Below are positions 1 through 64,000 of a stretch of 64,000 nucleotides of DNA, in pieces. The stretch comes from Candidatus Saccharimonadota bacterium. GTDB lineage: Bacteria; Patescibacteriota; Saccharimonadia; Saccharimonadales; Saccharimonadaceae. The position numbers and the translations under genes are program-made. The stretch's first letter is position 1. Every line of letters starts with the position of its first letter. Under the pieces are notes generated by a model. That model was not told where the DNA came from. It searched no databases and worked only from the letters and a program-made list of their open reading frames with translations. The stretch covers positions 1 to 64,000 of the forward strand of contig JAILQE010000002.1 in NCBI GenBank assembly GCA_024699125.1. Direction: 5' to 3'.

Positions 1-1
1 C

Positions 2-142
2 TACATGACCTCTGCTGGTGATGCTAGCAAAGTCAAAAAAGGCAAAGATACCATCCTTTACGGTATCATTGGTCTTGTCATCGTTGGTCTTGCATTTGCT
101 ATCGTCAACTTCGTGATTGCAAATCTTATCAACAAAGCCTAA
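2..142 (+). CDS. TrbC/VirB2-like pilin-type membrane protein, 3' part
   Basis: The gene enters the window from the left; only the last 46 codons are present. They encode a short polar loop (SAGDASKVKKGKD) followed by one long hydrophobic helix ending NLINKA. The same layout, a GDA-KKV loop and then a TILY-IIGL helix, occurs in the complete protein at 1451-1876, so both belong to the small two-helix TrbC/VirB2-like pilin group. Such subunits are membrane-inserted and can be assembled by a type IV secretion or pilus-like machine. That role is inferred from family resemblance, and no machine genes are visible here. A terminator hairpin follows directly. Confidence 0.7.
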   Translation, partial: YMTSAGDASKVKKGKDTILYGIIGLVIVGLAFAIVNFVIANLINKA

Positions 143-155
143 TCAAGCTAAACCA

Positions 156-180
156 AATACTCCCTTCGGGGAGTATTTTG
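156..180 (+). terminator. Rho-independent terminator of the pilin-like gene
   Basis: AATACTCCC and GGGAGTATT form a 9-bp stem around TTCG, followed by TTTTG. It lies just after the stop codon at 142. Confidence 0.8.
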
Positions 181-199
181 TTGGCAAAATTTTGACACC

Positions 200-227
200 A
201 AAAAACCGCTCTTTTGGAGCGGTTTTT
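200..227. terminator. Bidirectional terminator between pilin-like gene and hsp20
   Basis: AAAAACCGCTC and GAGCGGTTTTT form a stem flanked by A and T runs. It can end transcripts from both directions and sits four bases beyond the end of the Hsp20 gene on the minus strand. Confidence 0.8.
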
Positions 228-231
228 GAGA

Positions 232-732
232 TTACAATACTGGAATCTTGGTTGTAGTTTCGATCTTCTCTTTTTCGAAGGTGATCGTGAGCACGCCATC
301 TTTGAGTTCGGCCTTAACGCTATTTTCGTCTTGGCGAACTGGAACTGGAAGGGCGATGCTGCGGGAGAATTCACCCCAATAGCATTCCTGGATATGCCAA
401 CGAGTTGTTTGTTCGTCTTCACCACCAGAAAGAACCCCAGAGATCGTTAGAATATTGTCGGAAATGCTGACGTCGAGATCGGATTTTTGAATACCGGCTG
501 TGCGAGCTTTGACAACTAGCTTATCGGCAGTCTCGTAGACGTCTACAGCAAGTTGCCCAGGAACATCATCAGTGTTGTCCCAACCATCATCAACTTCTGG
601 TTCTTCAACACCTTCATCTACCTGAGGAACTTCTTCGATGCCTGCAGCTGGCGTAGTATCGTCGTCTAGGCCATTGAAAGCAGCAGCGAGATCCTCGTCC
701 AATAATAAATCGTCACTGTTTGTACTAGCCAT
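232..732 (-). CDS. Hsp20/alpha-crystallin family small heat-shock protein
   Basis: A predicted 166-residue ATP-independent holdase that would bind unfolding proteins in the cytoplasm. Residues 1-60 are a very acidic, probably disordered arm. An alpha-crystallin domain follows from about residue 62 (AVDVYETADKLVVKARTAG) through LTISG and GVLTITFEKE, and the C-terminus KIPVL resembles the IXI-type tail that small heat-shock proteins use for oligomer contacts. The reading frame is open upstream, but the start at 732 is chosen because GGAGG lies four bases before this ATG. The gene is divergent from the ComF-like gene and has a near-consensus promoter. No heat-shock operator is evident. Confidence 0.9.
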   Translation of the reverse strand: MASTNSDDLLLDEDLAAAFNGLDDDTTPAAGIEEVPQVDEGVEEPEVDDGWDNTDDVPGQLAVDVYETADKLVVKARTAGIQKSDLDVSISDNILTISGVLSGGEDEQTTRWHIQECYWGEFSRSIALPVPVRQDENSVKAELKDGVLTITFEKEKIETTTKIPVL

Positions 733-760
733 ATTTCCTCCACTTATATTGTTATGCTTT

Positions 761-789
761 ATTATAAAGTACTCCTGCGCTAAAATCAA
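761..789 (-). promoter_or_regulatory. Sigma70-type promoter of hsp20
   Basis: On the minus strand TTGATT (784-789) and TATAAT (761-766) are 17 bp apart. The -35 box lies just before the divergent comF-like start codon. Confidence 0.7.
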
Positions 790-796
790 GAGAATA

Positions 797-1477
797 ATGG
801 CTTTTATTGTAAAAAATACAACAATCTGCGGACCTTTTGATTTGATTTGTCCCCACTCTTGTAGGGGTTGCGGAGCCATCGGTGAAGCACTTTGCAAATG
901 TTGTAAAAATAACATAGTTTTAAAACATTTAGATTTTTGTCCAAATTGTCATAAACCAACTGATGGTTATTGCACGGACTGTCATTTGCCACCAATCTTT
1001 ACCGTGGGCGCCCGCGAAGGGCTGCTCAAACGGCTGATTTATGATTATAAATATCACCAAGTGCGCGCTGTGGCCCGCGGTCTAGCGGAAATTCTAGACC
1101 AAACCTTGCCGGTCTTTGCCGGCAAAGTGACTATCGTTCCCTTGCCTACCATTCGCCGTCACATTCGCGAGCGCGGTTTTGATCACATTCTTTTGCTTTG
1201 TAAAAAACTTGCGCGCCTACGTGGCTACAGTATTTCTAAAGTTTTGGCACGTAATAAGAATTTCGTGCAGGTGGGCGCCGATAAAACTACCCGTGAGTTG
1301 CAGGCTAGCGAGGCTTATACTGTTTCTGGGAATATTGATCCTGATGCTACGTATCTTTTGGTCGACGATGTTTGGACCACTGGCTCCAGTATGAAAGCGG
1401 CCACCAAAAAGCTCCAGCAAGCTGGAGCTTTGAAAATCGCAGGCGCTGTATTAGCAGTGAGTAGACTCAATCACTAG
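797..1477 (+). CDS. ComF-family phosphoribosyltransferase-like protein
   Basis: A 226-residue protein with the two-part build of the ComF family. The N-terminal zinc-ribbon-like region has cysteine pairs (CRGC, CKCC, CPNC, CTDC, all within about residues 20-65). The C-terminal phosphoribosyltransferase domain contains the PRPP-binding loop VDDVWTTGSS. ComF proteins are linked to DNA uptake in naturally competent bacteria. DNA uptake here is an inference; no other competence gene is seen. The start at 797 follows a weak AAGAGA site. The 3' end overlaps the convergent pilin-like gene by 27 bp. Confidence 0.85.
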   Translation: MAFIVKNTTICGPFDLICPHSCRGCGAIGEALCKCCKNNIVLKHLDFCPNCHKPTDGYCTDCHLPPIFTVGAREGLLKRLIYDYKYHQVRAVARGLAEILDQTLPVFAGKVTIVPLPTIRRHIRERGFDHILLLCKKLARLRGYSISKVLARNKNFVQVGADKTTRELQASEAYTVSGNIDPDATYLLVDDVWTTGSSMKAATKKLQQAGALKIAGAVLAVSRLNH

Positions 1478-1876
1478 GCTTGAAGATTCAACAGTGTTTT
1501 TGTTGGTTTCGGATGGAAGAGCATTGACCACGAAGCGAACAATTGCATAAGCTAGGAATGAGATGATAAGGCCGATAATAGCATAAAGGATGGTGTTTTT
1601 GGCGTCGGTGACTTTTTTAGCATCACCACCAGAAACTACGTAACGAATACCACCCCAGATAAGCATGATGACAGCAATAATGCCAACGATGTAAAGAATC
1701 GTATCAGTGATTTGGCGGAATACACCAGTATCACCAAAGAGGTCACGTGGGCATTCTGCACACCTTGCGGCTTCGGCACCTTCTTGAAGGCTAATTGCGT
1801 TGACATTTGAAAAACCAATCAAACCACAGCAAAAAGCGATTACGATTGGGATTAATAATTTCATTGCTCTTTTCAT
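1451..1876 (-). CDS. TrbC/VirB2-like pilin-type membrane protein
   Basis: A 141-residue protein with an N-terminal signal-like hydrophobic segment (residues 4-27), a short Cys-containing loop (RCAECP), and two helices at about 57-76 and 95-116 separated by SGGDAKKVTDAKN. This is the layout of TrbC/VirB2-type subunits, and it matches the partial gene at the left edge. The C-terminal tail carries a last-position Cys. TATAAT ends six bases before the ATG, so the mRNA is probably leaderless. A second ATG four codons in, after AAAGAGC, is an alternative start. Its 3' end runs 27 bp into the comF-like gene. Confidence 0.75.
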   Translation of the reverse strand: MKRAMKLLIPIVIAFCCGLIGFSNVNAISLQEGAEAARCAECPRDLFGDTGVFRQITDTILYIVGIIAVIMLIWGGIRYVVSGGDAKKVTDAKNTILYAIIGLIISFLAYAIVRFVVNALPSETNKNTVESSSLVIESTHC

Positions 1877-1944
1877 GCTCTTATTATATCACATTCCTAA
1901 AATTTTGAAAAGAGGCCATAAAGTATGGTAAAATAGATTGTATT

Positions 1945-2037
1945 GGAGGGTTACCCAAGTGGCTGAAGGGGACGGTTTGCTAAATCGTTAGTCTGGAGTG
2001 ATCTGGAGCGGGAGTTCGAATCTCCCACCCTCCGCCA
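1945..2037 (+). tRNA. tRNA-Ser (anticodon GCT)
   Basis: A type II tRNA of 93 nt with a long variable arm. The acceptor stem is GGAGGGT/ACCCTCC, the anticodon stem is ACGGT/ATCGT around loop TTGCTAA (anticodon GCT at 1979-1981), and the T-loop is TTCGAAT. CCA is encoded at 2035-2037. It decodes AGC/AGU serine codons. A palindromic tail begins at the final A. Confidence 0.95.
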
Positions 2038-2210
2038 GAGCAAAAGTGCAAGAAAAGCGTAGCTTTTCGAGCAGACTGAAGACAACAAAAATTGAGAGCT
2101 TGCTCTCATATTTTTGTTGGATGAAGGATGCGTGGAGACGAAGTTTCTTGCACTTTTGCTCTGGGCGCTCTGAGGGTGGCGAGATTATATATCTCCCACC
2201 ACTTTTTTGT
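2037..2210 (+). repeat. tRNA-tail module 1: long hairpin plus copy of the tRNA 3' strand
   Basis: A perfect 19-bp inverted repeat (2037-2055 with 2144-2162) starts at the last A of the tRNA CCA. It encloses a second hairpin in which TGAGAGC-TT-GCTCTCA lies between A-rich and T-rich arms (about 2083-2119). Beyond it, ATCTCCCACC at 2191-2200 repeats 10 of 10 bases of the tRNA 3' strand (2020-2029). It pairs with GGTGG-C-GAGAT (2175-2185) and is followed by ACTTTTTTG, so this copy can act as a terminator. Similar modules follow the three other tRNA genes in the window. Confidence 0.75.
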
Positions 2211-2212
2211 GT

Positions 2213-2218
2213 TACAAT
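2213..2218 (+). promoter_or_regulatory. -10 box (TACAAT) for leaderless transcript of the next gene
   Basis: TACAAT ends exactly six bases before the ATG at 2225, which leaves no space for a ribosome-binding site. Confidence 0.5.
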
Positions 2219-2224
2219 AAGATT

Positions 2225-2695
2225 ATGGTTAAGGTACCGTCATCCGTCAGTTGGGAAGCCGAAGAATACATCGAGCGGAGTCGTAATGCTTGGTGGTTTG
2301 TTGGCCTTGTTTTGGTCGCTGCCGCTTTCATCGCGCTCGGCGTCTTCCTAAAGATGTGGACTTTTATCGCCGTAATTGCTTTAGCCGCATTGGCAATCTT
2401 GGCACGCGCCTTGATGCCACCACGCAAGATTAAATATACTCTCGACAAAGAAGGTCTTACCGAGGGCGGCCAAAAACATCTCTTTAAGGATTACAAAGCC
2501 TTTGGTATTCTAAAAGATGGCGACCACTATTCTGCTGTAATGATCCCGCGCAAAAAAGTTAGTTTACAAGTAAAAGTTTATTTCCCCGAGAAGAACGGCG
2601 AGGCAATTGTCGACATTCTTGGCACTCATCTTCCAATGGAAGAAGTGCGGCTCGATTTCATTGATAAACTGATAAAATTCTTGCGAATCTCGTAG
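2225..2695 (+). CDS. Two-helix membrane protein of unknown function
   Basis: A 156-residue protein not recognised as a named family. A short polar N-terminus is followed by two close membrane helices (about residues 23-42 and 45-62, with WWFVG at the start of the first). A cytoplasmic-looking domain of about 90 residues follows, rich in beta-type alternation (HYSAVMIPRKKVSLQVKVYF) and ending in a short helix. The layout resembles bacterial membrane-anchored proteins with a PH-like C-terminal domain, but that is only an impression. The start is set by the -10 box six bases upstream. It precedes another unknown gene on the same strand. Confidence 0.6.
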   Translation: MVKVPSSVSWEAEEYIERSRNAWWFVGLVLVAAAFIALGVFLKMWTFIAVIALAALAILARALMPPRKIKYTLDKEGLTEGGQKHLFKDYKAFGILKDGDHYSAVMIPRKKVSLQVKVYFPEKNGEAIVDILGTHLPMEEVRLDFIDKLIKFLRIS

Positions 2696-2734
2696 GATAT
2701 GATATTATAAACATAAGTAAAAAGGTGGGCTAAA

Positions 2735-3253
2735 ATGGACCAAAATCAAGATATTGATAGTGATTTACAAAAAGCTATCGACGACATCACAAATACCGAA
2801 ACTAATGAACCAGTTTTTGCTGATCCAGTTGCCGCTCCGTCCACAATGCCAACAGAAGGCGACACGACAGAGCCACTAGTTTCCTTTGAAGAAACTCCTG
2901 TTGATTCAGCAAATGCTTCGCTTGATGCAGCGCCAGAACTTGGTGTGCCACCAATGCCTGTAGAAAACGATGCAATGGCGCCAATGCCGGAGCATATCCC
3001 AGAAGCAGCAGAGCCAGTAGCAGCCGAATCTCAAGGTGATAATGACACCCGCGATGAAGCTTTGCGCGAACTGATTCCTTTACTCGATAAAATGAACGAT
3101 CTAAAACCTAACAAGAAGTTTGATCTTTGCAAAATGGCTTATGAGGATTTTCATGATCCAGCTATGCTCGACCAAGCTCTTAAAGCTGCCAAAGATATTC
3201 CGGACGAGAACTTACGTGGACAAGCTTTGCTTTACATTGTAGAAGCAAGATAA
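2735..3253 (+). CDS. Acidic, partly disordered protein of unknown function
   Basis: A 172-residue protein. Residues 1-105 are rich in Asp, Glu, Pro and Ala with no predicted fold (repeated EPV, APMP and EAAEP-type segments). Residues 107-172 look like a compact helical domain (ALRELIPLLDKMNDL, KFDLCKMAYEDF, QALLYIVEAR). No signal peptide or membrane helix is visible. AAAGGTGG lies a few bases before the ATG. A bidirectional terminator separates it from groEL. No function can be assigned. Confidence 0.6.
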   Translation: MDQNQDIDSDLQKAIDDITNTETNEPVFADPVAAPSTMPTEGDTTEPLVSFEETPVDSANASLDAAPELGVPPMPVENDAMAPMPEHIPEAAEPVAAESQGDNDTRDEALRELIPLLDKMNDLKPNKKFDLCKMAYEDFHDPAMLDQALKAAKDIPDENLRGQALLYIVEAR

Positions 3254-3262
3254 CCTCCCAAC

Positions 3263-3294
3263 AAAAAGCCCGCCTTTTAAGGCGGGTTTTTTGT
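3263..3294. terminator. Bidirectional terminator between 2735-3253 and groEL
   Basis: AAAAAGCCCGCC and GGCGGGTTTTTT form a strong GC stem with A and T runs, shared by the convergent genes. Confidence 0.85.
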
Positions 3295-3296
3295 TT

Positions 3297-4907
3297 TTAA
3301 TAGATACCTTCAGCCTGGTTGTCTGGTTTTTCTTCTGGGATATTGACCACCAGAGCGCCCATCGTGATAGCCGTTGCGGCGATTGAAATGGCGTTTTTAA
3401 CGGCTTCCTTTGTGACCTTGGCTGGGTCGATAATGCCAGATTTCTTGAGGTCGATTAAACCTTGGTCTGGTGCCATGACATTAATACCAAAGCCCTTGTC
3501 GGCTTTTTCAACTTGAGCAAGTAAGGCTGGGGCGTTAAGACCGGCGTTTTCAACAATGTGAGTGAATGGAGCTTTAAGAGCGTTTTTAACGATGCGGGTA
3601 CCGTCATCATTCCCTTTTAAGGTGTTCGCGAGGTTCACCAGTGTGACACCACCGCCGGCCACGATACCTTCGGCAAGCGCAGCTTTGGTGGCAGCTACGG
3701 CGTCATCTACGCGATATTTCTTTTCATCGATTTCAGTTTCGGTAGCACCACCAACTTTGATCACGGCTACTTTGCCAGAGAGAGCGGCGGCGCGTTTTTC
3801 AAATTCGCCGCGTTCATAATCGGTCTTGGCGAGTTCGGCTTGTGAGTGGATGAGCTCAATACGAGCAGCCACAGCTTTGCTGCTGCCTGCACCTTTGATA
3901 ATGGTGCTTTCGTCTTTCGTGGCGATGATTTTAGTGGCAGAGCCAAGTACTTCAAGGCCAACTTCTTCGAGTTTGAGACCTTTGTCGGCAGTAACTACGG
4001 TAGCGCCGGTGAGAATGGCAATATCTTCCATGATTTCTTTGCGGCGATCGCCAAAGGATGGAGCCTTGAGGACGAGTGAATTGAATACGCCTTTAAGTTT
4101 GTTCAGAACGAGCAAAGACAAAGCTTCACCTTCAACTTCTTCAGCAATAATTACCAAATCTTTTTGGCCAGCGGCAGCGCATTTTTCGAGAATTGGCAAA
4201 ATGTCGTTACTGCTTGAAAGCTTTTTATCGGTAATTAAAATAGCTGGTTTATTAAATACGGCTTCTTGGCGGTTAACGTCGGTGACGAAGAATGGTGATG
4301 AATAGCCTTTGTCGTAACTAAAGCCTTCCACGATTTCCTGTTCCATTTCGAGACCTTGGCCGGCTTCTACAGTGACCACGCCATCTTTGCCGATTTTGTT
4401 AATAACATCAGCAATCAAAGCGCCAATTTTTTCGTCGCCAGCAGAAATGGTGGCTACATGCGCAACTTTTTCGCTGTCACCAGCGATTTTTTCGGCAGAT
4501 TTTTCGATACCCTTGATGATTTCGGCACCGGCTTTTTCGATGCCGCCTCGTAGTTCCATTGGGTTAACGCCAGCAGCGATGAGCTTGTTGGCTTCGTTTA
4601 AAATGTTGTATGTGAGCACAGTAACGGTAGTGGTACCATCGCCTGCGACTTTGTTAAGTTTTTGCGCAGCGGTCTTGATGAGTTTGGCACCAATTTGTTC
4701 ACCGAGCTTATCGCCAGTGTTTTCGAGTTCTACGGCTTCGGCCACCGTTACGCCATCGTGCGTGATCACTGGCGCGCCGTATTCTTTTTCAATAATTACA
4801 TTCTGCCCTTTTGGCCCGAAGGTTACTTTGACAGCGTCGTAAAGTTGTTTGGCGCCGGCCAAAACTTTGGCCCTAGCATCTGCTTCGTAATAAATCTTTT
4901 TTGCCAT
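3297..4907 (-). CDS. groEL: Chaperonin GroEL (60 kDa, Hsp60)
   Basis: A 536-residue subunit of the double-ring ATP-driven folding chamber that works with GroES in the cytoplasm. The family landmarks are present: KVTFGPKGQNV near the N-terminus, the ATP-binding GDGTTTVTVLTY, the apical-domain region around VEGEALSLLVLNKL, and AGGGVTLVNLA in the equatorial domain. It lies three bases downstream of groES and is co-transcribed from the CIRCE promoter. It ends EEKPDNQAEGIY without the glycine-methionine tail common in other bacteria. GroEL proteins of reduced genomes often vary there, so this need not mean loss of activity. Confidence 0.97.
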   Translation of the reverse strand: MAKKIYYEADARAKVLAGAKQLYDAVKVTFGPKGQNVIIEKEYGAPVITHDGVTVAEAVELENTGDKLGEQIGAKLIKTAAQKLNKVAGDGTTTVTVLTYNILNEANKLIAAGVNPMELRGGIEKAGAEIIKGIEKSAEKIAGDSEKVAHVATISAGDEKIGALIADVINKIGKDGVVTVEAGQGLEMEQEIVEGFSYDKGYSSPFFVTDVNRQEAVFNKPAILITDKKLSSSNDILPILEKCAAAGQKDLVIIAEEVEGEALSLLVLNKLKGVFNSLVLKAPSFGDRRKEIMEDIAILTGATVVTADKGLKLEEVGLEVLGSATKIIATKDESTIIKGAGSSKAVAARIELIHSQAELAKTDYERGEFEKRAAALSGKVAVIKVGGATETEIDEKKYRVDDAVAATKAALAEGIVAGGGVTLVNLANTLKGNDDGTRIVKNALKAPFTHIVENAGLNAPALLAQVEKADKGFGINVMAPDQGLIDLKKSGIIDPAKVTKEAVKNAISIAATAITMGALVVNIPEEKPDNQAEGIY

Positions 4908-4910
4908 ATA

Positions 4911-5165
4911 TTATAATGTCGCGAGGACATCCTCCTCTTTTAAAATAATATAATCTTCGCCATCGAGCTTGATTTCGGTGGTAGAGAATTCTTTATAAAC
5001 GATTTTGTCACCCTTTTTGACGGTTTTGACTTCTGGGCCAACGGATTCAACTACGGCATAGGCTGGTTTTTCTTTGGCTTCGCCGAGCAAAATTCCGGAT
5101 TTGGTCTTTTCGATTGGTTTTTCTATTTTCGCAACGACGCGATCTTTAAGAGGTTTTAATGCCAT
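4911..5165 (-). CDS. groES: Co-chaperonin GroES (10 kDa)
   Basis: An 84-residue lid of the GroEL chamber. It begins MALKPLKDRV and contains the mobile-loop region (EKTKSGILLGEAKEKP) and the C-terminal IILKEEDVLATL strand typical of the family. The start at 5165 is chosen over an upstream in-frame ATG because AGGAG lies five bases before it and the protein then begins at the conserved position. It is the first gene of the groES-groEL operon, transcribed from a near-perfect promoter overlapped by a CIRCE operator. Confidence 0.97.
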   Translation of the reverse strand: MALKPLKDRVVAKIEKPIEKTKSGILLGEAKEKPAYAVVESVGPEVKTVKKGDKIVYKEFSTTEIKLDGEDYIILKEEDVLATL

Positions 5166-5183
5166 ATTATCTCCTTTTACTTG

Positions 5184-5212
5184 ATTATAGGTCTTTGGCA
5201 CTCGCGTGTCAA
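5184..5212 (-). promoter_or_regulatory. groESL promoter
   Basis: On the minus strand a perfect TTGACA (5207-5212) and a perfect TATAAT (5184-5189) are 17 bp apart. The -35 box lies in the spacer of the CIRCE operator. Confidence 0.9.
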
Positions 5213-5221
5213 GAGTGCCAA
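5195..5221. promoter_or_regulatory. CIRCE operator (HrcA binding site)
   Basis: TTGGCACTC-N9-GAGTGCCAA is a perfect 9-bp inverted repeat. It is one symmetric change per arm from the classical CIRCE sequence TTAGCACTC-N9-GAGTGCTAA. It covers the groESL promoter, so an HrcA repressor is expected elsewhere in the genome. It also overlaps the last codons of the upstream TetR-family gene, which ends at 5209. Confidence 0.9.
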
Positions 5222-5766
5222 ATAACTCCTTTCAGCCGGGCCGGCGCCGACTTCAAAAGATAAATAATATTACTCGAAATGCCGGCGATTTCCTTTTCTT
5301 TGAAGGCGCCTTCGCTCCAGTCTTCAAGCAAACCATAGAGTTCGTAAAAACAAATGTCAAAAAGTTGGTCCTGATTCTTGGTCCAATGACATGAAATAAT
5401 AATCTTAGGCTTTAACACTTCGAATATCCGGCGCAGCAAGTTTTGGTCGCCGCGACGAAAGGCAATGCTGAAGAATTTTTTATATTTGATGATAAATACC
5501 AGCGTAAACTGCACGGTATTTTTGAGAGTTTTGGCGCGCTTAAAATGCAAAGATGATTCGAAGCGCAAGATTAATTTGCCTTCGTAGGCGACGAGCATTT
5601 CTTCGATAGTGCCGTAATGACGATAAAAAGTAGAGAGTGAAATACAGGCGCGGCGCGCGAGGTCGCTAGGGTTCAGACTAATGAGACGCGGGTTTTCTTC
5701 GAGAATTTTTGCGAGGGTGGCGAGGATAGCGGTTTCGGTCTTTTGGTAGCGGCTATCCTTTTTCAT
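5209..5766 (-). CDS. TetR-family transcriptional regulator
   Basis: A 185-residue protein. Residues 1-60 form a TetR-type helix-turn-helix (TETAILATLAKIL, then LNPSDLARRACISLSTFYRHYGTIEEM). The rest is a helical, probably ligand-binding domain without recognisable specificity. It lies one base after the methyltransferase gene and directly before groESL, and its last codons run into the CIRCE element. It could act on its own operon; its target is unknown. Confidence 0.85.
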   Translation of the reverse strand: MKKDSRYQKTETAILATLAKILEENPRLISLNPSDLARRACISLSTFYRHYGTIEEMLVAYEGKLILRFESSLHFKRAKTLKNTVQFTLVFIIKYKKFFSIAFRRGDQNLLRRIFEVLKPKIIISCHWTKNQDQLFDICFYELYGLLEDWSEGAFKEKEIAGISSNIIYLLKSAPARLKGVIWHS

Positions 5767-5767
5767 C

Positions 5768-6328
5768 TTAGTTTTTAATGATGGCTAACGTGTCCTTTTG
5801 CACGAGCTGACGACCGCCCAAGGCTTCGTCTACCGCCTTGGTGACGCCAGGGAGTTCGGGATTGTTATAGTCGTGTACGACAATAATTCCTCCCTTCTCC
5901 ACTTTGCCCTCAATGGCCTTAAACGAATCTTTGATGGACTGGTAAAAATCGCCGTCTAGAAAGGCGAAACTGATTTTTTCAGGTAAATCTTCTGGTTTTA
6001 GATCGGCAAACCAGGCTTTTTTGATGATTGGCACTGGCAAATTAGCGCGCAAGAAACGTAGTTTGACTTCGCGCTTAGTGACATTCAGAGCACCGGCTTG
6101 AAAATTAATGCCGGCAACGGATTCATCTTCCTTGGTTTTTGGTGGGAGTCCCTCAAAAGAATCATAAATCCAGAGTTTCTTATCGGTACCTTTTAAAATT
6201 TCGGCTAGAAGTAGGGAGGTGTCGCCTTCGTAGCAGCCGAGCTCTACGAAATCTCCAGGGGTGGAAAGACAAGCTTCTGCAATACGCAAAATTTCACGAG
6301 TTTCAGAATCTGCAACTTGTTTCAACAC
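5768..6328 (-). CDS. TylF-like class I SAM-dependent methyltransferase
   Basis: A roughly 186-residue methyltransferase. The SAM-binding motif I is FVELGCYEGDTS (about residues 27-38). LWIYDSFEGLP and FAFLDGDFYQSI, with the acidic Asp pair, match the TylF/macrocin O-methyltransferase-like group, and IIVVHDYNNPELPGV follows. The substrate, perhaps a sugar or small metabolite, is not known. Two starts are possible: GTG at 6328, two bases after AAGGAG, or TTG at 6325, five bases after it. The TTG has the better spacing. It forms an operon with the TetR gene and is divergent from ackA. Confidence 0.8.
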   Translation of the reverse strand: MLKQVADSETREILRIAEACLSTPGDFVELGCYEGDTSLLLAEILKGTDKKLWIYDSFEGLPPKTKEDESVAGINFQAGALNVTKREVKLRFLRANLPVPIIKKAWFADLKPEDLPEKISFAFLDGDFYQSIKDSFKAIEGKVEKGGIIVVHDYNNPELPGVTKAVDEALGGRQLVQKDTLAIIKN

Positions 6329-6391
6329 TTCTCCTTGTTGTTTCCATTATTATGGCACAAATTTACTAAAAAATCAATAGGGATTTTATGA

Positions 6392-6397
6392 TATAAT
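6392..6397 (+). promoter_or_regulatory. -10 box of ackA
   Basis: TATAAT lies 16 bases before the ATG, and the leader contains AAAGGAG. This gene therefore has a conventional ribosome-binding site. Confidence 0.6.
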
Positions 6398-6413
6398 CAG
6401 GGAAAGGAGAAAT

Positions 6414-7610
6414 ATGAACAATATTACAAAAATTTTTCTAGTGCTAAATTCCGGTTCTTCAAGTGAGAAATTTTCTCTTTATGAAGGCGAAGACGAAGTT
6501 TGTTCCCTTTATTTCGAGGGTATCGAAGAGGGTGGCAAAAAACATTTCATCTGCACGGTGAGCCGCGCCGATGGTTCTGAAGAAAAACTCGACAAAACCT
6601 GGGATGACCTCAGCACCGCTTTTGTGGATGCTAAAGGTATTTTTGAAAAGGAAGGCTTTATTAACGAAGCTCACCCACTCGATGGTATCTTGGTCCGTAC
6701 CCCAGCCGCTGGTAAATACTTCAGCAAACACAATATCGTAGATGAGCAAACCTTTATAGAGCTCGAAAAAGTTAAAGTTACCTACCCACTTCACGTGCCT
6801 GGCGTGCTTCGTGGCATCAAAAATGCCCAAGCTGCCTTCCCTGGCATTCCAGTTCTTACCATGTCTGATTCCGAGGCTTTGACACGCGACACCCGCAAAG
6901 ACGCTAAGTATGCTTTGCCAAAAGAAATCGTCGAAAAATATGACCTTGGTCGCTGGGGCGCCCACGGTTCTTCCTATGGTTTCATTCGTGGTCGCGTGAA
7001 AGAACTAGGCCTCGAGGTTCCAAAAATGGTGGTTTGTCATCTTGGTTCTGGCTGTTCTGTTACCGGTTTTGAAAACGGCGAGCCAGCCTACACTTCAATG
7101 GGTGAAACTCCACTTGAAGGCTTGATGTCCTCTACCCGCACCGGCTCAATCGATCCTACCGTTGGCGCTTTGCTCGGTAGCGAAATGGGCGCTGCTGATG
7201 CTATTAAACTTCTCAACAAAGAGTCTGGCCTTAAAGCTCTTGCTGGTTCTGATGACATGCGCGAGATTATCGCCGGCGCCGAAGAAGGCGTGCCAGAAGC
7301 TGTAGAAGCCTACAACATGTTTGTAGATGGCGTAGCTGGTAAAATCGGTGAGTTCGCTGCTAAGATGGGTGGCATTGACGCCATCGTCTTTACTGCAACC
7401 ATCGGTGAACGCTCAATTCCAATTCGTGGCTCTGTAATTTCTAAGCTCGAGTTTATGGGCTTCAAGATTGATAATGACATCAAGGTCGACCGCTCTGCTG
7501 GTTACACCAACATCGCTGCTGAAGGCTCTAAGCCAATCTATGTAATCGCCACCAACGAGGCAAATTACATGATCAAAAAGGCTGGCGAATTGCTCGATAG
7601 TCTTAAATAA
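6414..7610 (+). CDS. ackA: Acetate kinase
   Basis: A 398-residue enzyme that interconverts acetyl phosphate plus ADP with acetate plus ATP, a likely main route of substrate-level ATP formation in a fermenting cell. It starts with the ASKHA phosphate-loop signature LVLNSGSSS. HLGSGCSVTGFENGEPAYTS and the conserved TPLEGLMSSTRTGSIDP stretch identify acetate kinase, and length is normal. AAAGGAG precedes the ATG. No phosphotransacetylase gene is adjacent. Its stop codon abuts that of the convergent uvrA without any gap. Confidence 0.95.
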   Translation: MNNITKIFLVLNSGSSSEKFSLYEGEDEVCSLYFEGIEEGGKKHFICTVSRADGSEEKLDKTWDDLSTAFVDAKGIFEKEGFINEAHPLDGILVRTPAAGKYFSKHNIVDEQTFIELEKVKVTYPLHVPGVLRGIKNAQAAFPGIPVLTMSDSEALTRDTRKDAKYALPKEIVEKYDLGRWGAHGSSYGFIRGRVKELGLEVPKMVVCHLGSGCSVTGFENGEPAYTSMGETPLEGLMSSTRTGSIDPTVGALLGSEMGAADAIKLLNKESGLKALAGSDDMREIIAGAEEGVPEAVEAYNMFVDGVAGKIGEFAAKMGGIDAIVFTATIGERSIPIRGSVISKLEFMGFKIDNDIKVDRSAGYTNIAAEGSKPIYVIATNEANYMIKKAGELLDSLK

Positions 7611-10502
7611 TTACAAAATATCCTTAAGATATTTGCAGGTTGGGGTGTTGCCGCTTTTGGCTAGTTGCTCTGGCGTACCTTCGGCGACCACCTGGCCACC
7701 TTTAACTCCGCCCTCTGGACCCATATCGATCACCCAGTCGGCGGATTTTATGATGTGCAAATTATGTTCAATCACAATCATTGAGTTGCCGCCATCGACT
7801 AGGCGATTTAGAATCGAGAGAAGTCTTTTGACGTCGTCGGTATGAAGACCGGTGGTTGGTTCGTCCAAAATGTAGAGAGTTTTGCCGGTAGAGCGACGTG
7901 AAAGTTCGGTAGCTAGTTTAATACGTTGTGCTTCCCCGCCCGAGAAAGTAGTGGCGGATTGGCCGAGACGAATGTAGCCAAGACCAACTTCCTGGATAGT
8001 CTTGAGTTTGCCGACAATGGCTGGGATATTTTTGAAGAATTCGACGGCTTCGTCGATGGTCATATCGAGCACTTCGGAAATATCTTTATTTTTGTGCTTG
8101 ATTTCGAGGGCTTCGTGATTGTAGCGTTTGCCGTGACAGGCTGGACAAGTAACGTAAACATCTGGCAGGAAGTGCATTTCGATTTTGTTGACGCCGTCGC
8201 CCTGACAGTTTTCACAGCGACCGCCCTTGACGTTGAATGAGAAACGACCGGCTTTGTAGCCACGCACTTCGGCCTCTGGTTGCGAGGCAAAGAGTTCGCG
8301 AATTTGGTTGAATACACCGGTGTAAGTTGCGACGTTGGAACGTGGCGTGCGGCCGATTGGTGATTGGTCAATTACGATAATTTTGTTGAGGTTTTCGATG
8401 CCTTCGATTTTATCGTGAGTGCCTGGCACAGTTTGAGCACGGTGGAGGCGGGCCAATAGTTCATTAGCTAGAATGTCGTTTACGAGAGTGGATTTACCCG
8501 AGCCGGAAACACCAGAAACCACAGTAAAGACACCGAGTGGAAAATGCACGTCGATGTTCTTGAGGTTGTTTTCGCGAGCGCCACGCACCACAAGCTCGTA
8601 ACCTTGTTTTACTTTGCGGCGCTTTTTTGGCACTTCGATTTGTAGTTTGCCGCTTAAATATTGGCCGGTCAAGGAGTTTTCGTTTTGCATGATTTCTTCT
8701 GGCGTACCTGCAGCGATCAACTTGCCGCCTTTGTCGCCAGCGCCTGGGCCGATATCGATAATATAGTCAGCAGAGCGCATAGTATCTTCGTCGTGTTCCA
8801 CCACGATGACGGTGTTTTTAAGATCGCGAAGATGTTTTAGCGTGGCGATGAGTTTGTCGTTGTCGCATTGGTGAAGGCCGATTGATGGTTCATCAAGAAC
8901 ATAAAGCACACCTTGGAGGCCGGAACCGATTTGGGTAGCCAAGCGAATACGCTGGGCTTCGCCACCAGACAAGGTGTTGGCGGCGCGGCCAAGCTCGATA
9001 TAACCGAGGCCAACGTCTTGCATGAATTTAACGCGTTCTTTGATTTCCTTCAAAATTGGTTTTGCGATGATGTTTTCTTCTTCGGTAAAGCCAAGGTCTT
9101 GGTCTAGAAGTTCGATCGTAGAATCAACGTCGAGTTTGCAAACGTCAACAATGTTGAGACCGTGCACAGTGACGGCAAGCACCGATGGTTTGAGCCTGGC
9201 GCCGTGACAATCCGGACATTCGCGCACGCGCATAAAGCGTTCGATGTCGTGTTTGGTAAAATCAGAAACTTTTGGATCGTTGTAGCGACGTTCCAGGGTT
9301 GGGATCACGCCTTCGTAGGTAGTTTCATAAATAGTACCATCAGCAAAACGGCCAGAACCGCTGATTTTCATCTTATATTTTTCGTCGCCGGTGCCATACA
9401 AAATGATTTGTTTGGCTTCGTCGCTAAGCTCACCAATCGGCACATGTACAGAGAAATTATGTTTCAAACCAACGCCGATTAAACGTTTGAGCCACCAAGA
9501 ATCCTGGTTGATGCGGTTGAATGGACGAATACCACCTTCGGCAATAGTGAGATTGTTGTTAAACACGAGTGCTGGGTCGATTTCCATGCGGCAGCCAAGA
9601 CCGGTACAGGTAGGACAGGCGCCTTCTGGTGCGTTGAACGAGAAGAGGCGTGGTTCAAGTTCTGGAATTAATTCGTCTGGGTGGTCTTCACAAGCGTAGC
9701 GTTGCGAATAGGTGAGAGTTTCGGTGTTATCAGCGCTGATGTTTTTCTCGCCAATTGAAGTTGAGGTGTCGTTGATTTTGAGCAACTTAATAATACCCTG
9801 GCCGAGGTCGAGAGCTTGCTCAATAGAGCCGGAAATGCGGGAATAAAGGTCTGGACTTAAGATAAAGCGGTCCACTACGAGTTCGATATCGTGGCGCTCG
9901 TTTTTGTTGAGCTCTGGGAATTCGTCGAGCGCATAAACAATGCCATCCACGCGCACGCGGGAGAAACCTTTAGCGCTGTATTGCTCGGAAATATGGATGA
10001 ATTCACCTTTTTTACCTTGCACAATTGGGGCGAGCAACATCAATTTGGAGCCGAGCGGCAGCTTCATGACTTCGTTCACAATGTCTTCGACAGAGCGGCG
10101 CGAAACTTCTTTGCCACAAACTGGACAGTGAGGCACGCCGACGCGAGCGAACAAAAGACGAAGATAATCATAGACTTCGGTGACGGTAGCCACGGTAGAG
10201 CGCGGGTTTCTAGAAGTTGATTTTTGGTCAATCGAAATGGCCGGGCTAAGGCCAGTAATCATGTCGACATCTGGTTTATCCATCACGCCGAGGAACATCC
10301 TAGCGTAGGAGCTCAGCGACTCGACATAGCGGCGCTGGCCTTCGGCGTAAATCGTATCAAAAGCCAGGCTGGATTTGCCCGAGCCAGAGAGACCGGTGAT
10401 AATTACAAGTTTGTCGCGCGGGATATCAACGTCAATATTTTTGAGATTATTTTGACGCGCACCGCGGATTTTGATGTAGTCGTTAGTGGATTCTTGCTGC
10501 AT
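7611..10502 (-). CDS. uvrA: UvrABC excinuclease subunit A
   Basis: A 963-residue damage-sensing ATPase of nucleotide excision repair that loads UvrB at DNA lesions. It has two ABC ATPase units: Walker [13 protein letters not shown] near residue 37 with signature [14 protein letters not shown], and a second Walker [13 protein letters not shown] with [14 protein letters not shown]. Zinc-binding cysteine pairs are seen at CPVC, CPTC-GLGC and CENC/CPAC, the last being the C-terminal DNA-binding zinc module. Length is normal. A promoter with TGGACA and TATAAT lies about ten bases upstream. uvrB and uvrC are not in the window. Confidence 0.97.
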
Positions 10503-10512
10503 AAACGCGTAT

Positions 10513-10541
10513 ATTATACAGGAAAAATCAATATTTGTCCA
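10513..10541 (-). promoter_or_regulatory. uvrA promoter
   Basis: On the minus strand TGGACA (10536-10541) and TATAAT (10513-10518) are 17 bp apart. The -10 box ends ten bases before the start codon, so the leader is only a few bases long. Confidence 0.7.
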
Positions 10542-10556
10542 GGGGTAGAGCGCACT

Positions 10557-11216
10557 TTAGGCTAAAAAGTCGTCTAAAGTTTTGGCGTCTTTGATTTCGT
10601 GTTCGCCGATTTTAGTGCGGCGAAGCGCCGTGAGGTAGGCACCGGTGCCGAGCTTCGTGCCAATATCTTCGCCGAGGGTGCGGACATAAGTTCCACTTGA
10701 AACATGACAGCGGATTTTAAGAGTTGGGAAGCTGTAATCTAGAATTTCGATGGCGTAAATTTCGATTTCGCGGGTTGGGGTTTCAAAGTCTTCCCCTTTT
10801 CTGGCTAATTTATAGGCGCGCTCGCCATTGATTTTGACCGCAGAAAACTGCGGAACTTTTTGAGAAATTTTGCCGATAAGACTTTTTACGGCGGCTTCTA
10901 CTGCTTCCCTGGCTGGAGCTTCGACTTCGTTTTTAGTGATTTCGCCCTCTGGGTCGCCCGTAGTTGAGGTGGCGCCAAGATAAATTTCGGCTTCATAGAC
11001 TTTGTCGAGTTTCAAAAATTCATTGGAGCGCTTGGTGGCTTTGCCGGCTAACAAAATCAGAAGGCCCGTTGCAAAAGGGTCCAAAGTGCCAGTGTGGCCA
11101 ACTTTGACTTTATGGCCGAGCTCGGTTGACAATTTGCGGCGCACTCTGGCCACCACACCAAACGAACTCATTCCGGCTGGCTTGTCGATCAGGATAATCT
11201 GTTCGCCATTTTCCAT
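10557..11216 (-). CDS. truB: tRNA pseudouridine(55) synthase TruB
   Basis: A 219-residue enzyme that isomerises uridine 55 in the T-loop of tRNAs. The catalytic motif GHTGTLDPFATGLL with its essential Asp is at about residue 40-53. Other family marks are IDKPAGMSS at the N-terminus, KVYEAEIYLGATSTTGDPEG and VRTLGEDIG. The protein is short because it lacks the C-terminal PUA-like extension of larger TruB proteins. TATAAT ends seven bases before the ATG, so translation is probably leaderless or nearly so. It is divergent from the PRC-barrel gene. Confidence 0.95.
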   Translation of the reverse strand: MENGEQIILIDKPAGMSSFGVVARVRRKLSTELGHKVKVGHTGTLDPFATGLLILLAGKATKRSNEFLKLDKVYEAEIYLGATSTTGDPEGEITKNEVEAPAREAVEAAVKSLIGKISQKVPQFSAVKINGERAYKLARKGEDFETPTREIEIYAIEILDYSFPTLKIRCHVSSGTYVRTLGEDIGTKLGTGAYLTALRRTKIGEHEIKDAKTLDDFLA

Positions 11217-11223
11217 GCCCCCT

Positions 11224-11243
11224 ATTATATCATATGGTATAAT
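11224..11243. promoter_or_regulatory. Divergent -10 boxes for truB and the PRC-barrel gene
   Basis: TATAAT on the minus strand (11224-11229) ends seven bases before truB. TATAAT on the plus strand (11238-11243) ends six bases before 11250. Only eight bases separate the boxes, so the two polymerases would compete. Confidence 0.65.
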
Positions 11244-11249
11244 GAGGTT

Positions 11250-11861
11250 ATGTTAGTGCGCGGGTCTAATTTTACAAATACACCAATCCTTAGTTTGCAG
11301 GCTGGTGGCCCAATTGCTTGGGTAGGTGAGCCCGTGGTAGACCCGGATTCTCTTAAAATTATCGCTTTTACGACAACTGGCCCACTTGTAAATAAGGCTC
11401 CGGCCAATATTTTGGACGTCAATAGTATTCGTGAATACTCGCAATATGGTTTTGTGATTGATTCGATCGACGAACTTGTAGAACGTGATGATGTTGTGAA
11501 GATTTCAAAGGTGATGGATCTCAACTTCTTCTTGCCTGGTCTCAAGGTTGAGTCTAAAAAGGGCTCAAAAATGGGCAAGGTTGAAGATTTCACCGTCACC
11601 GACAACGATTTTATGGTGCAGCAACTAATTGTGAAGCGCCCAACCTTTAAAAGCTTCATTGATCCTGAGCTTACTATCCCACGCAAAGAAATTGTAGAAG
11701 TAACCGATTACAAAGTAATCGTAAAAGACGAAGAAAAAACCATCATTGAAAAAGCGAAGAATGAAGATTTTGTGCCAAACTTTGTTAATCCGTTTCGGAA
11801 GAAGCCTGAACCAGATTACGCGCCAGCTCGAAATCAAAACCCTGACGAACAAGATAACTAA
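11250..11861 (+). CDS. PRC-barrel domain protein
   Basis: A 203-residue protein with two PRC-barrel-like halves. The first (residues 1-80) contains GPIAWVGEPVVDPDSLKIIAF; the second (about 85-160) has LKVESKKGSKMGKVEDFTV and IPRKEIVEVTDYKVIVKDEE. PRC barrels occur in RimM and in photosystem or sporulation proteins, where they bind partners rather than catalyse. The role here is unknown. A charged Pro/Asn-rich tail follows. The gene is probably leaderless. Its last 77 bp overlap the convergent recX, so the tail is encoded opposite the conserved recX C-terminus. Confidence 0.7.
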   Translation: MLVRGSNFTNTPILSLQAGGPIAWVGEPVVDPDSLKIIAFTTTGPLVNKAPANILDVNSIREYSQYGFVIDSIDELVERDDVVKISKVMDLNFFLPGLKVESKKGSKMGKVEDFTVTDNDFMVQQLIVKRPTFKSFIDPELTIPRKEIVEVTDYKVIVKDEEKTIIEKAKNEDFVPNFVNPFRKKPEPDYAPARNQNPDEQDN

Positions 11862-12426
11862 TTAATTTTTCATCGTCGTAACGCGCGCGTTTCTTTGCGA
11901 TGATTTTTTTGATTTCCTCTTCGTCGCTACGGATACCCTCACTTAACACTTCATCAACAACCGATTTGTCGACGCCTTTTTTGAATAGTTCGAGCCTTAG
12001 GCGCTTTTTTGAGATACCTTTTTTGGTGAAACGGTTTTCGACATAATATTTAGCGAACTTTTCGTCGTCTAAGTAGCCTTTTGAAATCAAGCGCTCCATC
12101 ACATCGGCTTTCAGCTCCTGGTTGGTACGCACAAAATCGGATTTTGAGCGCGCAGTAATAATTTTTAGATGGTCGCTAGCCTCGCGCACGGAGCGTGGAC
12201 GCACAAAAGTCCACTCTAGCATCCGCTGATAAAGTTTACCAAAGTCCGAGGCATGTTTGAATTTTTCAATATCATGTTTTTCGAATTCGGCCCCAAGTTT
12301 TATTTTGAAGTCAATTATCTGAGATAAATCAAGCGAAAAAGCGAACTTATGATTCAAAAACACGTTAGCACGATTTTGATTCTTAACACCAAGTTTTATG
12401 TCAGTAACAACAAGCTTATCGTTCAT
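11785..12426 (-). CDS. recX: Regulatory protein RecX
   Basis: A 213-residue modulator that binds RecA filaments and usually limits RecA activity. It is built from repeated three-helix units typical of RecX, seen in LISKGYLDDEKFAKYYVENR, KGISKKRLRLELFKKGV and LVRQGFDFELARNLV. The start at 12426 is chosen because it gives the usual N-terminus and overlaps the Nudix stop by 11 bp, a coupling arrangement; the frame is open further upstream. It is the last gene of a recA-Nudix-recX operon and overlaps the convergent PRC-barrel gene by 77 bp. Confidence 0.88.
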   Translation of the reverse strand: MNDKLVVTDIKLGVKNQNRANVFLNHKFAFSLDLSQIIDFKIKLGAEFEKHDIEKFKHASDFGKLYQRMLEWTFVRPRSVREASDHLKIITARSKSDFVRTNQELKADVMERLISKGYLDDEKFAKYYVENRFTKKGISKKRLRLELFKKGVDKSVVDEVLSEGIRSDEEEIKKIIAKKRARYDDEKLISYLVRQGFDFELARNLVQASSETD

Positions 12427-12961
12427 ACTTTTGGAGGATTTTTTCGTTGTATTCCTGGAGCGAGAGTTTAAAAATCTGGTCATTCCGGAGTGTTTCCTTG
12501 AAGTTTGGCCAGAATTCTTCAATGTCGCTATATTTTACCCATTTTACAGAATCAACTTCTTCGTCGTCAAAGTTAAAAGTGTCGCCCTTTCCTGTGTAGT
12601 CACAAAAAAACAAATTGATCATGCTGTCGCCACGCATAAAACGTGCATAGAATTCTAGATCTTCTGGTTTCAAAGTAATACCGATTTCCTCGTTGGCTTC
12701 GCGAATGGCGGTTTCAATACATTTTTCACCATAATTGACGTGTCCGCCGGTTGAAACGTCCCATTTAAGAGCGTTCCAGACATTGGCTGAGCGTTTTTGA
12801 AAAAGATATTCTACCTCGCCATTCTTGAAACGATATAGCATGACGGCGCAACCGGCAAAACAGCGGCCGGCAGGCGCGGTTCTTGCTGGCACAATACCGC
12901 CATCAAGAACTCGCTCGCCTTGAAAATCATAGAGTTGCCAAATTTCGCCAGGGTGTTTCAT
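12416..12961 (-). CDS. Nudix hydrolase (isopentenyl-diphosphate-isomerase-like subgroup)
   Basis: A 181-residue protein with a perfect Nudix box GX5EX7REUXEEXGU, read as GHVNYGE, then RE and NEEIGI (about residues 91-113). The flanking WDVSTGGHV and AVMLYRF resemble IDI-like Nudix hydrolases that act on unidentified diphosphates. The start overlaps the recA stop as TAATG, and the end overlaps recX, so all three are translationally linked. The location suggests nucleotide-pool or DNA-damage housekeeping, but the substrate is not known. Confidence 0.88.
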   Translation of the reverse strand: MKHPGEIWQLYDFQGERVLDGGIVPARTAPAGRCFAGCAVMLYRFKNGEVEYLFQKRSANVWNALKWDVSTGGHVNYGEKCIETAIREANEEIGITLKPEDLEFYARFMRGDSMINLFFCDYTGKGDTFNFDDEEVDSVKWVKYSDIEEFWPNFKETLRNDQIFKLSLQEYNEKILQKYER

Positions 12962-13986
12962 TAGTCTTCGTCTTTAGCTTGTTCGCGAACTTGTTTTTCG
13001 ATTTCAGCCATTAATTTTGGATTCTCTTTAAAGGCTTTTTTGGCGGCTTCGCGGCCTTGGCCAAGAGTTTCGCCGTTGTACTTGAAGAAGGCGCCGGCTT
13101 TTTCGACGATACCGTATTGGACGCCGAGATCGAGCACATCGCCAGTCTTGGAGATACCTTCGTTGTACATGACATCAAATTCAGCAGTGCGGAATGGGGC
13201 TGCAATCTTGTTTTTAACAACTTTCACCTTGGTGCGGTTGCCGATAATGTTGTCGCCCTCTTTGATTTGGCCGATACGGCGGATGTCAATACGAACGGAA
13301 GCGTAAAATTTAAGGGCGTTACCACCGGTAGTGGTTTCTGGGTTGCCAAACATTACGCCAATCTTCATACGGATTTGGTTGATAAAGATAACTGTGGCTT
13401 TGGATTTGCTAATGATACCGGTGAGTTTGCGCATAGCTTGAGACATCAAGCGAGCTTGAAGACCCATTTGGGCGTCGCCCATGTCGCCATCGATTTCGGC
13501 TTGTGGCACGAGAGCGGCTACGGAGTCGACCACGACCAAATCTACGGCGTTGGAACGAACCAAAGTTTCGCAGATTTCGAGGGCTTGCTCGCCGTTATCT
13601 GGTTGAGAAATCAAAAGATTTGCCGTATCTACACCGATACGTTTGGCATAGGCTGGGTCGAGCGCGTGCTCGGCATCGATGAAGGCAGCTTGGCCACCTT
13701 GTTTTTGAATTTCGGAAATTGCGTGAAGGGCGAGAGTGGTTTTACCAGAGGATTCTGGGCCATAGATCTCGATAATACGGCCTTTTGGATAGCCGCCGCC
13801 GAGCGCCAAGTCGAGCGACAAGGAGCCGGAAGAAAGAAGTTCAACATCCATTTTTGGCGTTTCACCAAGTTTCATAATTGAGCCATCACCAAATTGTTTG
13901 GTAATCTGGGAGATTGCAAGCTTTAGAGCTTCGGATTTGCCATCTGTTTGTTTTGTGTCCACCACCGCATCTGATTTTTTCGTCAT
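12961..13986 (-). CDS. recA: Recombinase RecA
   Basis: A 341-residue strand-exchange ATPase for homologous recombination and repair. The Walker A motif GPESSGKT is at about residues 76-83. Conserved stretches [10 protein letters not shown], the Walker B-like [12 protein letters not shown], and the DNA-binding loop regions around [14 protein letters not shown] and [20 protein letters not shown] are all present. Length is normal. Upstream, TATAAT at 14014-14019 and AGGG before the ATG are seen. No recognisable LexA box was found. It heads the recA-Nudix-recX operon. Confidence 0.98.
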
Positions 13987-14073
13987 AGTATTACCCTGTT
14001 TATAGTTAGTATTATTATAGCATACCTCTTCTCTATATATAATGGGCCCGCGGCGCAGATTTTACAACCCCCC

Positions 14074-14724
14074 TCACTCAGATTTACGGCCATCGAGCCC
14101 GCGGAAGCCGAGCGCATCACAAAGATTGCGAAAAGTATCTTTAAAACCATCCTCAACCATAGTGTGGGCACCGAAAAATCTAATCAGCGGGGCTCGAATA
14201 TCTTTGAAATTGGTGTGGGCAAGCAAAATTGATTCGGGGTCAAATTTCTTGAACTTCGCTAGGTCATGCTCAATGCGCTCTTTAGTAAGTTCGGCGTCGT
14301 CGACGAGCGGCACCCAATCGTCACAATCGATAGTCTGGATTTTAGCGTGCATTTTATGGACTATATTATGATAAGCGAGCGAGCCATGCAGAGCTTTGGT
14401 TGCGAGCACCAGCGCCCTTTTGGTATTGGCCGTGGGAAAAGAAAAGCCCAGGAACTGTTGCCTGGGGTATTTTTGCTTGAAGTATTTAAGGTCGAAGGTT
14501 GATAATAAGTGGTTCGCAAAGACGATAAGACTAACTTTTCCGATGTAGGGGGCTAGCGCCTCCTCGGCGATGCGCCGCGCATCTTTGGGCCTTTTCGTGA
14601 GTGGCTCGAGCTCTCGCCAGGCGATTACCCGAATGACGTCGATGACGGCAAGTTCCCTTTCTACGTAGTCTGCAAATAATTCTCCACCAAACCCACCATC
14701 AAAAACCACCACTTTTTTGAGCAT
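14074..14724 (-). CDS. Glutamate/aspartate racemase-like protein lacking both catalytic cysteines
   Basis: A 216-residue protein with the MurI-type beginning (VVVFDGGFGG, compare IGVFDSGVGG) and matching secondary-structure order. The two catalytic cysteines of MurI should lie in ACNTA-like and LGCTHYP-like motifs. Here the equivalent stretches read VFANHLLS and LLAHTNFKD, so both Cys residues are missing, replaced by Asn and His in my alignment. It is therefore either not a racemase or works differently. AAAGGAG precedes the ATG. The gene stands alone between recA and a glycan locus. The assignment to the superfamily is by eye. Confidence 0.6.
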   Translation of the reverse strand: MLKKVVVFDGGFGGELFADYVERELAVIDVIRVIAWRELEPLTKRPKDARRIAEEALAPYIGKVSLIVFANHLLSTFDLKYFKQKYPRQQFLGFSFPTANTKRALVLATKALHGSLAYHNIVHKMHAKIQTIDCDDWVPLVDDAELTKERIEHDLAKFKKFDPESILLAHTNFKDIRAPLIRFFGAHTMVEDGFKDTFRNLCDALGFRGLDGRKSE

Positions 14725-14793
14725 TTCTCTCCTTTCATTTTTTATTCAAGAAAAATATAACACGAAATCTAGCAATTTCTAGTTTGGATTTCG

Positions 14794-14836
14794 GACTTAT
14801 GCAACGTTTGTTGCATAAGTCGCAAAATGATATAAT
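14794..14836 (+). promoter_or_regulatory. Palindromic operator-like element and promoter of the glycosyltransferase at 14843
   Basis: GACTTATGCAAC-GTTT-GTTGCATAAGTC (14794-14821) is a perfect 12-bp inverted repeat. TATAAT at 14831-14836 ends six bases before the ATG. A -35 box TTGTTG 17 bp upstream of TATAAT overlaps the right half of the palindrome, so a bound regulator would block the promoter. Confidence 0.5.
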
Positions 14837-14842
14837 TTTGGT

Positions 14843-15673
14843 ATGGAAAATCCCTTAGTTTCAGTAGTAATGCCGGTTTATAATTCGGAAAAATTTTTGG
14901 AGCGTGCACTTGATTCGGCACTAAATCAATCCTATAAAGACCTCGAGATTATTGTGGTAGATGATGGTTCCACTGATGGTTCGGGCAAAATCATCGCAAA
15001 ATATCAGAAAAAAGATTCACGCATCGTTTCGATTCGCCAAAAAAACAGCGGTCAAGCTGCCGCGCGTAATGCCGGCATTCGTCTTGCCAGGGGCGAGTTC
15101 TTAGTTTTTCTTGATGCCGATGATGAATATGACAAAGACTTTGTCCTAAAACTATTGAACGGCTTTGATGATGACGACATCGACATTACCGTTTCAGGAA
15201 TGCTTTATTGCCGAGTCAAGGAAAAAACCAGAAAACCGGTTTACGTAAAAAATTTACGTGCTCGCCTGCCAGGCGAAAGCATCAAAACCTATTTAGTTTA
15301 TCTTTTGTCGGTAGATGGCGCCATGTATGCCGTAATCAATAAAATGTTCCGCACGGAACTAATAAAAAAGAGCAAGTTACAGTTCTCGGAAGGCTTGTAC
15401 TTTGGTGAGGACACGCGATTCGTGATGGATTATGTCGAAATAATGCAAGGGCAAATCCACTTTGTGCGCGAACCATTATATATATATTATTCTGGCAATA
15501 CTACAAGCACAATTAAAAAGACCGGCGTAGATAAGAAAAACTGGAATGATTTATACCACGATGTAAAAGTATGGGTAGGTAGACCAAGTATTCGCGGTAG
15601 ATTCTGGCTCAAAATGCTGGCCTTGCGTTGGAAAATCTCTTATCATCGCACTAAAAAGCGCGCTAATTCTTAA
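14843..15673 (+). CDS. Family 2 glycosyltransferase
   Basis: A 276-residue GT-A fold glycosyltransferase. The N-terminus shows SVVMPVYNSEKFLERALDSA and IVVDDGSTDGS, the nucleotide-sugar-binding Asp is in VFLDADDEYD, and GEDTRFVMDY sits where the catalytic acidic residue is expected. It would transfer a sugar from a nucleotide sugar to a surface glycan at the cytoplasmic membrane face. Donor and acceptor are unknown. It is the only plus-strand gene at this end of the glycan locus and probably leaderless. It overlaps the next convergent glycosyltransferase by 11 bp. Confidence 0.88.
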   Translation: MENPLVSVVMPVYNSEKFLERALDSALNQSYKDLEIIVVDDGSTDGSGKIIAKYQKKDSRIVSIRQKNSGQAAARNAGIRLARGEFLVFLDADDEYDKDFVLKLLNGFDDDDIDITVSGMLYCRVKEKTRKPVYVKNLRARLPGESIKTYLVYLLSVDGAMYAVINKMFRTELIKKSKLQFSEGLYFGEDTRFVMDYVEIMQGQIHFVREPLYIYYSGNTTSTIKKTGVDKKNWNDLYHDVKVWVGRPSIRGRFWLKMLALRWKISYHRTKKRANS

Positions 15674-16607
15674 CCTTGCGGAAAGCTCTGTATAGACCAC
15701 CGTTTTTGAAGGTGACCATTTTGATGTAGGTTTCGAGTTTATTACTGATGTATGGGTTGGCAAGCAAATAATCTTTGCGCTCTTTGATGAAATCGAAATA
15801 TTTTTTGAGCGAAAGATTGAGGCGACCAGCACAAATATTATCAATATAAGCAAAGTAAGCGAGGAGTTCGCAGATTTCGGAGGCTTGCTCGAGCTTGCGG
15901 TTGCCCTTGAAGAATTCTTTGGCTTCGGTGGCGGCAAGTAGTTTCATATCGAGACGTTCCTTGAGTTCAATGGTGCCCATAATGCTGTCGTCGCGTTGGC
16001 TGTAATAGTATAGTAAGTCACTAACGTAGGCGACTTTATTAGCGCGACTAAGCAGTTTGTAAGTAGTCAAACAGTCCTCGTTACGCTTTCTAACTGGGAA
16101 TTCAACACCTTTAAATAGTTCCCTTTTATAAATCTTATTCCAGGAAACGATCTGGTAGGTTTCTTGCTCGGTGAGAAGGTCAATAGTAGCCTGTTCACCA
16201 GAAAACACGCCGCTTTTTGTTGGGTAGAGCCGGCGTACCGGAACAGTTTTAAAACCACAGCCAGCGATTTCGGCTTTATTCTTGGTGATGGCGTCCATGA
16301 GTTTTTCGAGAAAATCTACCGAAACATAATCGTCGCCATCAATTAGAGCGATGTATTCGCCAGTGGAATTGCGGATGCCGCGATTGCGCACCTCGGACAG
16401 GCCTTGGTTTGGCTGATGAATTACGGTAATTTTTTTGGATTTCTTGGCGAGACGGTCGCAAATCTCAGGAGTTTGGTCGGTGGAGCCGTCGTCAATAAGA
16501 ATGATTTCGTAGTCAGTAAAAGTCTGGGCCAAAATTGAATCAACGCACTTGCTGATAAATCTTTCAACATTGTACGCGGCAATAATGACAGAGACTTTAG
16601 GCACCAT
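15663..16607 (-). CDS. Family 2 glycosyltransferase
   Basis: A 314-residue GT-A enzyme with SVIIAAYNVERFISKCVDSI, IILIDDGSTDQTPEICD and ALIDGDDYVS, plus RNEDCLTTYKLL as likely catalytic region. The start at 16607 gives the canonical N-terminus; the frame is open well upstream into galE, but that extension reads as an antisense-type sequence. The start overlaps the galE stop by 11 bp, so the two are probably co-translated. It likely adds a sugar, possibly galactose supplied through galE, to the surface polymer. Confidence 0.88.
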   Translation of the reverse strand: MVPKVSVIIAAYNVERFISKCVDSILAQTFTDYEIILIDDGSTDQTPEICDRLAKKSKKITVIHQPNQGLSEVRNRGIRNSTGEYIALIDGDDYVSVDFLEKLMDAITKNKAEIAGCGFKTVPVRRLYPTKSGVFSGEQATIDLLTEQETYQIVSWNKIYKRELFKGVEFPVRKRNEDCLTTYKLLSRANKVAYVSDLLYYYSQRDDSIMGTIELKERLDMKLLAATEAKEFFKGNRKLEQASEICELLAYFAYIDNICAGRLNLSLKKYFDFIKERKDYLLANPYISNKLETYIKMVTFKNGGLYRAFRKVKN

Positions 16608-17601
16608 TTTGGCTGAGGAATTTAATGGTATCACGCATTGCGTCGGCAACCGTGAGCTCGGTCTTCCAGTTGAGTTCTTTTTCAGCTTTGCTTGGGTCGG
16701 CAATAAGTTCGGCAAGATCGCCGGCGCGGCGTGGAGCCACATGGTTCGGTAGAGGCTTGCCGGCGGCTTCTTCGAAGGCGGCGACCATTTCTTTAACGGA
16801 AGTGCCCTTGCCGGAGCCAAGGTTGTAAATCGAAACGCCTGGTTTCATATGAGCGGCTGCAGCAACGTGGCCTCTTGCTAAATCAACAACGTGGATATAA
16901 TCGCGAATACAAGTGCCATCTGAAGTTGGATAATCGTCACCGTAAACTTCAAGTTCGGCTATTTCGCCGCGAGCAACTTTCATGATGACTGGCATCAAGT
17001 TGTTTGGAATGCCGTTTGGGTCTTCGCCGATGAGACCAGATTCGTGGTTGCCTACTGGGTTGAAGTAGCGCAAAATCGTGATGTTGAAGGTTGGATCAGA
17101 CTCGGCGAGATCTTTCAAAATCTCTTCGATAACATGTTTGGTTTCGCCGTATGGGTTAGTAATGCCGGTGCCGGTAGGCATGGTTTCGTCGAGACGAGCC
17201 ACACCTTGGTCACCATAAACAGTAGCAGAAGACGAGAAAATAATTTTTTTGACGCCATATTTTTGCATGCATTTTAATAGATTAACAGTACCACCAACGT
17301 TGTTTTCGTAGTATTCAAGTGGTTTCTCAACTGATTCAGCCACGGCTTTGAGGCCAGCGAAATGAATCACCATATCATAGTGATGCTCAGCAAAAAGTTT
17401 ATCCATCGCGTCGTAGTCACGAAGATCTACCTGATAAAAGTCTGGTTTTTTGCCAGCGATTTTTTCGATTTGATCAAGAACGGTAACCTTAGAATTATAA
17501 AGGTTATCCATCACGTCAAGTTCGTAACCTTGCTTGTAGAGTTCAATAATTGTGTGGGAACCAATATAGCCTGTTCCACCTGTAACCAAAATTCTTTCCA
17601 T
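16597..17601 (-). CDS. galE: UDP-glucose 4-epimerase
   Basis: A 334-residue short-chain dehydrogenase-like enzyme interconverting UDP-glucose and UDP-galactose with bound NAD. The Rossmann motif TGGTGYIGSH is at residues 7-16, SSSATVYG holds the catalytic Ser/Thr region, and NPYGETKH holds the Tyr-x3-Lys pair. NGIPNNLMPVIMKVA and IRDYIHVVDLA are typical of GalE. With glf downstream it would supply UDP-galactose for UDP-galactofuranose. TAAAAT ends six bases before the ATG, so it is probably leaderless. It shares a mirrored promoter region with the ABC exporter. Confidence 0.96.
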   Translation of the reverse strand: MERILVTGGTGYIGSHTIIELYKQGYELDVMDNLYNSKVTVLDQIEKIAGKKPDFYQVDLRDYDAMDKLFAEHHYDMVIHFAGLKAVAESVEKPLEYYENNVGGTVNLLKCMQKYGVKKIIFSSSATVYGDQGVARLDETMPTGTGITNPYGETKHVIEEILKDLAESDPTFNITILRYFNPVGNHESGLIGEDPNGIPNNLMPVIMKVARGEIAELEVYGDDYPTSDGTCIRDYIHVVDLARGHVAAAAHMKPGVSIYNLGSGKGTSVKEMVAAFEEAAGKPLPNHVAPRRAGDLAELIADPSKAEKELNWKTELTVADAMRDTIKFLSQNGA

Positions 17602-17607
17602 ACCCTT

Positions 17608-17757
17608 ATTTTATCATAAAAATGCGCATATGTCTTTTTCGGACACACTTCGCCCTTCGGACTCACGCTTCGCGAACAAGGCCGTTACTTCGTACGCCTT
17701 CGGCGAGCGGCCAAGCTTATGGTCCGAAAAAGACATTTGCGCATTTCATGTTATAAT
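17608..17757. promoter_or_regulatory. Mirrored divergent promoters of galE and the ABC exporter within a 25-bp inverted repeat
   Basis: Arms at 17620-17644 and 17722-17746 are inverted copies with one mismatch. Each arm carries AAGACA as a -35 box. The galE -10 box TAAAAT is at 17608-17613 (spacer 17) and the exporter -10 box TATAAT at 17752-17757 (spacer 16). About 77 bases between the arms contain several small CG-rich hairpins and no gene. Confidence 0.6.
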
Positions 17758-17765
17758 AAAAAGGT

Positions 17766-18572
17766 ATGAAAATTCCTAATGTTCTATGTAAGAAGAATCG
17801 AATTCTTTTGAAGGAACTGACTAAAACTGATTTTAAGCTACGTTATCAAGGCTCGGTGTTGGGCTATTTGTGGGCTCTGCTTCGCCCTTTGATGATGTTT
17901 GCAATTCTTTATATCGTGTTTTCAAAACTTCTCAGATGGGGCAATGATATTGATCACTATCCAGTTTATCTTTTGATTGGTACCACAATGTGGAGCTTCT
18001 TTACTGAGTGTACCCAACAAGGCATTCACGCAATCGTGCAGCGTGGCGATTTGATTCGCAAGATTTGCTTTCCTAAATATATCGTTGTGGTTTCAGCCAC
18101 CTTTACTGCCGTTATTAATATGCTGATTAACCTTGGCGTAATTTTAATTTTCGCCCTTATTAATGGCGTTACGCCAAGTTGGTCTTGGCTGCTGGTGCCA
18201 TTTGCATTGCTTGAACTTTATGCATTGTCACTTGGTATTGCGTTCCTACTTGGTGCTATCAACGTAAAGTATCGCGATGTCACCTCGATTTGGGAAGTTA
18301 CTATTCAGGCGCTTTTCTATACAGTGCCGATTATTTACCCCCTCACCATGGTGCCAGATATTGCCGCTAAAATTCTGCTTCTGAACCCAATCGCTCAAGC
18401 TATCCAAGACGTTCGCCATAGTTTGATAGCTTCCGACACCGTAACCACGATCTGGAGCAAAGTAGATAATCCATTTCTTATAGTTATTCCGTTCCTAATC
18501 GTAATTACTGTTTTAGTATTTGCGGCAATTTATTTCCGAAGAAAATCTAAATTCTTTGCGGAGGAAATCTAA
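17766..18572 (+). CDS. ABC-2 type polysaccharide exporter permease (Wzm/TagG-like)
   Basis: A 268-residue permease with about six membrane helices. The N-terminal KELTKTDFKLRYQGSVLGYLWALLRPL is the amphipathic start typical of Wzm/TagG/RfbD permeases. It would move a completed, lipid-linked glycan across the membrane with the ATPase encoded directly after it. TATAAT lies eight bases before the ATG. It is placed in the middle of the glycosyltransferase genes, which supports a role in export of the same polymer. Confidence 0.92.
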   Translation: MKIPNVLCKKNRILLKELTKTDFKLRYQGSVLGYLWALLRPLMMFAILYIVFSKLLRWGNDIDHYPVYLLIGTTMWSFFTECTQQGIHAIVQRGDLIRKICFPKYIVVVSATFTAVINMLINLGVILIFALINGVTPSWSWLLVPFALLELYALSLGIAFLLGAINVKYRDVTSIWEVTIQALFYTVPIIYPLTMVPDIAAKILLLNPIAQAIQDVRHSLIASDTVTTIWSKVDNPFLIVIPFLIVITVLVFAAIYFRRKSKFFAEEI

Positions 18573-19355
18573 ATGGCAAAACGTCCAATTGGTACAAGAG
18601 TTGAGCGGTTTACTGATGGCGATGTAGCGATCAGCATTCATAATCTTCATAAGAGTTTCCGTCTTCCTACTGAAAAAGCCTTTGGCTTGAAGCAGGCTAT
18701 CTTTAATCGTCTGCGTGGCATAAAAGGTTTTCGTGAACAAAAAGTATTGAAGGGTATTGATCTTGAGATTAAAAAAGGCGAGTTTGTTGGTATTGTTGGC
18801 CGCAACGGTTCTGGTAAATCTACTTTGCTTAAGACCTTGGCCGGTATTTACTACCCTGAAAAAGGCGAGATTATTGTAGATGGTAATTTGGTGCCTTTTA
18901 TCGAACTTGGTGTTGGCTTTAACCCAGAATTAACAGGCCGCGAAAACGTATACCTTAACGGTGCATTGCTTGGTTTTTCGAACGACGAAATGGATAAAAT
19001 GTATGATGAGATTTGGGATTTTGCCGAGCTAAAAGATTTCCAAGATCAAAAACTCAAAAATTATTCTTCTGGTATGCAAGTGCGTTTGGCATTCTCAATC
19101 GCAATTCGCGCCAAGGGTGATATTCTGCTACTTGACGAGGTGCTCGCCGTAGGCGACGCCGCCTTCCAACAAAAATGTAACGATTACTTTGAATCTTTGC
19201 ATGGCAACCAAACCGTGATTCTAGTTACTCACTCGATGGAAAATGTGCGCAAGTTCTGTGACCGCGCAATCTTGATTGAAGATGGCCAGGTCAAACTAGA
19301 CGGCAAACCAGACAAAGTTGCCGATGCTTATACAAATCTTTGGAAAAAGAAATAA
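18573..19355 (+). CDS. ABC exporter ATPase for polysaccharide (Wzt/TagH-like)
   Basis: A 260-residue ATP-binding subunit. The Walker A motif GRNGSGKST (about residues 75-83), signature YSSGMQVRLAFS and Walker B DILLLDEVLAVGD are all intact. The extended N-terminus before the first strand is usual in Wzt/TagH proteins. A C-terminal carbohydrate-binding domain is absent, so substrate recognition may not require a capped chain. The ATG follows the permease stop directly, with GGAGG inside the permease end. It stops flush with the convergent glf gene. Confidence 0.93.
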   Translation: MAKRPIGTRVERFTDGDVAISIHNLHKSFRLPTEKAFGLKQAIFNRLRGIKGFREQKVLKGIDLEIKKGEFVGIVGRNGSGKSTLLKTLAGIYYPEKGEIIVDGNLVPFIELGVGFNPELTGRENVYLNGALLGFSNDEMDKMYDEIWDFAELKDFQDQKLKNYSSGMQVRLAFSIAIRAKGDILLLDEVLAVGDAAFQQKCNDYFESLHGNQTVILVTHSMENVRKFCDRAILIEDGQVKLDGKPDKVADAYTNLWKKK

Positions 19356-20480
19356 TTAATCCAATTTAGCTGCAAGATCTAGCGCGTTTTTGATGGCAAT
19401 ATCCATATCCCAATAGCGATAGGCACCAAGGCGACCGCCTAGAATTAGGTTTGGATATTCGGTTTTGGCTTCAGCCACATATTTTTGATAGAGGGCTTCG
19501 TTTTCGTCATTATTAATTGGATAGTATGCTTCCCCGCCCTTTTCGAAGTTGGCTGGATATTCGCGGCAGATAATACATTCTGGTTGGTTGATAACTTCTG
19601 GTTGGTGAATTTGATAATATTTGTAATCGTGTGCGCGAGTGTACGGTACTTCGGCATCCGCTTCGTTAATCACGGCGCAACCCAAAGTATTGGTGGTACG
19701 TTCTTCTTCAAAGCGAAGGCTACGGTATGGCAAAACACCAAACTTATAATCTAAAAGTTCATCCACCTGGCCACAATACAAAATTTTGGTGGTGGATGGG
19801 ATTTGGTCTTTGATATCTTTAAAATCGGTGTTTAAGCGTACTTCAATATTCTCATGATTTAGCATGTTTTCGACAATCTTGCCATAGCCATTTTTTGGAA
19901 TGCCTTGGTGCTTGGCAGTGATAAAGTAACGATTGTCGTGGTTGTAACGTACTGGAATGCGTGACAAAATATCGGCGCTCAAATTTTTCGGATCAGTGCT
20001 CCATTGTTTCTCGGTGTAGTGTTTAAGAAAAGTGGTGTAGAGTTTTTCACCAACCAAAGAAATACCTTTTTCTTCGAAGTTTTTAGGATCAGTAATGCCG
20101 GCTTTTTCGGCCTCTTTTTTGACGAATTCTTCAGCTTCTTCGCCGGTCATATTGGTGCCGTAAAGCAAGTTGATGGTATCTAGGTTAATTGGCATCGGAT
20201 AAAGTTTGCCGGCATGACGAGTAGGCACGGTGTGAATGTAATCGTTAAACTCGGTGAATTTAGTAATATAATCCCAAACTTCGTCTAGCTCGGTATGAAA
20301 AATATGCGAACCATATTTGTGAACCTCGATACCGGTGGCTTCGTCAGTATAACTATAGGCGTTGCCAGCGAGATGGTTGCGGCGGTCAATTACTAAAATT
20401 TTTTTGCCTTTTTCGGCGAGGCGCTCTGCTACGGTCGCACCAAAGAAACCAGCACCAACAATAATGTAGTCGTAATTCAT
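19356..20480 (-). CDS. glf: UDP-galactopyranose mutase
   Basis: A 374-residue flavoenzyme that converts UDP-galactopyranose to UDP-galactofuranose. It starts with the FAD-binding IIVGAGFFGATVAERLAE, followed by NHLAGNAYSY, the conserved HKYGSHIFHT, and YTEKQWSTDPK. The C-terminal RLGAYRYWDMD is typical of the family. Human cells lack this sugar form, and its presence indicates a galactofuranose-bearing surface glycan. AAAGG precedes the ATG. The start overlaps the previous glycosyltransferase stop by four bases, so they form an operon. Confidence 0.96.
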   Translation of the reverse strand: MNYDYIIVGAGFFGATVAERLAEKGKKILVIDRRNHLAGNAYSYTDEATGIEVHKYGSHIFHTELDEVWDYITKFTEFNDYIHTVPTRHAGKLYPMPINLDTINLLYGTNMTGEEAEEFVKKEAEKAGITDPKNFEEKGISLVGEKLYTTFLKHYTEKQWSTDPKNLSADILSRIPVRYNHDNRYFITAKHQGIPKNGYGKIVENMLNHENIEVRLNTDFKDIKDQIPSTTKILYCGQVDELLDYKFGVLPYRSLRFEEERTTNTLGCAVINEADAEVPYTRAHDYKYYQIHQPEVINQPECIICREYPANFEKGGEAYYPINNDENEALYQKYVAEAKTEYPNLILGGRLGAYRYWDMDIAIKNALDLAAKLD

Positions 20481-21448
20481 TTTTTTCCTTTCAGTTTGTT
20501 TTTAATTCTGCCAATAAAGAGTCTAATTCTAAATCTGGTAGTTACTTCGCCGTCTAATTCTTTGAATCGTTTTTTGGTTGCCCGGCAGAAGCGCCTGCAT
20601 TCACAACGCTCACTCAGCGTAGACTCATTATTATAATTATAAATCCAATAATGTGTTTTATAGATTTCTTTTATACGAGCGGCCAATAATTCTTTTTTGG
20701 CCACATTTTTGCACGAAGCATACAACTCAACTAGTTTCGCGATCACGCGCGCGTGGTCTTCGCGGTGTTTAAACTGCTTTTTAGGAGATACGCTTTGGTC
20801 TGCTCTACCAATATAGTATTGGTAAATATCGAGAGGCAACACTATAAAGTTGTCGGCCGCCAGAATGGCTTTTGCCACAAATTCTTGGTCTTCGTAAAAG
20901 GTTTTTTCAAGTAGCGCAGCTTCGCGGCGATATTTTTCGGTTTTGATTGTGATGGAATGAATGGCAAGAAACTCAATCTGTAATTTTGGCGATAGTTCCT
21001 GAATTTTATCTAGTTTGAAGGTTTTTTCGTACTCAAAATAGTCGAGCTTTACTCTTTCGGTTTCTTTTAGGTCACCACGACTATATTCAGTAACAATTAA
21101 ATCGGCGGGTTCCTCATGTAAAATTTTAAGATATTGTTCTAGGTCGGTTGGGGCAAACCAGTCGTCTGCATCTAGGACCCTAAGATATTTTCCTTTTACA
21201 ATCTTCATGCCAGCATTAATAGTTGACCCATGCCCGCCATTTTCTTTATCAATAACCGTGATTGATCCTGGATATTTTTTGGAGTACTGCCCGGCTATTT
21301 TAATAGTGCCGTCGGCACTGCCGTCGTTGACAATGATGACATCAAGTTTATCAATCACCGGGATAAGGCTTTTTAGGCAACGTTCAAGATAATCCTGCAT
21401 ATTGTAAGCAGGAATAATAACTGAGAGTTCTTTAGTGGTTTTAGTCAC
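20477..21448 (-). CDS. Family 2 glycosyltransferase
   Basis: A 323-residue GT-A enzyme. It contains SVIIPAYNMQDYLERCLKS, VIIVNDGSADGT and LRVLDADDWFAP, with YEDQEFVAKA as the probable catalytic acidic region. The C-terminal 60 residues are basic and contain a Cys cluster (CECRRFC), which may bind the membrane surface or a metal; this is a guess. It overlaps glf by four bases and the upstream gene by eight. Given glf, it could be a galactofuranosyltransferase, though the sequence does not prove this. Confidence 0.88.
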   Translation of the reverse strand: MTKTTKELSVIIPAYNMQDYLERCLKSLIPVIDKLDVIIVNDGSADGTIKIAGQYSKKYPGSITVIDKENGGHGSTINAGMKIVKGKYLRVLDADDWFAPTDLEQYLKILHEEPADLIVTEYSRGDLKETERVKLDYFEYEKTFKLDKIQELSPKLQIEFLAIHSITIKTEKYRREAALLEKTFYEDQEFVAKAILAADNFIVLPLDIYQYYIGRADQSVSPKKQFKHREDHARVIAKLVELYASCKNVAKKELLAARIKEIYKTHYWIYNYNNESTLSERCECRRFCRATKKRFKELDGEVTTRFRIRLFIGRIKNKLKGKK

Positions 21449-23273
21449 GTAAAAATACCTTCAAAGCCATGTCGATTAATTTGCGCCTTCTGGTGTTGTG
21501 TGGGAATAATTTGTGAAGAAGCTCTCTCTTTGGTGAACCAACTGGAAAAGTATCTGTCATCACCATACTGTTGGCGTAGTTTGGCTCTTTTTGCGAAACT
21601 GTTGTTTCTAGATAACATGGGAAAACAGCGTTTTCTTTCATTAATGCAAAATATTGCATATAAAGGGCATCAGATTTTACGGTTTTGACGTTATTAAAAT
21701 CGAAACTAATGATTTTTGCCTCGCCGAGTTTTGAAAAGTCTTCGGCTGGGGCTAGCGACATAATATATTCGTCATTTGGAGATAGTGGTGCCTGGTGGTT
21801 CCATTCTTGTGGTAACTTGTCCCAATCGCCAGAGTATACAGACATCACGGCTTCTGCCAAATTTTGATTCTCTGGAATCTTTTTGAACTTCTCAATGTCG
21901 ATTAGCATAATTCCTGGGTCTAGAATATCGTCACGCGTGAGGCCGATTTTTTCTAGATGTGCTAGGGTCTCTGATTTGAATTGGTTCGCTTTGCCAGCGG
22001 TTATTAAATCCACAGTTGCGCCAATGGCGTGACTCAGTTTGGTTTCGTAGAGTTTAGACACGTCATCGCAAACAATAGTACTCCATTTAAGATAAATAAC
22101 TTTTTGATATTGGAATGGCAGGGCATCAAAGTAATTAAGCAGACTGCTCTTTGGTGCGAATTTCGTATTGCATCTTGCTAGTTCTAGCGAGAGGTTATAG
22201 CACCTTAAGTTGCAGTTTGGATACTTTACAGCAGCGTTTTTAATAGTTTCGATCGCACTTGCAGTAATTGGCGTGGCGTCGTCGTTGTAAAAGATAATAG
22301 CGTCGTATTTCTTCTTCGGATTAATGCTTTTTAAGAAAGCATCAAAACATGGCGCAAACAGCATTGGCAAGTACTGAGTCTTAGTAGGCACAGTGAGATC
22401 AAAAACCACTGGACAAGCGTTTTTTTCGGTTGGGGCAATTGGCGTGATTTTTTCGGTGTTTTCAATATAGATCATTTGGCGTTCGTTAACCTTGAGGTTG
22501 CGAGTCTGGCGAATGTAATAAATGTAGGCGCTTGAAAGCACTTCGGCAAGATAGCCGTAGATTCTAGCCATCTGCGTGTTGTAGTAACGAATATCAACTT
22601 TCCCTTCTACATCAGCAAGCACTGAAAACATGAAATCACAGATTTCGTCGTAGATTGGTTTTTTGGCAATCCACATGTTATAGCCAAGATACATTTTTTG
22701 GTGCATATAACGATCTAGGTATGGCGCAACTTCAGGATATTTTTCTTTTGCAATATCAATTGCAAGGTATAGATCTTTCATCTTAATAATACAATCTTCA
22801 TGATCGATATAATGTTTTTCAACAGTGCTACGGCGTTTGTTTCTTGGCGTGTAGATTTCTTTAACATTTTGGGATTCGGCAACAATTAAGTCGTTTGCCT
22901 CGATGAGTTCGCGCATGGCGGTTTCATTTGTAAGACCAAATTCTTCAAATTTTGCCTCGGTGGCAGCTGGCCAACGCACCATTTTGCGCCCATCAGCGCT
23001 CACTGGGTAGCGGTTACTAGTGAAGGAAAAGAAACGGCGATAATGCATAATGCCACAATAGTCGCAATCTAGGTTTTTCCATCCCCAATAAATAGCTGTT
23101 AGTTCGCAGTAATATGGATTTTTCTTGGAAATATTGTCACCTTGGTCGTCACGTTGGTAGCCTGAGAGGTGTTGTTTACGATTGGCGGCACCAACTTCAA
23201 TTGGCAAAAAGAGTGAATTTTTTGGAAGTTCGCTAGCTTTGTGTGCTGCGATTAAAATTTTAATATCGGACAT
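21441..23273 (-). CDS. DUF4422 plus GT8-like two-domain glycosyltransferase
   Basis: A 610-residue protein with two glycosyltransferase-type halves. Residues 1-260 match DUF4422 proteins: IKILIAAHKASELP, YYCELTAIYWGWKNL, DYCGIMHYRRFF. Residues 290-540 resemble GT8 enzymes, with AIIFYNDDA, a KVIYLKWSTIVCDDVS stretch at the usual DxD place, and DPGIMLIDIEKF. The classical DxD is not clear, so activity of the second half is uncertain. TATAAT ends six bases before the chosen ATG (23273); in-frame sequence upstream is ignored. It heads the DUF4422-GT2-glf operon. Confidence 0.78.
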   Translation of the reverse strand: MSDIKILIAAHKASELPKNSLFLPIEVGAANRKQHLSGYQRDDQGDNISKKNPYYCELTAIYWGWKNLDCDYCGIMHYRRFFSFTSNRYPVSADGRKMVRWPAATEAKFEEFGLTNETAMRELIEANDLIVAESQNVKEIYTPRNKRRSTVEKHYIDHEDCIIKMKDLYLAIDIAKEKYPEVAPYLDRYMHQKMYLGYNMWIAKKPIYDEICDFMFSVLADVEGKVDIRYYNTQMARIYGYLAEVLSSAYIYYIRQTRNLKVNERQMIYIENTEKITPIAPTEKNACPVVFDLTVPTKTQYLPMLFAPCFDAFLKSINPKKKYDAIIFYNDDATPITASAIETIKNAAVKYPNCNLRCYNLSLELARCNTKFAPKSSLLNYFDALPFQYQKVIYLKWSTIVCDDVSKLYETKLSHAIGATVDLITAGKANQFKSETLAHLEKIGLTRDDILDPGIMLIDIEKFKKIPENQNLAEAVMSVYSGDWDKLPQEWNHQAPLSPNDEYIMSLAPAEDFSKLGEAKIISFDFNNVKTVKSDALYMQYFALMKENAVFPCYLETTVSQKEPNYANSMVMTDTFPVGSPKRELLHKLFPHNTRRRKLIDMALKVFLRD

Positions 23274-23302
23274 ACAAATATTATAGCATATTTTCCCCTG
23301 TC

Positions 23303-23332
23303 TTGACACCTGGCTCGTTTGTTTTGTAAAAT
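23303..23332 (+). promoter_or_regulatory. Promoter of the glycosyltransferase-like gene at 23339
   Basis: A perfect TTGACA (23303-23308) and TAAAAT (23327-23332) are 18 bp apart. The -10 box ends six bases before the ATG, a clear case of a leaderless arrangement with an identifiable -35 box. Confidence 0.75.
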
Positions 23333-23338
23333 ATAAAT

Positions 23339-24568
23339 ATGACGAAAAATTCCCTGTTTTCTGGCAAGCGTTTTTTAATCACTCAACCAATGATTCGCGG
23401 CCTAAACGGCTCAACAATGGTTACTTTAGAGCTTGCTAGTTTCCTCAAGTCCTGCGGCGCCAAGGTAGTTGTTTACACAAACATCGCACTTGACCCTGCT
23501 TTGTCGTTGTTCAAAAAAGCAGAGATCAGAGTAATCACGCCTCAAGAAAAAATGGAATTTTCGGTTAATGATTTTGATTATATTTGGGTTCATTCCCTTA
23601 CCTTGCCACGCTCGCTTCTAGACGATTTAAAGATTGAGCGCAAGAAAAACCCACCGTTTATTTTCTTGCATATGTCAGCACTTGACCAAATTCCAGATGA
23701 ACATCCTTGGATTTATCAGCTAGAAGAAAAGCTTTCCAGTCTGTCATTATATATCTCTGATGGCACTTTAACGGCAAACGAAAAATATGGTTTGCCAAAG
23801 AAAGTTGGGTTTTACAGAAATCCGGCACCAGTGGAATTTGCTGAGGCCGCCAGAAAGGAAGCTCCTGCCGAGCTCAAACGTCTATTGGTAGTTTCAAATC
23901 ATCCACCAAAAGAAGTATTAGAGGCGACAGAGATGCTTGAAAAACGTGGCGTCGTAGTGGACAAACTTGGTGAAGGCCAAGCAAAGTATTCGTTGGTTAC
24001 TCCAGAACTTCTAAAAAAATACGATGCAGTGATTACGATTGGCAAGACTGTGCAATATTGTCTTATGACCAATACTCCTGTTTATATTTATGACCATTTT
24101 GGTGGCGAGGGTTGGTTAACTCCAAAAAATTACGACCGCACCAAATCGTTTAACTTCTCTGGTAGATTCACTTCTAATAAGCCAGGTGCTGAAATTGCCG
24201 AAGATTTAATTAACGGATTCTCGGACGCTGTGGCGTTCCAAAACAGTTTGAGTTTAGAACAAAAAGAAGACTTTATGATAGACCGTGTGCTCGAGAAAAT
24301 TCTAACTCAAGTGGAGCCGAGAAAGCTTGGCGCGTTTGACAGTGAATATATTGAGACCGTAAAGGCAGCAGAACTTTGCTCAGAACTTCGCTTTATCGCA
24401 AGTGAGGAGCTTGGCGATTTGCGCGACAATACTTTTGATGTGCGCGAACGCTGCAATTATTACAAGAACGAGCTTGAAAAAGTTACCTCCGCAAAAAGCT
24501 ATCGTATCTTTAACACATTGCTTAAACCATACAAAAAACTTAGATCTTTAGGCCGGAAGCAAGCTTAG
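23339..24568 (+). CDS. GT-B-like glycosyltransferase-type protein
   Basis: A 409-residue protein that begins like a GT4-type glycosyltransferase (RFLITQPMIRGLNGSTMVTLELASFLKSCGAKVVVYTN). A second Rossmann-like half follows at about residues 185-310 (LKRLLVVSNHPPKEVLEATEMLEKRGVVVD; YDAVITIGKTVQYCLMTNTPVYIYDHFGGEGWL). The usual EX7E motif of GT4 is not evident. The last 70 residues form a helical coiled stretch. It lies at the edge of the glycan locus, so a role in the same pathway is likely but unproven. It overlaps the next convergent gene by 29 bp. Confidence 0.65.
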   Translation: MTKNSLFSGKRFLITQPMIRGLNGSTMVTLELASFLKSCGAKVVVYTNIALDPALSLFKKAEIRVITPQEKMEFSVNDFDYIWVHSLTLPRSLLDDLKIERKKNPPFIFLHMSALDQIPDEHPWIYQLEEKLSSLSLYISDGTLTANEKYGLPKKVGFYRNPAPVEFAEAARKEAPAELKRLLVVSNHPPKEVLEATEMLEKRGVVVDKLGEGQAKYSLVTPELLKKYDAVITIGKTVQYCLMTNTPVYIYDHFGGEGWLTPKNYDRTKSFNFSGRFTSNKPGAEIAEDLINGFSDAVAFQNSLSLEQKEDFMIDRVLEKILTQVEPRKLGAFDSEYIETVKAAELCSELRFIASEELGDLRDNTFDVRERCNYYKNELEKVTSAKSYRIFNTLLKPYKKLRSLGRKQA

Positions 24569-26324
24569 TGTAGCGCCATAGAATAACCATGGCTTGGCGG
24601 CGGGTGAGCGGTTGTTCGCCGTTGAAGTAATCATTTTTATCTGTGATACCGTTGTTGACTGCCCAGCTGACAGCTTTTTTGCTGATGTCATCTTTTGGCA
24701 TGTCTTTGAAGTTTTTGTATTCACTAGCTGTTGGTTGACCAGAAATGCGCCAAAGTAGCACCATGGCTTGGCGGCGGGTGAGCGGTTGTTCGCCGTTGAA
24801 GTAATCATTTTTATCTGTGATACCGTTGTTGACTGCCCAGCTGACAGCTTTTTTGCTGATGTCATCTTTTGGCATGTCTTTGAAGTTTTTGTATTCTTTA
24901 TCTTCGTGTTCTAGCTCCGCAAGCGTAGAAACAGTTTTTTCGAGTTCGACAGATTGGGATTTTTTCTTATTAAACACAGTGATTTTCACCTTGGTGTAAA
25001 CGCCGGCCGGCAAATTCTTTAAGGTATACTTTTCGAGCTTCGCATCAGTAACCTGCTCTTTATATTCAACACCAAAGGAGTTTTTAACAACTATCTCGTA
25101 CTTTTCGATTGCAAAGCCGCCATCGCTGGTTGGTTTTTGCCAAGAGACTTCAACGCCGGCATCAACTTTTTTAATATCAAGGATCTTCGGTGCCGATAGC
25201 GGCAATGCAGCTTTGAACGAAAAAGTAATTCTAGAATAAAGTTGGTTTTCTTCGCCAATAGATTTTACAGATGCCGCCTTATACTCGCCTGCCGGCAAAT
25301 CTTTTGCTGTGAAGGTTGTTTCTTTAGCGTCTTTGGTTTCGTATTTATACTCCTTGTTGTTCTTGTCAAGAATAACGATTTCATATTTTTTGATTGTTTC
25401 GGTGGCGTGCTTGGAAATCTCCCAACTTAATACTATTTGGCTATCGTCATTAAGTTTTGCGGTAAGGTTTTCTGGTTGGATAGTTGACTGGATAGTTGGG
25501 TCACCAAACCAATCACTGAAATAAAGATAAAAGTTGCGGTTACCATAGGCACCACATTCTGCAGTACTGTAGCCCGCCGCAATAGTAGCAGCGTTTGGTT
25601 GATATGGAGTGTAGCGATATAGCGCAGAAGTGGCGAGGTTTTTAATATTCACCATTGACCCACCGCAAGCTGCGTTTGGATTATATTGAATATAGTTTTC
25701 GCCGAGCGGGAAGTTGGTCCAGCCGCCAGTGAGCACAGTCGAAAACAGAGCAGCAGCGCTGCGAACTTGGTTTTTAAAGCCGTAATACTTTTCACTACAG
25801 GCAGCGGTGTCTGGACAGCCATAGCCAGTGGCCTTGCGATAATCGCGGTTGTTTGGGTAAGTATCAGTAATAAGACTAGTTTCCTTTTGTAATAAGACTA
25901 GGAGTGCCTGGGGGTTAATCTTATAATCCTGTGCGGCTTGCCAAATAATGTGTGCGGCGGTATCGCCTTCGCCAATTATTTCACCATCACCAAAAAGCTC
26001 TTCAGAAAGACAAACAAAGTGATCGTCTTTCCAGTGCCAAACATAGCCCTTGTCTTTGTAGGCGGCCGTCATTTCATCATAGAGTGCTTTATTCTTGTTG
26101 TTGCAGCTGTTTTTCTCAGTGAGGAAGGCTTGAATTTCCTGTTCGGTCATCGAGTCATATTTCCCCATCATGTAATCCGAAATAATGTTGCCTGGATCAA
26201 ATTTATCAAGCTTTGCGGCGGAGGCTTCTGGCTCGAACGATCGGGTTAGAAATGCAAAAGAAGCTGAGGCAGCAAAAACTCCAGTAAGAAGGATCGCGGT
26301 GCGACGAGTGTTACGTCGCATCAT
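24540..26324 (-). CDS. Secreted multi-domain surface protein with FN3-like and two SLH domains
   Basis: A 594-residue exported protein. Order of parts: signal peptide (residues 1-37), a cysteine-containing N-terminal domain of about 240 residues (begins FDPGNIISDYMMGKYDSMTE, unknown, perhaps a wall-active domain), two fibronectin-III-like domains (about 280-365 and 370-460), and two S-layer homology domains (about 475-530 and 533-588; FKDMPKDDISKKAVSWAV, LTRRQAMV). SLH domains usually bind wall-linked polysaccharide. Two adjacent ATGs follow GAGG. The start overlaps the previous gene by four bases. The two SLH units are identical over 137 bp of DNA. Confidence 0.8.
   Translation of the reverse strand: MMRRNTRRTAILLTGVFAASASFAFLTRSFEPEASAAKLDKFDPGNIISDYMMGKYDSMTEQEIQAFLTEKNSCNNKNKALYDEMTAAYKDKGYVWHWKDDHFVCLSEELFGDGEIIGEGDTAAHIIWQAAQDYKINPQALLVLLQKETSLITDTYPNNRDYRKATGYGCPDTAACSEKYYGFKNQVRSAAALFSTVLTGGWTNFPLGENYIQYNPNAACGGSMVNIKNLATSALYRYTPYQPNAATIAAGYSTAECGAYGNRNFYLYFSDWFGDPTIQSTIQPENLTAKLNDDSQIVLSWEISKHATETIKKYEIVILDKNNKEYKYETKDAKETTFTAKDLPAGEYKAASVKSIGEENQLYSRITFSFKAALPLSAPKILDIKKVDAGVEVSWQKPTSDGGFAIEKYEIVVKNSFGVEYKEQVTDAKLEKYTLKNLPAGVYTKVKITVFNKKKSQSVELEKTVSTLAELEHEDKEYKNFKDMPKDDISKKAVSWAVNNGITDKNDYFNGEQPLTRRQAMVLLWRISGQPTASEYKNFKDMPKDDISKKAVSWAVNNGITDKNDYFNGEQPLTRRQAMVILWRYTKLASGLKI
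24586..24896. repeat. Perfect 137-bp direct repeat inside the SLH-domain gene
   Basis: Bases 24586-24722 and 24760-24896 are identical, with a 174-bp period. Each encodes one SLH domain. Identity in third codon positions indicates a recent duplication or ongoing gene conversion. Confidence 0.9.
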
Positions 26325-26896
26325 AGTGAAACCTCACCCGTGATGGAACCGCTTTTGCGGTCCGATGTTAGATTAATTTGAATCTGATATTTGCCGGATG
26401 GAAGCTCGCTCACTGGCACATTAAAGCCTTCACAAGTTGAGGTTGAAGCGGCATCAATAATGCGGGCAGAAGCTCCGTATTTAGTGGCGCCGTTAAGATT
26501 CAAAATAAGGTTACATTCCCCACCATTTAAATACTGGTCGATGTTAACACGAATCATTAGCTGGTTATTACTGACGCCAGCATAAGTGATCACGCCGGTG
26601 ATATTCTCTTCGTTGTTTGGGTTGCCACCATCATACTGTGGTGTTTTGTTTTCTGGTTCTGGGCCAGGAGTAGGAGTTGGCTCCGGATCAGGAATTGGTT
26701 CTGACGTTGGGGTTGGTTCTGGATCAGGAGTTGGGGTTACTTGAGCAGGAGTTGGCTCTTCGTCAGGAGTCTTATTGAAGATTTTATTAAAATCAACGTA
26801 TTTTACGATTAAGACTGCAGCCACCACAATGATGGCTAACACAAAAAGAATTTTGAGGATAAGATTGTTGCTTTTTTTCTTGTGTTTATGTTTCAT
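26321..26896 (-). CDS. Membrane-anchored protein with Pro/Thr/Glu-rich stalk
   Basis: A 191-residue protein. It has a Lys/His-rich N-terminus (MKHKHKKKSNN), one membrane helix (about residues 12-31), a stalk of PTP, PDPEPTP and similar repeats (44-82), and a beta-rich outer domain of about 100 residues with two cysteines that may pair. The fold is not recognised. The stop overlaps the start of the SLH protein gene, so the pair is co-expressed and may form one surface assembly. AGGAG lies ten bases before the ATG. Confidence 0.7.
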   Translation of the reverse strand: MKHKHKKKSNNLILKILFVLAIIVVAAVLIVKYVDFNKIFNKTPDEEPTPAQVTPTPDPEPTPTSEPIPDPEPTPTPGPEPENKTPQYDGGNPNNEENITGVITYAGVSNNQLMIRVNIDQYLNGGECNLILNLNGATKYGASARIIDAASTSTCEGFNVPVSELPSGKYQIQINLTSDRKSGSITGEVSL

Positions 26897-26917
26897 AGGG
26901 ATAATACTCCTAGTTAA

Positions 26918-26946
26918 AGCATAACAGGTTTGGATGGTTTTGTAAA
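26918..26946 (-). promoter_or_regulatory. Promoter of the stalk protein-SLH operon
   Basis: On the minus strand TTTACA (26941-26946) and TATGCT (26918-26923) are 17 bp apart, upstream of an AGGAG site. Confidence 0.6.
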
Positions 26947-26948
26947 GA

Positions 26949-27278
26949 TTAGTTCTCTAGGTTGAGCCCAAGGATTTCGGCAGCTTGAAGCAAAACAGCT
27001 TTTTCTTCTTCGGAAGCGGTTTCTAGAGTAGATTTAAAAAGAATAACGGTTTCTTCGTGGCGATAATCAACCAGTTCCAGAGAGCGGGCACTGCCGGCAG
27101 TTTTCTTAATAACGCCTTTCTCAACAAGATTATTGATGTGCTCTGCCACAGCGGAAACCGATTTTAGACCAACGCCGGCCATAATTTCTCGATAAGACGG
27201 CGAATAGTTATGCGTCTCTGTAAACTCTTTAATGAAGTCTAGTAGAAGTAGTTGCTTTTTGGTAAGCTTAATCGTCAT
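26949..27278 (-). CDS. LexA N-terminal-like winged-helix protein without the protease domain
   Basis: A 109-residue protein. Residues 1-66 match the LexA DNA-binding domain: LTKKQLLLLDFIKEFTETHNYSPSYREI, then GLKSVSAVAEHINNLVEKGVIKK. The self-cleaving S24 domain of LexA is absent; instead a short helical tail (ETASEEEKAVLLQAAEILGL) follows. It could be a stand-alone repressor that does not respond to RecA. Its promoter overlaps that of the divergent LCP gene, so that gene is a natural candidate target. This is inference. Confidence 0.78.
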   Translation of the reverse strand: MTIKLTKKQLLLLDFIKEFTETHNYSPSYREIMAGVGLKSVSAVAEHINNLVEKGVIKKTAGSARSLELVDYRHEETVILFKSTLETASEEEKAVLLQAAEILGLNLEN

Positions 27279-27283
27279 TATGT

Positions 27284-27293
27284 TATAATTATA
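27284..27293. promoter_or_regulatory. Shared palindromic -10 region of the LexA-like and LCP genes
   Basis: TATAATTATA reads TATAAT on both strands (plus 27284-27289, minus 27288-27293). The plus -10 box ends seven bases before the LCP start and the minus one nine bases before the LexA-like start. Only one direction can be open at a time. Confidence 0.65.
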
Positions 27294-27296
27294 GCA

Positions 27297-29003
27297 ATGG
27301 ACAAAAATAAATCAATTGACGGCCTCAAGACCGCCAGTAAAAAATCTGGCGCCAAAAAGACGGTTGCTGTACAACCTGCAATTAAACCAGCTACAAAAAC
27401 AGCAAAGAAGCCGGCACCAAAAGCCGTAGTTAATCCGATAGCGAAAAAACCTGCCGCCAAAAAGACGATTAAGCCTGTCGTCATTGATACTGTTCCAGAT
27501 AAAAAATCCGTAGAGAAGTCTTTTATTAATACTGATCGCTCGGAAGTGACCGAAAATTTTCTAGCCCCGACCACCGTTTTCGAGTTTGACCAAGTTAAAA
27601 GTGATCCAAAACCAGTAGAAAAGGAACAAAAAGTGACCGAGAAAGAAGAAAAACCTAAGAAACATAAGAAGAAACGCGTTGTCTTGACTATTATTTTGGT
27701 TGTTATCTTCGTTTTGATGGCCGGTGCCACCGCATTACTTTTGTGGGGTAACGATATTATTATGAAAATTACTGGTGGCCGCGATAATATTTTTGGGGCT
27801 TTTGGCGCATTGATCAGTGATACTTACGAGCCACTCAAAACCAGCAATAATGGTCGCACGAATATTCTAGCCTTCGGCACGAGTGGTTACGATATGGATG
27901 GCACCGAAGGTGACCACGCACATGATGGCGCGCAGCTTACTGATTCTATTATGGTGATTAGCCTAGACCAAAAAACTGGCGATATTGCAATGCTCAGCTT
28001 ACCACGCGACTTAAAAGCAACCCCAACTTGCACATCTACCGGTAAGATTAACGAAATTTATTGGTGTAAAAACATGAATAACGACAACGAAGAAGCCGGC
28101 GCACAAGCTTTGATGAATGAAGTTGGTGGCATCCTTGGTCTTGATTTTCAATACTACGTACACGTAAACTGGCAATCATTGATCCAAATCGTTAATACGC
28201 TTGGTGGCATTAAAGTAACGCTTGATGAGGATATTCATGATTACAACTGGACTAAGGCCGTTTATGATGCGGGCGTTGAGTATGAGATTAATGGTGAGCA
28301 GGCCCTCGGCTTAGCTAGAGCTCGTCATGGCACAACGCTTGGCGATTTCTCCCGCGGTAATAGCCAGCAAAAGATTTTGATTGGTATCAAAAACAAGATT
28401 TATGAAACTAACTTGTCGCTCGGCCAGATGACCGATCTTGCTGGTGCCCTTGGTGATAATCTACGTTCTAACCTCACTTTCTCCGAAATCAAGACTGCCG
28501 CACATCTTACTTTTGAATTTGATCTCGATTCAATGCGCCAAGTTTCCCTGCTCGATTGGACTAAAGATATTACTTATATGACTACGGCGAATATTAATGG
28601 TATTTCTTACGTGGTACCATCAGCTGGTGTAGGTAATTACACTGCCATCAAGAAATACGTTGAACAACAGTTCAATAGCGACCCAGTAGTGCGCGAGGCT
28701 GCCGATATTATGGTTCTAAATGGTACCGAAACTGAGGGTCTTGCTGCATCCGAGAAAAAGAGCCTTGAAGAAGATGGCTTTACGATTAAGACAATAGACA
28801 ATGCCCCAGAAGGCACCTATACGCAAAAGTATCTAATCGTAAAACTTGGCGACAATATTGATGGCACTATTAAAGGGCTTGAAAAACGTTATAGTGTAAC
28901 TGCAACCGATGTTCTACCAGAGGGCATTAATGGTGGAAACCACGACATCATAATTATCCTAGGCGAAGAAAAACCTGAAGAGCCCGAAGAAACTGAAGAA
29001 TAA
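27297..29003 (+). CDS. LytR-CpsA-Psr (LCP) family wall glycopolymer ligase
   Basis: A 568-residue membrane protein. A long Lys/Ala/Pro-rich cytoplasmic arm (residues 1-125) precedes one membrane helix (about 130-150). The LCP domain (about 190-420) carries DSIMVISLDQKTGDIAMLSLPRDL and the Arg-containing GLARARHGTTLGDFSRGNSQQKIL. A LytR_C-type domain ends the protein (about 460-560, VMVLNGTETEGLAAS). LCP enzymes attach glycopolymers to peptidoglycan in monoderm bacteria, so this enzyme may anchor the galactofuranose-type glycan made at 14.8-24.6 kb. It is probably leaderless. Confidence 0.9.
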   Translation: MDKNKSIDGLKTASKKSGAKKTVAVQPAIKPATKTAKKPAPKAVVNPIAKKPAAKKTIKPVVIDTVPDKKSVEKSFINTDRSEVTENFLAPTTVFEFDQVKSDPKPVEKEQKVTEKEEKPKKHKKKRVVLTIILVVIFVLMAGATALLLWGNDIIMKITGGRDNIFGAFGALISDTYEPLKTSNNGRTNILAFGTSGYDMDGTEGDHAHDGAQLTDSIMVISLDQKTGDIAMLSLPRDLKATPTCTSTGKINEIYWCKNMNNDNEEAGAQALMNEVGGILGLDFQYYVHVNWQSLIQIVNTLGGIKVTLDEDIHDYNWTKAVYDAGVEYEINGEQALGLARARHGTTLGDFSRGNSQQKILIGIKNKIYETNLSLGQMTDLAGALGDNLRSNLTFSEIKTAAHLTFEFDLDSMRQVSLLDWTKDITYMTTANINGISYVVPSAGVGNYTAIKKYVEQQFNSDPVVREAADIMVLNGTETEGLAASEKKSLEEDGFTIKTIDNAPEGTYTQKYLIVKLGDNIDGTIKGLEKRYSVTATDVLPEGINGGNHDIIIILGEEKPEEPEETEE

Positions 29004-29036
29004 AAAATAGCTCCCGGATGGGAGCTTATTTTTTAT
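29002..29036. terminator. Bidirectional terminator between the LCP gene and jag
   Basis: AAAAAATAGCTCCC and GGGAGCTTATTTTTT flank the loop GGAT. It serves both convergent genes. Confidence 0.85.
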
Positions 29037-29507
29037 TTAGTCTTCAGTGATGTCGACTTTGCTGATGATAAGTTTTCTTTCTTTCCCTTCCCCTTCGGAG
29101 TGGGTAGTGATATCGGAATAATCTTCAGCAAGCTTATGAACTACGCGGCGATCGGCTGGGCTGAGGTTAATAGTCATCGATTCGCCAGTTTCACGAACTT
29201 TTTTGATCCAACCTTCAGCTTTGTCAGCGATGCGATCAGCACGTTGGCGTTTGTAATCAGCGACGTCGACGTTTACACGTACTACTTCGGCGTTCTTGGC
29301 AGCAAGCGCCATTGAAACGACGTGTTGGAGAGCGCGGAGGTTGTCTGCGTTCTTGCCGATGAGAAGTGAGTTTAACGATGTGGATGGCACCGAGAGCTGA
29401 ATAACTTCATCATCAATCGTGGAATAAACTGCTACGTTGATACCGAAGAAACTAAGAAGGTCCTCGAGGTATTTGGCTGCGAAGCGGATTGATTCGTCTT
29501 TATTCAT
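29037..29507 (-). CDS. khpB: Jag/KhpB-like KH-R3H RNA-binding protein
   Basis: A 156-residue RNA-binding protein. A KH domain has the GxxG-type loop LIGKNADNLRALQHVVS (about residues 48-64), and an R3H domain has DRRVVHKLAEDY and THSEGEGKERKLII. The Jag N-terminal domain present in larger relatives is missing. It sits three bases after yidC, as in many bacteria, where Jag/KhpB affects envelope growth and small-RNA function. AAGGAG precedes the ATG. Confidence 0.92.
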   Translation of the reverse strand: MNKDESIRFAAKYLEDLLSFFGINVAVYSTIDDEVIQLSVPSTSLNSLLIGKNADNLRALQHVVSMALAAKNAEVVRVNVDVADYKRQRADRIADKAEGWIKKVRETGESMTINLSPADRRVVHKLAEDYSDITTHSEGEGKERKLIISKVDITED

Positions 29508-29510
29508 TTA

Positions 29511-30698
29511 TTATCTCCTTTTCTTTTTATTATCTTTGGCGGAGATACGAGTGATTTTTGTTCCTGTCTTTTTGTTTTCAACAACTTCAGCTTCCTGAAT
29601 GTTTTTGAGTTCTTTTAGGATTGCCTTGTCGGCGAGATTATCCATTTCCTCCTCGGCTTTTTTGAGTACGAGTTTTTGTTGAAAGACGGTAATTGCGTTG
29701 CTTAAGAAGTAGTAGAAGGCGAGAGCACCGTGAAGGTTGAACATGATGAAGAACATCATGATTGGCATCATCTTGCCCATTTGACCAGTTGCGAAGGTAT
29801 TAACTTCAGATTGGTTGATATCTTTGCCATCCTTGGCATCTTTTACGAGATCACGGAACTTCTTGCTCTTCTCGGATTTACCAGAAGACATTTGTTGGCG
29901 AGTCATAAAGTATTGGACGAAGGCGGCGGCAATAGCACAAATCAAGATAAAGAAGGAGCTCCAGCTGCGTTTGTCGGTGAGGACATCACTAGCTTTGGCT
30001 TCGAGATTAATCACACCAAAGAGTTGTGGGTGAAAGTCATAAGGGATAATTTCTGGGACATTTTCAGTAGTCTCGGTCTCTTCGGTGGTTTCGACTGGGG
30101 CCTCAGTACTTTCGGTATTTTTCTCAGCTTCTTTTTGAGCTTGGTTGTACTCTTGAACAGCTTTAAGGCTTTCAAGATAAGTGGTTTGTTTCTCTTTTAA
30201 TTCTTTAATGCGGGAGCCATCGTAGGCCACAATTTCGTAAGCACGGTTGTTGAGATTGTCGTTAGGAAGTGGGGTAGCAATTACGCGAATAGCGGAGAAA
30301 ATAGCGATAAAGATTGGGAGTTGGATAAGGAGGGTGAGAATTGAAGCGAATGGTTTAACATTGTAGCGCTTGTAGAGATCCATGGTTTGGAGAGATTCGA
30401 GCTGACGGTTGCCGTTGCAGTTCTTTTTGATCTGCGCGAGCTCTGGTTGGATTTTGCGCATCAATTTAGTTTGGTGAAGTTGGCGCTTAGTAAGCGGCAA
30501 CATCGCAAGTTTCACGATGATAGTGAAGATAATGATCGCAAGACCAAAGTCGCCAACGAGGTTGAAGATGATGAATAGGATGTTGACAATTGGGCGAACG
30601 ACGATAATATCAAGAAGATTAAATAAGCCACCAGCCATAATCATGCCAGCAATGACGGCGACAATAATAAGTAAGGTAATAACTTTTTTCACACTCAT
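29511..30698 (-). CDS. yidC: Membrane protein insertase YidC
   Basis: A 395-residue insertase that helps fold and insert membrane proteins, alone or with SecYEG. Five or so membrane helices are visible, with FGLAIIIFTIIVKLAMLPLTKRQ as the conserved first core helix and its cytoplasmic coiled hairpin, and MPIMMFFIMFNLHGALAFYYFLSNAITVFQQ near the end. A charged insert of about 60 residues (rich in Glu and Thr) between helices is unusual. The C-terminus is basic (DNKKKRR), as expected for ribosome contact. It lies between rnpA and jag. Confidence 0.93.
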   Translation of the reverse strand: MSVKKVITLLIIVAVIAGMIMAGGLFNLLDIIVVRPIVNILFIIFNLVGDFGLAIIIFTIIVKLAMLPLTKRQLHQTKLMRKIQPELAQIKKNCNGNRQLESLQTMDLYKRYNVKPFASILTLLIQLPIFIAIFSAIRVIATPLPNDNLNNRAYEIVAYDGSRIKELKEKQTTYLESLKAVQEYNQAQKEAEKNTESTEAPVETTEETETTENVPEIIPYDFHPQLFGVINLEAKASDVLTDKRSWSSFFILICAIAAAFVQYFMTRQQMSSGKSEKSKKFRDLVKDAKDGKDINQSEVNTFATGQMGKMMPIMMFFIMFNLHGALAFYYFLSNAITVFQQKLVLKKAEEEMDNLADKAILKELKNIQEAEVVENKKTGTKITRISAKDNKKKRR

Positions 30699-30701
30699 AT
30701 T

Positions 30702-31052
30702 CTACTTATTGTAGCATATCTTAGCCTCGGCGACTAGGTCTCCGAGGAGTTTTTCTAGGTCAGAAAATGGCATAGTAGCAACATCTTTACTGAATATCAC
30801 AAAAACATAGTCAGTTTTTGGTGGTAAATATTGAAAATTGGTGCGGAGGGCCTCATAAACACGGCGGCGCACACGATTGCGACCCACAGCGGTCTTGATG
30901 ACTTTTTTGGAGATCACCACCGCTACACGGGTGAAGCCACGAGAGTTCTCAACAAAAACTAAGGACGCTTTTGGCGAACGGATGGTTTTCCCTTTTTGGT
31001 AGACGTAACGGACGCCACCGCGGGAGTGGAAACGGTATTTTTTGTTGAGCAT
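30702..31052 (-). CDS. rnpA: Ribonuclease P protein component
   Basis: A 116-residue basic protein subunit of RNase P, which trims tRNA 5' ends. It contains the family signature KKVIKTAVGRNRVRRRVYEALR (RNR motif) and the N-terminal KKYRFHSRGGVRYVYQKGK. The start at 31052 is chosen because TATAAT ends six bases upstream and the protein begins at the usual place. It follows rpmH, with a hairpin between the two. Confidence 0.95.
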   Translation of the reverse strand: MLNKKYRFHSRGGVRYVYQKGKTIRSPKASLVFVENSRGFTRVAVVISKKVIKTAVGRNRVRRRVYEALRTNFQYLPPKTDYVFVIFSKDVATMPFSDLEKLLGDLVAEAKICYNK

Positions 31053-31070
31053 ATATATATTATATACCAA

Positions 31071-31093
31071 ACAAGCCCCTTATCGGGGCTTGT
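31071..31093 (-). terminator. Hairpin between rpmH and rnpA
   Basis: ACAAGCCCC and GGGGCTTGT form a perfect 9-bp stem around a 5-base loop. The T-run is weak, so it may only partly stop transcription or protect the rpmH mRNA end. Confidence 0.65.
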
Positions 31094-31095
31094 AA

Positions 31096-31233
31096 TTAGG
31101 CGGTTAAGCGGGCGCGACCTTTGAGGCGGCGGCGGGCTAAGACTTTGCGACCATTAGCGGTAGCATTGCGTTTCATAAAGCCGTGTTCAACTTTGCGTTG
31201 ACGCTTATGTGGCTGATATGTGCGTTTTGGCAT
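31096..31233 (-). CDS. rpmH: 50S ribosomal protein L34
   Basis: A 45-residue, strongly basic ribosomal protein that begins [19 protein letters not shown] and ends with a run of Arg and Lys, typical of L34. AAGGA lies five bases before the ATG. It is the first gene of the rpmH-rnpA-yidC-jag set that flanks the origin in most bacteria. Confidence 0.97.
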
Positions 31234-31249
31234 ATTATTCCTTAAATTT

Positions 31250-31461
31250 TAATTACTTTCAAAATCTTGTTATAGTATAGCGCATTTATCCACAATTTTC
31301 AAGAAGTTTTCCACACTTGTTTTAGAGATTGCGGGGCGTCTGTGGAAAAATCACCCCTGTAAAATAAATTACATATTATACAATAAAAAATATAGAGAAA
31401 AACCTGTGGAAAAGTCTAGCCGGGGTGTTATAATTATCTGTAAAGAAGGAGGTCAAATCAG
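31250..31461. other. Probable chromosomal origin (oriC), rpmH-dnaA part, with dnaA promoter
   Basis: A perfect DnaA box TTATCCACA is at 31286-31294. Near-matches are TTTTCCACA at 31307-31315 and its reverse TGTGGAAAA at 31341-31349 and 31405-31413. AT-rich DNA lies between them (about 31360-31400). The dnaA -10 box TATAAT is at 31429-31434; a 17-bp spacer places the -35 inside the last box, so DnaA could repress its own gene. Confidence 0.8.
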
Positions 31462-32820
31462 ATGTACGACGTTTGGAAAAACGTGTTAGCCGAAATCGAA
31501 CAAAAAGTTTCGCCTGATAATTTTTCGACCTGGATTAAAGATACGTCGCTCATTTCGATTGAAGATGGAGTGGTAAAGATCAGCGTCAGGAACTCCTTTT
31601 ACGTAAAACAGCTTCGCTCCCGTTACTTCGATAAATTTAGTTCTGCCCTCAAAAACAATGGTGTGGAGTTTAACGATATTGAGTTTATCGTCCAGTCCGA
31701 TTCTAAGGCTAAGGTTAAACCTCATGAGGTGATTAATGGTGACGTAAAAGTACGCGAGCGCGTTAAATCACTCAAGAATAGTAAACCACTTTCTGGCTAC
31801 GAGAATGGTTTAAATGAAAAATATACCCTAGATAACTTTATTGTGGGTTCTAACAACGATCTCGCTGTGTCGGCAGCAAAAAGTATTATTGATTCTCCGG
31901 GTACTAGATATAACCCATTCTTCCTTTATGGTGGTCCTGGCCTTGGTAAAACTCACCTTGTACAAGCTATCGGTAATGAACTTTTGAAGCGTAATCCAAA
32001 TCTCAAGATTTTATATACACCAATCTCCCACTTCTATTCAGACTTTGTGGATTCAATTCAGAATGGTAAAGGTAAAGAATTTCATAAGAAATTTCAAAAG
32101 CTTGATGTGTTAATTATTGATGATTTTCAATTTATCGTTAATAAGGAAAAGAGCCAGGAAGAATTCTTTAATATATTTAATGATCTTTATCAGCTTAATA
32201 AACAAATTATCGTAACGTCCGATCGTTTGCCAAGCCAGATTAAAACTGTAGACGAAAGGCTTGCTTCTAGGTTGACTTGGGCTGGTGCATTCGATTTGCA
32301 ACTTCCTAAGTTTGAAGATAAATGCGCAATTCTTAAGGCTAAGGCTGAAATGCTTGGCGCTGAGATTGAGCAGGAAGCAATTGAATATCTAGCTGAGAAT
32401 GTGAATACTAATATTCGTGATCTTGAGGGTGAATTTTCTACACTACTTCTAATGTCTGATGTGCGCGGTATTACGCCACTCGAATTAATTAAGAATGGCG
32501 CCGTAAACGTAAATAAAGGCTCAAAGATGCGATCAGTGTCTGCGAAGCGGGTTCTTGATATGGTTGCTAAGTATTACCAAATGTCGGTTAAGGATATGTG
32601 TGGTAAGAGTCGGGTGAGTAATATTAAAACCGCAAGACAAGTTGCAATGTTCCTTCTCTCTAAAGAACTCTCAATGAGCACACCTAAGATTGCGTTAGAG
32701 GTTGGGGTAAAAGATCACACTACAGTAATGCATGGAATTAAAAAGATCGAGTCTGACCTTAAATTAAACTTTGCTTTAAGGGATCAAATCGAAGAAATTA
32801 AGGAAAAAATCTATGGTTAG
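31462..32820 (+). CDS. dnaA: Chromosomal replication initiator DnaA
   Basis: A 452-residue AAA+ initiator that binds DnaA boxes and opens the origin. Domain I is at residues 1-80, a short linker follows, then the AAA+ core with Walker A GGPGLGKT (157-164) and Walker B LIIDDFQF, and the C-terminal DNA-binding domain with the signature DHTTVMHGIKKIE. The ATG has a full AAGGAGG site at good distance. It lies between two DnaA-box clusters. Confidence 0.98.
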   Translation: MYDVWKNVLAEIEQKVSPDNFSTWIKDTSLISIEDGVVKISVRNSFYVKQLRSRYFDKFSSALKNNGVEFNDIEFIVQSDSKAKVKPHEVINGDVKVRERVKSLKNSKPLSGYENGLNEKYTLDNFIVGSNNDLAVSAAKSIIDSPGTRYNPFFLYGGPGLGKTHLVQAIGNELLKRNPNLKILYTPISHFYSDFVDSIQNGKGKEFHKKFQKLDVLIIDDFQFIVNKEKSQEEFFNIFNDLYQLNKQIIVTSDRLPSQIKTVDERLASRLTWAGAFDLQLPKFEDKCAILKAKAEMLGAEIEQEAIEYLAENVNTNIRDLEGEFSTLLLMSDVRGITPLELIKNGAVNVNKGSKMRSVSAKRVLDMVAKYYQMSVKDMCGKSRVSNIKTARQVAMFLLSKELSMSTPKIALEVGVKDHTTVMHGIKKIESDLKLNFALRDQIEEIKEKIYG

Positions 32821-33040
32821 AATTGTGGAAATCTTGTGTAAAACCCTACGAAAAAGTCTGCTAAAAAAATGTGTACAAAAAAGTGGAAAAGAAACCAGGT
32901 GGACTTTTAAACAAGACTTTTCAACACGTTTTCACAATGTTTTAAACAGAAAATTCTTCTCTTATAATAAGTTAACTTTCCACAGTTTCCACATAGTCTA
33001 TAACTACTATTACTTAAATAATTAAAAGAAAGGATAAAAA
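32821..33040. other. DnaA-box-bearing spacer between dnaA and dnaN
   Basis: No gene here. DnaA-box-like sequences are TGTGGAAAT at 32824-32832 and two adjacent boxes, CTTTCCACA and GTTTCCACA, at 32976-32993. The segment is AT-rich, with TTATAATAA just before the paired boxes, and could be the second half of a bipartite origin. AAAGGA precedes dnaN. Confidence 0.65.
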
Positions 33041-34141
33041 ATGGAAATCAAAGTTGTTCAAGAAAAACTCGCCAAAGCATTAAATACTGTAAGTAGGGTA
33101 GCTACTAGCAAAATTACATTACCTATTTTAAATAATGTGTTAATTAGGGTTGATAATAAGAAAGTATCACTCACTACTACTAATCTTGATATGGCAGTAG
33201 TTGATTATCTTCCGGTATCTGATTCTAAAGACGGTGTGGTAACTGTTCCTGCTAGGCTTCTTGCGGAGTTTGTTTCTAACCTTCCGAAAGGCGAAAATAT
33301 TACAATTAGTGCCAAAGATACAAAAGTTACAATTAGTGCAGGAAAATATTCTTCCGTAATTAATGGTGCTGCCGCCGATGATTTCCCAGAGCTTCCGGAA
33401 ATCAATGAGTCACAAGCTGTGACTTTTAAAATGAGTGTAGAAGATTTTAAGAATGGCTTAAACCAGGTAATTATTGCAAGCTCAAACGATCTTACTCGCC
33501 CAGCCCTTACTGGTGTGTATTTTAATACTTACGATGGAGTGCTTGCGGTAGCAGCTACTGATGGTTATCGTTTGGCTGAGAAAAAGATTATTAATAAGGT
33601 TGAAAGCGAAGTAGCGGCGATTGTACCTACTACTTCCCTGCAGGAGGTGATGCGTTCAATTAGTGATGATATGGAAGAAATCGAGTTTTCGTTTAATGAG
33701 GATTTAGTGAGATTTAGGCTAGGTGAAGTTGAGATTATCTCTAAATTAATTGATGCTAGTTTCCCTGATTATCTTAAATTAATTCCAAAAGAAAATGATA
33801 TTAAGATAGTGCTAAAGCGTGATGAATTAATGCGCGTAACTAAGCTTGCCGCACTGTTTGCTAAGGGTGTTGGTGGTTCGATTGTTTGTGAAACTAAGGG
33901 CGAAAACGAATTCTTGGTAAAATCAGTAGCTAATGAGTTTGGTGAGAACGATTCTAAGATTGAAACTCCAGTTAATAAAGAAGGTAAAGTAACGCTTAAT
34001 TCTCGCTTCTTGATGGATGCTCTAAACGTGATGGATGAGGATGAAATTTGTTTTGATTTTGCTGAACACTTGGCGCCAGTACTTCTTACTAATAAGAAAA
34101 ATAAGGACTACACACATATTGTGATGCCACTCAACGCATGA
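33041..34141 (+). CDS. dnaN: DNA polymerase III beta subunit (sliding clamp)
   Basis: A 366-residue ring-forming clamp that tethers the replicative polymerase. It starts MEIKVVQEKLAKALNTVSRVA and contains three similar domains; ATDGYRLAEKKI and the C-terminal THIVMPLNA are typical. It follows the origin spacer with an AAAGGA site. The stop overlaps the recF start by four bases (ATGA), so the two are translated together. Confidence 0.97.
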   Translation: MEIKVVQEKLAKALNTVSRVATSKITLPILNNVLIRVDNKKVSLTTTNLDMAVVDYLPVSDSKDGVVTVPARLLAEFVSNLPKGENITISAKDTKVTISAGKYSSVINGAAADDFPELPEINESQAVTFKMSVEDFKNGLNQVIIASSNDLTRPALTGVYFNTYDGVLAVAATDGYRLAEKKIINKVESEVAAIVPTTSLQEVMRSISDDMEEIEFSFNEDLVRFRLGEVEIISKLIDASFPDYLKLIPKENDIKIVLKRDELMRVTKLAALFAKGVGGSIVCETKGENEFLVKSVANEFGENDSKIETPVNKEGKVTLNSRFLMDALNVMDEDEICFDFAEHLAPVLLTNKKNKDYTHIVMPLNA

Positions 34142-35133
34142 TAATAAAATCTGTAAAATTAGTGAATTTTAGAAATCACTCCGAATATAATCTGGAGTGC
34201 ACAGATGAGACCTCGCTAATTTTGGGGGAGAATGGTTGTGGAAAGACTTCGGTACTTGAAGCGATTTATATCTTAACTCAAGGTAAGAGCTTTAGGGCGG
34301 TGGATGCGGAGATTTTAAAGCGTGGTGAAGATTTCTATCGGGTAGAGATTGAGTTTAATAATGGTGAGAAGAATGTGGTGACTTATGATGGTAAAGAGAA
34401 AAATTTCGTAATTGTAGATAAAAAATTTAAGAGGTTACCAAAGAAAAATCGTTATCCAGTGGTATTATTTTTACCATCTGATCTTAATTTGATTTCTAGT
34501 TCCCCGTCTCGCCGCCGTGATTATTTTGATTTGGTATTTGGGCAATTTGATGGGCGATATAATGATGCTCTTCTAAAATATAATAAGGCCCTGAAGCAGC
34601 GAAATGAGCTTCTCAAAAGCGAAAACTTGCGGCCTGGCGACGTTTTTTCATGGAATATGCTACTAGCACGCTACGGCTGTGAAATTGCGAAATTTAGGCT
34701 AGAATTTGTGGATGAGATTAATAAGAAATTAACCAACGTTTACCGCTCGATTGCGGAAAACGAGGATAAGGTAGAGTTATTACTTGAAACTCAGGTCGAA
34801 GGTGTAACTGAGGCGCAGTACTTAAAACAACTCGAGACGGAATTTACACGAGATACATATTTGGGACACACTAGTTTTGGGGTGCACCGGGATGACTTTG
34901 TGTTTTATTTGAATGATAAGGTGGCGGAAGGTTCTGCTTCACGCGGGGAGATGCGCTCAATTATATTGGCACTTAAATTTATTGAGGCGGATTTAGTGTA
35001 TCAAAAAACCGGACTAAAGCCGGTGGTATTACTTGATGATGTGTTTTCGGAGCTTGATGCTTCACGTCGCAAATGTTTGGTGCAAAATTTTAAAGGCAAC
35101 CAAGTAATTATCACAAGTGTGGAAAAAGTTTAG
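34138..35133 (+). CDS. recF: DNA replication and repair protein RecF
   Basis: A 331-residue SMC-like ATPase that helps load RecA at gaps. Walker A GENGCGKTS is at residues 30-38, the signature region reads GSASRGEMRSIILALK, and Walker B is VVLLDDVFSELD. It is somewhat shorter than the usual 350-370 residues. gyrB, which often follows recF, is absent here; convergent surface genes start instead and overlap by four bases. Confidence 0.95.
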   Translation: MIIKSVKLVNFRNHSEYNLECTDETSLILGENGCGKTSVLEAIYILTQGKSFRAVDAEILKRGEDFYRVEIEFNNGEKNVVTYDGKEKNFVIVDKKFKRLPKKNRYPVVLFLPSDLNLISSSPSRRRDYFDLVFGQFDGRYNDALLKYNKALKQRNELLKSENLRPGDVFSWNMLLARYGCEIAKFRLEFVDEINKKLTNVYRSIAENEDKVELLLETQVEGVTEAQYLKQLETEFTRDTYLGHTSFGVHRDDFVFYLNDKVAEGSASRGEMRSIILALKFIEADLVYQKTGLKPVVLLDDVFSELDASRRKCLVQNFKGNQVIITSVEKV

Positions 35134-36002
35134 AAATCTTTATGATTTATCTCTACACTACTAGAAAATGAGTGAATCCAGTTTTCTGATTCTGAAACAT
35201 TTTTGATTTTTGAAAAGATTGTAGCTGTTGAGTGATTCTCAATATCGGTGCGAGTGATATAAACCGCTAAGGTATTATCGTTGTTTGTATGGATATAGAT
35301 GCGATAATCGCGCCCATCGTCGGTTGAGGCGTCGATACTGTAGGTTAAGAATGGGGTTTTTGAATAGTTGGTATAACTTTGCTCATTAACCTCAACTACT
35401 ATCATATCCATATTTTCGCGATCCTTTGAAATAGAAATTTGTTCTTGTGGACTTAGAATAAAATCATCAGCTACTTCTTCGACCAAGGTAGCCTCGTAAG
35501 AATCAATAATATATTTTATTAGGTAATCATTTTCCCAGATAGTATACACTGAGACATCATCTACACCTCTAACATCACAATAAGAGTTTTTATAGATAGA
35601 TTCAGAGTATAATAAACAACTAAAGAAGATATTTTCTTCTTCGTCTGGTTGGGTTGGTGAAAAACGCACACGGTAGTTTTGTTGGACTGATTCAATATCC
35701 ACAATAAAACTTCCGGTATTTGAATCCCCTGTGGCTGAACCATCCCGTACTAATGCCCCGGATTCTGGTGGTGTGTGGGTGGAATCATCGAGATTGTTTT
35801 GAATATTATTATATAGATAATAAAAAATCTTATTCTTAATATTCTTTGACATATTTGGGAAGTAGTCGGATATATTATCTATGGTTGTTTGGGCTGGATA
35901 AGTGATTTCTTTTTCTTGGTTTAAAATAATTGCAATAATTATACTAAATAAGAATACTATTGCTACGGATACTATAATTAGTAATTTTTTATTATTTTTC
36001 AT
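35130..36002 (-). CDS. Membrane-anchored extracytoplasmic protein of unknown function
   Basis: A 290-residue protein with a single N-terminal anchor helix (about residues 7-27) and a beta-rich outer region with two Cys (FFSCLLYSE, NSYCDVRG) that could form a disulfide. No catalytic motif is recognised. It lies four bases after the wall-hydrolase gene on the same strand and probably shares its transcript, which suggests a surface role. AT-rich codon use differs slightly from the flanking genes. Confidence 0.65.
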   Translation of the reverse strand: MKNNKKLLIIVSVAIVFLFSIIIAIILNQEKEITYPAQTTIDNISDYFPNMSKNIKNKIFYYLYNNIQNNLDDSTHTPPESGALVRDGSATGDSNTGSFIVDIESVQQNYRVRFSPTQPDEEENIFFSCLLYSESIYKNSYCDVRGVDDVSVYTIWENDYLIKYIIDSYEATLVEEVADDFILSPQEQISISKDRENMDMIVVEVNEQSYTNYSKTPFLTYSIDASTDDGRDYRIYIHTNNDNTLAVYITRTDIENHSTATIFSKIKNVSESENWIHSFSSSVEINHKDF

Positions 36003-36005
36003 TGT

Positions 36006-37997
36006 TTACCTTTTTACTGCAATATGCCATGGTTCATAATAGACTGTGAGTGCTAGGCCATATTTTTTAAGTTCGTAACATAAAAATTGCACACCGGTTG
36101 TACCCCAACGACCAAATCCACCTACGCCATTATCTTTACGATCTTTTAGTTGAGATTGGGACCCAAGGGAGTCGCAGGTATTATGGTTATATAAATCGTA
36201 GCCTTGGCTTTTTACGTATTGTGATAGTTTTGAAGTAGAATCCCTTAGAAGTTTATTAACGGTAGTAGTTATACTATCGATGTCAAAATCAACAGCATAG
36301 CCTTTTTCGTGGTCTGAACTTCCAGGAGCGGCGGGGTCAATCCAACCATCTGATCTTCTCCAGCCATCACATTTTGATTCATTTACCCATTCCCCGCCAG
36401 GCCTACATTTATATAGGCGTTCTTGTTTGGCGTGAGTACGGAAACTTTCGGATGCAGACAGGCTAATTCCTAATTCTTTCATATTTTGGGTTAGGGAGTA
36501 AAAAGCTCCAGAAGCACGAGAGTTTACGACAATATTCCCATAGTTGGAGATTGTTTCACCACCAAGATTACTCATTGCATTTCCACTAAAACCAGTAATT
36601 GAACAGAGGGTGAGGCCACCATCAAATGGTGTATCTTTTGCATAATAGGCGCCTTTGTATGAGGTTTGTTCTTGGCCGTTTTGGATGATTTTTGCGTAGC
36701 TGGTGCCGGTGGCGCAAGGAATATCTTCGGAGTTTTTATTAAATGGGGAGATTGGCTGTGTAGCTTCTAGGTAGATAGGGTTGTATGTTGGGTGGACTGA
36801 TTCGGTGTTGTAGGTGTCTACGATAACCTGGGCGACATCAGTAGATTGTTCATTAATTGGGATGAGGCGGATATTATTATCGCTATCGGCTTTACTCTTT
36901 AGGAGAGCTTGTTTGTCTGTTTCTAGACCATATGGTGAAATAATGTAGGTAATTCCACTACTGGAAAGATTGAGAACTGAGCTTAACTCTTCACTTGTGA
37001 TGTTTTCATAAGCTTCTGAGCTAAATGCTAAGGTGACGTATTCTCTTAGATTGTTGTTGTTTTTGAGTTCAGAGAGAATAGTGTAGGCACTTTTGTTGTT
37101 TTCTTGGTCCTCTTTGATTTTTTTGCCATCTTGGACGTAAAGATCAACACCACTCAAGGCAGAAAAGTTACCACTAGACACGGTGGAGTCACCGATGATG
37201 ATGACCTTATTGCCGCTAATTTTGTCATAACAACTATTAGCTGGAGATGAACCGGCATATTTTTTGAAGATATTTTCAGCATAATTGCGTCTTGCGACGG
37301 TGCCTTCATAATAAATATCTTCGTATGCGTAGGCCTGTACTTCTGGGTTTTCTAGTGCTTGGTTGCCAGCGAAGGCTCTTTCAACAAATACCAAAAATAA
37401 TTCTGCGTAGGCTTTTGCACCCTCTACACCGACATAATTATTTAATTTGCCTATATGTTGTACAAATTGGCTATGGTTCCAGTTATAATCTGCGCTAACT
37501 AAATAGTCTAGCTCATAGGTGATTGCTTCCCTAATGGTTTCTTCGCTTAATTCTCCGCTCTTACCCCAATGACTGCCAAACTTTTTTTCAACATCTTCTC
37601 TAAATTTTTCGTTTTTAGCCTGAAAAATGCCATACACCTTACCGCTTGGGAAATCACCAAACGCAAATGGGTCAAGGTTTTGGCCGGATTCAGCTTGAAG
37701 ATTTCCAATGATGCCAGCGATTACCTCTGCGTGATCAGAAACATCCGTGATGTTTGCGTTAACAAAATAATTCCAAACAAAACCAGCACGCTCAGCATCA
37801 GAAACTGTTTGAGCGGCGGTACCATAGCAACCCATGAGGAGATTAAAGTCATCGGTGTCGCCCGGGTTGTAGAACATAATATTGTTGTTGGTGAATTGTT
37901 CGAGTTGGAGTTTAGAGAGGGCGATGGTTGGTTGAGCTGCAAAAATGGAGGCAACAAGAACAAGAAGCCCTGAATATAAGAATTTCCTCACCTTCAT
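36006..37997 (-). CDS. Secreted wall enzyme: lysozyme-like, SGNH-like and VanY-type carboxypeptidase domains
   Basis: A 663-residue exported protein. A signal peptide (1-26) is followed by a phage-tail-lysozyme-like domain (about 70-250; VIAGIIGNLQAESGQNLDPFA), an SGNH-hydrolase-like domain (about 265-405; VIIIGDSTVSSG and a late SVHPTY), and a VanY-type D,D-carboxypeptidase domain (about 500-663). The last shows the metal-ligand pattern SDHEKGYAVDFD and PWHIA. It would cut glycan strands and peptide stems, perhaps also acyl groups, outside the cell. TATAAT ends six bases before the ATG, so it is probably leaderless. Confidence 0.82.
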   Translation of the reverse strand: MKVRKFLYSGLLVLVASIFAAQPTIALSKLQLEQFTNNNIMFYNPGDTDDFNLLMGCYGTAAQTVSDAERAGFVWNYFVNANITDVSDHAEVIAGIIGNLQAESGQNLDPFAFGDFPSGKVYGIFQAKNEKFREDVEKKFGSHWGKSGELSEETIREAITYELDYLVSADYNWNHSQFVQHIGKLNNYVGVEGAKAYAELFLVFVERAFAGNQALENPEVQAYAYEDIYYEGTVARRNYAENIFKKYAGSSPANSCYDKISGNKVIIIGDSTVSSGNFSALSGVDLYVQDGKKIKEDQENNKSAYTILSELKNNNNLREYVTLAFSSEAYENITSEELSSVLNLSSSGITYIISPYGLETDKQALLKSKADSDNNIRLIPINEQSTDVAQVIVDTYNTESVHPTYNPIYLEATQPISPFNKNSEDIPCATGTSYAKIIQNGQEQTSYKGAYYAKDTPFDGGLTLCSITGFSGNAMSNLGGETISNYGNIVVNSRASGAFYSLTQNMKELGISLSASESFRTHAKQERLYKCRPGGEWVNESKCDGWRRSDGWIDPAAPGSSDHEKGYAVDFDIDSITTTVNKLLRDSTSKLSQYVKSQGYDLYNHNTCDSLGSQSQLKDRKDNGVGGFGRWGTTGVQFLCYELKKYGLALTVYYEPWHIAVKR

Positions 37998-38030
37998 AGT
38001 TTTATTATAGCATCCTTTTTATGGTTATTA

Positions 38031-40286
38031 TTATGGTAATTTTGCCAAACTTGTCTCGATCTCAGCCTCTGATTTTAAGAAAGCGATTACAGGGTTTTCG
38101 GCCCCTTCAAAGTAGCGAAGATTCTGGTAAGCGGTGGTATCGGTAGAGTACTGACGGAGAGCGGCGGTGGCGCGAGCTATTGAAACATAGCGTTGGGCAT
38201 ATTTGTAGTTTTGCCAGTCACTGTTTGATTTGGTGTTGGCAAAAGCGGCGCCAGAAGCCATACGTAGGTTGCTATCTGAAGCGTCAGAGAAATCTTCAAG
38301 CATGGAAAGGATGTCGGAGATAAATGGAATATTCGAAGTGCGTTTTTTAAGTGAGCTCAAGATCCCGCCATCGATTGAGCCGAGCGGAGTTTGGCGTTCA
38401 TCGTTGTAAAGAATAAAGTCGGCCAAAGCAGAAGTTGGTTTAATGGAGCGAACACCGTTTTCGAGGACGGTATTTTGTTCGACAAATTTACTGAAGCCAT
38501 CGTCATCAAAAGCGTTTAAGGTAGAGGAGTCGAAAGTGGCAATGGTGGAACATTGACTGGTGCCAACGATGTCGATTGTAGCGTGAGTATCACAATTGCC
38601 ATACGTGGTGAGGTAGGTGTTGGCGGAATCGGCATAGGCGCCACCGGTGACGAGATTAGCAATAGAACGACCAGCTAAACTTGGGAGGCTAGTAAAAGCA
38701 GAAGTAAGGCTGATTGGTTTTAGAATGCTCGCAAACTCACGGACTAGAGAGCCGAGGAAAGTGTTTGGTGATGAAATGTCGAATGGGCTGCGATCGAGAC
38801 GGTCGGCAGCTGCCTCGAGCGCAAGGTAGTTTTTAACTTCTTTTTGGTAGGCGAGGACGGCGTCGGCGTCGCCAGCGGTAGCGCCACTGCCTGCGATGGC
38901 AAGTTTGCGGCCAACATTGACGGCGCCTTCAACTAGAAGTTCACCAGCGTCGATGCCTTGAGGTAAAGAAGTGTCATTTAGCGAAGAAGCAACAGTTGGG
39001 GTGATGGATCTTAAGATATTGGTATCGGCGGTTTCTTTACCAGAACCAAAAATGCGGCCAATGGTGGTCTTAAAACGATTAGCCACAGAAGTGACGGTTT
39101 TAGAAATGGCCGAAATAATTGGGCTGGCTACTGGTCTAGTGCTGGCGGTCGTAAGATTGAGCTTGTTAGCGGCAATGTTAAGAATGCGGTCTGATGAATA
39201 GTTTTTGACTACACTTTTATCAACTTCGCTTCCAGTAAGGATCGAAAGTAGACTTGGTGACTCAAGTGGGCTACCCTCGACCTCAATAAGTTCGCCAGTG
39301 GCTGTATCTACAACTTGGGTGGTAGAGGTTTTGTGGAGATAATTCATTGCCTCGTTGATGCGAGCTTTATCGCCTTGGCCGGCCTTGGTCTTGCTGATAC
39401 TTTCCATGAAGGCGACATAAAAACGGCTAGAGCGCTGCTCTTTATTGATGGTATCAGCAACTTTGAGGGTGTCGGCGGTGGCGAGTGTGGCATCAGTGGT
39501 AGAAGCGCCTGGGTTTTTGCTGGCGACTTCGCTGACGAGTTTTTCGGCATCTTGGTAACGCGAGTTGGCTTCATTGCCGCTAGTTTGGAAGTAGGAGTAG
39601 GTGTTCCCTTCGCTATCGGTTGAAGTGGCTTTGGTGGCGGTGTTGATGTCTACTTCGGTGTTTTGCCCGAGAACGCGTTTCATTACGGTTTCGAACTCTT
39701 CGTTATTGGCATAATTATTGCGTGAAACACCAAGTTCTTTAAAGACTTTTTGGGCGGCATCGTCGTAATAATAAGCCGTGGCGCCATAGGTGGCTTTATC
39801 GATTGCTTTATGCAAAGCGGCGTCGGAATTGGCTTTTTCGGCAAACTCGTTGGCGTAAATTATTTCACCATCTTTTTCGACGGCGAGTTCTTTGTTACTT
39901 TGGTTGGACTCAACAAAATTACCGGCGTCGTCGAAGAAGCCCACGCGGTAGCCTTCTTCTTTGAGGTTTTCGGCAGTGTCGGATGGGAAATTGCCAGACT
40001 TAAGAGATTCGGCAAGAACAATCTTTTTGGTTTCTGAGGCGTCGGCCCGCTGGACGTCGGTTTGGGCTACGAGACGGTCATTAAGATCAGAGATGATGGA
40101 ATCGCTGCGGCCAAGTAAAAAGATGCCAATGACGGCAAAACCAAGAAGGGCGAAGATAACACCAGTTGATGATTTCGCGCTACGAGAGCCCCGAATCTTG
40201 AGGTTTTTGCCCGTGACAGAGGAAAAATGATCGCCATTTTGGAGGGCGTTTTCTTCGGATAATTTAAGGGTTTCCTCAGCAGACAT
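38031..40286 (-). CDS. Large membrane-anchored orphan protein
   Basis: A 751-residue protein of unknown function. A cytoplasmic arm (1-42) is followed by one membrane helix (about 43-59), then a long, mostly helical, Ala/Ser/Thr-rich extracytoplasmic region. Two cysteines occur in a short window (NCDTHATIDIVGTSQC). No catalytic motif is recognised. The lack of homologous landmarks and the size suggest a lineage-specific surface or secretion component. An alternative start lies three codons upstream (TTG). TATAAT is 11 bases before the ATG. Confidence 0.65.
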   Translation of the reverse strand: MSAEETLKLSEENALQNGDHFSSVTGKNLKIRGSRSAKSSTGVIFALLGFAVIGIFLLGRSDSIISDLNDRLVAQTDVQRADASETKKIVLAESLKSGNFPSDTAENLKEEGYRVGFFDDAGNFVESNQSNKELAVEKDGEIIYANEFAEKANSDAALHKAIDKATYGATAYYYDDAAQKVFKELGVSRNNYANNEEFETVMKRVLGQNTEVDINTATKATSTDSEGNTYSYFQTSGNEANSRYQDAEKLVSEVASKNPGASTTDATLATADTLKVADTINKEQRSSRFYVAFMESISKTKAGQGDKARINEAMNYLHKTSTTQVVDTATGELIEVEGSPLESPSLLSILTGSEVDKSVVKNYSSDRILNIAANKLNLTTASTRPVASPIISAISKTVTSVANRFKTTIGRIFGSGKETADTNILRSITPTVASSLNDTSLPQGIDAGELLVEGAVNVGRKLAIAGSGATAGDADAVLAYQKEVKNYLALEAAADRLDRSPFDISSPNTFLGSLVREFASILKPISLTSAFTSLPSLAGRSIANLVTGGAYADSANTYLTTYGNCDTHATIDIVGTSQCSTIATFDSSTLNAFDDDGFSKFVEQNTVLENGVRSIKPTSALADFILYNDERQTPLGSIDGGILSSLKKRTSNIPFISDILSMLEDFSDASDSNLRMASGAAFANTKSNSDWQNYKYAQRYVSIARATAALRQYSTDTTAYQNLRYFEGAENPVIAFLKSEAEIETSLAKLP

Positions 40287-40356
40287 AATATACAATTATT
40301 ATAGCATACGAAGGGGTAAAAGTAAAGGGGTGGAGGTGTGGTATAATAGGGGCGAA

Positions 40357-41502
40357 ATGGAACACGTGAAAATCGACAAATTGGTGCCAGGTGGGCAGGC
40401 TTTATCAACAGCCGGAATGAAGGGCTTCTTCTGGAACGCTTTGCCGGGTGAGACGGTGACGAATTATGATGTGACGCGCAAGAAGTCGCACTATTTTGAG
40501 GCTATCGCGACAGAGGTGACAGACTATTCTTCACACCGCGTAGAACCGCGTGACAAGGCGTTTTTGTCGACTTCGCCTTGGCAAATTATGGATTTTGACT
40601 ATGAACTTCTGATGAAGGCGGAGCTCGTGAAAGAGGTTTTTCGTCAAAATGGCCTCGCGATTGAAACCGAGTGTTTGACGGACGGCAACGAGTATTTTTA
40701 TCGCAACAAAATGGAGTATGCTCTGTTCTTCGACAATGAATCTCGTGAAATAAAATTAGCATTTCACGCCCGTGGGTCGCATAGAAAGGTGCCAATTAAT
40801 AGTTCTTCCCTGGAAAAACCAGAGATTTTGGCTGAGGCGAAGCGCATTGTGGCGGATTTAAATGCGCGCGGCGAAGAAGCGCGTAAATATCAATCATTGC
40901 TTCTTAGATGCAATGCAGCTGGTGAAGTGAGTGGTGGTTTGTTTGAAAACGGTAAGCCGCATCCAGTTTTTCCGAAACTTAAAGACACAATTCTTGGGCA
41001 CGAATATTCTTATTCGCCAAACGGCTTTTTCCAGATTAATCTGCCGGTCTATGAGATGGCTTTAACTGAAATAAAAAAACATATTAATACTGAAAAAGTT
41101 TTGGATCTTTATGCTGGCGTGGGTACGATCGGCCTTTCGGTAGCGGCGGACCGAGATTTGACGTTGGTGGAATGTGACAAAGCGGCCTATGGTGAGCTAG
41201 AAAATAATGTGTTTAACGGGGCGAAATCGGTTCTCGCAAAGTCGGAAGAAGCGCTTGAATATGTAAGTCCTGATGCGACGGTGATTTTGGACCCACCACG
41301 CGCTGGGTGTGATGAGAAATTAGTTAGTCGTTTACTTGAGGTGTTGCCACCAAAGATTATTTATCTTTCCTGTAACCCAGCAACGCAGGCACGCGACGTG
41401 GCTAAACTTTGTGAAAAATATAAAATTGCAAAAACCAAAACTTATAACTTTTTCCCACATACACCACACATTGAAAATTTGGTGATTTTGGAACGCGTTT
41501 AA
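40357..41502 (+). CDS. RlmD/TrmA-family RNA (uracil-5-)-methyltransferase
   Basis: A 381-residue SAM-dependent enzyme that makes 5-methyluridine in rRNA or tRNA. The SAM motif VLDLYAGVGTIGLS (about residues 246-259), DPPRAGC and YLSCNPATQARD with the catalytic Cys identify the family. An N-terminal TRAM-like segment (VKIDKLVPGGQALS) is present. The RlmD iron-sulfur cysteine cluster is not seen, so the target could be 23S rRNA or tRNA U54. The start at 40357 lies nine bases after TATAAT. Confidence 0.88.
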   Translation: MEHVKIDKLVPGGQALSTAGMKGFFWNALPGETVTNYDVTRKKSHYFEAIATEVTDYSSHRVEPRDKAFLSTSPWQIMDFDYELLMKAELVKEVFRQNGLAIETECLTDGNEYFYRNKMEYALFFDNESREIKLAFHARGSHRKVPINSSSLEKPEILAEAKRIVADLNARGEEARKYQSLLLRCNAAGEVSGGLFENGKPHPVFPKLKDTILGHEYSYSPNGFFQINLPVYEMALTEIKKHINTEKVLDLYAGVGTIGLSVAADRDLTLVECDKAAYGELENNVFNGAKSVLAKSEEALEYVSPDATVILDPPRAGCDEKLVSRLLEVLPPKIIYLSCNPATQARDVAKLCEKYKIAKTKTYNFFPHTPHIENLVILERV

Positions 41503-41504
41503 GG

Positions 41505-41533
41505 TTGTTACTTGCCAAATTTTCTGGTATAAT
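41505..41533 (+). promoter_or_regulatory. Promoter of tRNA-Ser(GGA)
   Basis: TTGTTA and TATAAT (41528-41533) are 17 bp apart. The -10 box ends ten bases before the tRNA, so the 5' leader is only a few bases long. Confidence 0.6.
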
Positions 41534-41543
41534 TCGGCCAGAC

Positions 41544-41633
41544 GGAAGTGTGTCCGAGTGGTTTAAGGAGCACGCTTGGAAAGCGTGTGTGCGGGCAACC
41601 GTACCGGAGGTTCGAATCCTCTCGCTTCCGCCA
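41544..41633 (+). tRNA. tRNA-Ser (anticodon GGA)
   Basis: A type II tRNA of 90 nt. The acceptor stem is GGAAGTG/CGCTTCC, the anticodon stem CACGC/GCGTG encloses TTGGAAA (anticodon GGA at 41578-41580), the variable arm is long, and the T-loop is TTCGAAT. CCA is encoded at 41631-41633. It reads UCC/UCU codons. Confidence 0.95.
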
Positions 41634-41715
41634 GATTAATAAAAATAAAGTTCACTTTATTTTTATTAATCTGATGAAGCGACTAGGATAAATATCCTCT
41701 CGCTTCCCTAATAAT
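41633..41715 (+). repeat. tRNA-tail module 2: hairpin at CCA plus acceptor/T-arm minihelix copy
   Basis: A perfect 18-bp inverted repeat (41633-41650 with 41655-41672, loop TTCA) starts at the last A of CCA. It is followed by a 12-bp hairpin, GAAGCG-ACT-AGGATA-AA-TATCCT-CT-CGCTTC (41676-41706). Its 3' strand, ATCCTCTCGCTTCC (41694-41707), is identical over 14 bases to the tRNA 3' strand at 41616-41629. TAATAATTTTT follows. Confidence 0.8.
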
Positions 41716-41730
41716 TTTTAAGAGAATAGA

Positions 41731-42483
41731 ATGAACGACACAGTAATCGAACTCAAGGGCTTAACGAAACGGTATGGTTACGGCGATACCGAATCTTTTG
41801 CGCTCAAAGATTTTGATCTTACCGTTAAACGCGGTGAGTTTGTTATGATTATGGGTCCATCCGGTTGTGGTAAGACTACCTTACTTAATATCATCGGACT
41901 TTTGGATCGCGCTACTAGCGGCGAATACAAGTTGAATGGTGAAAACGCTGCCAATATTTCAGCGGCTCGCCAAGCAAGGCTTCGCGCTAAGAAAATCGGT
42001 TTTATTTTCCAAAACTATAATCTTATTGAGGATTTGCCAGTGATTGAGAACGTGGCTTTGCCGCTAGTTTACACTCGTACTCCACGGGTGGCACGCCTCA
42101 AGCAGGCTTCGCAGGCATTGGCACATTTTCATTTGCAAGAACGTGAATACTATTTGCCATCACAATTATCTGGTGGCCAACAACAGCGCGTAGCAATTGC
42201 ACGTGCAATCGTGGCCGATCCTGAGATTATCCTTGCTGATGAGCCAACCGGCAATCTCGATTCCCGTTCCTCGCATATTGTAATGGAAGAACTCAAAGCC
42301 ATCCATGAAGAAGGTAACACGATTATTATGGTGACTCACAACCCAGCACTTACAACTTATGCAACGCGTGTAATTAACATGCTTGATGGCCAGATTGACA
42401 CTGATATTAAGACGGTGGCAGACCATAAATTGCCAAAACCAGTCGAAGCGCGTAGCAAAAAACGCAAAGGGAGGAGCCGCTAA
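41731..42483 (+). CDS. ABC transporter ATP-binding protein (MacB/LolD type)
   Basis: A 250-residue ATPase. Walker [10 protein letters not shown] (about residues 43-51), signature [14 protein letters not shown], Walker [13 protein letters not shown] and the H-loop VTHN are intact. The sequence is of the LolD/MacB/FtsE-like export subclass. It forms a pair with the permease that starts within its stop codon region. A basic C-terminal tail ([10 protein letters not shown]) is present. Substrate may be a peptide, antibiotic or lipoprotein; the sequence does not say. Confidence 0.93.
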
Positions 42484-43712
42484 TGTCACTTTTGATCAAA
42501 ACTCACCTTAAGCTCGCACGTATTTCGATTAAAGAAAATCGCACGCGCTCGTTCTTGACCTGCCTTGGTATTGCGATTGGCGTGGCCAGTATTATTTTGA
42601 TTTTGTCTTTGATGGGTAGTATTTCGCGCTTGGTTTCTAACCAAGTGAAAAATATTGGTGCAGACTTAATTGTGGTTCGTCCTAGCACCAACAAAGACGC
42701 AATGTCTGGAATTATTAGTGAATTGACCGCGTCTAGTTCGTACCAAAAAAGTAATTTGGCTGTAAGTGATGTGCCAGTGATTAAAGAAATTGAAAAAGTG
42801 TCGGCGGTGGCACCAATTGCACTTTCGACTCGCTCCGTTTCAACCGAAAAGAATACGATGGATTCAGTGACAGTGCTTGGCACGACAACTGATTTTAATG
42901 TGATCCAGCCACTTGCGATGCGATACGGTTCTTTTATCGACGACACTAATGAAAACAAGACCGCAGTAGTTGGTCACACTTTGGCGTTGCAACTATTCAA
43001 CACCACGAACCCAGTTGGCAAGACTTTGACGATGATGGGTAATCGCTTTATTGTAATGGGCGTGCTTTCTGAAGTGGAAGAGTCGATCAACTTTAACAAC
43101 GTAGACTTTGACAATACAATTATTGTGAATATTAAAACCTTGGAACAAATGGGCGTTTCGGAGCAGATTCAACAGATAAATATTAAGGCCGCGAATACGG
43201 ACAGTTTGGCGGAAGTTTCGAATAATATTCGCGAAAGATTGAAAGAGAAAAAATCAGGTGACGTGAATTTTACAGTGCTATATGGCGATGAGATTACTCA
43301 TCCGGCTGGTTCACTATTTACGATCGTTTCCGGAATGCTAACCTTGGTCGCAGCTATTTCTCTCGTAGTTGGCGGTATCGGCGTAATGAATATCATGTTA
43401 GTGTCCGTGGCAGAACGCACACACGAGATTGGTATTCGCAAAGCCGTGGGCGCTTCTGGCCAAAACATCCTGCTCCAATTCTTGTTTGAAGCTTTAATTC
43501 TTTCCCTGCTCGGTGGCCTTATGGGCTTGATTCTTGGTTACATTTTGGCTTTCTTTGTCTCGATTGTAACCCCATTTGCTCCATATATTAGTTTGCAAAT
43601 TTTGCTCGTGACCTTTGGCACAGCACTGCTTGTGGGTGTGATCTTTGGTATTTATCCAGCTCTTAAGGCTGCCTCTAAAAATCCGATTGAATCCCTGAAA
43701 CATTACCGCTAG
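42483..43712 (+). CDS. MacB-like ABC transporter permease (FtsX domain)
   Basis: A 409-residue permease. One N-terminal helix (about residues 23-45) is followed by a large extracytoplasmic MacB-type domain (50-270) and three C-terminal helices of the FtsX domain (GGIGVMNIMLVSVAERTHEIGIRKAVGA). The start overlaps the ATPase stop as TAATG, with AGGGAGG upstream. Together they form a MacAB-type transporter core; no MacA adaptor or outer-membrane partner is nearby, which fits a monoderm cell. Confidence 0.93.
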   Translation: MSLLIKTHLKLARISIKENRTRSFLTCLGIAIGVASIILILSLMGSISRLVSNQVKNIGADLIVVRPSTNKDAMSGIISELTASSSYQKSNLAVSDVPVIKEIEKVSAVAPIALSTRSVSTEKNTMDSVTVLGTTTDFNVIQPLAMRYGSFIDDTNENKTAVVGHTLALQLFNTTNPVGKTLTMMGNRFIVMGVLSEVEESINFNNVDFDNTIIVNIKTLEQMGVSEQIQQINIKAANTDSLAEVSNNIRERLKEKKSGDVNFTVLYGDEITHPAGSLFTIVSGMLTLVAAISLVVGGIGVMNIMLVSVAERTHEIGIRKAVGASGQNILLQFLFEALILSLLGGLMGLILGYILAFFVSIVTPFAPYISLQILLVTFGTALLVGVIFGIYPALKAASKNPIESLKHYR

Positions 43713-43727
43713 TGGTATAATCAAAAT

Positions 43728-44972
43728 ATGAATAATGCGATTTCAAAGCTGCCGCTTTATAATGGCGCAACGTTGCCTTATCATTTTGCGCAGGCCCTTG
43801 TGGCGGGCGCTAGGTACAAATTCCCTGGCAAAAAGCTTCGTGTAATTGGTGTGACTGGTACTAACGGCAAGACTACCACTTCGTTTATGATTTGGAAAAT
43901 GCTGAATACGGCTGGACACCGCACTGGGTTAATGACCACAGTGGCCTGGGGCGTTGATGAACTTGAACCAGAACTTGGCCACATGACCACGGTAGATGCT
44001 AATACCTTAAATTTACGAATTAAGAAAATTGCAGAATCTGGCGCTGAATTCTTGGTGCTTGAAGTTACTTCGCATGCAATGTCGCAGTTTAGAACGCTGG
44101 GGATTCCGGTAGAAATCGCTGTATTTACTAACCTCACACACGAGCATTTGGATTATCACAAAACCATGAAACGCTATGCTGCTGCCAAGGCAAAGTTATT
44201 TAAGAAGGCTAAATTTGGCATTATTAATGCAGACGATAAATATGCGCATTTGTTTGAAAAAGCTTCTGGTAGTTATATCACGTACGGCATAAAAAATGGA
44301 AAGAAGCGCGCTACAAACGTAAAATTGGGCGTTTCTGGCGTAAAATATTCGTGTGGTGATATATTACTCGAGACAAAAATTCCGGGCGAATTCAATGTCT
44401 ATAATTCCCTCGCGGCGGCTTTGGTGGGTGAAAAACTAGGGCTCACTCCTGAAGAAATTAGTCGCGGTATTTATGCGCTTGAATCGGTCGAGGGCCGCAT
44501 GAATGTAGTTAATGAAGGTCAAGATTTTACCGTAATCGTGGATTATGCGCATGCGCCAGATGCTCTTAATAAGGTATTTTCGTCTGTCGCCGGGCATAAA
44601 GGCCGCATTATTAGCGTCCATGGTGGTGCCGGCCGTCGTGACCCATCTACGAGGCCAATTCGGGGTGAAATTCTCGGCAAAAACTCTGATATTGTGATTA
44701 TTACCGAGGATGATTCGCGCGATGAAGACCCAGCCAAAATTGCTGAGGGCTTTGTTGAGGGCGCCAAAAAAGCTGGCAAGGTACTCGATAAAGATCTATT
44801 TGTGGAAATGGACCGCGAAAAGGCCATTGAGATGGCTTTGAAAATGGCAAAAAAAGGCGACCTCGTACTTCTCCTTGGCAAAGGCCACGAAAAAACCATC
44901 CTCCGCGCTGATGGCCCGCACGATTTTGAAGACATCAAAGTGGCGCAAAAAATCCTGCGCAAACTAAAATAA
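43728..44972 (+). CDS. murE: UDP-N-acetylmuramyl-tripeptide synthetase MurE
   Basis: A 414-residue Mur ligase that adds the third stem-peptide residue in peptidoglycan synthesis. The ATP loop GVTGTNGKTTT (about residues 41-51), the conserved Glu/His segment LEVTSHAMSQFR, TNLTHEHLDYH with the carbamylated-Lys region, and VDYAHAPDAL are present. The N-terminal domain is shorter than usual. The residue-selection motif, DNPR in meso-DAP enzymes, reads DDSR, so the amino acid used is uncertain. It is probably leaderless, and it ends flush against a convergent Mur-like gene. Confidence 0.88.
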   Translation: MNNAISKLPLYNGATLPYHFAQALVAGARYKFPGKKLRVIGVTGTNGKTTTSFMIWKMLNTAGHRTGLMTTVAWGVDELEPELGHMTTVDANTLNLRIKKIAESGAEFLVLEVTSHAMSQFRTLGIPVEIAVFTNLTHEHLDYHKTMKRYAAAKAKLFKKAKFGIINADDKYAHLFEKASGSYITYGIKNGKKRATNVKLGVSGVKYSCGDILLETKIPGEFNVYNSLAAALVGEKLGLTPEEISRGIYALESVEGRMNVVNEGQDFTVIVDYAHAPDALNKVFSSVAGHKGRIISVHGGAGRRDPSTRPIRGEILGKNSDIVIITEDDSRDEDPAKIAEGFVEGAKKAGKVLDKDLFVEMDREKAIEMALKMAKKGDLVLLLGKGHEKTILRADGPHDFEDIKVAQKILRKLK

Positions 44973-45650
44973 CTATTTGTTTTCTGGATCGTAATTAGCG
45001 ATACCATCCAAAATGGTATCGTTTTTGATTTCAAGAGCATGAGCGATGGCGGTAGCTAGTGCCATGTAATTGACAGCTGCTTCACCAGAAATAAAGGTAG
45101 CCGGGTTGATAACATCCTTTTCTACCATCAAGGTAGCTTCGCTGCCACGCTTGTAGAGTTTAGATTTAAGGGTTTTAATATCGCAGCCAGTGGTTTGGCC
45201 AAATGTAACGATCTTGGCGTCGCCTTTGACATCTTTGAGTTCTGGAAGTTTGGAATTACTAAGCGGCAAAACGGCGGTTTTTGGAGACATTTTAAGAAGG
45301 TCGGTGGCTTTCAAATCATCGGTAAGTTCGGTGGTGGCAATGACATTAATTGGCAAATCGGCAAAAACGCCATTTTGCAAAGTTTCAAGTGGAGCGGTGA
45401 TCACAACATAGTTGGCGCCTGCTTTCCAGGCGTCATTTAAGAATTTATGAAGGACTGACATCTTGAAAAACTGGTTAGACGCAAAAACTGCGACCTGCTC
45501 GCCTGCGGCGCGCAAAATTTCGTGCACGTAGTGCGAAACGGTGACTTTGCCCTCGCCGGCGATGATAATCAGCTTCATGTCTTTGGCTGGGTTGCCGTAG
45601 TAGACGCCCAGAAGCTTAGCTTTGAGTTTTGATGTTCCCTTTGGTTTCAT
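44973..45650 (-). CDS. Degraded Mur-ligase-like protein (ATP-binding domain only)
   Basis: A 225-residue protein that aligns by eye with the middle domain of the neighbouring MurE. IIIAGEGKVTVSHYVHEILRA stands where MurE has VTGTNGKTTTSFMIWKML, GANYVVITAPLETLQNGVF matches GAEFLVLEVTSHAMSQFR, and the end ALATAIAHALEIKNDTILDGI resembles the end of that domain. The ATP loop is altered, the catalytic Glu/His are lost and the C-terminal ligase domain is missing. It keeps an open frame and a promoter (TATAAT six bases upstream), so it may have a structural or regulatory role. Confidence 0.65.
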   Translation of the reverse strand: MKPKGTSKLKAKLLGVYYGNPAKDMKLIIIAGEGKVTVSHYVHEILRAAGEQVAVFASNQFFKMSVLHKFLNDAWKAGANYVVITAPLETLQNGVFADLPINVIATTELTDDLKATDLLKMSPKTAVLPLSNSKLPELKDVKGDAKIVTFGQTTGCDIKTLKSKLYKRGSEATLMVEKDVINPATFISGEAAVNYMALATAIAHALEIKNDTILDGIANYDPENK

Positions 45651-45672
45651 AAGGTAATTATACCACGGTTAG

Positions 45673-45925
45673 AGACACCCGACAGGATATACATCCTTGT
45701 CGTCTGTATAAAGCAACAAAAAAACAAGACCTAAAGGTCTTATTTTTTTCTTGCTTTGGTACACCCGTTGGCGAAGCCCGGGTGGTACACCCGACAGGAT
45801 GGCGCCTTCGCTTTGCTTCGGCTAGACGTCGTCGCTAAAGCTCCTCCGTTCGAACCTACGGTTCGCATCCTGTTCGAGTACAACAACAAAAAACAAGACC
45901 CAAAGGTCTTCTTTTTTGTTGTTGT
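45673..45925 (-). repeat. tRNA-tail module 3: two rounds of hairpin plus tRNA-Arg copies
   Basis: Read on the minus strand after the tRNA. (a) A hairpin with 21-base arms (45905-45925 with 45880-45900, one mismatch) starts at the CCA A. (b) A T-arm copy is at 45849-45860 (12 of 12). (c) A copy of the tRNA 3' end including CCA is at 45783-45800 (18 of 18). (d) An acceptor-stem mimic CACCCG/CGGGTG followed by TACCA is at 45757-45784. (e) A second 22-base hairpin (45736-45757 with 45710-45731) again starts at that CCA. (f) A minihelix copy at 45673-45703 has 14 of 14 bases matching the tRNA (45675-45688). Confidence 0.8.
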
Positions 45926-46001
45926 GGTACACCCGACAGGATTCGAACCTACGACCTTTTGCTCCGCAAGCAAACGCTCTATCCAGCTGAGCTACGGGTG
46001 C
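45925..46001 (-). tRNA. tRNA-Arg (anticodon GCG)
   Basis: A 77-nt tRNA. The acceptor stem GCACCCG/CGGGTGT begins with a G-U pair, the anticodon stem TTTGC/GCAAA encloses TTGCGGA (anticodon GCG), and the T-loop is TTCGAAT. CCA is encoded. Most bacteria read CGN with ACG, edited to inosine by TadA; GCG reads CGC and CGU only. Confidence 0.93.
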
Positions 46002-46003
46002 AT

Positions 46004-46073
46004 GTGTGGATGTAATTGAACATCCACCTAGAAATTAAATGAGCATCATCAAAAAGATGACTTTTTCATTATA
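46004..46073 (-). promoter_or_regulatory. Promoter and structured 5' leader of tRNA-Arg
   Basis: TATAAT on the minus strand is at 46068-46073. The leader of about 60 bases holds TCATC-TTTTT-GATGA and, next to the mature 5' end, GTGGATG with CATCCAC (46004-46029). This lies beside the RNase P cleavage site. Confidence 0.5.
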
Positions 46074-46126
46074 GCATATTTTTTAAAAAATAAAAGACGT
46101 GATAAAATCATGGCAAAGGAATAAAC

Positions 46127-47734
46127 ATGAGCATAAATGTAAAAGAGAAAAGTGGTCAAACTAGCGATCCTTATGGATGGGGTAGTTTTGCAGATAGCCT
46201 TGCGAATAGTTTAGGTAATTCTGTTAATGAAGTAATGAATGAAGGCGAGCCTAAACAGGTGATGCGTAGCGAACTCAAGAAGGCGATTGCTGGTATTAAG
46301 GATGGCGAGTTGACGGGTGACCAAGAGGCGAGGACCTATGATTCGCTTTGGTATGGTGCTTATGACGATAAGAACGTGAGCGAGGTGTTTGCAAAAGAAC
46401 CTACTCCGTATCAGACTATTACTGTGGAAGATTTTAAGAAGGAATTTGGCCATGCCCCGAACATTCAGTATGGTAATACTCTTTATAAAGACGAGTATAT
46501 GTGCCACATGATAAAAGGAGCTGCAGCTCGTAAGCTCTATTCTGCTGCTACTGAAAAGGACGAGTATAATCCTGACGAGATTAGAATGAACCTGTTTAAG
46601 GTGGCGAGTTTTTATGAAGATTATCCAACCGCGTTTGATTTTGTGAGAGCTAAAGATATTCCTTTTGCCAAAGTTGGTGCTACCCCAGAAGAGCAAAGAG
46701 CATTTATTAGCACAATGTATGGTGATAAGCAACTGGAGTATTTGGACCAGTTTAGAGACCTACACAAAGAAGCACACGAGCGCGTGTGTAGCGGTAGGTT
46801 CCTCCCGAAGGTTGAAAATATGGAATCTGGCGAAAAATTATATTTTGACGTTGCGACGCGGGTGATTTCGAAAGACCAAGTTGACCAGGATTATGAAGAC
46901 GATTTGTTTGAGGATGGGACATCTCAGGACGCGGTTTATATCAATGGTGGAGAGAATGTTTTTGCAGTGTTTGATGGCATGGGTGGCGTAGATGGCGATA
47001 GCCGTGTGGCCTCTCACCAGTGCGTAGAAAATCTGTCGAGATGGGCAGACGACATTGATATCACAACTGAATCTGGCAAACAGACTTTAATTAGCTCGCT
47101 TTCTAACGCGGTTACTGAGGGGGCGACTACCGCAACGATTGTGAAGGTTGTCAAAGATGAATATGGCCAGAGATTTGCACACTATGTTTCGGTGGGTGAT
47201 TCGAGGTTGTATTGTGTGCATAAAGATCATTATGTGGAAGATAGGGGTGATGGCACTTATGCTGAGTATATTGACCCATTCGTTGAACAACTTACTAAAG
47301 ACGATGATTACTCTAAAGATTTGATTCTTCAGGAAACGAGAAAACAGTTCCCTGATTGGAGTGAAGAAGATTTATTGACGCTTTACGATTGGGCTGCAGA
47401 GAAACCGATTTATCGTCAGTTAACCCGAACCGATGGCTATGAGGAAGTTAAAAAACGTATTTCCGGTATGATGTATCATGGTGTGACTAAGGGCGTTGGG
47501 GTAGGCTCCAATCATAAAGTGTCTGCTGGTAATGCTGGTGTTGTAAGGCTTGATTATGGAGATAGTTTGATCCTCTGCTCGGATGGTGTTTATGGAAGCA
47601 CCCCGAAGGAACAGCTAAGCGCAGATGAAATTTCCGAGGCAGTATATGGTAAAAGTGCCAACGATAGTTTGGAAAACTTGATGAAAAAGGCCAGGAAGTC
47701 AGACGACCGCTCTGCTATTGTGGTCAAATTCTAG
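46127..47734 (+). CDS. PPM/PP2C-type protein phosphatase domain protein
   Basis: A 535-residue protein. The first 220 residues are helical and unrecognised. The rest carries PP2C motifs: DAVYINGGENVFAVFDGMGG with the metal-binding Asp, VGDSRLYCV, LILCSDGVYG and DDRSAIVVKF. The catalytic domain contains an insert of about 70 residues between the third and fourth motifs. It would dephosphorylate Ser/Thr residues; the target is unknown, and no kinase is adjacent. AAAGGA precedes the ATG. It has no signal peptide. Confidence 0.85.
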   Translation: MSINVKEKSGQTSDPYGWGSFADSLANSLGNSVNEVMNEGEPKQVMRSELKKAIAGIKDGELTGDQEARTYDSLWYGAYDDKNVSEVFAKEPTPYQTITVEDFKKEFGHAPNIQYGNTLYKDEYMCHMIKGAAARKLYSAATEKDEYNPDEIRMNLFKVASFYEDYPTAFDFVRAKDIPFAKVGATPEEQRAFISTMYGDKQLEYLDQFRDLHKEAHERVCSGRFLPKVENMESGEKLYFDVATRVISKDQVDQDYEDDLFEDGTSQDAVYINGGENVFAVFDGMGGVDGDSRVASHQCVENLSRWADDIDITTESGKQTLISSLSNAVTEGATTATIVKVVKDEYGQRFAHYVSVGDSRLYCVHKDHYVEDRGDGTYAEYIDPFVEQLTKDDDYSKDLILQETRKQFPDWSEEDLLTLYDWAAEKPIYRQLTRTDGYEEVKKRISGMMYHGVTKGVGVGSNHKVSAGNAGVVRLDYGDSLILCSDGVYGSTPKEQLSADEISEAVYGKSANDSLENLMKKARKSDDRSAIVVKF

Positions 47735-47780
47735 CGCAATCAGTTTTACTAATAGATTAGTGCATGATAAAATAATTGGT

Positions 47781-47868
47781 GGAAGCGTGGCCGAGTGGTT
47801 GAAGGCGCACGACTCGAAATCGTGTGGGCTGCAAAGTCTCGGAGGTTCGAATCCTCTCGCTTCCGCCA
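47781..47868 (+). tRNA. tRNA-Ser (anticodon CGA)
   Basis: A type II tRNA of 88 nt. The acceptor stem is GGAAGCG/CGCTTCC, the anticodon stem CACGA/TCGTG encloses CTCGAAA (anticodon CGA at 47815-47817), the T-loop is TTCGAAT, and CCA is encoded at 47866-47868. It reads UCG. TAAAAT at 47768-47773 is the likely -10 box. Confidence 0.95.
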
Positions 47869-48010
47869 AGCTAAGCAAAGCAAGAGCTTGCTCTTGGTTT
47901 GGTTAGCTTGAAGGATGCGATAAGGATAATTATCCTCTCGCTTCCGCAGATGTGAGCAGGATGAATATCCTCTCGCTTCACGCAATTAGAAGAGCGTGGG
48001 ATTCTAATTC
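47868..48010 (+). repeat. tRNA-tail module 4: hairpin at CCA plus two minihelix copies
   Basis: An inverted repeat of 20 bases with two mismatches (47868-47887 with 47890-47909) starts at the last A of CCA. Two copies of the tRNA 3' strand follow: ATCCTCTCGCTTCCGC at 47932-47947 (16 of 16) and ATCCTCTCGCTTC at 47967-47979 (13 of 13). Each is preceded by AGGAT and a 4-base loop, so AGGAT pairs with ATCCT. A last element, GGGATTCTAATTCCC (47998-48012), resembles a T-arm. Confidence 0.8.
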
Positions 48011-48045
48011 CCTATCTTATTATGTTATTTTAAAAGGAGGTGCCC

Positions 48046-49647
48046 GTGGCAAAAAACAAATGTAAATATCTTTTCGTGACCGGTGGGGTTTTATCTGGAG
48101 TCGGCAAAGGAATTACAGCTGCCAGCATGGGTGCAATCCTTAAAGCCAAAGGTTATCATGTTACGATGCAAAAATGTGACCCGTATCTCAATGTGGATGC
48201 GGGTCTCTTAAATCCGGTGGAACACGGCGAGTGCTATGTGACGCACGATGGCGTGGAGACGGATCTTGATCTTGGCCACTACGAAAGGTTTTTGGATTTT
48301 GAAACTTCCAAATACTCCATTACACTTTCGGGCGGCATTTATAAAGAGTTGATTGAAAAAGAGCGCGCCGGTGGTTTTCATGGTAAAACTGTGCAACTGG
48401 TGCCACACTTTACTAATCTAGTAATGGAAAAGATTGAGAAGGCGAGCGCTGGATCAGATGTGCATATTGTAGAGATTGGCGGCACTGTAGGCGACTACGA
48501 AGGCTTGCCGTTTATTGAGGCGATTAGACTTTTTGCGAACAAGGTTGGTCGCCGTAATTGTTTGTATCTTTCGGTGGTATATGTGCCATTTATCAATACA
48601 AGCAAGGAACTAAAGACTAAGCCGGCCCAAAACGCACTTAAAGATTTGCGTGGCTTTGGTATTATTCCGGATATTGTATGTGTGAGAACTGAAAAGCCGT
48701 GCCCAAGGGCGATTTGTGAAAAAATTGCTGCATTCTCTGGAATTTCGGGTGATGCCGTGGTGAATTTGCCAGACATTAACTCGGTTTATGATGTGCCACT
48801 TAACATTATGAAGTCTGGCGTACTAGAGATTTTGAACGATTTTATGCACGACGAAAAGAAACCAGACATGTCGCGCTGGGTGGAGTTTTCGAAGCACCGC
48901 AACACCGAATACGATAAGACCGTGAAGGTTGGTTTGGTGGCAAAATATGTGGGCAATGATGACACCTACATTTGCGTGACCGAAGCTTTGAAGGCAGCGG
49001 CAGCTTGGAATGAAGTTAATTTGGATTTACGTTGGATCAATGCTGAAGAAGTGGCCGACGAAAAACTCGCCGAAATGGATGGTTTGGTGGTGCCAGGCGG
49101 CTTTGGCATCCGTGGTATGGAAGGCAAGATCAAGGCTGCAACTTATGCGCTAGAAAATGATAAACCATATCTTGGTCTTTGCCTTGGTTTACAGATGGCG
49201 TGTGTGGCAGCGGCTAGACGCGGCGGGCTGAAAAATGCTGGTAGCGAAGAATTCTTGCAGAGCGAAGACTATAAAAAGCCAAAAGATTTTAAGAATGTGA
49301 TTTACATTATGCCGGGCCAAGAAGGCAAAGAATCTACTGGCGGCACGATGCGTCTTGGTGATTATGATGCTAAATTGAAACGCGGCACTTTGACGCAAAA
49401 AATCTACGGCAAAGAGAAAGTTGTGGAGCGCCACCGCCATCGTTATGAGGTTAACCAAAAGTTTTTGCCAGAAATCGCTAAGGGCGGCGTGGTGGTATCT
49501 GGCACTTCGCCAGATGGCAAATTGGTAGAATTTGTGGAGGCGCCAGATTGCAAATTCTTCGTGGCAACCCAAGCTCATCCGGAATTTAAATCACATCCAC
49601 TTAATGTTCACCCGCTGTTTTACAACTTTATCAAGAGCCTGAAGTAG
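48046..49647 (+). CDS. pyrG: CTP synthase
   Basis: A 533-residue enzyme that aminates UTP to CTP using glutamine. The synthase domain starts KYLFVTGGVLSGVGKGI and contains the CDPYLNVDAG and GGTVGDYEG stretches. The glutaminase domain has GLCLGLQMA with the catalytic Cys and the His/Glu pair in AHPEF. The start is GTG at 48046, five bases after a full AAGGAGG site; an earlier in-frame GTG overlaps that site and is rejected. Length is normal. It would be needed in a cell that salvages pyrimidines. Confidence 0.97.
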   Translation: MAKNKCKYLFVTGGVLSGVGKGITAASMGAILKAKGYHVTMQKCDPYLNVDAGLLNPVEHGECYVTHDGVETDLDLGHYERFLDFETSKYSITLSGGIYKELIEKERAGGFHGKTVQLVPHFTNLVMEKIEKASAGSDVHIVEIGGTVGDYEGLPFIEAIRLFANKVGRRNCLYLSVVYVPFINTSKELKTKPAQNALKDLRGFGIIPDIVCVRTEKPCPRAICEKIAAFSGISGDAVVNLPDINSVYDVPLNIMKSGVLEILNDFMHDEKKPDMSRWVEFSKHRNTEYDKTVKVGLVAKYVGNDDTYICVTEALKAAAAWNEVNLDLRWINAEEVADEKLAEMDGLVVPGGFGIRGMEGKIKAATYALENDKPYLGLCLGLQMACVAAARRGGLKNAGSEEFLQSEDYKKPKDFKNVIYIMPGQEGKESTGGTMRLGDYDAKLKRGTLTQKIYGKEKVVERHRHRYEVNQKFLPEIAKGGVVVSGTSPDGKLVEFVEAPDCKFFVATQAHPEFKSHPLNVHPLFYNFIKSLK

Positions 49648-49664
49648 GCTTTTTGGCTGGGGGG

Positions 49665-49694
49665 TTGACTTTTTGATGCGGGGGAAGGTACAAT
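49665..49694 (+). promoter_or_regulatory. Promoter of the secreted protein gene at 49731
   Basis: TTGACT (49665-49670) and TACAAT (49689-49694) are 18 bp apart, upstream of an AAGGA site. Confidence 0.65.
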
Positions 49695-49730
49695 TTAAGC
49701 ATAAAGGTCATACAATAATAAGGAAAAAAT

Positions 49731-50423
49731 ATGAAAAAAAGTTTTAAGGCCGGGCTATGTGCTGGTCTTTTGGCGTTGCCACTATTCGCCGGCGTCGGAA
49801 ACGTTTTCGCAGAGGGGGTATCGTCTAGTACTGACGTAAAGCTTGGTGAACTCCAAGACATAATTTATGATGTAGATATTCTTTGGGACGATATGACGTT
49901 CGACTGGGTTTTTTACGAAAGTATTGGTGAGTATACTTTTAAACCGAGGACTAGTTGTAAGGCTTATTCCAAAAATGTTGACATAGCAGGTTTAGCAGCC
50001 GATCAGGATCGTTTGTATTCTGATGCGAGCTGTACTACGCTAGTAGTTGGCTTTGCTTCTGGTGATCCTAGCATCGTGATCCCGGATACCGTCTACGTCA
50101 AAGATGTGAGCGGTTCGATTGTTGTCAGGGATAATAGTAGGGCTGGTAGGCTCAAGGCCGAGGTTTCATTTACCCCATCAACGAATTACTCCTGGGCTGA
50201 TGGTGATTTCTATGCTAGGTGTCCTTATATCAATTATGGTTATTGCATGGACCCTGGTATGGGTTCGTTGGGCATCAGTGAGCTCGAACCATTCGATGCA
50301 CTTTACTTTGGCACTTTGAATCTTCACGCGGGCAGTACCCCAAATCACGAATTAGTTCCTGGTGATACTATCGGTACTGTAACTATAGAAATTACGCAAG
50401 CGAGCTATTACCCAGCCCCGTAA
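49731..50423 (+). CDS. Secreted protein of unknown function
   Basis: A 230-residue protein with a clear signal peptide (residues 1-27, ending GVGNVFA). The mature part is acidic and beta-rich, with four cysteines (RTSCKAYS, ASCTTLV, ARCPYINYGYC) that could pair. The pattern resembles small immunoglobulin-like surface proteins, but no family is recognised. It precedes a membrane-anchored protein with similar style, and the two may be partners. AAGGA lies before the ATG. Confidence 0.7.
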   Translation: MKKSFKAGLCAGLLALPLFAGVGNVFAEGVSSSTDVKLGELQDIIYDVDILWDDMTFDWVFYESIGEYTFKPRTSCKAYSKNVDIAGLAADQDRLYSDASCTTLVVGFASGDPSIVIPDTVYVKDVSGSIVVRDNSRAGRLKAEVSFTPSTNYSWADGDFYARCPYINYGYCMDPGMGSLGISELEPFDALYFGTLNLHAGSTPNHELVPGDTIGTVTIEITQASYYPAP

Positions 50424-50426
50424 TTG

Positions 50427-50455
50427 TGGACATTTCTAGATACAGTATTTATAAT
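50427..50455 (+). promoter_or_regulatory. Promoter of the anchored protein gene at 50463
   Basis: TGGACA (50427-50432) and TATAAT (50450-50455) are 17 bp apart. The -10 box ends seven bases before the ATG, so the mRNA is probably leaderless. Confidence 0.7.
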
Positions 50456-50462
50456 TACTGCA

Positions 50463-50948
50463 ATGAAACAGAATTCAAAACGCATCATTCTGGCTTTCGT
50501 CATATCGATACTTGTGACACTGGTGGCGCTTCTCGCGTATGCTTACTTTAATGGTGACAATAAACCAGTCGATGGCGATGGGGGCCCGGAGTCTAGTGAG
50601 CAAGAGAAAGACGAACCGAAAAACGAGAACGGCGCTTCGTTCGAGTATTCTGGCAACGTTTCGATTGATCGCGAAGCAAAAACCATCAAACTTTACTTTA
50701 GGAATCCGCTTCGTTCAACTAGAAACATTGTTCTAGAATTGAAAGGTAGCATTGATGGCAAAGAGTATAGTTTTGGCAAGACTGACCAATTAGCTCCAGG
50801 TGACAAAGTTGAACAATTGCCGCTCACAATTGAAGAATCTTTGCCGGAAGGTAGGTATGCGGGTGAGTTTGTATTGCATTTCTATAATAGTGAAGGTGCG
50901 GAAGAGATTGTGAATTCGAAAATCAAAGTTAATCTATTTATAAGATAG
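50463..50948 (+). CDS. Membrane-anchored protein with beta-rich outer domain
   Basis: A 161-residue protein. One N-terminal anchor helix (about residues 8-28) is followed by an acidic linker (DGDGGPESSEQEKDEPKNEN) and a beta-sandwich-like domain (residues 52-160; IVLELKGSIDGKEYSFG, GRYAGEFVLHFYNSEG). The design resembles the stalk protein at 26321-26896. Function is unknown; a surface adhesin or scaffold part is possible. The start is fixed by the -10 box seven bases upstream. Confidence 0.7.
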   Translation: MKQNSKRIILAFVISILVTLVALLAYAYFNGDNKPVDGDGGPESSEQEKDEPKNENGASFEYSGNVSIDREAKTIKLYFRNPLRSTRNIVLELKGSIDGKEYSFGKTDQLAPGDKVEQLPLTIEESLPEGRYAGEFVLHFYNSEGAEEIVNSKIKVNLFIR

Positions 50949-50960
50949 AGCTAGACTTAG

Positions 50961-50996
50961 AAAAGTACGGTGCCAATTATAGTGCCGTACTTTTTT
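50961..50996 (+). terminator. Rho-independent terminator after 50463-50948
   Basis: AGTACGG and CCGTACT form a stem around a 14-base loop, flanked by A and T runs. Confidence 0.8.
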
Positions 50997-51017
50997 GTTT
51001 ATGCTAAAATGAAGAAG

Positions 51018-52409
51018 ATGGAAGATTATACTGTCAAAACTGATCATACCGTGAACGACTGGGCGACTTTGGTACCAGATGATTTGGGCCAGAGCTCGTG
51101 GGACGAGGTCGCTCCTAAAGAGGACGAGACGCCAAAAGATGCGCCAGAAGAAGAGCCAGACGACCAAGAAGAACAGTTGAGTGAGCCGGAAAGGCTACTG
51201 AAGCGCGCAAATTTGTACCGAAAATTTGGTAAGGTGGCGTTGGCTTTGGCAGCAATTGACGAGGCGAAAGACGAATCCGTGGACGCGGCGGAATTTTTGC
51301 AAAGCGGAGTGGACCAGGAAGGTGAAGAAGGGGTTGAAAAAGAAAAATCTCCGGAAGAATTGCAAGCCAGTGCGTTAATGAACCAGCTTAAGAAGGCGCT
51401 TGACGATGTGGATCTTTCACTTGAAAAGCAGCTAGAATATAACATTGTTTATCACAAACAGATTAACACCAAGGAGGCGCTGGAGGAAGAACTTCAAAAA
51501 GGTACGGCTATTCCGGAGCTCGATATTCGTTTTGATAAGGACGGCACGCCGTGGATTTCGCATTCTCCGCGCGCGGGTGGTAGGTTTTGGTTTTCGAAGG
51601 GCCATAAATCTACGAAACCAATTCATGAGCTAACAACTGAAGAAGTAAAAGAAATTGGCGGTAGGCTCTCTCTAGAGGATGGTCTTGCAATGTTGGCTGA
51701 ATATGCGAAGGATAATCCAAATCACTTCCCTGTTTTGGAACTTAAGGAGCTTGGCCCGTCCGCAGAAACGAGTCGGCCGTATCTAGAAAAAGTAAAAGAG
51801 TTACTTGAAAAGAATGGTTTTGCCGATAAGGCAATTTTTGCCACGCTGTCACCTAGTATTTTGCGGGCTACGCACGATGTTTTCCCTGACAATCCGAAGA
51901 TTTTGAATGGCGGTATTGCGCCGGTGATTAGCTACAATTTGGCGGAGAATACAAATAAAGAAGAGTCTGGTAAAGAAGTCGGCGTGAAAATTCCGGGCGT
52001 AGAGTTGTATTTCTCGAATGCGACGGAATTTACTGAGCGGCCAGATGGCTACGGCAAGCAAACTGGCTATTTATGGACGCGTTTGCCGAAAGAAACTGTG
52101 GAGACTTTGCGCGAATCTAAAGAAAAAACTGGTGTAGGCGCGGCGTCTTTGACGGTGGTGAATAAATTTGCTGATGTGTTGCAGATTTTTAGTCCGCGTG
52201 CTGCCAAAAAAGTGCGAGAACATTACCGAAAAGAAGTGGAGAAGTTGGGTCTTAATATCCAGGCGCAGATCTCGAAGAAAAACATGCACGAGAGCGCGAG
52301 CCGGATTCTGGAGCAGTTTGGTGATGACACAATTCTTTATACCAATGCTAGCGAAGACTGGTCTGAGTTCGATCCGAAGAAAAAAGACGACAAAGAGAAA
52401 GTGGCTTAG
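51018..52409 (+). CDS. Glycerophosphodiester phosphodiesterase-like (PI-PLC-like fold) protein
   Basis: A 463-residue protein. Residues 1-150 are acidic and helical, without a known domain. Residues 150-460 resemble the GDPD fold: YHKQINTKEALEEEL, PELDIRFDKDGTPWISHSP with the metal-binding Glu/Asp and a later His, and PVLELKE. The first catalytic His region deviates from the usual HRG. It may hydrolyse phosphodiesters of lipid headgroups or teichoic-type polymers; activity is not certain. No signal peptide is seen. TAAAAT ends seven bases before the chosen ATG; another ATG lies three codons earlier. Confidence 0.65.
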   Translation: MEDYTVKTDHTVNDWATLVPDDLGQSSWDEVAPKEDETPKDAPEEEPDDQEEQLSEPERLLKRANLYRKFGKVALALAAIDEAKDESVDAAEFLQSGVDQEGEEGVEKEKSPEELQASALMNQLKKALDDVDLSLEKQLEYNIVYHKQINTKEALEEELQKGTAIPELDIRFDKDGTPWISHSPRAGGRFWFSKGHKSTKPIHELTTEEVKEIGGRLSLEDGLAMLAEYAKDNPNHFPVLELKELGPSAETSRPYLEKVKELLEKNGFADKAIFATLSPSILRATHDVFPDNPKILNGGIAPVISYNLAENTNKEESGKEVGVKIPGVELYFSNATEFTERPDGYGKQTGYLWTRLPKETVETLRESKEKTGVGAASLTVVNKFADVLQIFSPRAAKKVREHYRKEVEKLGLNIQAQISKKNMHESASRILEQFGDDTILYTNASEDWSEFDPKKKDDKEKVA

Positions 52410-52436
52410 CTTTCAATTTTGATTTATAATTTAGAC

Positions 52437-53081
52437 ATGAAGAAAAAATATTGGTTAACTATCATTTTGGGGGTGATGGCGGTGCTTTTGACGGTGTCGC
52501 TACTATTTATTGACAAAAAAGCTGTGGGGCCAAATGGTTCGGAGGTTGGTTTTGCGGGGCTAAATACGGCGGTAGCTAGCAACATTACGTCAAGCAAAAC
52601 CTGGGATAAAATCACCGATGTAATGATTGCGGGGATTGTGGTTTCTGGCGTAGTTTTTGCCGTGATGGGACTCGTGCAATGGATTAAGCGCAAAAGCTTC
52701 AAGAAAATTGACTGGAATATCAAGATGCTCGGCGTGGTGTATGTGGTGTTGGCGCTAATTTATGTGCTGTTTGAGAAAGTGCTTGTTGTAAACTACCGAC
52801 CAATACTCGTGAATGAAGCGCTTGAGGCTTCGTTCCCTTCCACTCACACTTTAATTGCCGTAACTGTGGCTCTTACGGTAGTTTTGACATTGAAAGATTA
52901 CATCAAGAATAAAAGGGTGCGCGTGGCACTAATTTGTGGGCTGGTACTTCTAGCTCTTGTTACCGCGGCGGGCAGGATCTTGGCTGGCATGCACTGGACA
53001 ACCGATGTGCTGGGTGGTTTGCTTTATGGTGCGACATTAGTTTCGCTTTATGCCAATCTCAGAAAGGAGAAAAATGAGTAG
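52437..53081 (+). CDS. PAP2-type membrane phosphatase
   Basis: A 214-residue integral membrane phosphatase with about five or six helices. The three PAP2 motifs are present: KVLVVNYRP (K-x6-RP), PSTHT, and GRILAGMHWTTDV (R-x5-H-x3-D). Such enzymes act on undecaprenyl diphosphate or phosphatidic acid, so recycling of the lipid carrier for wall synthesis is plausible. TATAAT ends six bases before the ATG. The end overlaps the HIT gene by eight bases. Confidence 0.9.
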   Translation: MKKKYWLTIILGVMAVLLTVSLLFIDKKAVGPNGSEVGFAGLNTAVASNITSSKTWDKITDVMIAGIVVSGVVFAVMGLVQWIKRKSFKKIDWNIKMLGVVYVVLALIYVLFEKVLVVNYRPILVNEALEASFPSTHTLIAVTVALTVVLTLKDYIKNKRVRVALICGLVLLALVTAAGRILAGMHWTTDVLGGLLYGATLVSLYANLRKEKNE

Positions 53082-53448
53082 TATTTTTAGCAAAATTATC
53101 GCAGGTGAAATTCCTTGCTACAAGATTTATGAAGACGACAAGGCTTTTGCCTTTCTAGATATTCGTCCAGAGACTAAGGGGCACACTTTGGTGGTGCCAA
53201 AAACAGAAGTAGACAAGATCTATGATCTAAATGAAGAGGACTATATTGGCTTGATGCTTGCGGCTAAAAAGGTAGCGCGCCATATGGAAGACGTGTTCGG
53301 GGCTAGGACCTTGCTCAAAGTAGTGGGTACGGAAGTGCCACACGCACATATTCATTTGGAGCCGCTCGACGAGTCATGGTACTATGGGCGCACTTTGGAG
53401 CTCTCTGAAGCCGAGATGAAGGAAATTCAAGAGAAACTGGCTTTCTAG
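53074..53448 (+). CDS. HIT-family nucleotide-binding hydrolase
   Basis: A 124-residue protein with the histidine triad HAHIHLEPL near residue 88-96, preceded by VVPKTEVDKIYDLNEEDY and LKVVGTEVP. HIT proteins hydrolyse nucleoside phosphoramidates or dinucleoside polyphosphates. AAAGGAG lies five bases before the ATG, inside the PAP2 gene, and the eight-base overlap suggests co-translation. Confidence 0.93.
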   Translation: MSSIFSKIIAGEIPCYKIYEDDKAFAFLDIRPETKGHTLVVPKTEVDKIYDLNEEDYIGLMLAAKKVARHMEDVFGARTLLKVVGTEVPHAHIHLEPLDESWYYGRTLELSEAEMKEIQEKLAF

Positions 53449-53463
53449 TGCTATAATGAAAGC

Positions 53464-56079
53464 ATGAAATTTGCAAGTAGTTACGAACCGGGGGAATTTG
53501 AATCAGATATTTATGCGGCGTGGGAGGCTGGGGGATTTTTTGACCCAGTTGTGGCTACGGTGCCAGTTGATGATGACGCGAACGGTATAGATGACCGTGA
53601 GGAAAGCGCCAACAACCCAAAAACCTACTCGATTGTGATGCCACCACCAAACGCCAATGGTAACTTGCACATTGGCCATGGCTTAACTATTGCAATTGAG
53701 GATTCTTTGATTCGTTACTACAGACTTCGCGGCCGTTCCTCTTGGTATGTGCCAGGGGCTGATCACGCTGGTTTTGAGACCTGGGTGGTGTATGAACGTG
53801 CGCTTGAAAAAGAGGGTCACACCCGCTTTGAGTATTCTCGTGATGAGCTTTATGCCAAGGTTTGGGACTTTGTGGCGATGCAACGCGGCAACATGGAGTT
53901 GCAACTTCGCGCACTTGGTGCCTCTTGTGCTTGGAATGATTTGACCTTTACTCTTGATGAAAACGTGGTGAACCGCGTGTACGACACCTTCGAAAAAATG
54001 TGGAAAGACGGCATGATTTATCGTGGCGAGAAGTTGGTGAACTTCTGCCCGAAGCACCAAACGGCGTTTGCCGATATTGAGGTGGAGCACAAGGACGAAG
54101 AAGGCCATTTGTGGGACATTGCTTACCAATATGATGGCGGCGAAATTATTGTTTCTACTACCAGGCCAGAGACTTTGTTTGGCGATACAGCCGTAGCGGT
54201 GAACCCAAATGACACTCGTTACACCGAGATTGTGGGCAAAACTGTGCGTTTGCCACTTGCGGGTCGCGAGATTCCAGTAATTGCCGATGAACATGCTGAC
54301 CCAGAGTTTGGTACTGGCGCTGTGAAAATCACTCCGGCTCATGATTTTGACGATTTTGAGGTGGGTGAACGTCACAATTTGTCACGCATCCAGGTGATTT
54401 CTGAAGATGGCCACATGATTAACGTGCCAGAAAAATATGCTGGCATGACCAAGGAAGATTGCCGCAAGGTGGTGCTCGAAGATTTAAAAGCACAAGGTCT
54501 TCTTCGTGGCGAGAAAGCCATTTCACATGCCGTGGCGCATTGCTATAAGTGTGGTACGGTGATTGAACCGACTTTGAAGGAGCAATGGTTTGTGGACGTT
54601 GAGAAGTTAGCGGCTGAGGCTATCAAGCATCTCAACAATGATGAGATTAAGTTTTATCCAGAAAACAAGCAAAAGGTTTTGGTTAACTACCTGAAGAATT
54701 TGAAAGACTGGAATATTTCGCGCCAGATTCCATGGGGCATTGCGATTCCGATGTTTAAGAAGGTGGATGCCGGCGCAACCGACGAGCCAGATTGGATTTT
54801 CGACCGCCGCGTAAACCTCAAAACGATTGAGGTGGCGGGCGTGAAATATGAGCGCGATGAGGATACCTTTGATACGTGGTTCTCTTCTTCGCACTGGCCA
54901 ATTATTTGTATGAACTGGACCGAAGGCAATGTGAACCCATATTATCCATTGAACGTGATGGAAACCGGCGCGGACATTTTGTTTGCGTGGGTAGCCAGGA
55001 TGATTATGATGGGCGTTTATGTGACTGGCGAAGTGCCGTTTAAAGAGGTGTATTTGCACGGTTTGGTGCTTGATGCACACGGCAAAAAGATGTCTAAGAG
55101 CAAGGGTAATGTGATTAACCCACTCGAGCTCGTGACGAAGTATGGCTCGGATGCCTTTAGAATGGGAATTCTCCGTGGTCGTTCAGCTGGGCTTAACCAG
55201 GCATTTTCCGAGAATTCTGTGATGGCCGGCCGCAACCTCTGCAACAAGCTTTGGAATATTTCGCGCTACGTGCAATCGATGGTGGATGAGAATCCATCTG
55301 ATGAGCCGGTTCGCACCGATAACATGGGTGAAGACTGGATTTGCCGTGAAATCAATAGCTGTCTAACGCAGGTTGAGCAAGATATGAAGACATATCGCTT
55401 TGCTGAAGCGGTGGAAACCTTGCAAAGCACGATTTGGGACAAATACGCAGACTGGTTTATTGAATCGCAGAAGATTTATAAGAATGTGCCGCTTCTTAAG
55501 AAGACGCTCGAAACCCTGTTAATTGCGCTTCACCCATTTGCACCGTTTGTGACGGAAGCGATTTGGCAGAACTTGTCGTGGACTGAGGGTATGATCATTA
55601 ACCAAAAATGGCCGCTAAAGCTCAAATTTGACGATATTTCGGCCACTACGTTTGAAAAGCTTATGGATATCGTAGTTGAAGTGAGAGGCACCTTACAGGC
55701 CCTCCCAGGAGGCTCTAAGTGGCCGCTCCTCTATGACAACGACTCGCTCGTGGCTGAAAACGCCGATTTGATTAAGGTGCTCACCAAGGTGCCAGAAATC
55801 ACGGCTCTTGAGGGTTCCCCACGCGGTATTCGCTTGGCGCTCCCTAACCAAGAGATCTATTTGGACGTGCCAGAAAAGGTTGTAGCAGAGTACAAGGAAG
55901 CTTTGACTGAGCGTATTTTGGCTGTGGGTCGTGAGCTCGACGCTTTGAACGCCAGGATGATGAACCCGAATTACGTAGATAAGGCGCCAGCCGCGCTCGT
56001 GAAAGAGACGCGTGATGGCATTGCCGAGAAGTCTGCGTTGATTGAGAAACTCAAGAAAGAACTTGAAGTGATCAAATAA
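53464..56079 (+). CDS. valS: Valyl-tRNA synthetase
   Basis: An 871-residue class I synthetase that charges tRNA-Val. The HIGH motif is in NLHIGHGLTIAIED, the editing domain has VSTTRPETLFGDTAV, and the KMSKS motif is GKKMSKSKGNVI. The C-terminal anticodon-binding helices and the terminal coiled arm (ALVKETRDGIAEKSALIEKLK) are present. Length is normal. TATAAT ends six bases before the ATG, so even this essential gene appears leaderless. A terminator follows. Confidence 0.97.
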   Translation: MKFASSYEPGEFESDIYAAWEAGGFFDPVVATVPVDDDANGIDDREESANNPKTYSIVMPPPNANGNLHIGHGLTIAIEDSLIRYYRLRGRSSWYVPGADHAGFETWVVYERALEKEGHTRFEYSRDELYAKVWDFVAMQRGNMELQLRALGASCAWNDLTFTLDENVVNRVYDTFEKMWKDGMIYRGEKLVNFCPKHQTAFADIEVEHKDEEGHLWDIAYQYDGGEIIVSTTRPETLFGDTAVAVNPNDTRYTEIVGKTVRLPLAGREIPVIADEHADPEFGTGAVKITPAHDFDDFEVGERHNLSRIQVISEDGHMINVPEKYAGMTKEDCRKVVLEDLKAQGLLRGEKAISHAVAHCYKCGTVIEPTLKEQWFVDVEKLAAEAIKHLNNDEIKFYPENKQKVLVNYLKNLKDWNISRQIPWGIAIPMFKKVDAGATDEPDWIFDRRVNLKTIEVAGVKYERDEDTFDTWFSSSHWPIICMNWTEGNVNPYYPLNVMETGADILFAWVARMIMMGVYVTGEVPFKEVYLHGLVLDAHGKKMSKSKGNVINPLELVTKYGSDAFRMGILRGRSAGLNQAFSENSVMAGRNLCNKLWNISRYVQSMVDENPSDEPVRTDNMGEDWICREINSCLTQVEQDMKTYRFAEAVETLQSTIWDKYADWFIESQKIYKNVPLLKKTLETLLIALHPFAPFVTEAIWQNLSWTEGMIINQKWPLKLKFDDISATTFEKLMDIVVEVRGTLQALPGGSKWPLLYDNDSLVAENADLIKVLTKVPEITALEGSPRGIRLALPNQEIYLDVPEKVVAEYKEALTERILAVGRELDALNARMMNPNYVDKAPAALVKETRDGIAEKSALIEKLKKELEVIK

Positions 56080-56081
56080 AC

Positions 56082-56112
56082 AAAAAGCCGGGTTTCGGGG
56101 CCCGGTTTTTTG
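56082..56112 (+). terminator. Terminator of valS
   Basis: CCGGG (56088-56092) pairs with CCCGG (56101-56105), flanked by A5 and T6. It marks the boundary to a region with different gene starts. Confidence 0.85.
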
Positions 56113-56131
56113 GTGGTTTAAGGTGTCGTGC

Positions 56132-56200
56132 TTGCCAAACAGGTGATTTTGTGCTATAATAATAGATGATAGTAAAGGCGTTATTTTTTTATTGACGCCT
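56132..56200 (+). promoter_or_regulatory. Promoter and hairpin leader of the gene at 56233
   Basis: TTGCCA (56132-56137) and TATAAT (56155-56160) are 17 bp apart. The leader of about 65 bases contains AGGCGT-N13-ACGCCT (56176-56200), then a GGAGG site. Confidence 0.65.
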
Positions 56201-56232
56201 GAGGCATGCTCTTTACGAATTTGGAGGTTCGT

Positions 56233-56676
56233 ATGAAGAATGTTGTGTATATTATTGTCGCTCTCGTCGGTATTGCTTTTGGGTATCTAACCTTTTTACC
56301 GACACCGTTTTCCTGCCCCGTGCTTGACCGATTAATTTCGCCGAACCCGTTTTCCTGCCCTATATATGAGGAGAAGCGGGAAAAGCGGCGTAATGCGCTA
56401 CAAAAATTTCGAAACAAGCATGTTTATTTGTTTCGGCGGGTGTTACGTATTGTTACGCTTTGTGTCCCCTTAGTTTGCGCATGTATCTTTTGGGGCAGTT
56501 CGATCGATCTTATTCGGGTTTTGCTCTTGTATGTTATCTCGCTTATATCGACACATTGTGTCTTTGAGAACAATGACATTATAGAGCGCCGGAAATTAAG
56601 AGAAGACTGGCGTAGTAATTCCGCTGGGGATTGCTTGCGAGGTTGTCACTGCAAAAAGGAGGCTATGAATGAATAG
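56233..56676 (+). CDS. Small membrane protein of unknown function
   Basis: A 147-residue protein with an N-terminal hydrophobic segment (about residues 3-20), a polar central part (PNPFSCPIYEEKREKRRNALQ), and two further helices (about 62-80 and 84-102). The segments TFLPTPFSCPV and PNPFSCPIYE repeat the tetrapeptide FSCP in short distance. Several cysteines lie near the C-terminus. No family is recognised. GGAGG precedes the ATG, and the end overlaps the next gene by eight bases. Confidence 0.6.
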   Translation: MKNVVYIIVALVGIAFGYLTFLPTPFSCPVLDRLISPNPFSCPIYEEKREKRRNALQKFRNKHVYLFRRVLRIVTLCVPLVCACIFWGSSIDLIRVLLLYVISLISTHCVFENNDIIERRKLREDWRSNSAGDCLRGCHCKKEAMNE

Positions 56677-57151
56677 ACGGGAGATGTTTTACGAGCGCTA
56701 CAGTTTTCTGCCGAGGAATCCGAAGGGATTGAAAGCAAAACTGCTGTCGAAATTGGACTATTTGTTAGGCGTAGATTACTACATGAAAGATTTCGACAAC
56801 CGTAGGTACTATGAGGAAATGGGAGAAGGCATAGGAGACTTCGGGGATCCTGATGCTGCTTTATTAGGGGTTGGTATTCCAGGCTTGATTCTCTGCCGAT
56901 TGATTGTTCTCCTATTGAGTCCTATTCTGATGCCGGTGCATCAAATTCGGGTCGTGGTTTATGATTTGCGTCATAAGCCGGTGGAAGTTTTTCAGGGAGA
57001 TATTATAAGCGACATCAAAGGACATACCAGAGAAGCTATAACTTATGGCTATTATGAAGCCATGTGGATGGCATGTGAAAGGGCTGCTGGAGCGACGCTT
57101 GCAAAAATCAATGAATACTACGAACAACATCAAACAGAAAGGCCGCAATAA
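56669..57151 (+). CDS. Protein of unknown function with one long hydrophobic segment
   Basis: A 160-residue protein. The N-terminal 55 residues are basic and Tyr-rich (MNRREMFYERYSFLPRNP, DYLLGVDYYMKDFDNRRYYEE). One hydrophobic stretch follows (about residues 65-90, ALLGVGIPGLILCRLIVLLL), then a helical end. AAGGAGG lies in the previous gene and the frames overlap by eight bases, so the two proteins are likely made together. Function is unknown. Confidence 0.6.
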   Translation: MNRREMFYERYSFLPRNPKGLKAKLLSKLDYLLGVDYYMKDFDNRRYYEEMGEGIGDFGDPDAALLGVGIPGLILCRLIVLLLSPILMPVHQIRVVVYDLRHKPVEVFQGDIISDIKGHTREAITYGYYEAMWMACERAAGATLAKINEYYEQHQTERPQ

Positions 57152-57166
57152 AAGCGGTCTTTTTTG
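57138..57166 (+). terminator. Terminator of the 56233-57151 operon
   Basis: AGGCCGC and GCGGTCT pair (with one G-U) around AATAAAA, followed by TTTTTTG. The stop codon of the last gene lies in the loop. Confidence 0.8.
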
Positions 57167-57171
57167 TGCAT

Positions 57172-57210
57172 AAAAAAAGATAACCCCCGCCCGAGGGGGC
57201 GAGGGTTATC
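57172..57210 (-). terminator. Terminator of hppA
   Basis: On the minus strand GATAACCC pairs with GGGTTATC around an inner GC stem, followed by seven Ts. Confidence 0.85.
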
Positions 57211-57232
57211 AAGGTACTACAATATGCCGGGA

Positions 57233-59452
57233 TTATAGTAGCAGAGCATACTGTGAGAACATCGGAGCCAACATTGTAGCAAGCGTACCCATGATCTTCA
57301 TGAAGATATCGCAGGATACTGCAACAACGTCTTTCTGTCCGTCACCAACTGTATCGCACGCTACAGTGGCATCGTGAGCTGCTTCGAATTCTTCAGTTCC
57401 GGGCATGAAGTTCTCTTCTTCATTGTCTTCCAATCCAGCTTCATAACGCTTCTTAGCATTATCAGCGGCGCCACCGGCGTTACTGAAATAGATAGCAAGG
57501 ATGATACCCACAAGAGAAGTTCCCTGCAAACATCCAGCCATAGCGTATGGTCCGAAGATGAAACCAATCAGAAGGGTTTCAGCGATTACAACAACTACTG
57601 GAGTAATTGTTCTCTTCACTGCATCGTTAGTTGCAATAGTGACACAAGCCTCACTGTCAGGCTCTTCCTGTCCATTTACAACTTCAGGTCTAGCAAACTG
57701 CTTCTTGCATTCCGCTGCCATTTCGTTGGCGGCTTCGTTCGTGTACTTCCAAAGAAGTCCACAGAAGAATGCCATCAGGGCACCACCAATGAGATTACCG
57801 AGCTGTACATCACCGTTAAGCAGGTTAACGTTGGCAATACCAGCTGCGGCAGAGAATGTCTTGATCTGCGTCAGAACTACGGCTGCTGCAGAACAGATAG
57901 CGAATGCTTTACCTACGGCTGCAGACGAGTTACCGAAAGCATCGATTATGTCTGTACGACTACGCGTACGATGTCCACAATCGCAGCTTTCGACGATTCC
58001 GCCAGCATTGTCGGCGATAGGGCCAAAGGCATCTGCTGCGATTGGCTGCGCGATAAACGAAAGTAAACCAGCTGCCATGATAGAAGAACCGTATGTGTCG
58101 CCAACTCTACCCGCAACATAAGCTGCGATGGCTACGATTATTACTTCAAACGGTACTGAGATCCATCCGACAACCTGAGCTTCTACAATAGCAAGAGCGT
58201 TGCTTTGTTTTGCTCGCTGTGAAATTCCGGCAACCATACGGCTCTTGAGGTCCGTAAAGTATTTGCTTACAAAACCGACAACTACGCCGGCTGCAATACC
58301 AAGAACATCACAGATGAAACCGGTTACAGCGCCATACTTAAAGACGCCAGGTACCGCAGAACCCTTGAACAAATACATCGATCCTACTAAGCCGCCAACC
58401 ATAGCAAATCCGGCTGCGATAGATAGGGAGGCATTGATTTGTCTTTCAGGATTCTTGCTCTTTCTAGCATGCGATGCGTAGAACAAGCCAACGATACTTC
58501 CGATTAATCCAGCAATCATTAGAATGAACGGGAAAGCTACAGCAGCAATTAAAACTGCTTCGTTCTCGGGATTTCCAAATGTAACAACTGCTGCAATAAT
58601 CGCGGTAACAGGTGTAGCAACGAAACTTTCGCCGAGGTCTGCCATATTACCCTTGATGTCATTGACATTGTCGCCAATGAAGTCTGCCAAAACGGCAGGG
58701 TTTCTGGCATCGTCTTCCTTGAAGTGCATAAAGACTTTACCAATCAAGTCTGCGCCTTCGTCGGCTGCCTTGGTGAAAATTCCACCAGGCACTCTTGCGA
58801 ACATGGCCATAATTGACCAACCAAGTGAATGACCGGTTACTCTTTTTACGATCAGGATGGCAGTTTTGCCAGGCTGAGCGAAGAAACCGCTCCACGGAGT
58901 AATTAGTACGACGAAAGCAACTCCAATAATACCAGCAGTCATAACTGCGAGGCCACAGATTTGGCTAGCAGTAATTGCGGTATTGTTGATTTTGGCATTT
59001 GCTTCAGCGTTGGCCTTGGCAATTTCTGCCTTAGCTTTATCGTCGTAACTTTCATCATTAGCAACTTCTGATTCCAGCGGCAAATCCTTGAATTCGTATG
59101 CTGTGGCCGCGGTACGAACATTTGCGAGAGTCGCAATTGACATACCAATCAGCTCAGCAATCGCTGTGATTGTTAAACCAAATAGAAACAGAAGAGCAAC
59201 GTCGATGCCCATTACAAATATGAGGATTAAAAACAGGACCAATCCGGCCACTACAATCCATTTGTAAAGAGCTTCTACAAACCTTTTAGCGCCGTTACGA
59301 ATTTTAGCGGCGAGTTCCTGCATTGGCTCGGTGCCTATGGCAAACTTAAAATTCTTAACTCTGCGATATTGCGTATACATGTAAACGAACGCAACAATGG
59401 CAACCAAGAATGCAGCCCAACAAACATATCTGATTATGTCTGGTGTTTGCAT
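57233..59452 (-). CDS. hppA: Membrane-bound ion-pumping pyrophosphatase
   Basis: A 739-residue protein with about 16 membrane helices that couples pyrophosphate hydrolysis to H+ or Na+ export. Key loops are FTKAADEGADLIGKV, EDDARNPAVLADFIGDNVNDIKG and IADNAGGIVE, with the catalytic Asp/Lys set kept. An Ala in GNSSAAVGK points to the K+-dependent class. Some loops deviate: the usual DTVGDPFKDT reads DTVGDGQKDV, and a Cys-rich CDCGHRTRSRT lies where others have a neutral loop. AAAGGAG precedes the chosen ATG. The 119-base leader has a terminator-like hairpin. Confidence 0.9.
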   Translation of the reverse strand: MQTPDIIRYVCWAAFLVAIVAFVYMYTQYRRVKNFKFAIGTEPMQELAAKIRNGAKRFVEALYKWIVVAGLVLFLILIFVMGIDVALLFLFGLTITAIAELIGMSIATLANVRTAATAYEFKDLPLESEVANDESYDDKAKAEIAKANAEANAKINNTAITASQICGLAVMTAGIIGVAFVVLITPWSGFFAQPGKTAILIVKRVTGHSLGWSIMAMFARVPGGIFTKAADEGADLIGKVFMHFKEDDARNPAVLADFIGDNVNDIKGNMADLGESFVATPVTAIIAAVVTFGNPENEAVLIAAVAFPFILMIAGLIGSIVGLFYASHARKSKNPERQINASLSIAAGFAMVGGLVGSMYLFKGSAVPGVFKYGAVTGFICDVLGIAAGVVVGFVSKYFTDLKSRMVAGISQRAKQSNALAIVEAQVVGWISVPFEVIIVAIAAYVAGRVGDTYGSSIMAAGLLSFIAQPIAADAFGPIADNAGGIVESCDCGHRTRSRTDIIDAFGNSSAAVGKAFAICSAAAVVLTQIKTFSAAAGIANVNLLNGDVQLGNLIGGALMAFFCGLLWKYTNEAANEMAAECKKQFARPEVVNGQEEPDSEACVTIATNDAVKRTITPVVVVIAETLLIGFIFGPYAMAGCLQGTSLVGIILAIYFSNAGGAADNAKKRYEAGLEDNEEENFMPGTEEFEAAHDATVACDTVGDGQKDVVAVSCDIFMKIMGTLATMLAPMFSQYALLL

Positions 59453-59479
59453 AATTCTGCTCCTTTCCAAATTGTTAAT

Positions 59480-59606
59480 GTGCTACTAGAGCCGCGTGCA
59501 CAGCACTAGTAAAAAAGTGAGCCTTTTAAAGCCCACACCTTTTGAATCTGTACACACATCCCGGCATGCACACTTACACTGTAACATAATTGGGCTTTTT
59601 TTTCAA
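59480..59606 (-). promoter_or_regulatory. hppA promoter and leader with terminator-like hairpin
   Basis: On the minus strand TTGAAA (59601-59606) and TACAGT (59578-59583) are 17 bp apart. Within the leader, GTGGGC pairs with GCTCAC (59517-59536) and is followed by six Ts (59511-59516), a likely intrinsic terminator ahead of the gene. Beyond it GTGCT and AGCAC (59480-59506) form a further hairpin. Confidence 0.5.
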
Positions 59607-59641
59607 TAGGCTCGGAGGCCTTTTTACAGAGGGATTTTACA

Positions 59642-59670
59642 TTGACAAAATCGATAAAATATGATACAAT
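59642..59670 (+). promoter_or_regulatory. Promoter of the gene at 59730
   Basis: A perfect TTGACA (59642-59647) and TACAAT (59665-59670) are 17 bp apart. The leader of about 50 bases ends in AAAAGGAGGG. Confidence 0.75.
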
Positions 59671-59729
59671 TGTGAGTGAAGAGGTCTTTTTGTCGGGCCA
59701 AATAGAACTTTGAAAAGGAGGGCATTTTT

Positions 59730-60689
59730 ATGAGCAAGAAGAAGACCGAAGACAAGGAAAAGAAAGTCAAGGTCAAGGAGATAGCTAACTCTTGGCTTGC
59801 CGGGCTTGATTACCAGGGCAAGAAGATAGGCTTTTTTAGGAAGTTTTTTCTTCGTAATAAGCTTCTCGATGTGTCCGAGTGGAGTTTTACGCATCGGGCG
59901 ACTTATGGTGGGTCTATTGAGGTTTTGAATCAGAACCGTAAGTTGACTCATTATTCAATGATCGATTATAGACCTTCGCAGATTACCGAAACCATCAGAG
60001 TTATGATGGGCGCCGGTATCGATATTCATAATATCGAGGAGGTCTACAACAGATCTGAGCTTCAGGAGTTCAAGACCGTCATGGTCAGCCAGGACGGGAC
60101 TAGATCTGAGATTATTTTGAAGCGTAGTAAGGACACGCTCGATAAAACTGTGATTGGCAAGAAGAAGCCGATCGAAGTTACTTTTGATTCCCCGATCGAC
60201 GCTTACATCGTTTATGGGCAGAAGGGTCATCCGACGCGACTGCTCAGAATTTGCCGTGCAAAGGCTAACGAAGGTAAGGTCTGCTGGATCTATACCGAGG
60301 TGTTCCCTATGCCGCGCAAGAACGTGCTTGAGCAGTTCGACTATTACCAGAAGACCGGCATGCAGTTTTTCCGGGTTTTCTTGGTAATGCAGTATCTCTG
60401 GATGCAGAAGGACCGTAAGAAGTTCTTCTTCGTTGCCGGAGAGCGGCAGGGGTCTGAGTACAAGGCGGATCCGAGAGATCCGTATAAGCACTTCAAACGC
60501 GTTAAGGTGCCGATCTATGATTATAGATTGGGTGATCTTTCGACTTTGAAGGCTGAGCCTCGCGATGTCAAGGATTGGCACACTACAATTCGCGGTTTTG
60601 CGATGCGTGGATGGCCGAAGGAAGAGGATTATGTCCTCGAGGTTCCCGGTATCATGGAAGACATCGAGTTGCAGGAGGTGGATGCATGA
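59730..60689 (+). CDS. Soluble protein of unknown function
   Basis: A 319-residue protein with a Lys/Glu-rich N-terminus (KKKTEDKEKKVKVKE), followed by a folded, mixed alpha/beta region and a final acidic tail. Recurrent Arg/Lys and aromatic patches (RKKFFFVAGERQG, YKHFKRVKVPIYDYRLG) suggest nucleic acid or phosphate contact, though no motif confirms it. No signal peptide or membrane helix is visible. It has its own strong promoter and GGAGG site, with a 15-codon frame overlapping the stop. I do not recognise the family. Confidence 0.6.
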   Translation: MSKKKTEDKEKKVKVKEIANSWLAGLDYQGKKIGFFRKFFLRNKLLDVSEWSFTHRATYGGSIEVLNQNRKLTHYSMIDYRPSQITETIRVMMGAGIDIHNIEEVYNRSELQEFKTVMVSQDGTRSEIILKRSKDTLDKTVIGKKKPIEVTFDSPIDAYIVYGQKGHPTRLLRICRAKANEGKVCWIYTEVFPMPRKNVLEQFDYYQKTGMQFFRVFLVMQYLWMQKDRKKFFFVAGERQGSEYKADPRDPYKHFKRVKVPIYDYRLGDLSTLKAEPRDVKDWHTTIRGFAMRGWPKEEDYVLEVPGIMEDIELQEVDA

Positions 60690-60733
60690 TTGTAATCATC
60701 GTATTGGCCATTTTGACGACAATGGCATCTTGA
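60686..60733 (+). CDS. Possible 15-residue hydrophobic peptide
   Basis: ATG overlaps the TGA of the previous gene (ATGA), and GCAGGAGGTGG lies just before it. The frame reads MIVIIVLAILTTMAS and ends in TGA. It has the form of a very small membrane peptide translated by coupling. It may also be a chance frame, so confidence is low. Confidence 0.3.
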   Translation: MIVIIVLAILTTMAS

Positions 60734-60761
60734 TTTGCGCAAAATGCCAACTTCTAAAAAG

Positions 60762-60789
60762 AAGGTCGCCCTTAGGGGCGGCCTTTTTC
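60762..60789 (+). terminator. Terminator of the 59730 gene
   Basis: AAGGTCGCCC and GGGCGGCCTT form a stem (one G-U) around TTAG, flanked by A and T runs. Confidence 0.85.
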
Positions 60790-60848
60790 ATTTCTTGTAT
60801 GGGAGCTTTTGTTCCCTTTTGTATTTTTCGAGACAGGCTGGGCAGATC

Positions 60849-60971
60849 ATGGGCCTAAAAGACAATTATGGGAAGATGGCTGCGGTTTGTTTCCTTGTTT
60901 CTCTTCTCGTAGCATTTGTCGAGTATTTTGTACTCGCATATACACGCAAAAAAGAGGGGTTGCTCATTTGA
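60849..60971 (+). CDS. Possible 40-residue single-helix membrane protein
   Basis: The frame reads MGLKDNYGKMAAVCFLVSLL and continues with one hydrophobic helix (residues 10-30) and a basic end. No good ribosome-binding site is seen, and its last codons form the left arm of a terminator. It is reported as the only candidate in this 383-base interval; evidence is weak. Confidence 0.25.
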   Translation: MGLKDNYGKMAAVCFLVSLLVAFVEYFVLAYTRKKEGLLI

Positions 60972-60984
60972 GTGACCCTTTTTC
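60956..60984 (+). terminator. Rho-independent terminator
   Basis: GGGTTGCTCA and AGTGACCC form a mostly paired stem around TTTG, followed by TTTTTC. It lies before the next promoter. Confidence 0.7.
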
Positions 60985-61005
60985 ATGCTTCTAGCATGGT
61001 TGCTC

Positions 61006-61116
61006 TGGACAAATTAAAGTTTTTATGCTATAATTATAGGTAATCTTCTGACTATTGTTAGAGGCTTCGTTTCGCCACTCAGCTGTGGCGTGTGCTCCTT
61101 AACAGGAGGTGTTAAC
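61006..61116 (+). promoter_or_regulatory. Promoter and leader with anti-SD hairpin of the gene at 61117
   Basis: TGGACA (61006-61011) and TATAAT (61029-61034) are 17 bp apart. The leader of about 75 bases has the stem CGCCAC/GTGGCG (61073-61090). CTCCT (61095-61099) can then pair with AGGAG (61104-61108) of the ribosome-binding site. Confidence 0.55.
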
Positions 61117-61650
61117 ATGTTTGAGATGTATGATACCATTGAGCGTTTAGACATCGATGGTGGTATTCTGTATATCAGAATACTTGTTTTCGCAGGTTGT
61201 TTGCTCGTGGCCATTGGTTTGCTCATAGCTACGCTTTTGTATGGGCGTTGGCTTGATCAGGATGACGATGCTATTATGGAGGACAATAGATCTATTCTGA
61301 AAAAAATGCTTGACTGGGTACAGCTTGCTCCCGACTCACTGTTAGTTGCGATCGTGTTACTGCTGATAGCAGGTTTCGTAGGACTCTTTAACTATTTATC
61401 GACTCTTACGTTATGTGCTGGCTACGTACTTGGTGCTATGCTTGGTGCAACGGTTGGGATGTTCGACGATGATTCAATCCTTCTTAATTGCTTTCTATTT
61501 CTCTGTGTCTTCCTTGGCATTGCGTGTGTCATTCCTATGCCTGCGCTTGCGTTTGGCCTGTTCCCTGGTTTGACGACCGTTCTTGGTTGTGCCCTTTGTT
61601 GTGTTCTTGTCGCCAAGAGTATGTCGTCTCCTGATATACTAATCTCCTGA
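61117..61650 (+). CDS. Membrane protein with about four helices, unknown function
   Basis: A 177-residue protein. One helix near residues 20-45 is followed by an acidic cytoplasmic-type loop (WLDQDDDAIMEDNRS) and about three helices (72-90, 93-112, 120-165), with many Gly and Cys. No family is recognised. AGGAGG lies close to the ATG and can be masked by CTCCT upstream. It has its own promoter and terminator. Confidence 0.6.
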   Translation: MFEMYDTIERLDIDGGILYIRILVFAGCLLVAIGLLIATLLYGRWLDQDDDAIMEDNRSILKKMLDWVQLAPDSLLVAIVLLLIAGFVGLFNYLSTLTLCAGYVLGAMLGATVGMFDDDSILLNCFLFLCVFLGIACVIPMPALAFGLFPGLTTVLGCALCCVLVAKSMSSPDILIS

Positions 61651-61656
61651 CGTATT

Positions 61657-61682
61657 AAGCCGCTCGTATTGAGCGGCTTTTT
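61657..61682. terminator. Terminator between 61117-61650 and tdk
   Basis: AAGCCGCTC and GAGCGGCTT form a 9-bp stem around GTATT, followed by TTTTT. Confidence 0.85.
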
Positions 61683-62284
61683 CATGCTCCGAATTTGGTG
61701 TTTTTCTCTTTATATTTTAGGAAACAGTCTTGGCAAAGGGCGCGGTACTGGATGTCGGTGGTGCCGTCGTCTATTAGAATGTCTGGTCCGGTGGTAACGA
61801 GTTTGCCATTTAGAAAACGGGTGTTGACCGTGGCTTTTTTGCCACATTCGCAGATGGTTTTGAGCTCTTCGATGTTGTGGGCGATCTGTAAGAGGCGGGT
61901 GGCGCCTTCGAAGCCGCCATCGTCTTGGCGGAAATTGAGGCGGAGGCCGTAGGCGATAACAGGGATGTTGAGCTTAACGGCGACGAGCATGAGTTCGTCG
62001 GCTTGCTTTGGGGTTAAGAATTGGGCTTCATCTACAAGCACGCAGGCGACGTGCGGGAAGGCTTGGCTGATAACATCGTACAGGTTTACCTCGCGCGTAA
62101 AACAGAGGTCTGTTTCCCTTTCGGGCCCGATGCGGGTGAGCAATTTGGCACCGTTTTTGGTGTCGGTTTTTGGTTTAATCACGCAAACCTTATGTCCGCG
62201 CTCTTCGTAATTGAAGGCGACCTGCAAAAGCTGCATTGTTTTGCCGCACCCCATAGCTCCGTACCTAAAATGAAGTTTTGCCAT
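61682..62284 (-). CDS. tdk: Thymidine kinase (TK1 type)
   Basis: A 200-residue salvage enzyme that phosphorylates thymidine with ATP. The P-loop GAMGCGKT is near residues 9-16, the Walker B-like VDEAQF follows, and the zinc-binding pairs CECGKKA and CQDC form the lasso region. The sequence is a typical TK1-like tetrameric kinase. It fits a cell dependent on imported nucleosides. AAAGGG lies before the ATG. Its promoter region overlaps that of the gene at 62384. Confidence 0.95.
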   Translation of the reverse strand: MAKLHFRYGAMGCGKTMQLLQVAFNYEERGHKVCVIKPKTDTKNGAKLLTRIGPERETDLCFTREVNLYDVISQAFPHVACVLVDEAQFLTPKQADELMLVAVKLNIPVIAYGLRLNFRQDDGGFEGATRLLQIAHNIEELKTICECGKKATVNTRFLNGKLVTTGPDILIDDGTTDIQYRALCQDCFLKYKEKNTKFGA

Positions 62285-62292
62285 ATTTCCCT

Positions 62293-62357
62293 TTTACTTA
62301 TTTTATCATATGTGGTATAATAGAGAAGACAGGAAATAGTACCTGTCAAATTTTTTT
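62293..62357 (+). promoter_or_regulatory. Promoter followed at once by a terminator-like hairpin, upstream of 62384
   Basis: TTTACT (62293-62298) and TATAAT (62316-62321) are 17 bp apart. Starting at the expected first transcribed base, GACAGG pairs with CCTGTC (62328-62347) and is followed by AAATTTTTTT. A transcript could end after about 30 bases unless the hairpin is prevented. Confidence 0.6.
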
Positions 62358-62383
62358 GTTCTTTTACAAGGAGGTGGCAAAGT

Positions 62384-62635
62384 ATGTCAAGATCTAACGT
62401 AGGAGCTTTTAAGGCTTATCTTAAGGCCCTGTCCAGATTTCACCCGGACGTTGGCCGGAGTGAGAAGGATGAATGTGATGTAATTGTTGAAACTAGGAAT
62501 GAAGATGCGCTCAAGACCCTGGACGATATGCTGGAGCAATTGCATATTGGTTTTGTTATTGAGCGTGGTGAGTCACGTGTCGTCGTTAATTTCAACGATC
62601 CTGCAACTGCTGAGGCATTTTGCAAGGAATTCTGA
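62384..62635 (+). CDS. Small unknown protein, member 1 of a tandem family
   Basis: An 83-residue soluble protein. The segment from about residue 31 reads CDVIVETRNEDALKTLDDML, then FVIERGESRVVVNF and ATAEAFCKEF, a beta-alpha-beta-beta-alpha pattern. Equivalent segments occur in the next three genes. AAGGAGGTGG precedes the ATG; nearly the same GGAGGTGGCAAA sequence lies before the fourth family gene. No known family is recognised. Confidence 0.65.
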   Translation: MSRSNVGAFKAYLKALSRFHPDVGRSEKDECDVIVETRNEDALKTLDDMLEQLHIGFVIERGESRVVVNFNDPATAEAFCKEF

Positions 62636-62652
62636 TTTTTGGAGGTTCTAAG

Positions 62653-63006
62653 ATGGAGTTATCGCGTAGCCAAACCCTTGGTTTGGTTGGCCTCGCCGAA
62701 AGGCTGGCCGTGATGTTTGAAGGCAGTAATGAATGTTGTTATCCTGTTAAGTCTCAGCCCTCTGTTGTCGCAGTTTCTTTTGAGGGCAAACCGCGCGCTG
62801 CTCATGTAATAATAGAGACGTCGGAGAAGGTAAAAAAGTTGTTGACCGTAGTTTGGAACGATGAGAACGTATCATATCTTGAAATGGTTTTTCCAAATCA
62901 GGAAGTCAGGGATTCCTTTATGAATCTCTACAACGAAAGGGGTGTGGTGTATGTTGAAATTAAGGACTCTAAGTCCTGCAGAGAATTGTTTGAAAGCGGC
63001 CGGTGA
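62653..63006 (+). CDS. Small unknown protein, member 2 of a tandem family
   Basis: A 117-residue soluble protein. The module is at about residues 54-103: HVIIETSEKVKKLLTVVWND, then VSYLEMVFPNQEVRDSFMNL. It matches member 1 in the order beta, helix, beta and closing helix with a phenylalanine. The N-terminal half is different and contains a CC pair. GGAGG lies before the ATG. The end overlaps member 3 by 56 bp. Confidence 0.65.
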   Translation: MELSRSQTLGLVGLAERLAVMFEGSNECCYPVKSQPSVVAVSFEGKPRAAHVIIETSEKVKKLLTVVWNDENVSYLEMVFPNQEVRDSFMNLYNERGVVYVEIKDSKSCRELFESGR

Positions 63007-63499
63007 GTTTGGCCGAGATTTTAAGAGGTATTTGTGTACTGATTTAACCACTTGCGAGATTGATTGTTTCACTAAAAAGATTTTGGTTGATTGCTCTCAT
63101 AATCCGCTTCTTAGGGAGTACATTGAGGACAAACACTCGTTTTGGGGCAATAAGCTTTTTAGCTTTAGACACTATGCTAGTGGCGTGATGAGGATAACAT
63201 TTAAGTATCCGGAGTGTTTTAGGGAGTTCTTGAATAACCTTAGGCGATATGAATACCGTAAACTGAAGGATCGTATCGATGGCATCTTTGAGAACCCCGG
63301 GCCAATTAACCTCAGGATTCTCGGATGTATGGTGGATTTTTATTCTACCGATTCTAAATTGTTGGATCGTATCGACCGGCTGGTTCGCTGGGAGATGATT
63401 GGTCGTATCGTTGTTAAAACAGATACGAAACGATCGGTTCTGTTTTATGACCAGCAGGCCGCTGATCTTTTCCATTACAGACATCTGGCTACTTTGTGA
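62951..63499 (+). CDS. Unknown protein, member 3 of a tandem family, with two modules
   Basis: A 182-residue protein in which the module seems to occur twice. The first (about residues 31-95) includes KKILVDCSHNPLLREYIEDK and GVMRITFKYPECFREFLNNL. The second (about 115-178) includes CMVDFYSTDSKLLDRIDRLV and RSVLFYDQQAADLFHYRHL. The start is the ATG at 62951, inside member 2 in another frame and after AAAGGGG; a GTG three codons earlier is also possible. A terminator follows. Confidence 0.6.
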   Translation: MLKLRTLSPAENCLKAAGEFGRDFKRYLCTDLTTCEIDCFTKKILVDCSHNPLLREYIEDKHSFWGNKLFSFRHYASGVMRITFKYPECFREFLNNLRRYEYRKLKDRIDGIFENPGPINLRILGCMVDFYSTDSKLLDRIDRLVRWEMIGRIVVKTDTKRSVLFYDQQAADLFHYRHLATL

Positions 63500-63516
63500 C
63501 CTTGTACTTTGGATCT

Positions 63517-63540
63517 AGCCACCTCTCGGGGTGGCTTTTT
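63517..63540 (+). terminator. Terminator after the first three family genes
   Basis: AGCCACC and GGTGGCT form a 7-bp stem around TCTCGG, followed by TTTT. Confidence 0.8.
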
Positions 63541-63554
63541 CCTGCGTTTTGTGT

Positions 63555-63608
63555 TATAATATTAGCATGGCAGTGTTTCTGCTAAATCTACATTTTGGAG
63601 GTGGCAAA
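63555..63608 (+). promoter_or_regulatory. -10 box and short leader of family member 4
   Basis: TATAAT is at 63555-63560. An in-frame ATG lies six bases after it (63567), and a second ATG (63609) follows GGAGGTGGCAAA. TTAGCA and TGCTAA can pair in the leader. Confidence 0.5.
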
Positions 63609-63917
63609 ATGAGCTCTTTCATTCCTGATCTGTATCTTACTCACTATGTGGATATGTCAAATCTTGCGGCAAGTCTCCGCGAAACTTTTAAAGACGATTT
63701 GAGTCGTGTTTCTAGGAATATCAATTGCGTTACCGTTGAATACGGTACCCTGTCTCAGGTGAAGTACGTGGTTGAAAATGCCCATCGTGATTCTCTTTCT
63801 GAAGTCTTCGATATCGAATATTCTTCGGACGATTCTTCTCTTGTGATGATTTTTCATCGCAAGGAGGCCGCGAAGATGTTCGTTTGTTTCTATGAAGGCG
63901 CTAAGTATGAGGAATAA
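63609..63917 (+). CDS. Small unknown protein, member 4 of a tandem family
   Basis: A 102-residue soluble protein. Its module (about residues 38-98) reads CVTVEYGTLSQVKYVVENA, then FDIEYSSDDSSLVMIFHRKE and AAKMFVCFYEGA, in line with the preceding three genes. The start at 63609 is preferred because of the GGAGG site. A start at 63567 in the same frame, six bases after TATAAT, would add 14 residues. The window ends 83 bases later, so further members may follow. Confidence 0.6.
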   Translation: MSSFIPDLYLTHYVDMSNLAASLRETFKDDLSRVSRNINCVTVEYGTLSQVKYVVENAHRDSLSEVFDIEYSSDDSSLVMIFHRKEAAKMFVCFYEGAKYEE

Positions 63918-64000
63918 TTCTACGTAGTTAGGAGTTGTTTCGGAGGCAGTGATTCAGGTATTATCGAGTTATTTTTGTACAGCACCTATGGTGCGAAAAA

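Follow-up and report, generated by a model that had tools for sequence, protein, structure and literature searches.

What is the origin of the long tail behind the tRNA-Arg(gcg) gene of this Candidatus Saccharimonadota genome, in which hairpins alternate with copies of the tRNA's own 3' end, and is it a peculiarity of one gene or one example of something more general? The gene, whose CCA is encoded, lies at 45925-46001 on the minus strand of the window, i.e., the whole stretch of 64,000 nucleotides that was analysed, taken from a genome of 13 contigs and 765,546 bp. A sequence-only reading of this DNA had listed palindromes, copies matching at 12/12, 18/18 and 14/14 positions and an acceptor mimic ending in TACCA, all of which were found where it had placed them. 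It had proposed either a processed array of tRNA-like decoys or a stack of scars left by repeated insertions.

Anatomy of the tRNA tails in the window

On the minus strand, the tail of tRNA-Arg(gcg) begins at the base after CCA with H0, a near-perfect, A/T-flanked and terminator-like palindrome of 44 nt (45881-45924), whose arms (45880-45900/45905-45925) are 95% complementary. It is followed by the 5' arm of the P1 stem (AACAGGAT, 45867-45874), an inverted copy of tRNA nt 59-66 with 7/8 pairs, and by the P2 hairpin (45851-45866), which reads GAACC-GTA-GGTTC(G) with a C(GTA)G triloop and corresponds to the 5' strand of the T-stem and the T-loop copied inverted, then direct. The inverted T-arm copy reads ACAGGATGCGAACC, while the direct one (CGTAGGTTCGAA, 45849-45860) is identical to the tRNA at 12/12 positions. 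The T-loop of this half-tRNA copy carries a hairpin insert (45801-45850) that is a degenerate relative of the P3/P4 core described below. The 18-mer that is duplicated is ATCCTGTCGGGTGTACCA, i.e., nt 59-76 of tRNA-Arg (45925-45942); its copy, exact at 18/18 positions including CCA, occupies 45783-45800, and its first 8 nt form the 3' arm of P1. Further on, a small hairpin (CCCGGGCTTCGCCAACGGGTGTACCA, 45757-45782) terminates in an 11/11 copy of the acceptor strand with CCA, namely the mimic with the TACCA end (45757-45767), and a second H0-type palindrome (45711-45756), whose core is 93% like that of the first, starts again at a CCA. An older unit without core, AGGAT-loop-ATCCTGTCGGGTGT (45675-45695), contains a copy (45675-45688) that matches 14/14 from nt 59 and has lost its CCA. 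Folded as DNA, the tail scores z = -6.5 against dinucleotide shuffles, and positions 45793-45874 belong, as a truncated member, to a structured family found across the genus (covariance model R1, E 2.6e-6).

Tails of the same plan follow three tRNA-Ser genes on the plus strand of the window. That of tRNA-Ser(gga) (41634-41710) consists of an H0 palindrome (41632-41673) and the GGATAAATATCCTCTCGCTTCC copy from nt 59, that of tRNA-Ser(cga) (47869-47985) of H0 and two units, whose copies from nt 59 match at 16/18 and 13-15/18 positions, respectively, and that of tRNA-Ser(gct) (2038-2210) of a large palindrome and the ATCTCCCACC copy, again from nt 59.

Own-tRNA copies across the genome

All 46 tRNAs of the genome were then considered with their flanks. 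A match to the 3' end of the OWN tRNA at a score of at least 10 is present in 22 of the 46 tails, versus 3.1% of tail/foreign-tRNA pairs, and most of these tails have copies starting at nt 59, in the T-loop. There is no excess of own 3' end matches in the upstream flanks (2/46 tRNAs), or of copies of the tRNA 5' end downstream (2/46 tRNAs). The pattern is therefore genome-wide and concerns about half of the tRNAs, so that the plan noted at all four tRNA genes of the window does extend beyond it, but not to every gene.

A family of structured elements in the genus

When the genus was searched with a 23-nt piece from the tail of tRNA-Tyr, 34 of 174 genomes gave matches with no more than 3 mismatches (the reversed control gave 1 hit). 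These matches sit ~50 nt behind tRNA-Tyr, -Gln, -Ser, -Val, -Arg, and -Ile, and at each locus the P1 arms and the end copy fit that very tRNA. A covariance model built from 16 sequences in turn matches 139 of 170 genus genomes (92/108 among those of good quality), with a maximum of 20 copies in one genome; the 5 matches that it finds in the window's genome are all located in tRNA tails. A total of 82 matches were inspected, and 75 of these are behind a tRNA, with at least 21 kinds represented, usually 43-55 nt after CCA (at most about 420), and the element is always downstream of the tRNA and on its strand. Among the remaining 7, some are cut by a contig end, some stand behind another tail copy, and one, at tRNA-Ala (L034), begins inside the tRNA itself. 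Relatives thus carry a strongly conserved element, and not the random sequence that, like an absence of tails from the other tRNA genes, would have reduced the tail to a local duplication. Several units (L136, L143, L146, L154, L176) are at or near contig ends, and such repeats may therefore break assemblies and be undercounted.

Outside the genus, genomes of a second genus of the family have 3-5 copies each, and other families of the order yielded weak matches, again at tRNAs with exact own copies (tRNA-Thr L259, tRNA-Pro L261). In other genera there are units that lack H0 and stand 7-12 nt behind CCA, with the exact 18-nt own copy kept (L259). Among 84,980 named GTDB genomes, exact core matches number 22, all in Candidatus Saccharibacteria, and many of the genomes concerned are labelled as gut MAGs, e.g., from goat, sheep, yak, or roe deer. 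Rfam 15 gave no match beyond the tRNAs themselves at gathering and relaxed thresholds, a scan of IMG/VR for the element core returned 0 matches, and no description was found in the open-access literature subset searched. These elements, folded DNA at the 3' ends of tRNA genes, form a real and strongly conserved family that appears to be undescribed so far.

The full element, of ~123 nt, comprises a palindromic hairpin after CCA and a four-way junction closed by two copies of tRNA nt 59-66, one inverted and one direct, and it ends with the direct copy of nt 59-76 including CCA. H0, directly after CCA, is absent in some genomes. P1 has the inverted copy of nt 59-66 as its 5' arm and the direct copy as its 3' arm, and P2 (GAACC-GNA-GGTTC) repeats, first inverted and then direct, the 5' strand of the own T-stem with the T-loop. 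P3, whose stem covaries, contains a conserved internal loop rich in purines (AGGAG/GACGCC) and a tandem G-A motif, and has an A/T-rich hairpin as its cap; P4, a variable hairpin, is followed by the nt 59-76 copy with CCA. On the basis of this anatomy, the unit can be described as a half-tRNA (T-arm and acceptor strand), preceded by its own inverted copy, whose T-loop is split by the P3/P4 cassette. Units can stand in tandem behind one tRNA.

Covariation and the nature of the folded strand

Covariation was examined in 83 distinct sequences. In the alignment fitted to the model, 95.5% of cells pair and changes on both sides are seen in 33 of 37 pairs, with 574 double-change cells; shuffling gives 156 such cells, and sliding the partner 51-98. 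As this alignment was fitted to the model, independent support for covariation comes from the first, unfitted one, in which 20 of 37 pairs display double changes.

Whether RNA or DNA is folded can be approached through mispairs, with tRNA stems as control, taken from 177 distinct tRNAs of the data set. These stems contain 145 G-U and 14 A-C cells, a ratio of about 10:1, as compared with 33:35 in P1, 5:6 in P3a, 16:8 in the P3 hairpin and 25:14 in H0; over units and H0 together G.U is barely commoner than A.C (about 86:65), in counts that, like those of the loops, are not phylogenetically independent. The element stems hence lack the pattern of a structured RNA, in which G-U is tolerated and A-C is not, and an apparent G-U excess in 16 sequences, due in part to a wrong pairing register in P3, was gone in the larger set with the tRNA control. 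As to the loops, 65 of 78 sense-strand P2 loops are C(GNA)G triloops, P2 being conserved by descent; P4 has 23 GNA loops and 0 of the complementary TNC kind, and whole units have 84 GNA loops versus 1 GNRA. No GNA triloops occur in hairpins of the window outside the tails. The d(GNA) motif is a stable DNA triloop, the counterpart of the RNA GNRA tetraloop (PMC5815330). The strand asymmetry of the loops designates the tRNA-sense strand as the folding strand, and the G-U/A-C ratio and the GNA triloops favour folded DNA over RNA.

Borders of the copies and specificity of the arms

Identity between the copies and their own tRNA is 93-99% over nt 59-66 and 76-88% over nt 67-76, falling to about 22-33% just outside, except at nt 58 (63%). 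The sharp borders at nt 59 and nt 76 look like those of an 18-bp target duplication. The P1 5' arm pairs at 7.3/8 positions with its own tRNA versus 5.3/8 with other isotypes, and P2 likewise follows the own T-stem. Units whose copies are intact show no stronger P1 pairing than units whose copies have decayed, a result that does not support a recency hypothesis for this pairing. The acceptor/CCA part (nt 67-76) has often decayed while the core and nt 59-66 stay intact, which suggests selection in place; this persistence of the structure and of nt 59-66 is the main hint of such selection and is unexplained by simple scars. Uninterrupted copies of nt 49-76 also occur, e.g., at tRNA-Thr L024. At one tRNA-Ser(cga) gene (L100, genome G043), the tRNA 3' end and the tail copy share an unusual sequence (18/18 alike), whereas the 5' arm of P1 fits tRNA-Ser in its usual form.

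Inheritance and proposed movement between tRNA genes

A tree of P3/P4 cores, of low resolution, requires 43 isotype changes versus 56.4 after shuffling (shuffle minimum 52), and 59 genome changes versus 58.6. Cores thus group by isotype and not by genome, so there is no sign of within-genome amplification. Cores at different isotypes can nonetheless be 84-92% identical, while the copies are exact or nearly so to each own tRNA; near-identical pairs are Val L141 and Glu L145, Gln L129 and Val L143, and Lys L140 and Tyr L133. Such pairs indicate that a core can change tRNA, its arms being refitted, and the element seems to insert and to be re-tailored at successive tRNA genes. A guide hypothesis, according to which it moves between tRNAs with similar nt 59-66, was unsupported (permutation share 0.41), as was array polarity, with the first copy better than later ones in 8 cases versus 6, and 9 ties.

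A search for empty sites with the flanks of 28 filled loci found homologous flanks, none of them directly behind an uninterrupted tRNA, and right flanks begin exactly at the copy's CCA. Two tRNA-Lys loci have, from the copy's CCA onwards, DNA with 88-96% identity to accessory DNA located elsewhere, and at one of the two this junction cuts an open reading frame. In addition, two tRNA-Val(tac) loci (L159 in genome G153, L209 in genome G010) are near identical in core, copy and flank and differ in tRNA allele, H0 and P1 5' arm. The tRNA-Lys junctions and this mosaic identify the tRNA end as a recombination boundary. At one tRNA-Lys gene (L174, genome G147), the CCA of the tail copy marks the precise point at which an ORF is cut; in other species this ORF adjoins a type I restriction locus. 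In another locus (L117, genome G129), tRNA-Gln and the unit are separated by a 1.1-kb insert that contains an 85-aa Zn-ribbon ORF, and a related ORF is found near a CCA boundary in another species (L211, genome G052).

Typical units have no ORF-bearing cargo. A PF00589 search yielded mostly one Xer-type tyrosine recombinase per genome, including G153, which has 20 units, and Y1 transposase (PF01797) matches are present in 8 of 170 genomes, mostly as fragments. One Y1 (IS200-like) transposase fragment is located at a contig end of the window's genome (G000:C7:80376-80450).

Comparison with known systems

Integron attC sites are imperfect inverted repeats that are recognised as folded ssDNA, contain variable hairpins and occur in arrays. 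The element, too, has inverted-repeat arms around hairpins, together with DNA-type loops, and may likewise be active as ssDNA, but is found without IntI, conserved core site, or cassette genes, and its arms copy the neighbouring tRNA. REP/RAYT and IS200/IS605 systems are also based on small palindromic extragenic DNA acting as ssDNA hairpins; in contrast to these, nearly all carriers of the element are without Y1 transposase, the target duplication is long, and the association with tRNAs is strict. Of the hallmarks of tRNA-integrating islands, the element has the direct repeat from T-loop to CCA (nt 59-76) but, with no ORF-bearing cargo in typical units, not the cargo with an integrase gene between the repeats. 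In Dehalococcoides, large tandem genomic islands with a serine recombinase gene are found at a single RNA gene, ssrA (PMC3146451). Insertion in the T-loop, a direct repeat of the RNA gene 3' end (there of 20 bp) and repeats in a row downstream are common to both, whereas the present element is of 60-180 bp, gene-less and found at most tRNA isotypes, its arms being inverted and target-specific and its folded core conserved. Integration of a mobile element at a tRNA gene is also known to produce partial tRNA copies (PMC9897764); those fragments are single scars of large elements, as opposed to the systematic, covarying and genus-wide element seen here. Lastly, casposon/Cas1-type insertion at tRNA 3' ends likewise involves a target duplication of fixed length, here 18 nt, but the terminal inverted repeats typical of casposons were not seen in the units.

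Possible origins of the tails

We propose that the tail consists of stacked units of a small insertion element that is non-coding and specifically targets the 3' ends of tRNA genes. Each unit, of about 60-180 bp and made up of H0, the inverted T-arm copy, P2 and the P3/P4 core, would insert directly behind CCA, leaving the tRNA intact and duplicating its last 18 bp (nt 59-76). We infer that the element may be mobile and that it would be recognised or propagated in the form of ssDNA, folded from the tRNA-sense strand, rather than as RNA; the pairing arms would be rewritten for each new tRNA, either through fold-back copying of the target during insertion or through rapid later correction. The footprint is best read as that of an insertion that duplicates 18 bp, and the chances that this is correct appear evenly balanced. 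Several results count against it: the search for empty sites gave no clean pair of an empty and a filled site, the recombinase and transposase searches pointed to no mobilising enzyme, cores group by isotype with no sign of amplification inside genomes, the core and nt 59-66 persist beside decayed nt 67-76, and P1 pairing is independent of whether the copy is intact. The wider picture, namely a gene-less mobile folded-ssDNA element that lives on tRNA genes, has its arms rewritten at each insertion and builds arrays behind many tRNAs, is put forward tentatively, as something that could well turn out otherwise. Of the two initial proposals, the scar stack agrees with the exact 18-nt duplication, the sharp borders, the tandem units and the core shared across tRNAs and species, whereas the array of processed RNA decoys is weakened by the lack of RNA-like G-U bias, the GNA triloops and the frequent decay of the acceptor/CCA part.

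That structure is the most strongly conserved feature of the element could, however, also reflect a functional RNA tail, co-transcribed with the tRNA and forming a tRNA-mimicking four-way junction that regulates maturation or acts as a decoy, its P1 strand pairing alternatively with nt 59-66 of the tRNA itself or with the downstream copy. The invariable position downstream and on the tRNA's strand would be expected of such an RNA, and the absence of a terminator between tRNA and unit in some genomes (L259, L254), the persistence of the core when the acceptor copy decays, the inheritance by isotype and the asymmetry of the loops in favour of the sense strand are consistent with it. Yet there is almost no G-U preference, the loops are GNA and not GNRA or UNCG, a terminator-like palindrome usually separates tRNA and unit, Rfam holds no relative and the acceptor/CCA part is dispensable; a functional RNA is unlikely, but a serious rival all the same.

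Near-equal G.U and A.C and stable DNA hairpin loops would equally suit a mutational by-product, with hairpins at highly transcribed tRNA ends causing fold-back template switching that yields functionless inverted and direct copies of T-arm and acceptor, and templated correction keeping the palindromes perfect. Two fold-back turns would produce the order sense - palindrome - antisense - sense, copies would stay slaved to the tRNA, and uninterrupted nt 49-76 copies such as that at tRNA-Thr L024 do exist; neither the conserved unpaired core (AGGAG..GACGCC) across species and isotypes nor the constant borders at nt 59 and 76 are explained, however, and this origin is about as unlikely as a functional RNA, though likewise a serious rival. 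Far less probable is that the tails are relics of tRNA-targeting genomic islands or phages, whose integrase duplicated the tRNA 3' end and whose loss left the att sites behind: an identity block from T-loop to CCA is indeed the classical att layout, and in the two tRNA-Lys loci accessory DNA abuts the copy precisely at its CCA, but the units are short (60-180 bp), structurally conserved and isotype-independent, the genomes contain almost no integrases, the core has no match in IMG/VR and the inverted arms are left unexplained. Tandem T-loop insertions with a 20-bp repeat at Dehalococcoides ssrA nevertheless offer a precedent for such relics (PMC3146451).

Whichever applies, the element is a large and highly structured feature of tRNA genes throughout a lineage of ultrasmall, host-dependent bacteria. 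If the insertion element that we propose is indeed mobile, it would represent a new kind of selfish DNA, with target recognition rewritten at each tRNA; if functional, it would add a new cis element to tRNA genes. In both cases, the origin, upkeep and spread of DNA hairpins without an obvious transposase become testable, and the element is relevant to the annotation of tRNA-end integration sites.

Variant tails

Some tails depart from the common plan. At tRNA-Ala(cgc) (L034), a P3 module directly after CCA replaces H0, with the tRNA's CCA being part of its stem. A further recurring module, GTGGAAGGACGGCAAGCGA..hairpin..TTAGAGCGCCGGCCTACCA, is found in the tails of tRNA-Ile(gat) (L009), tRNA-Ile(tat) (L016) and tRNA-Met (L019), and resembles acceptor and D-arm with a hairpin in the D-loop. 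The tRNA-His tail (L028) contains a shrunken tRNA-His, composed of anticodon arm (CTGTGTGGCAG), T-arm and acceptor, whose T-loop carries a hairpin.
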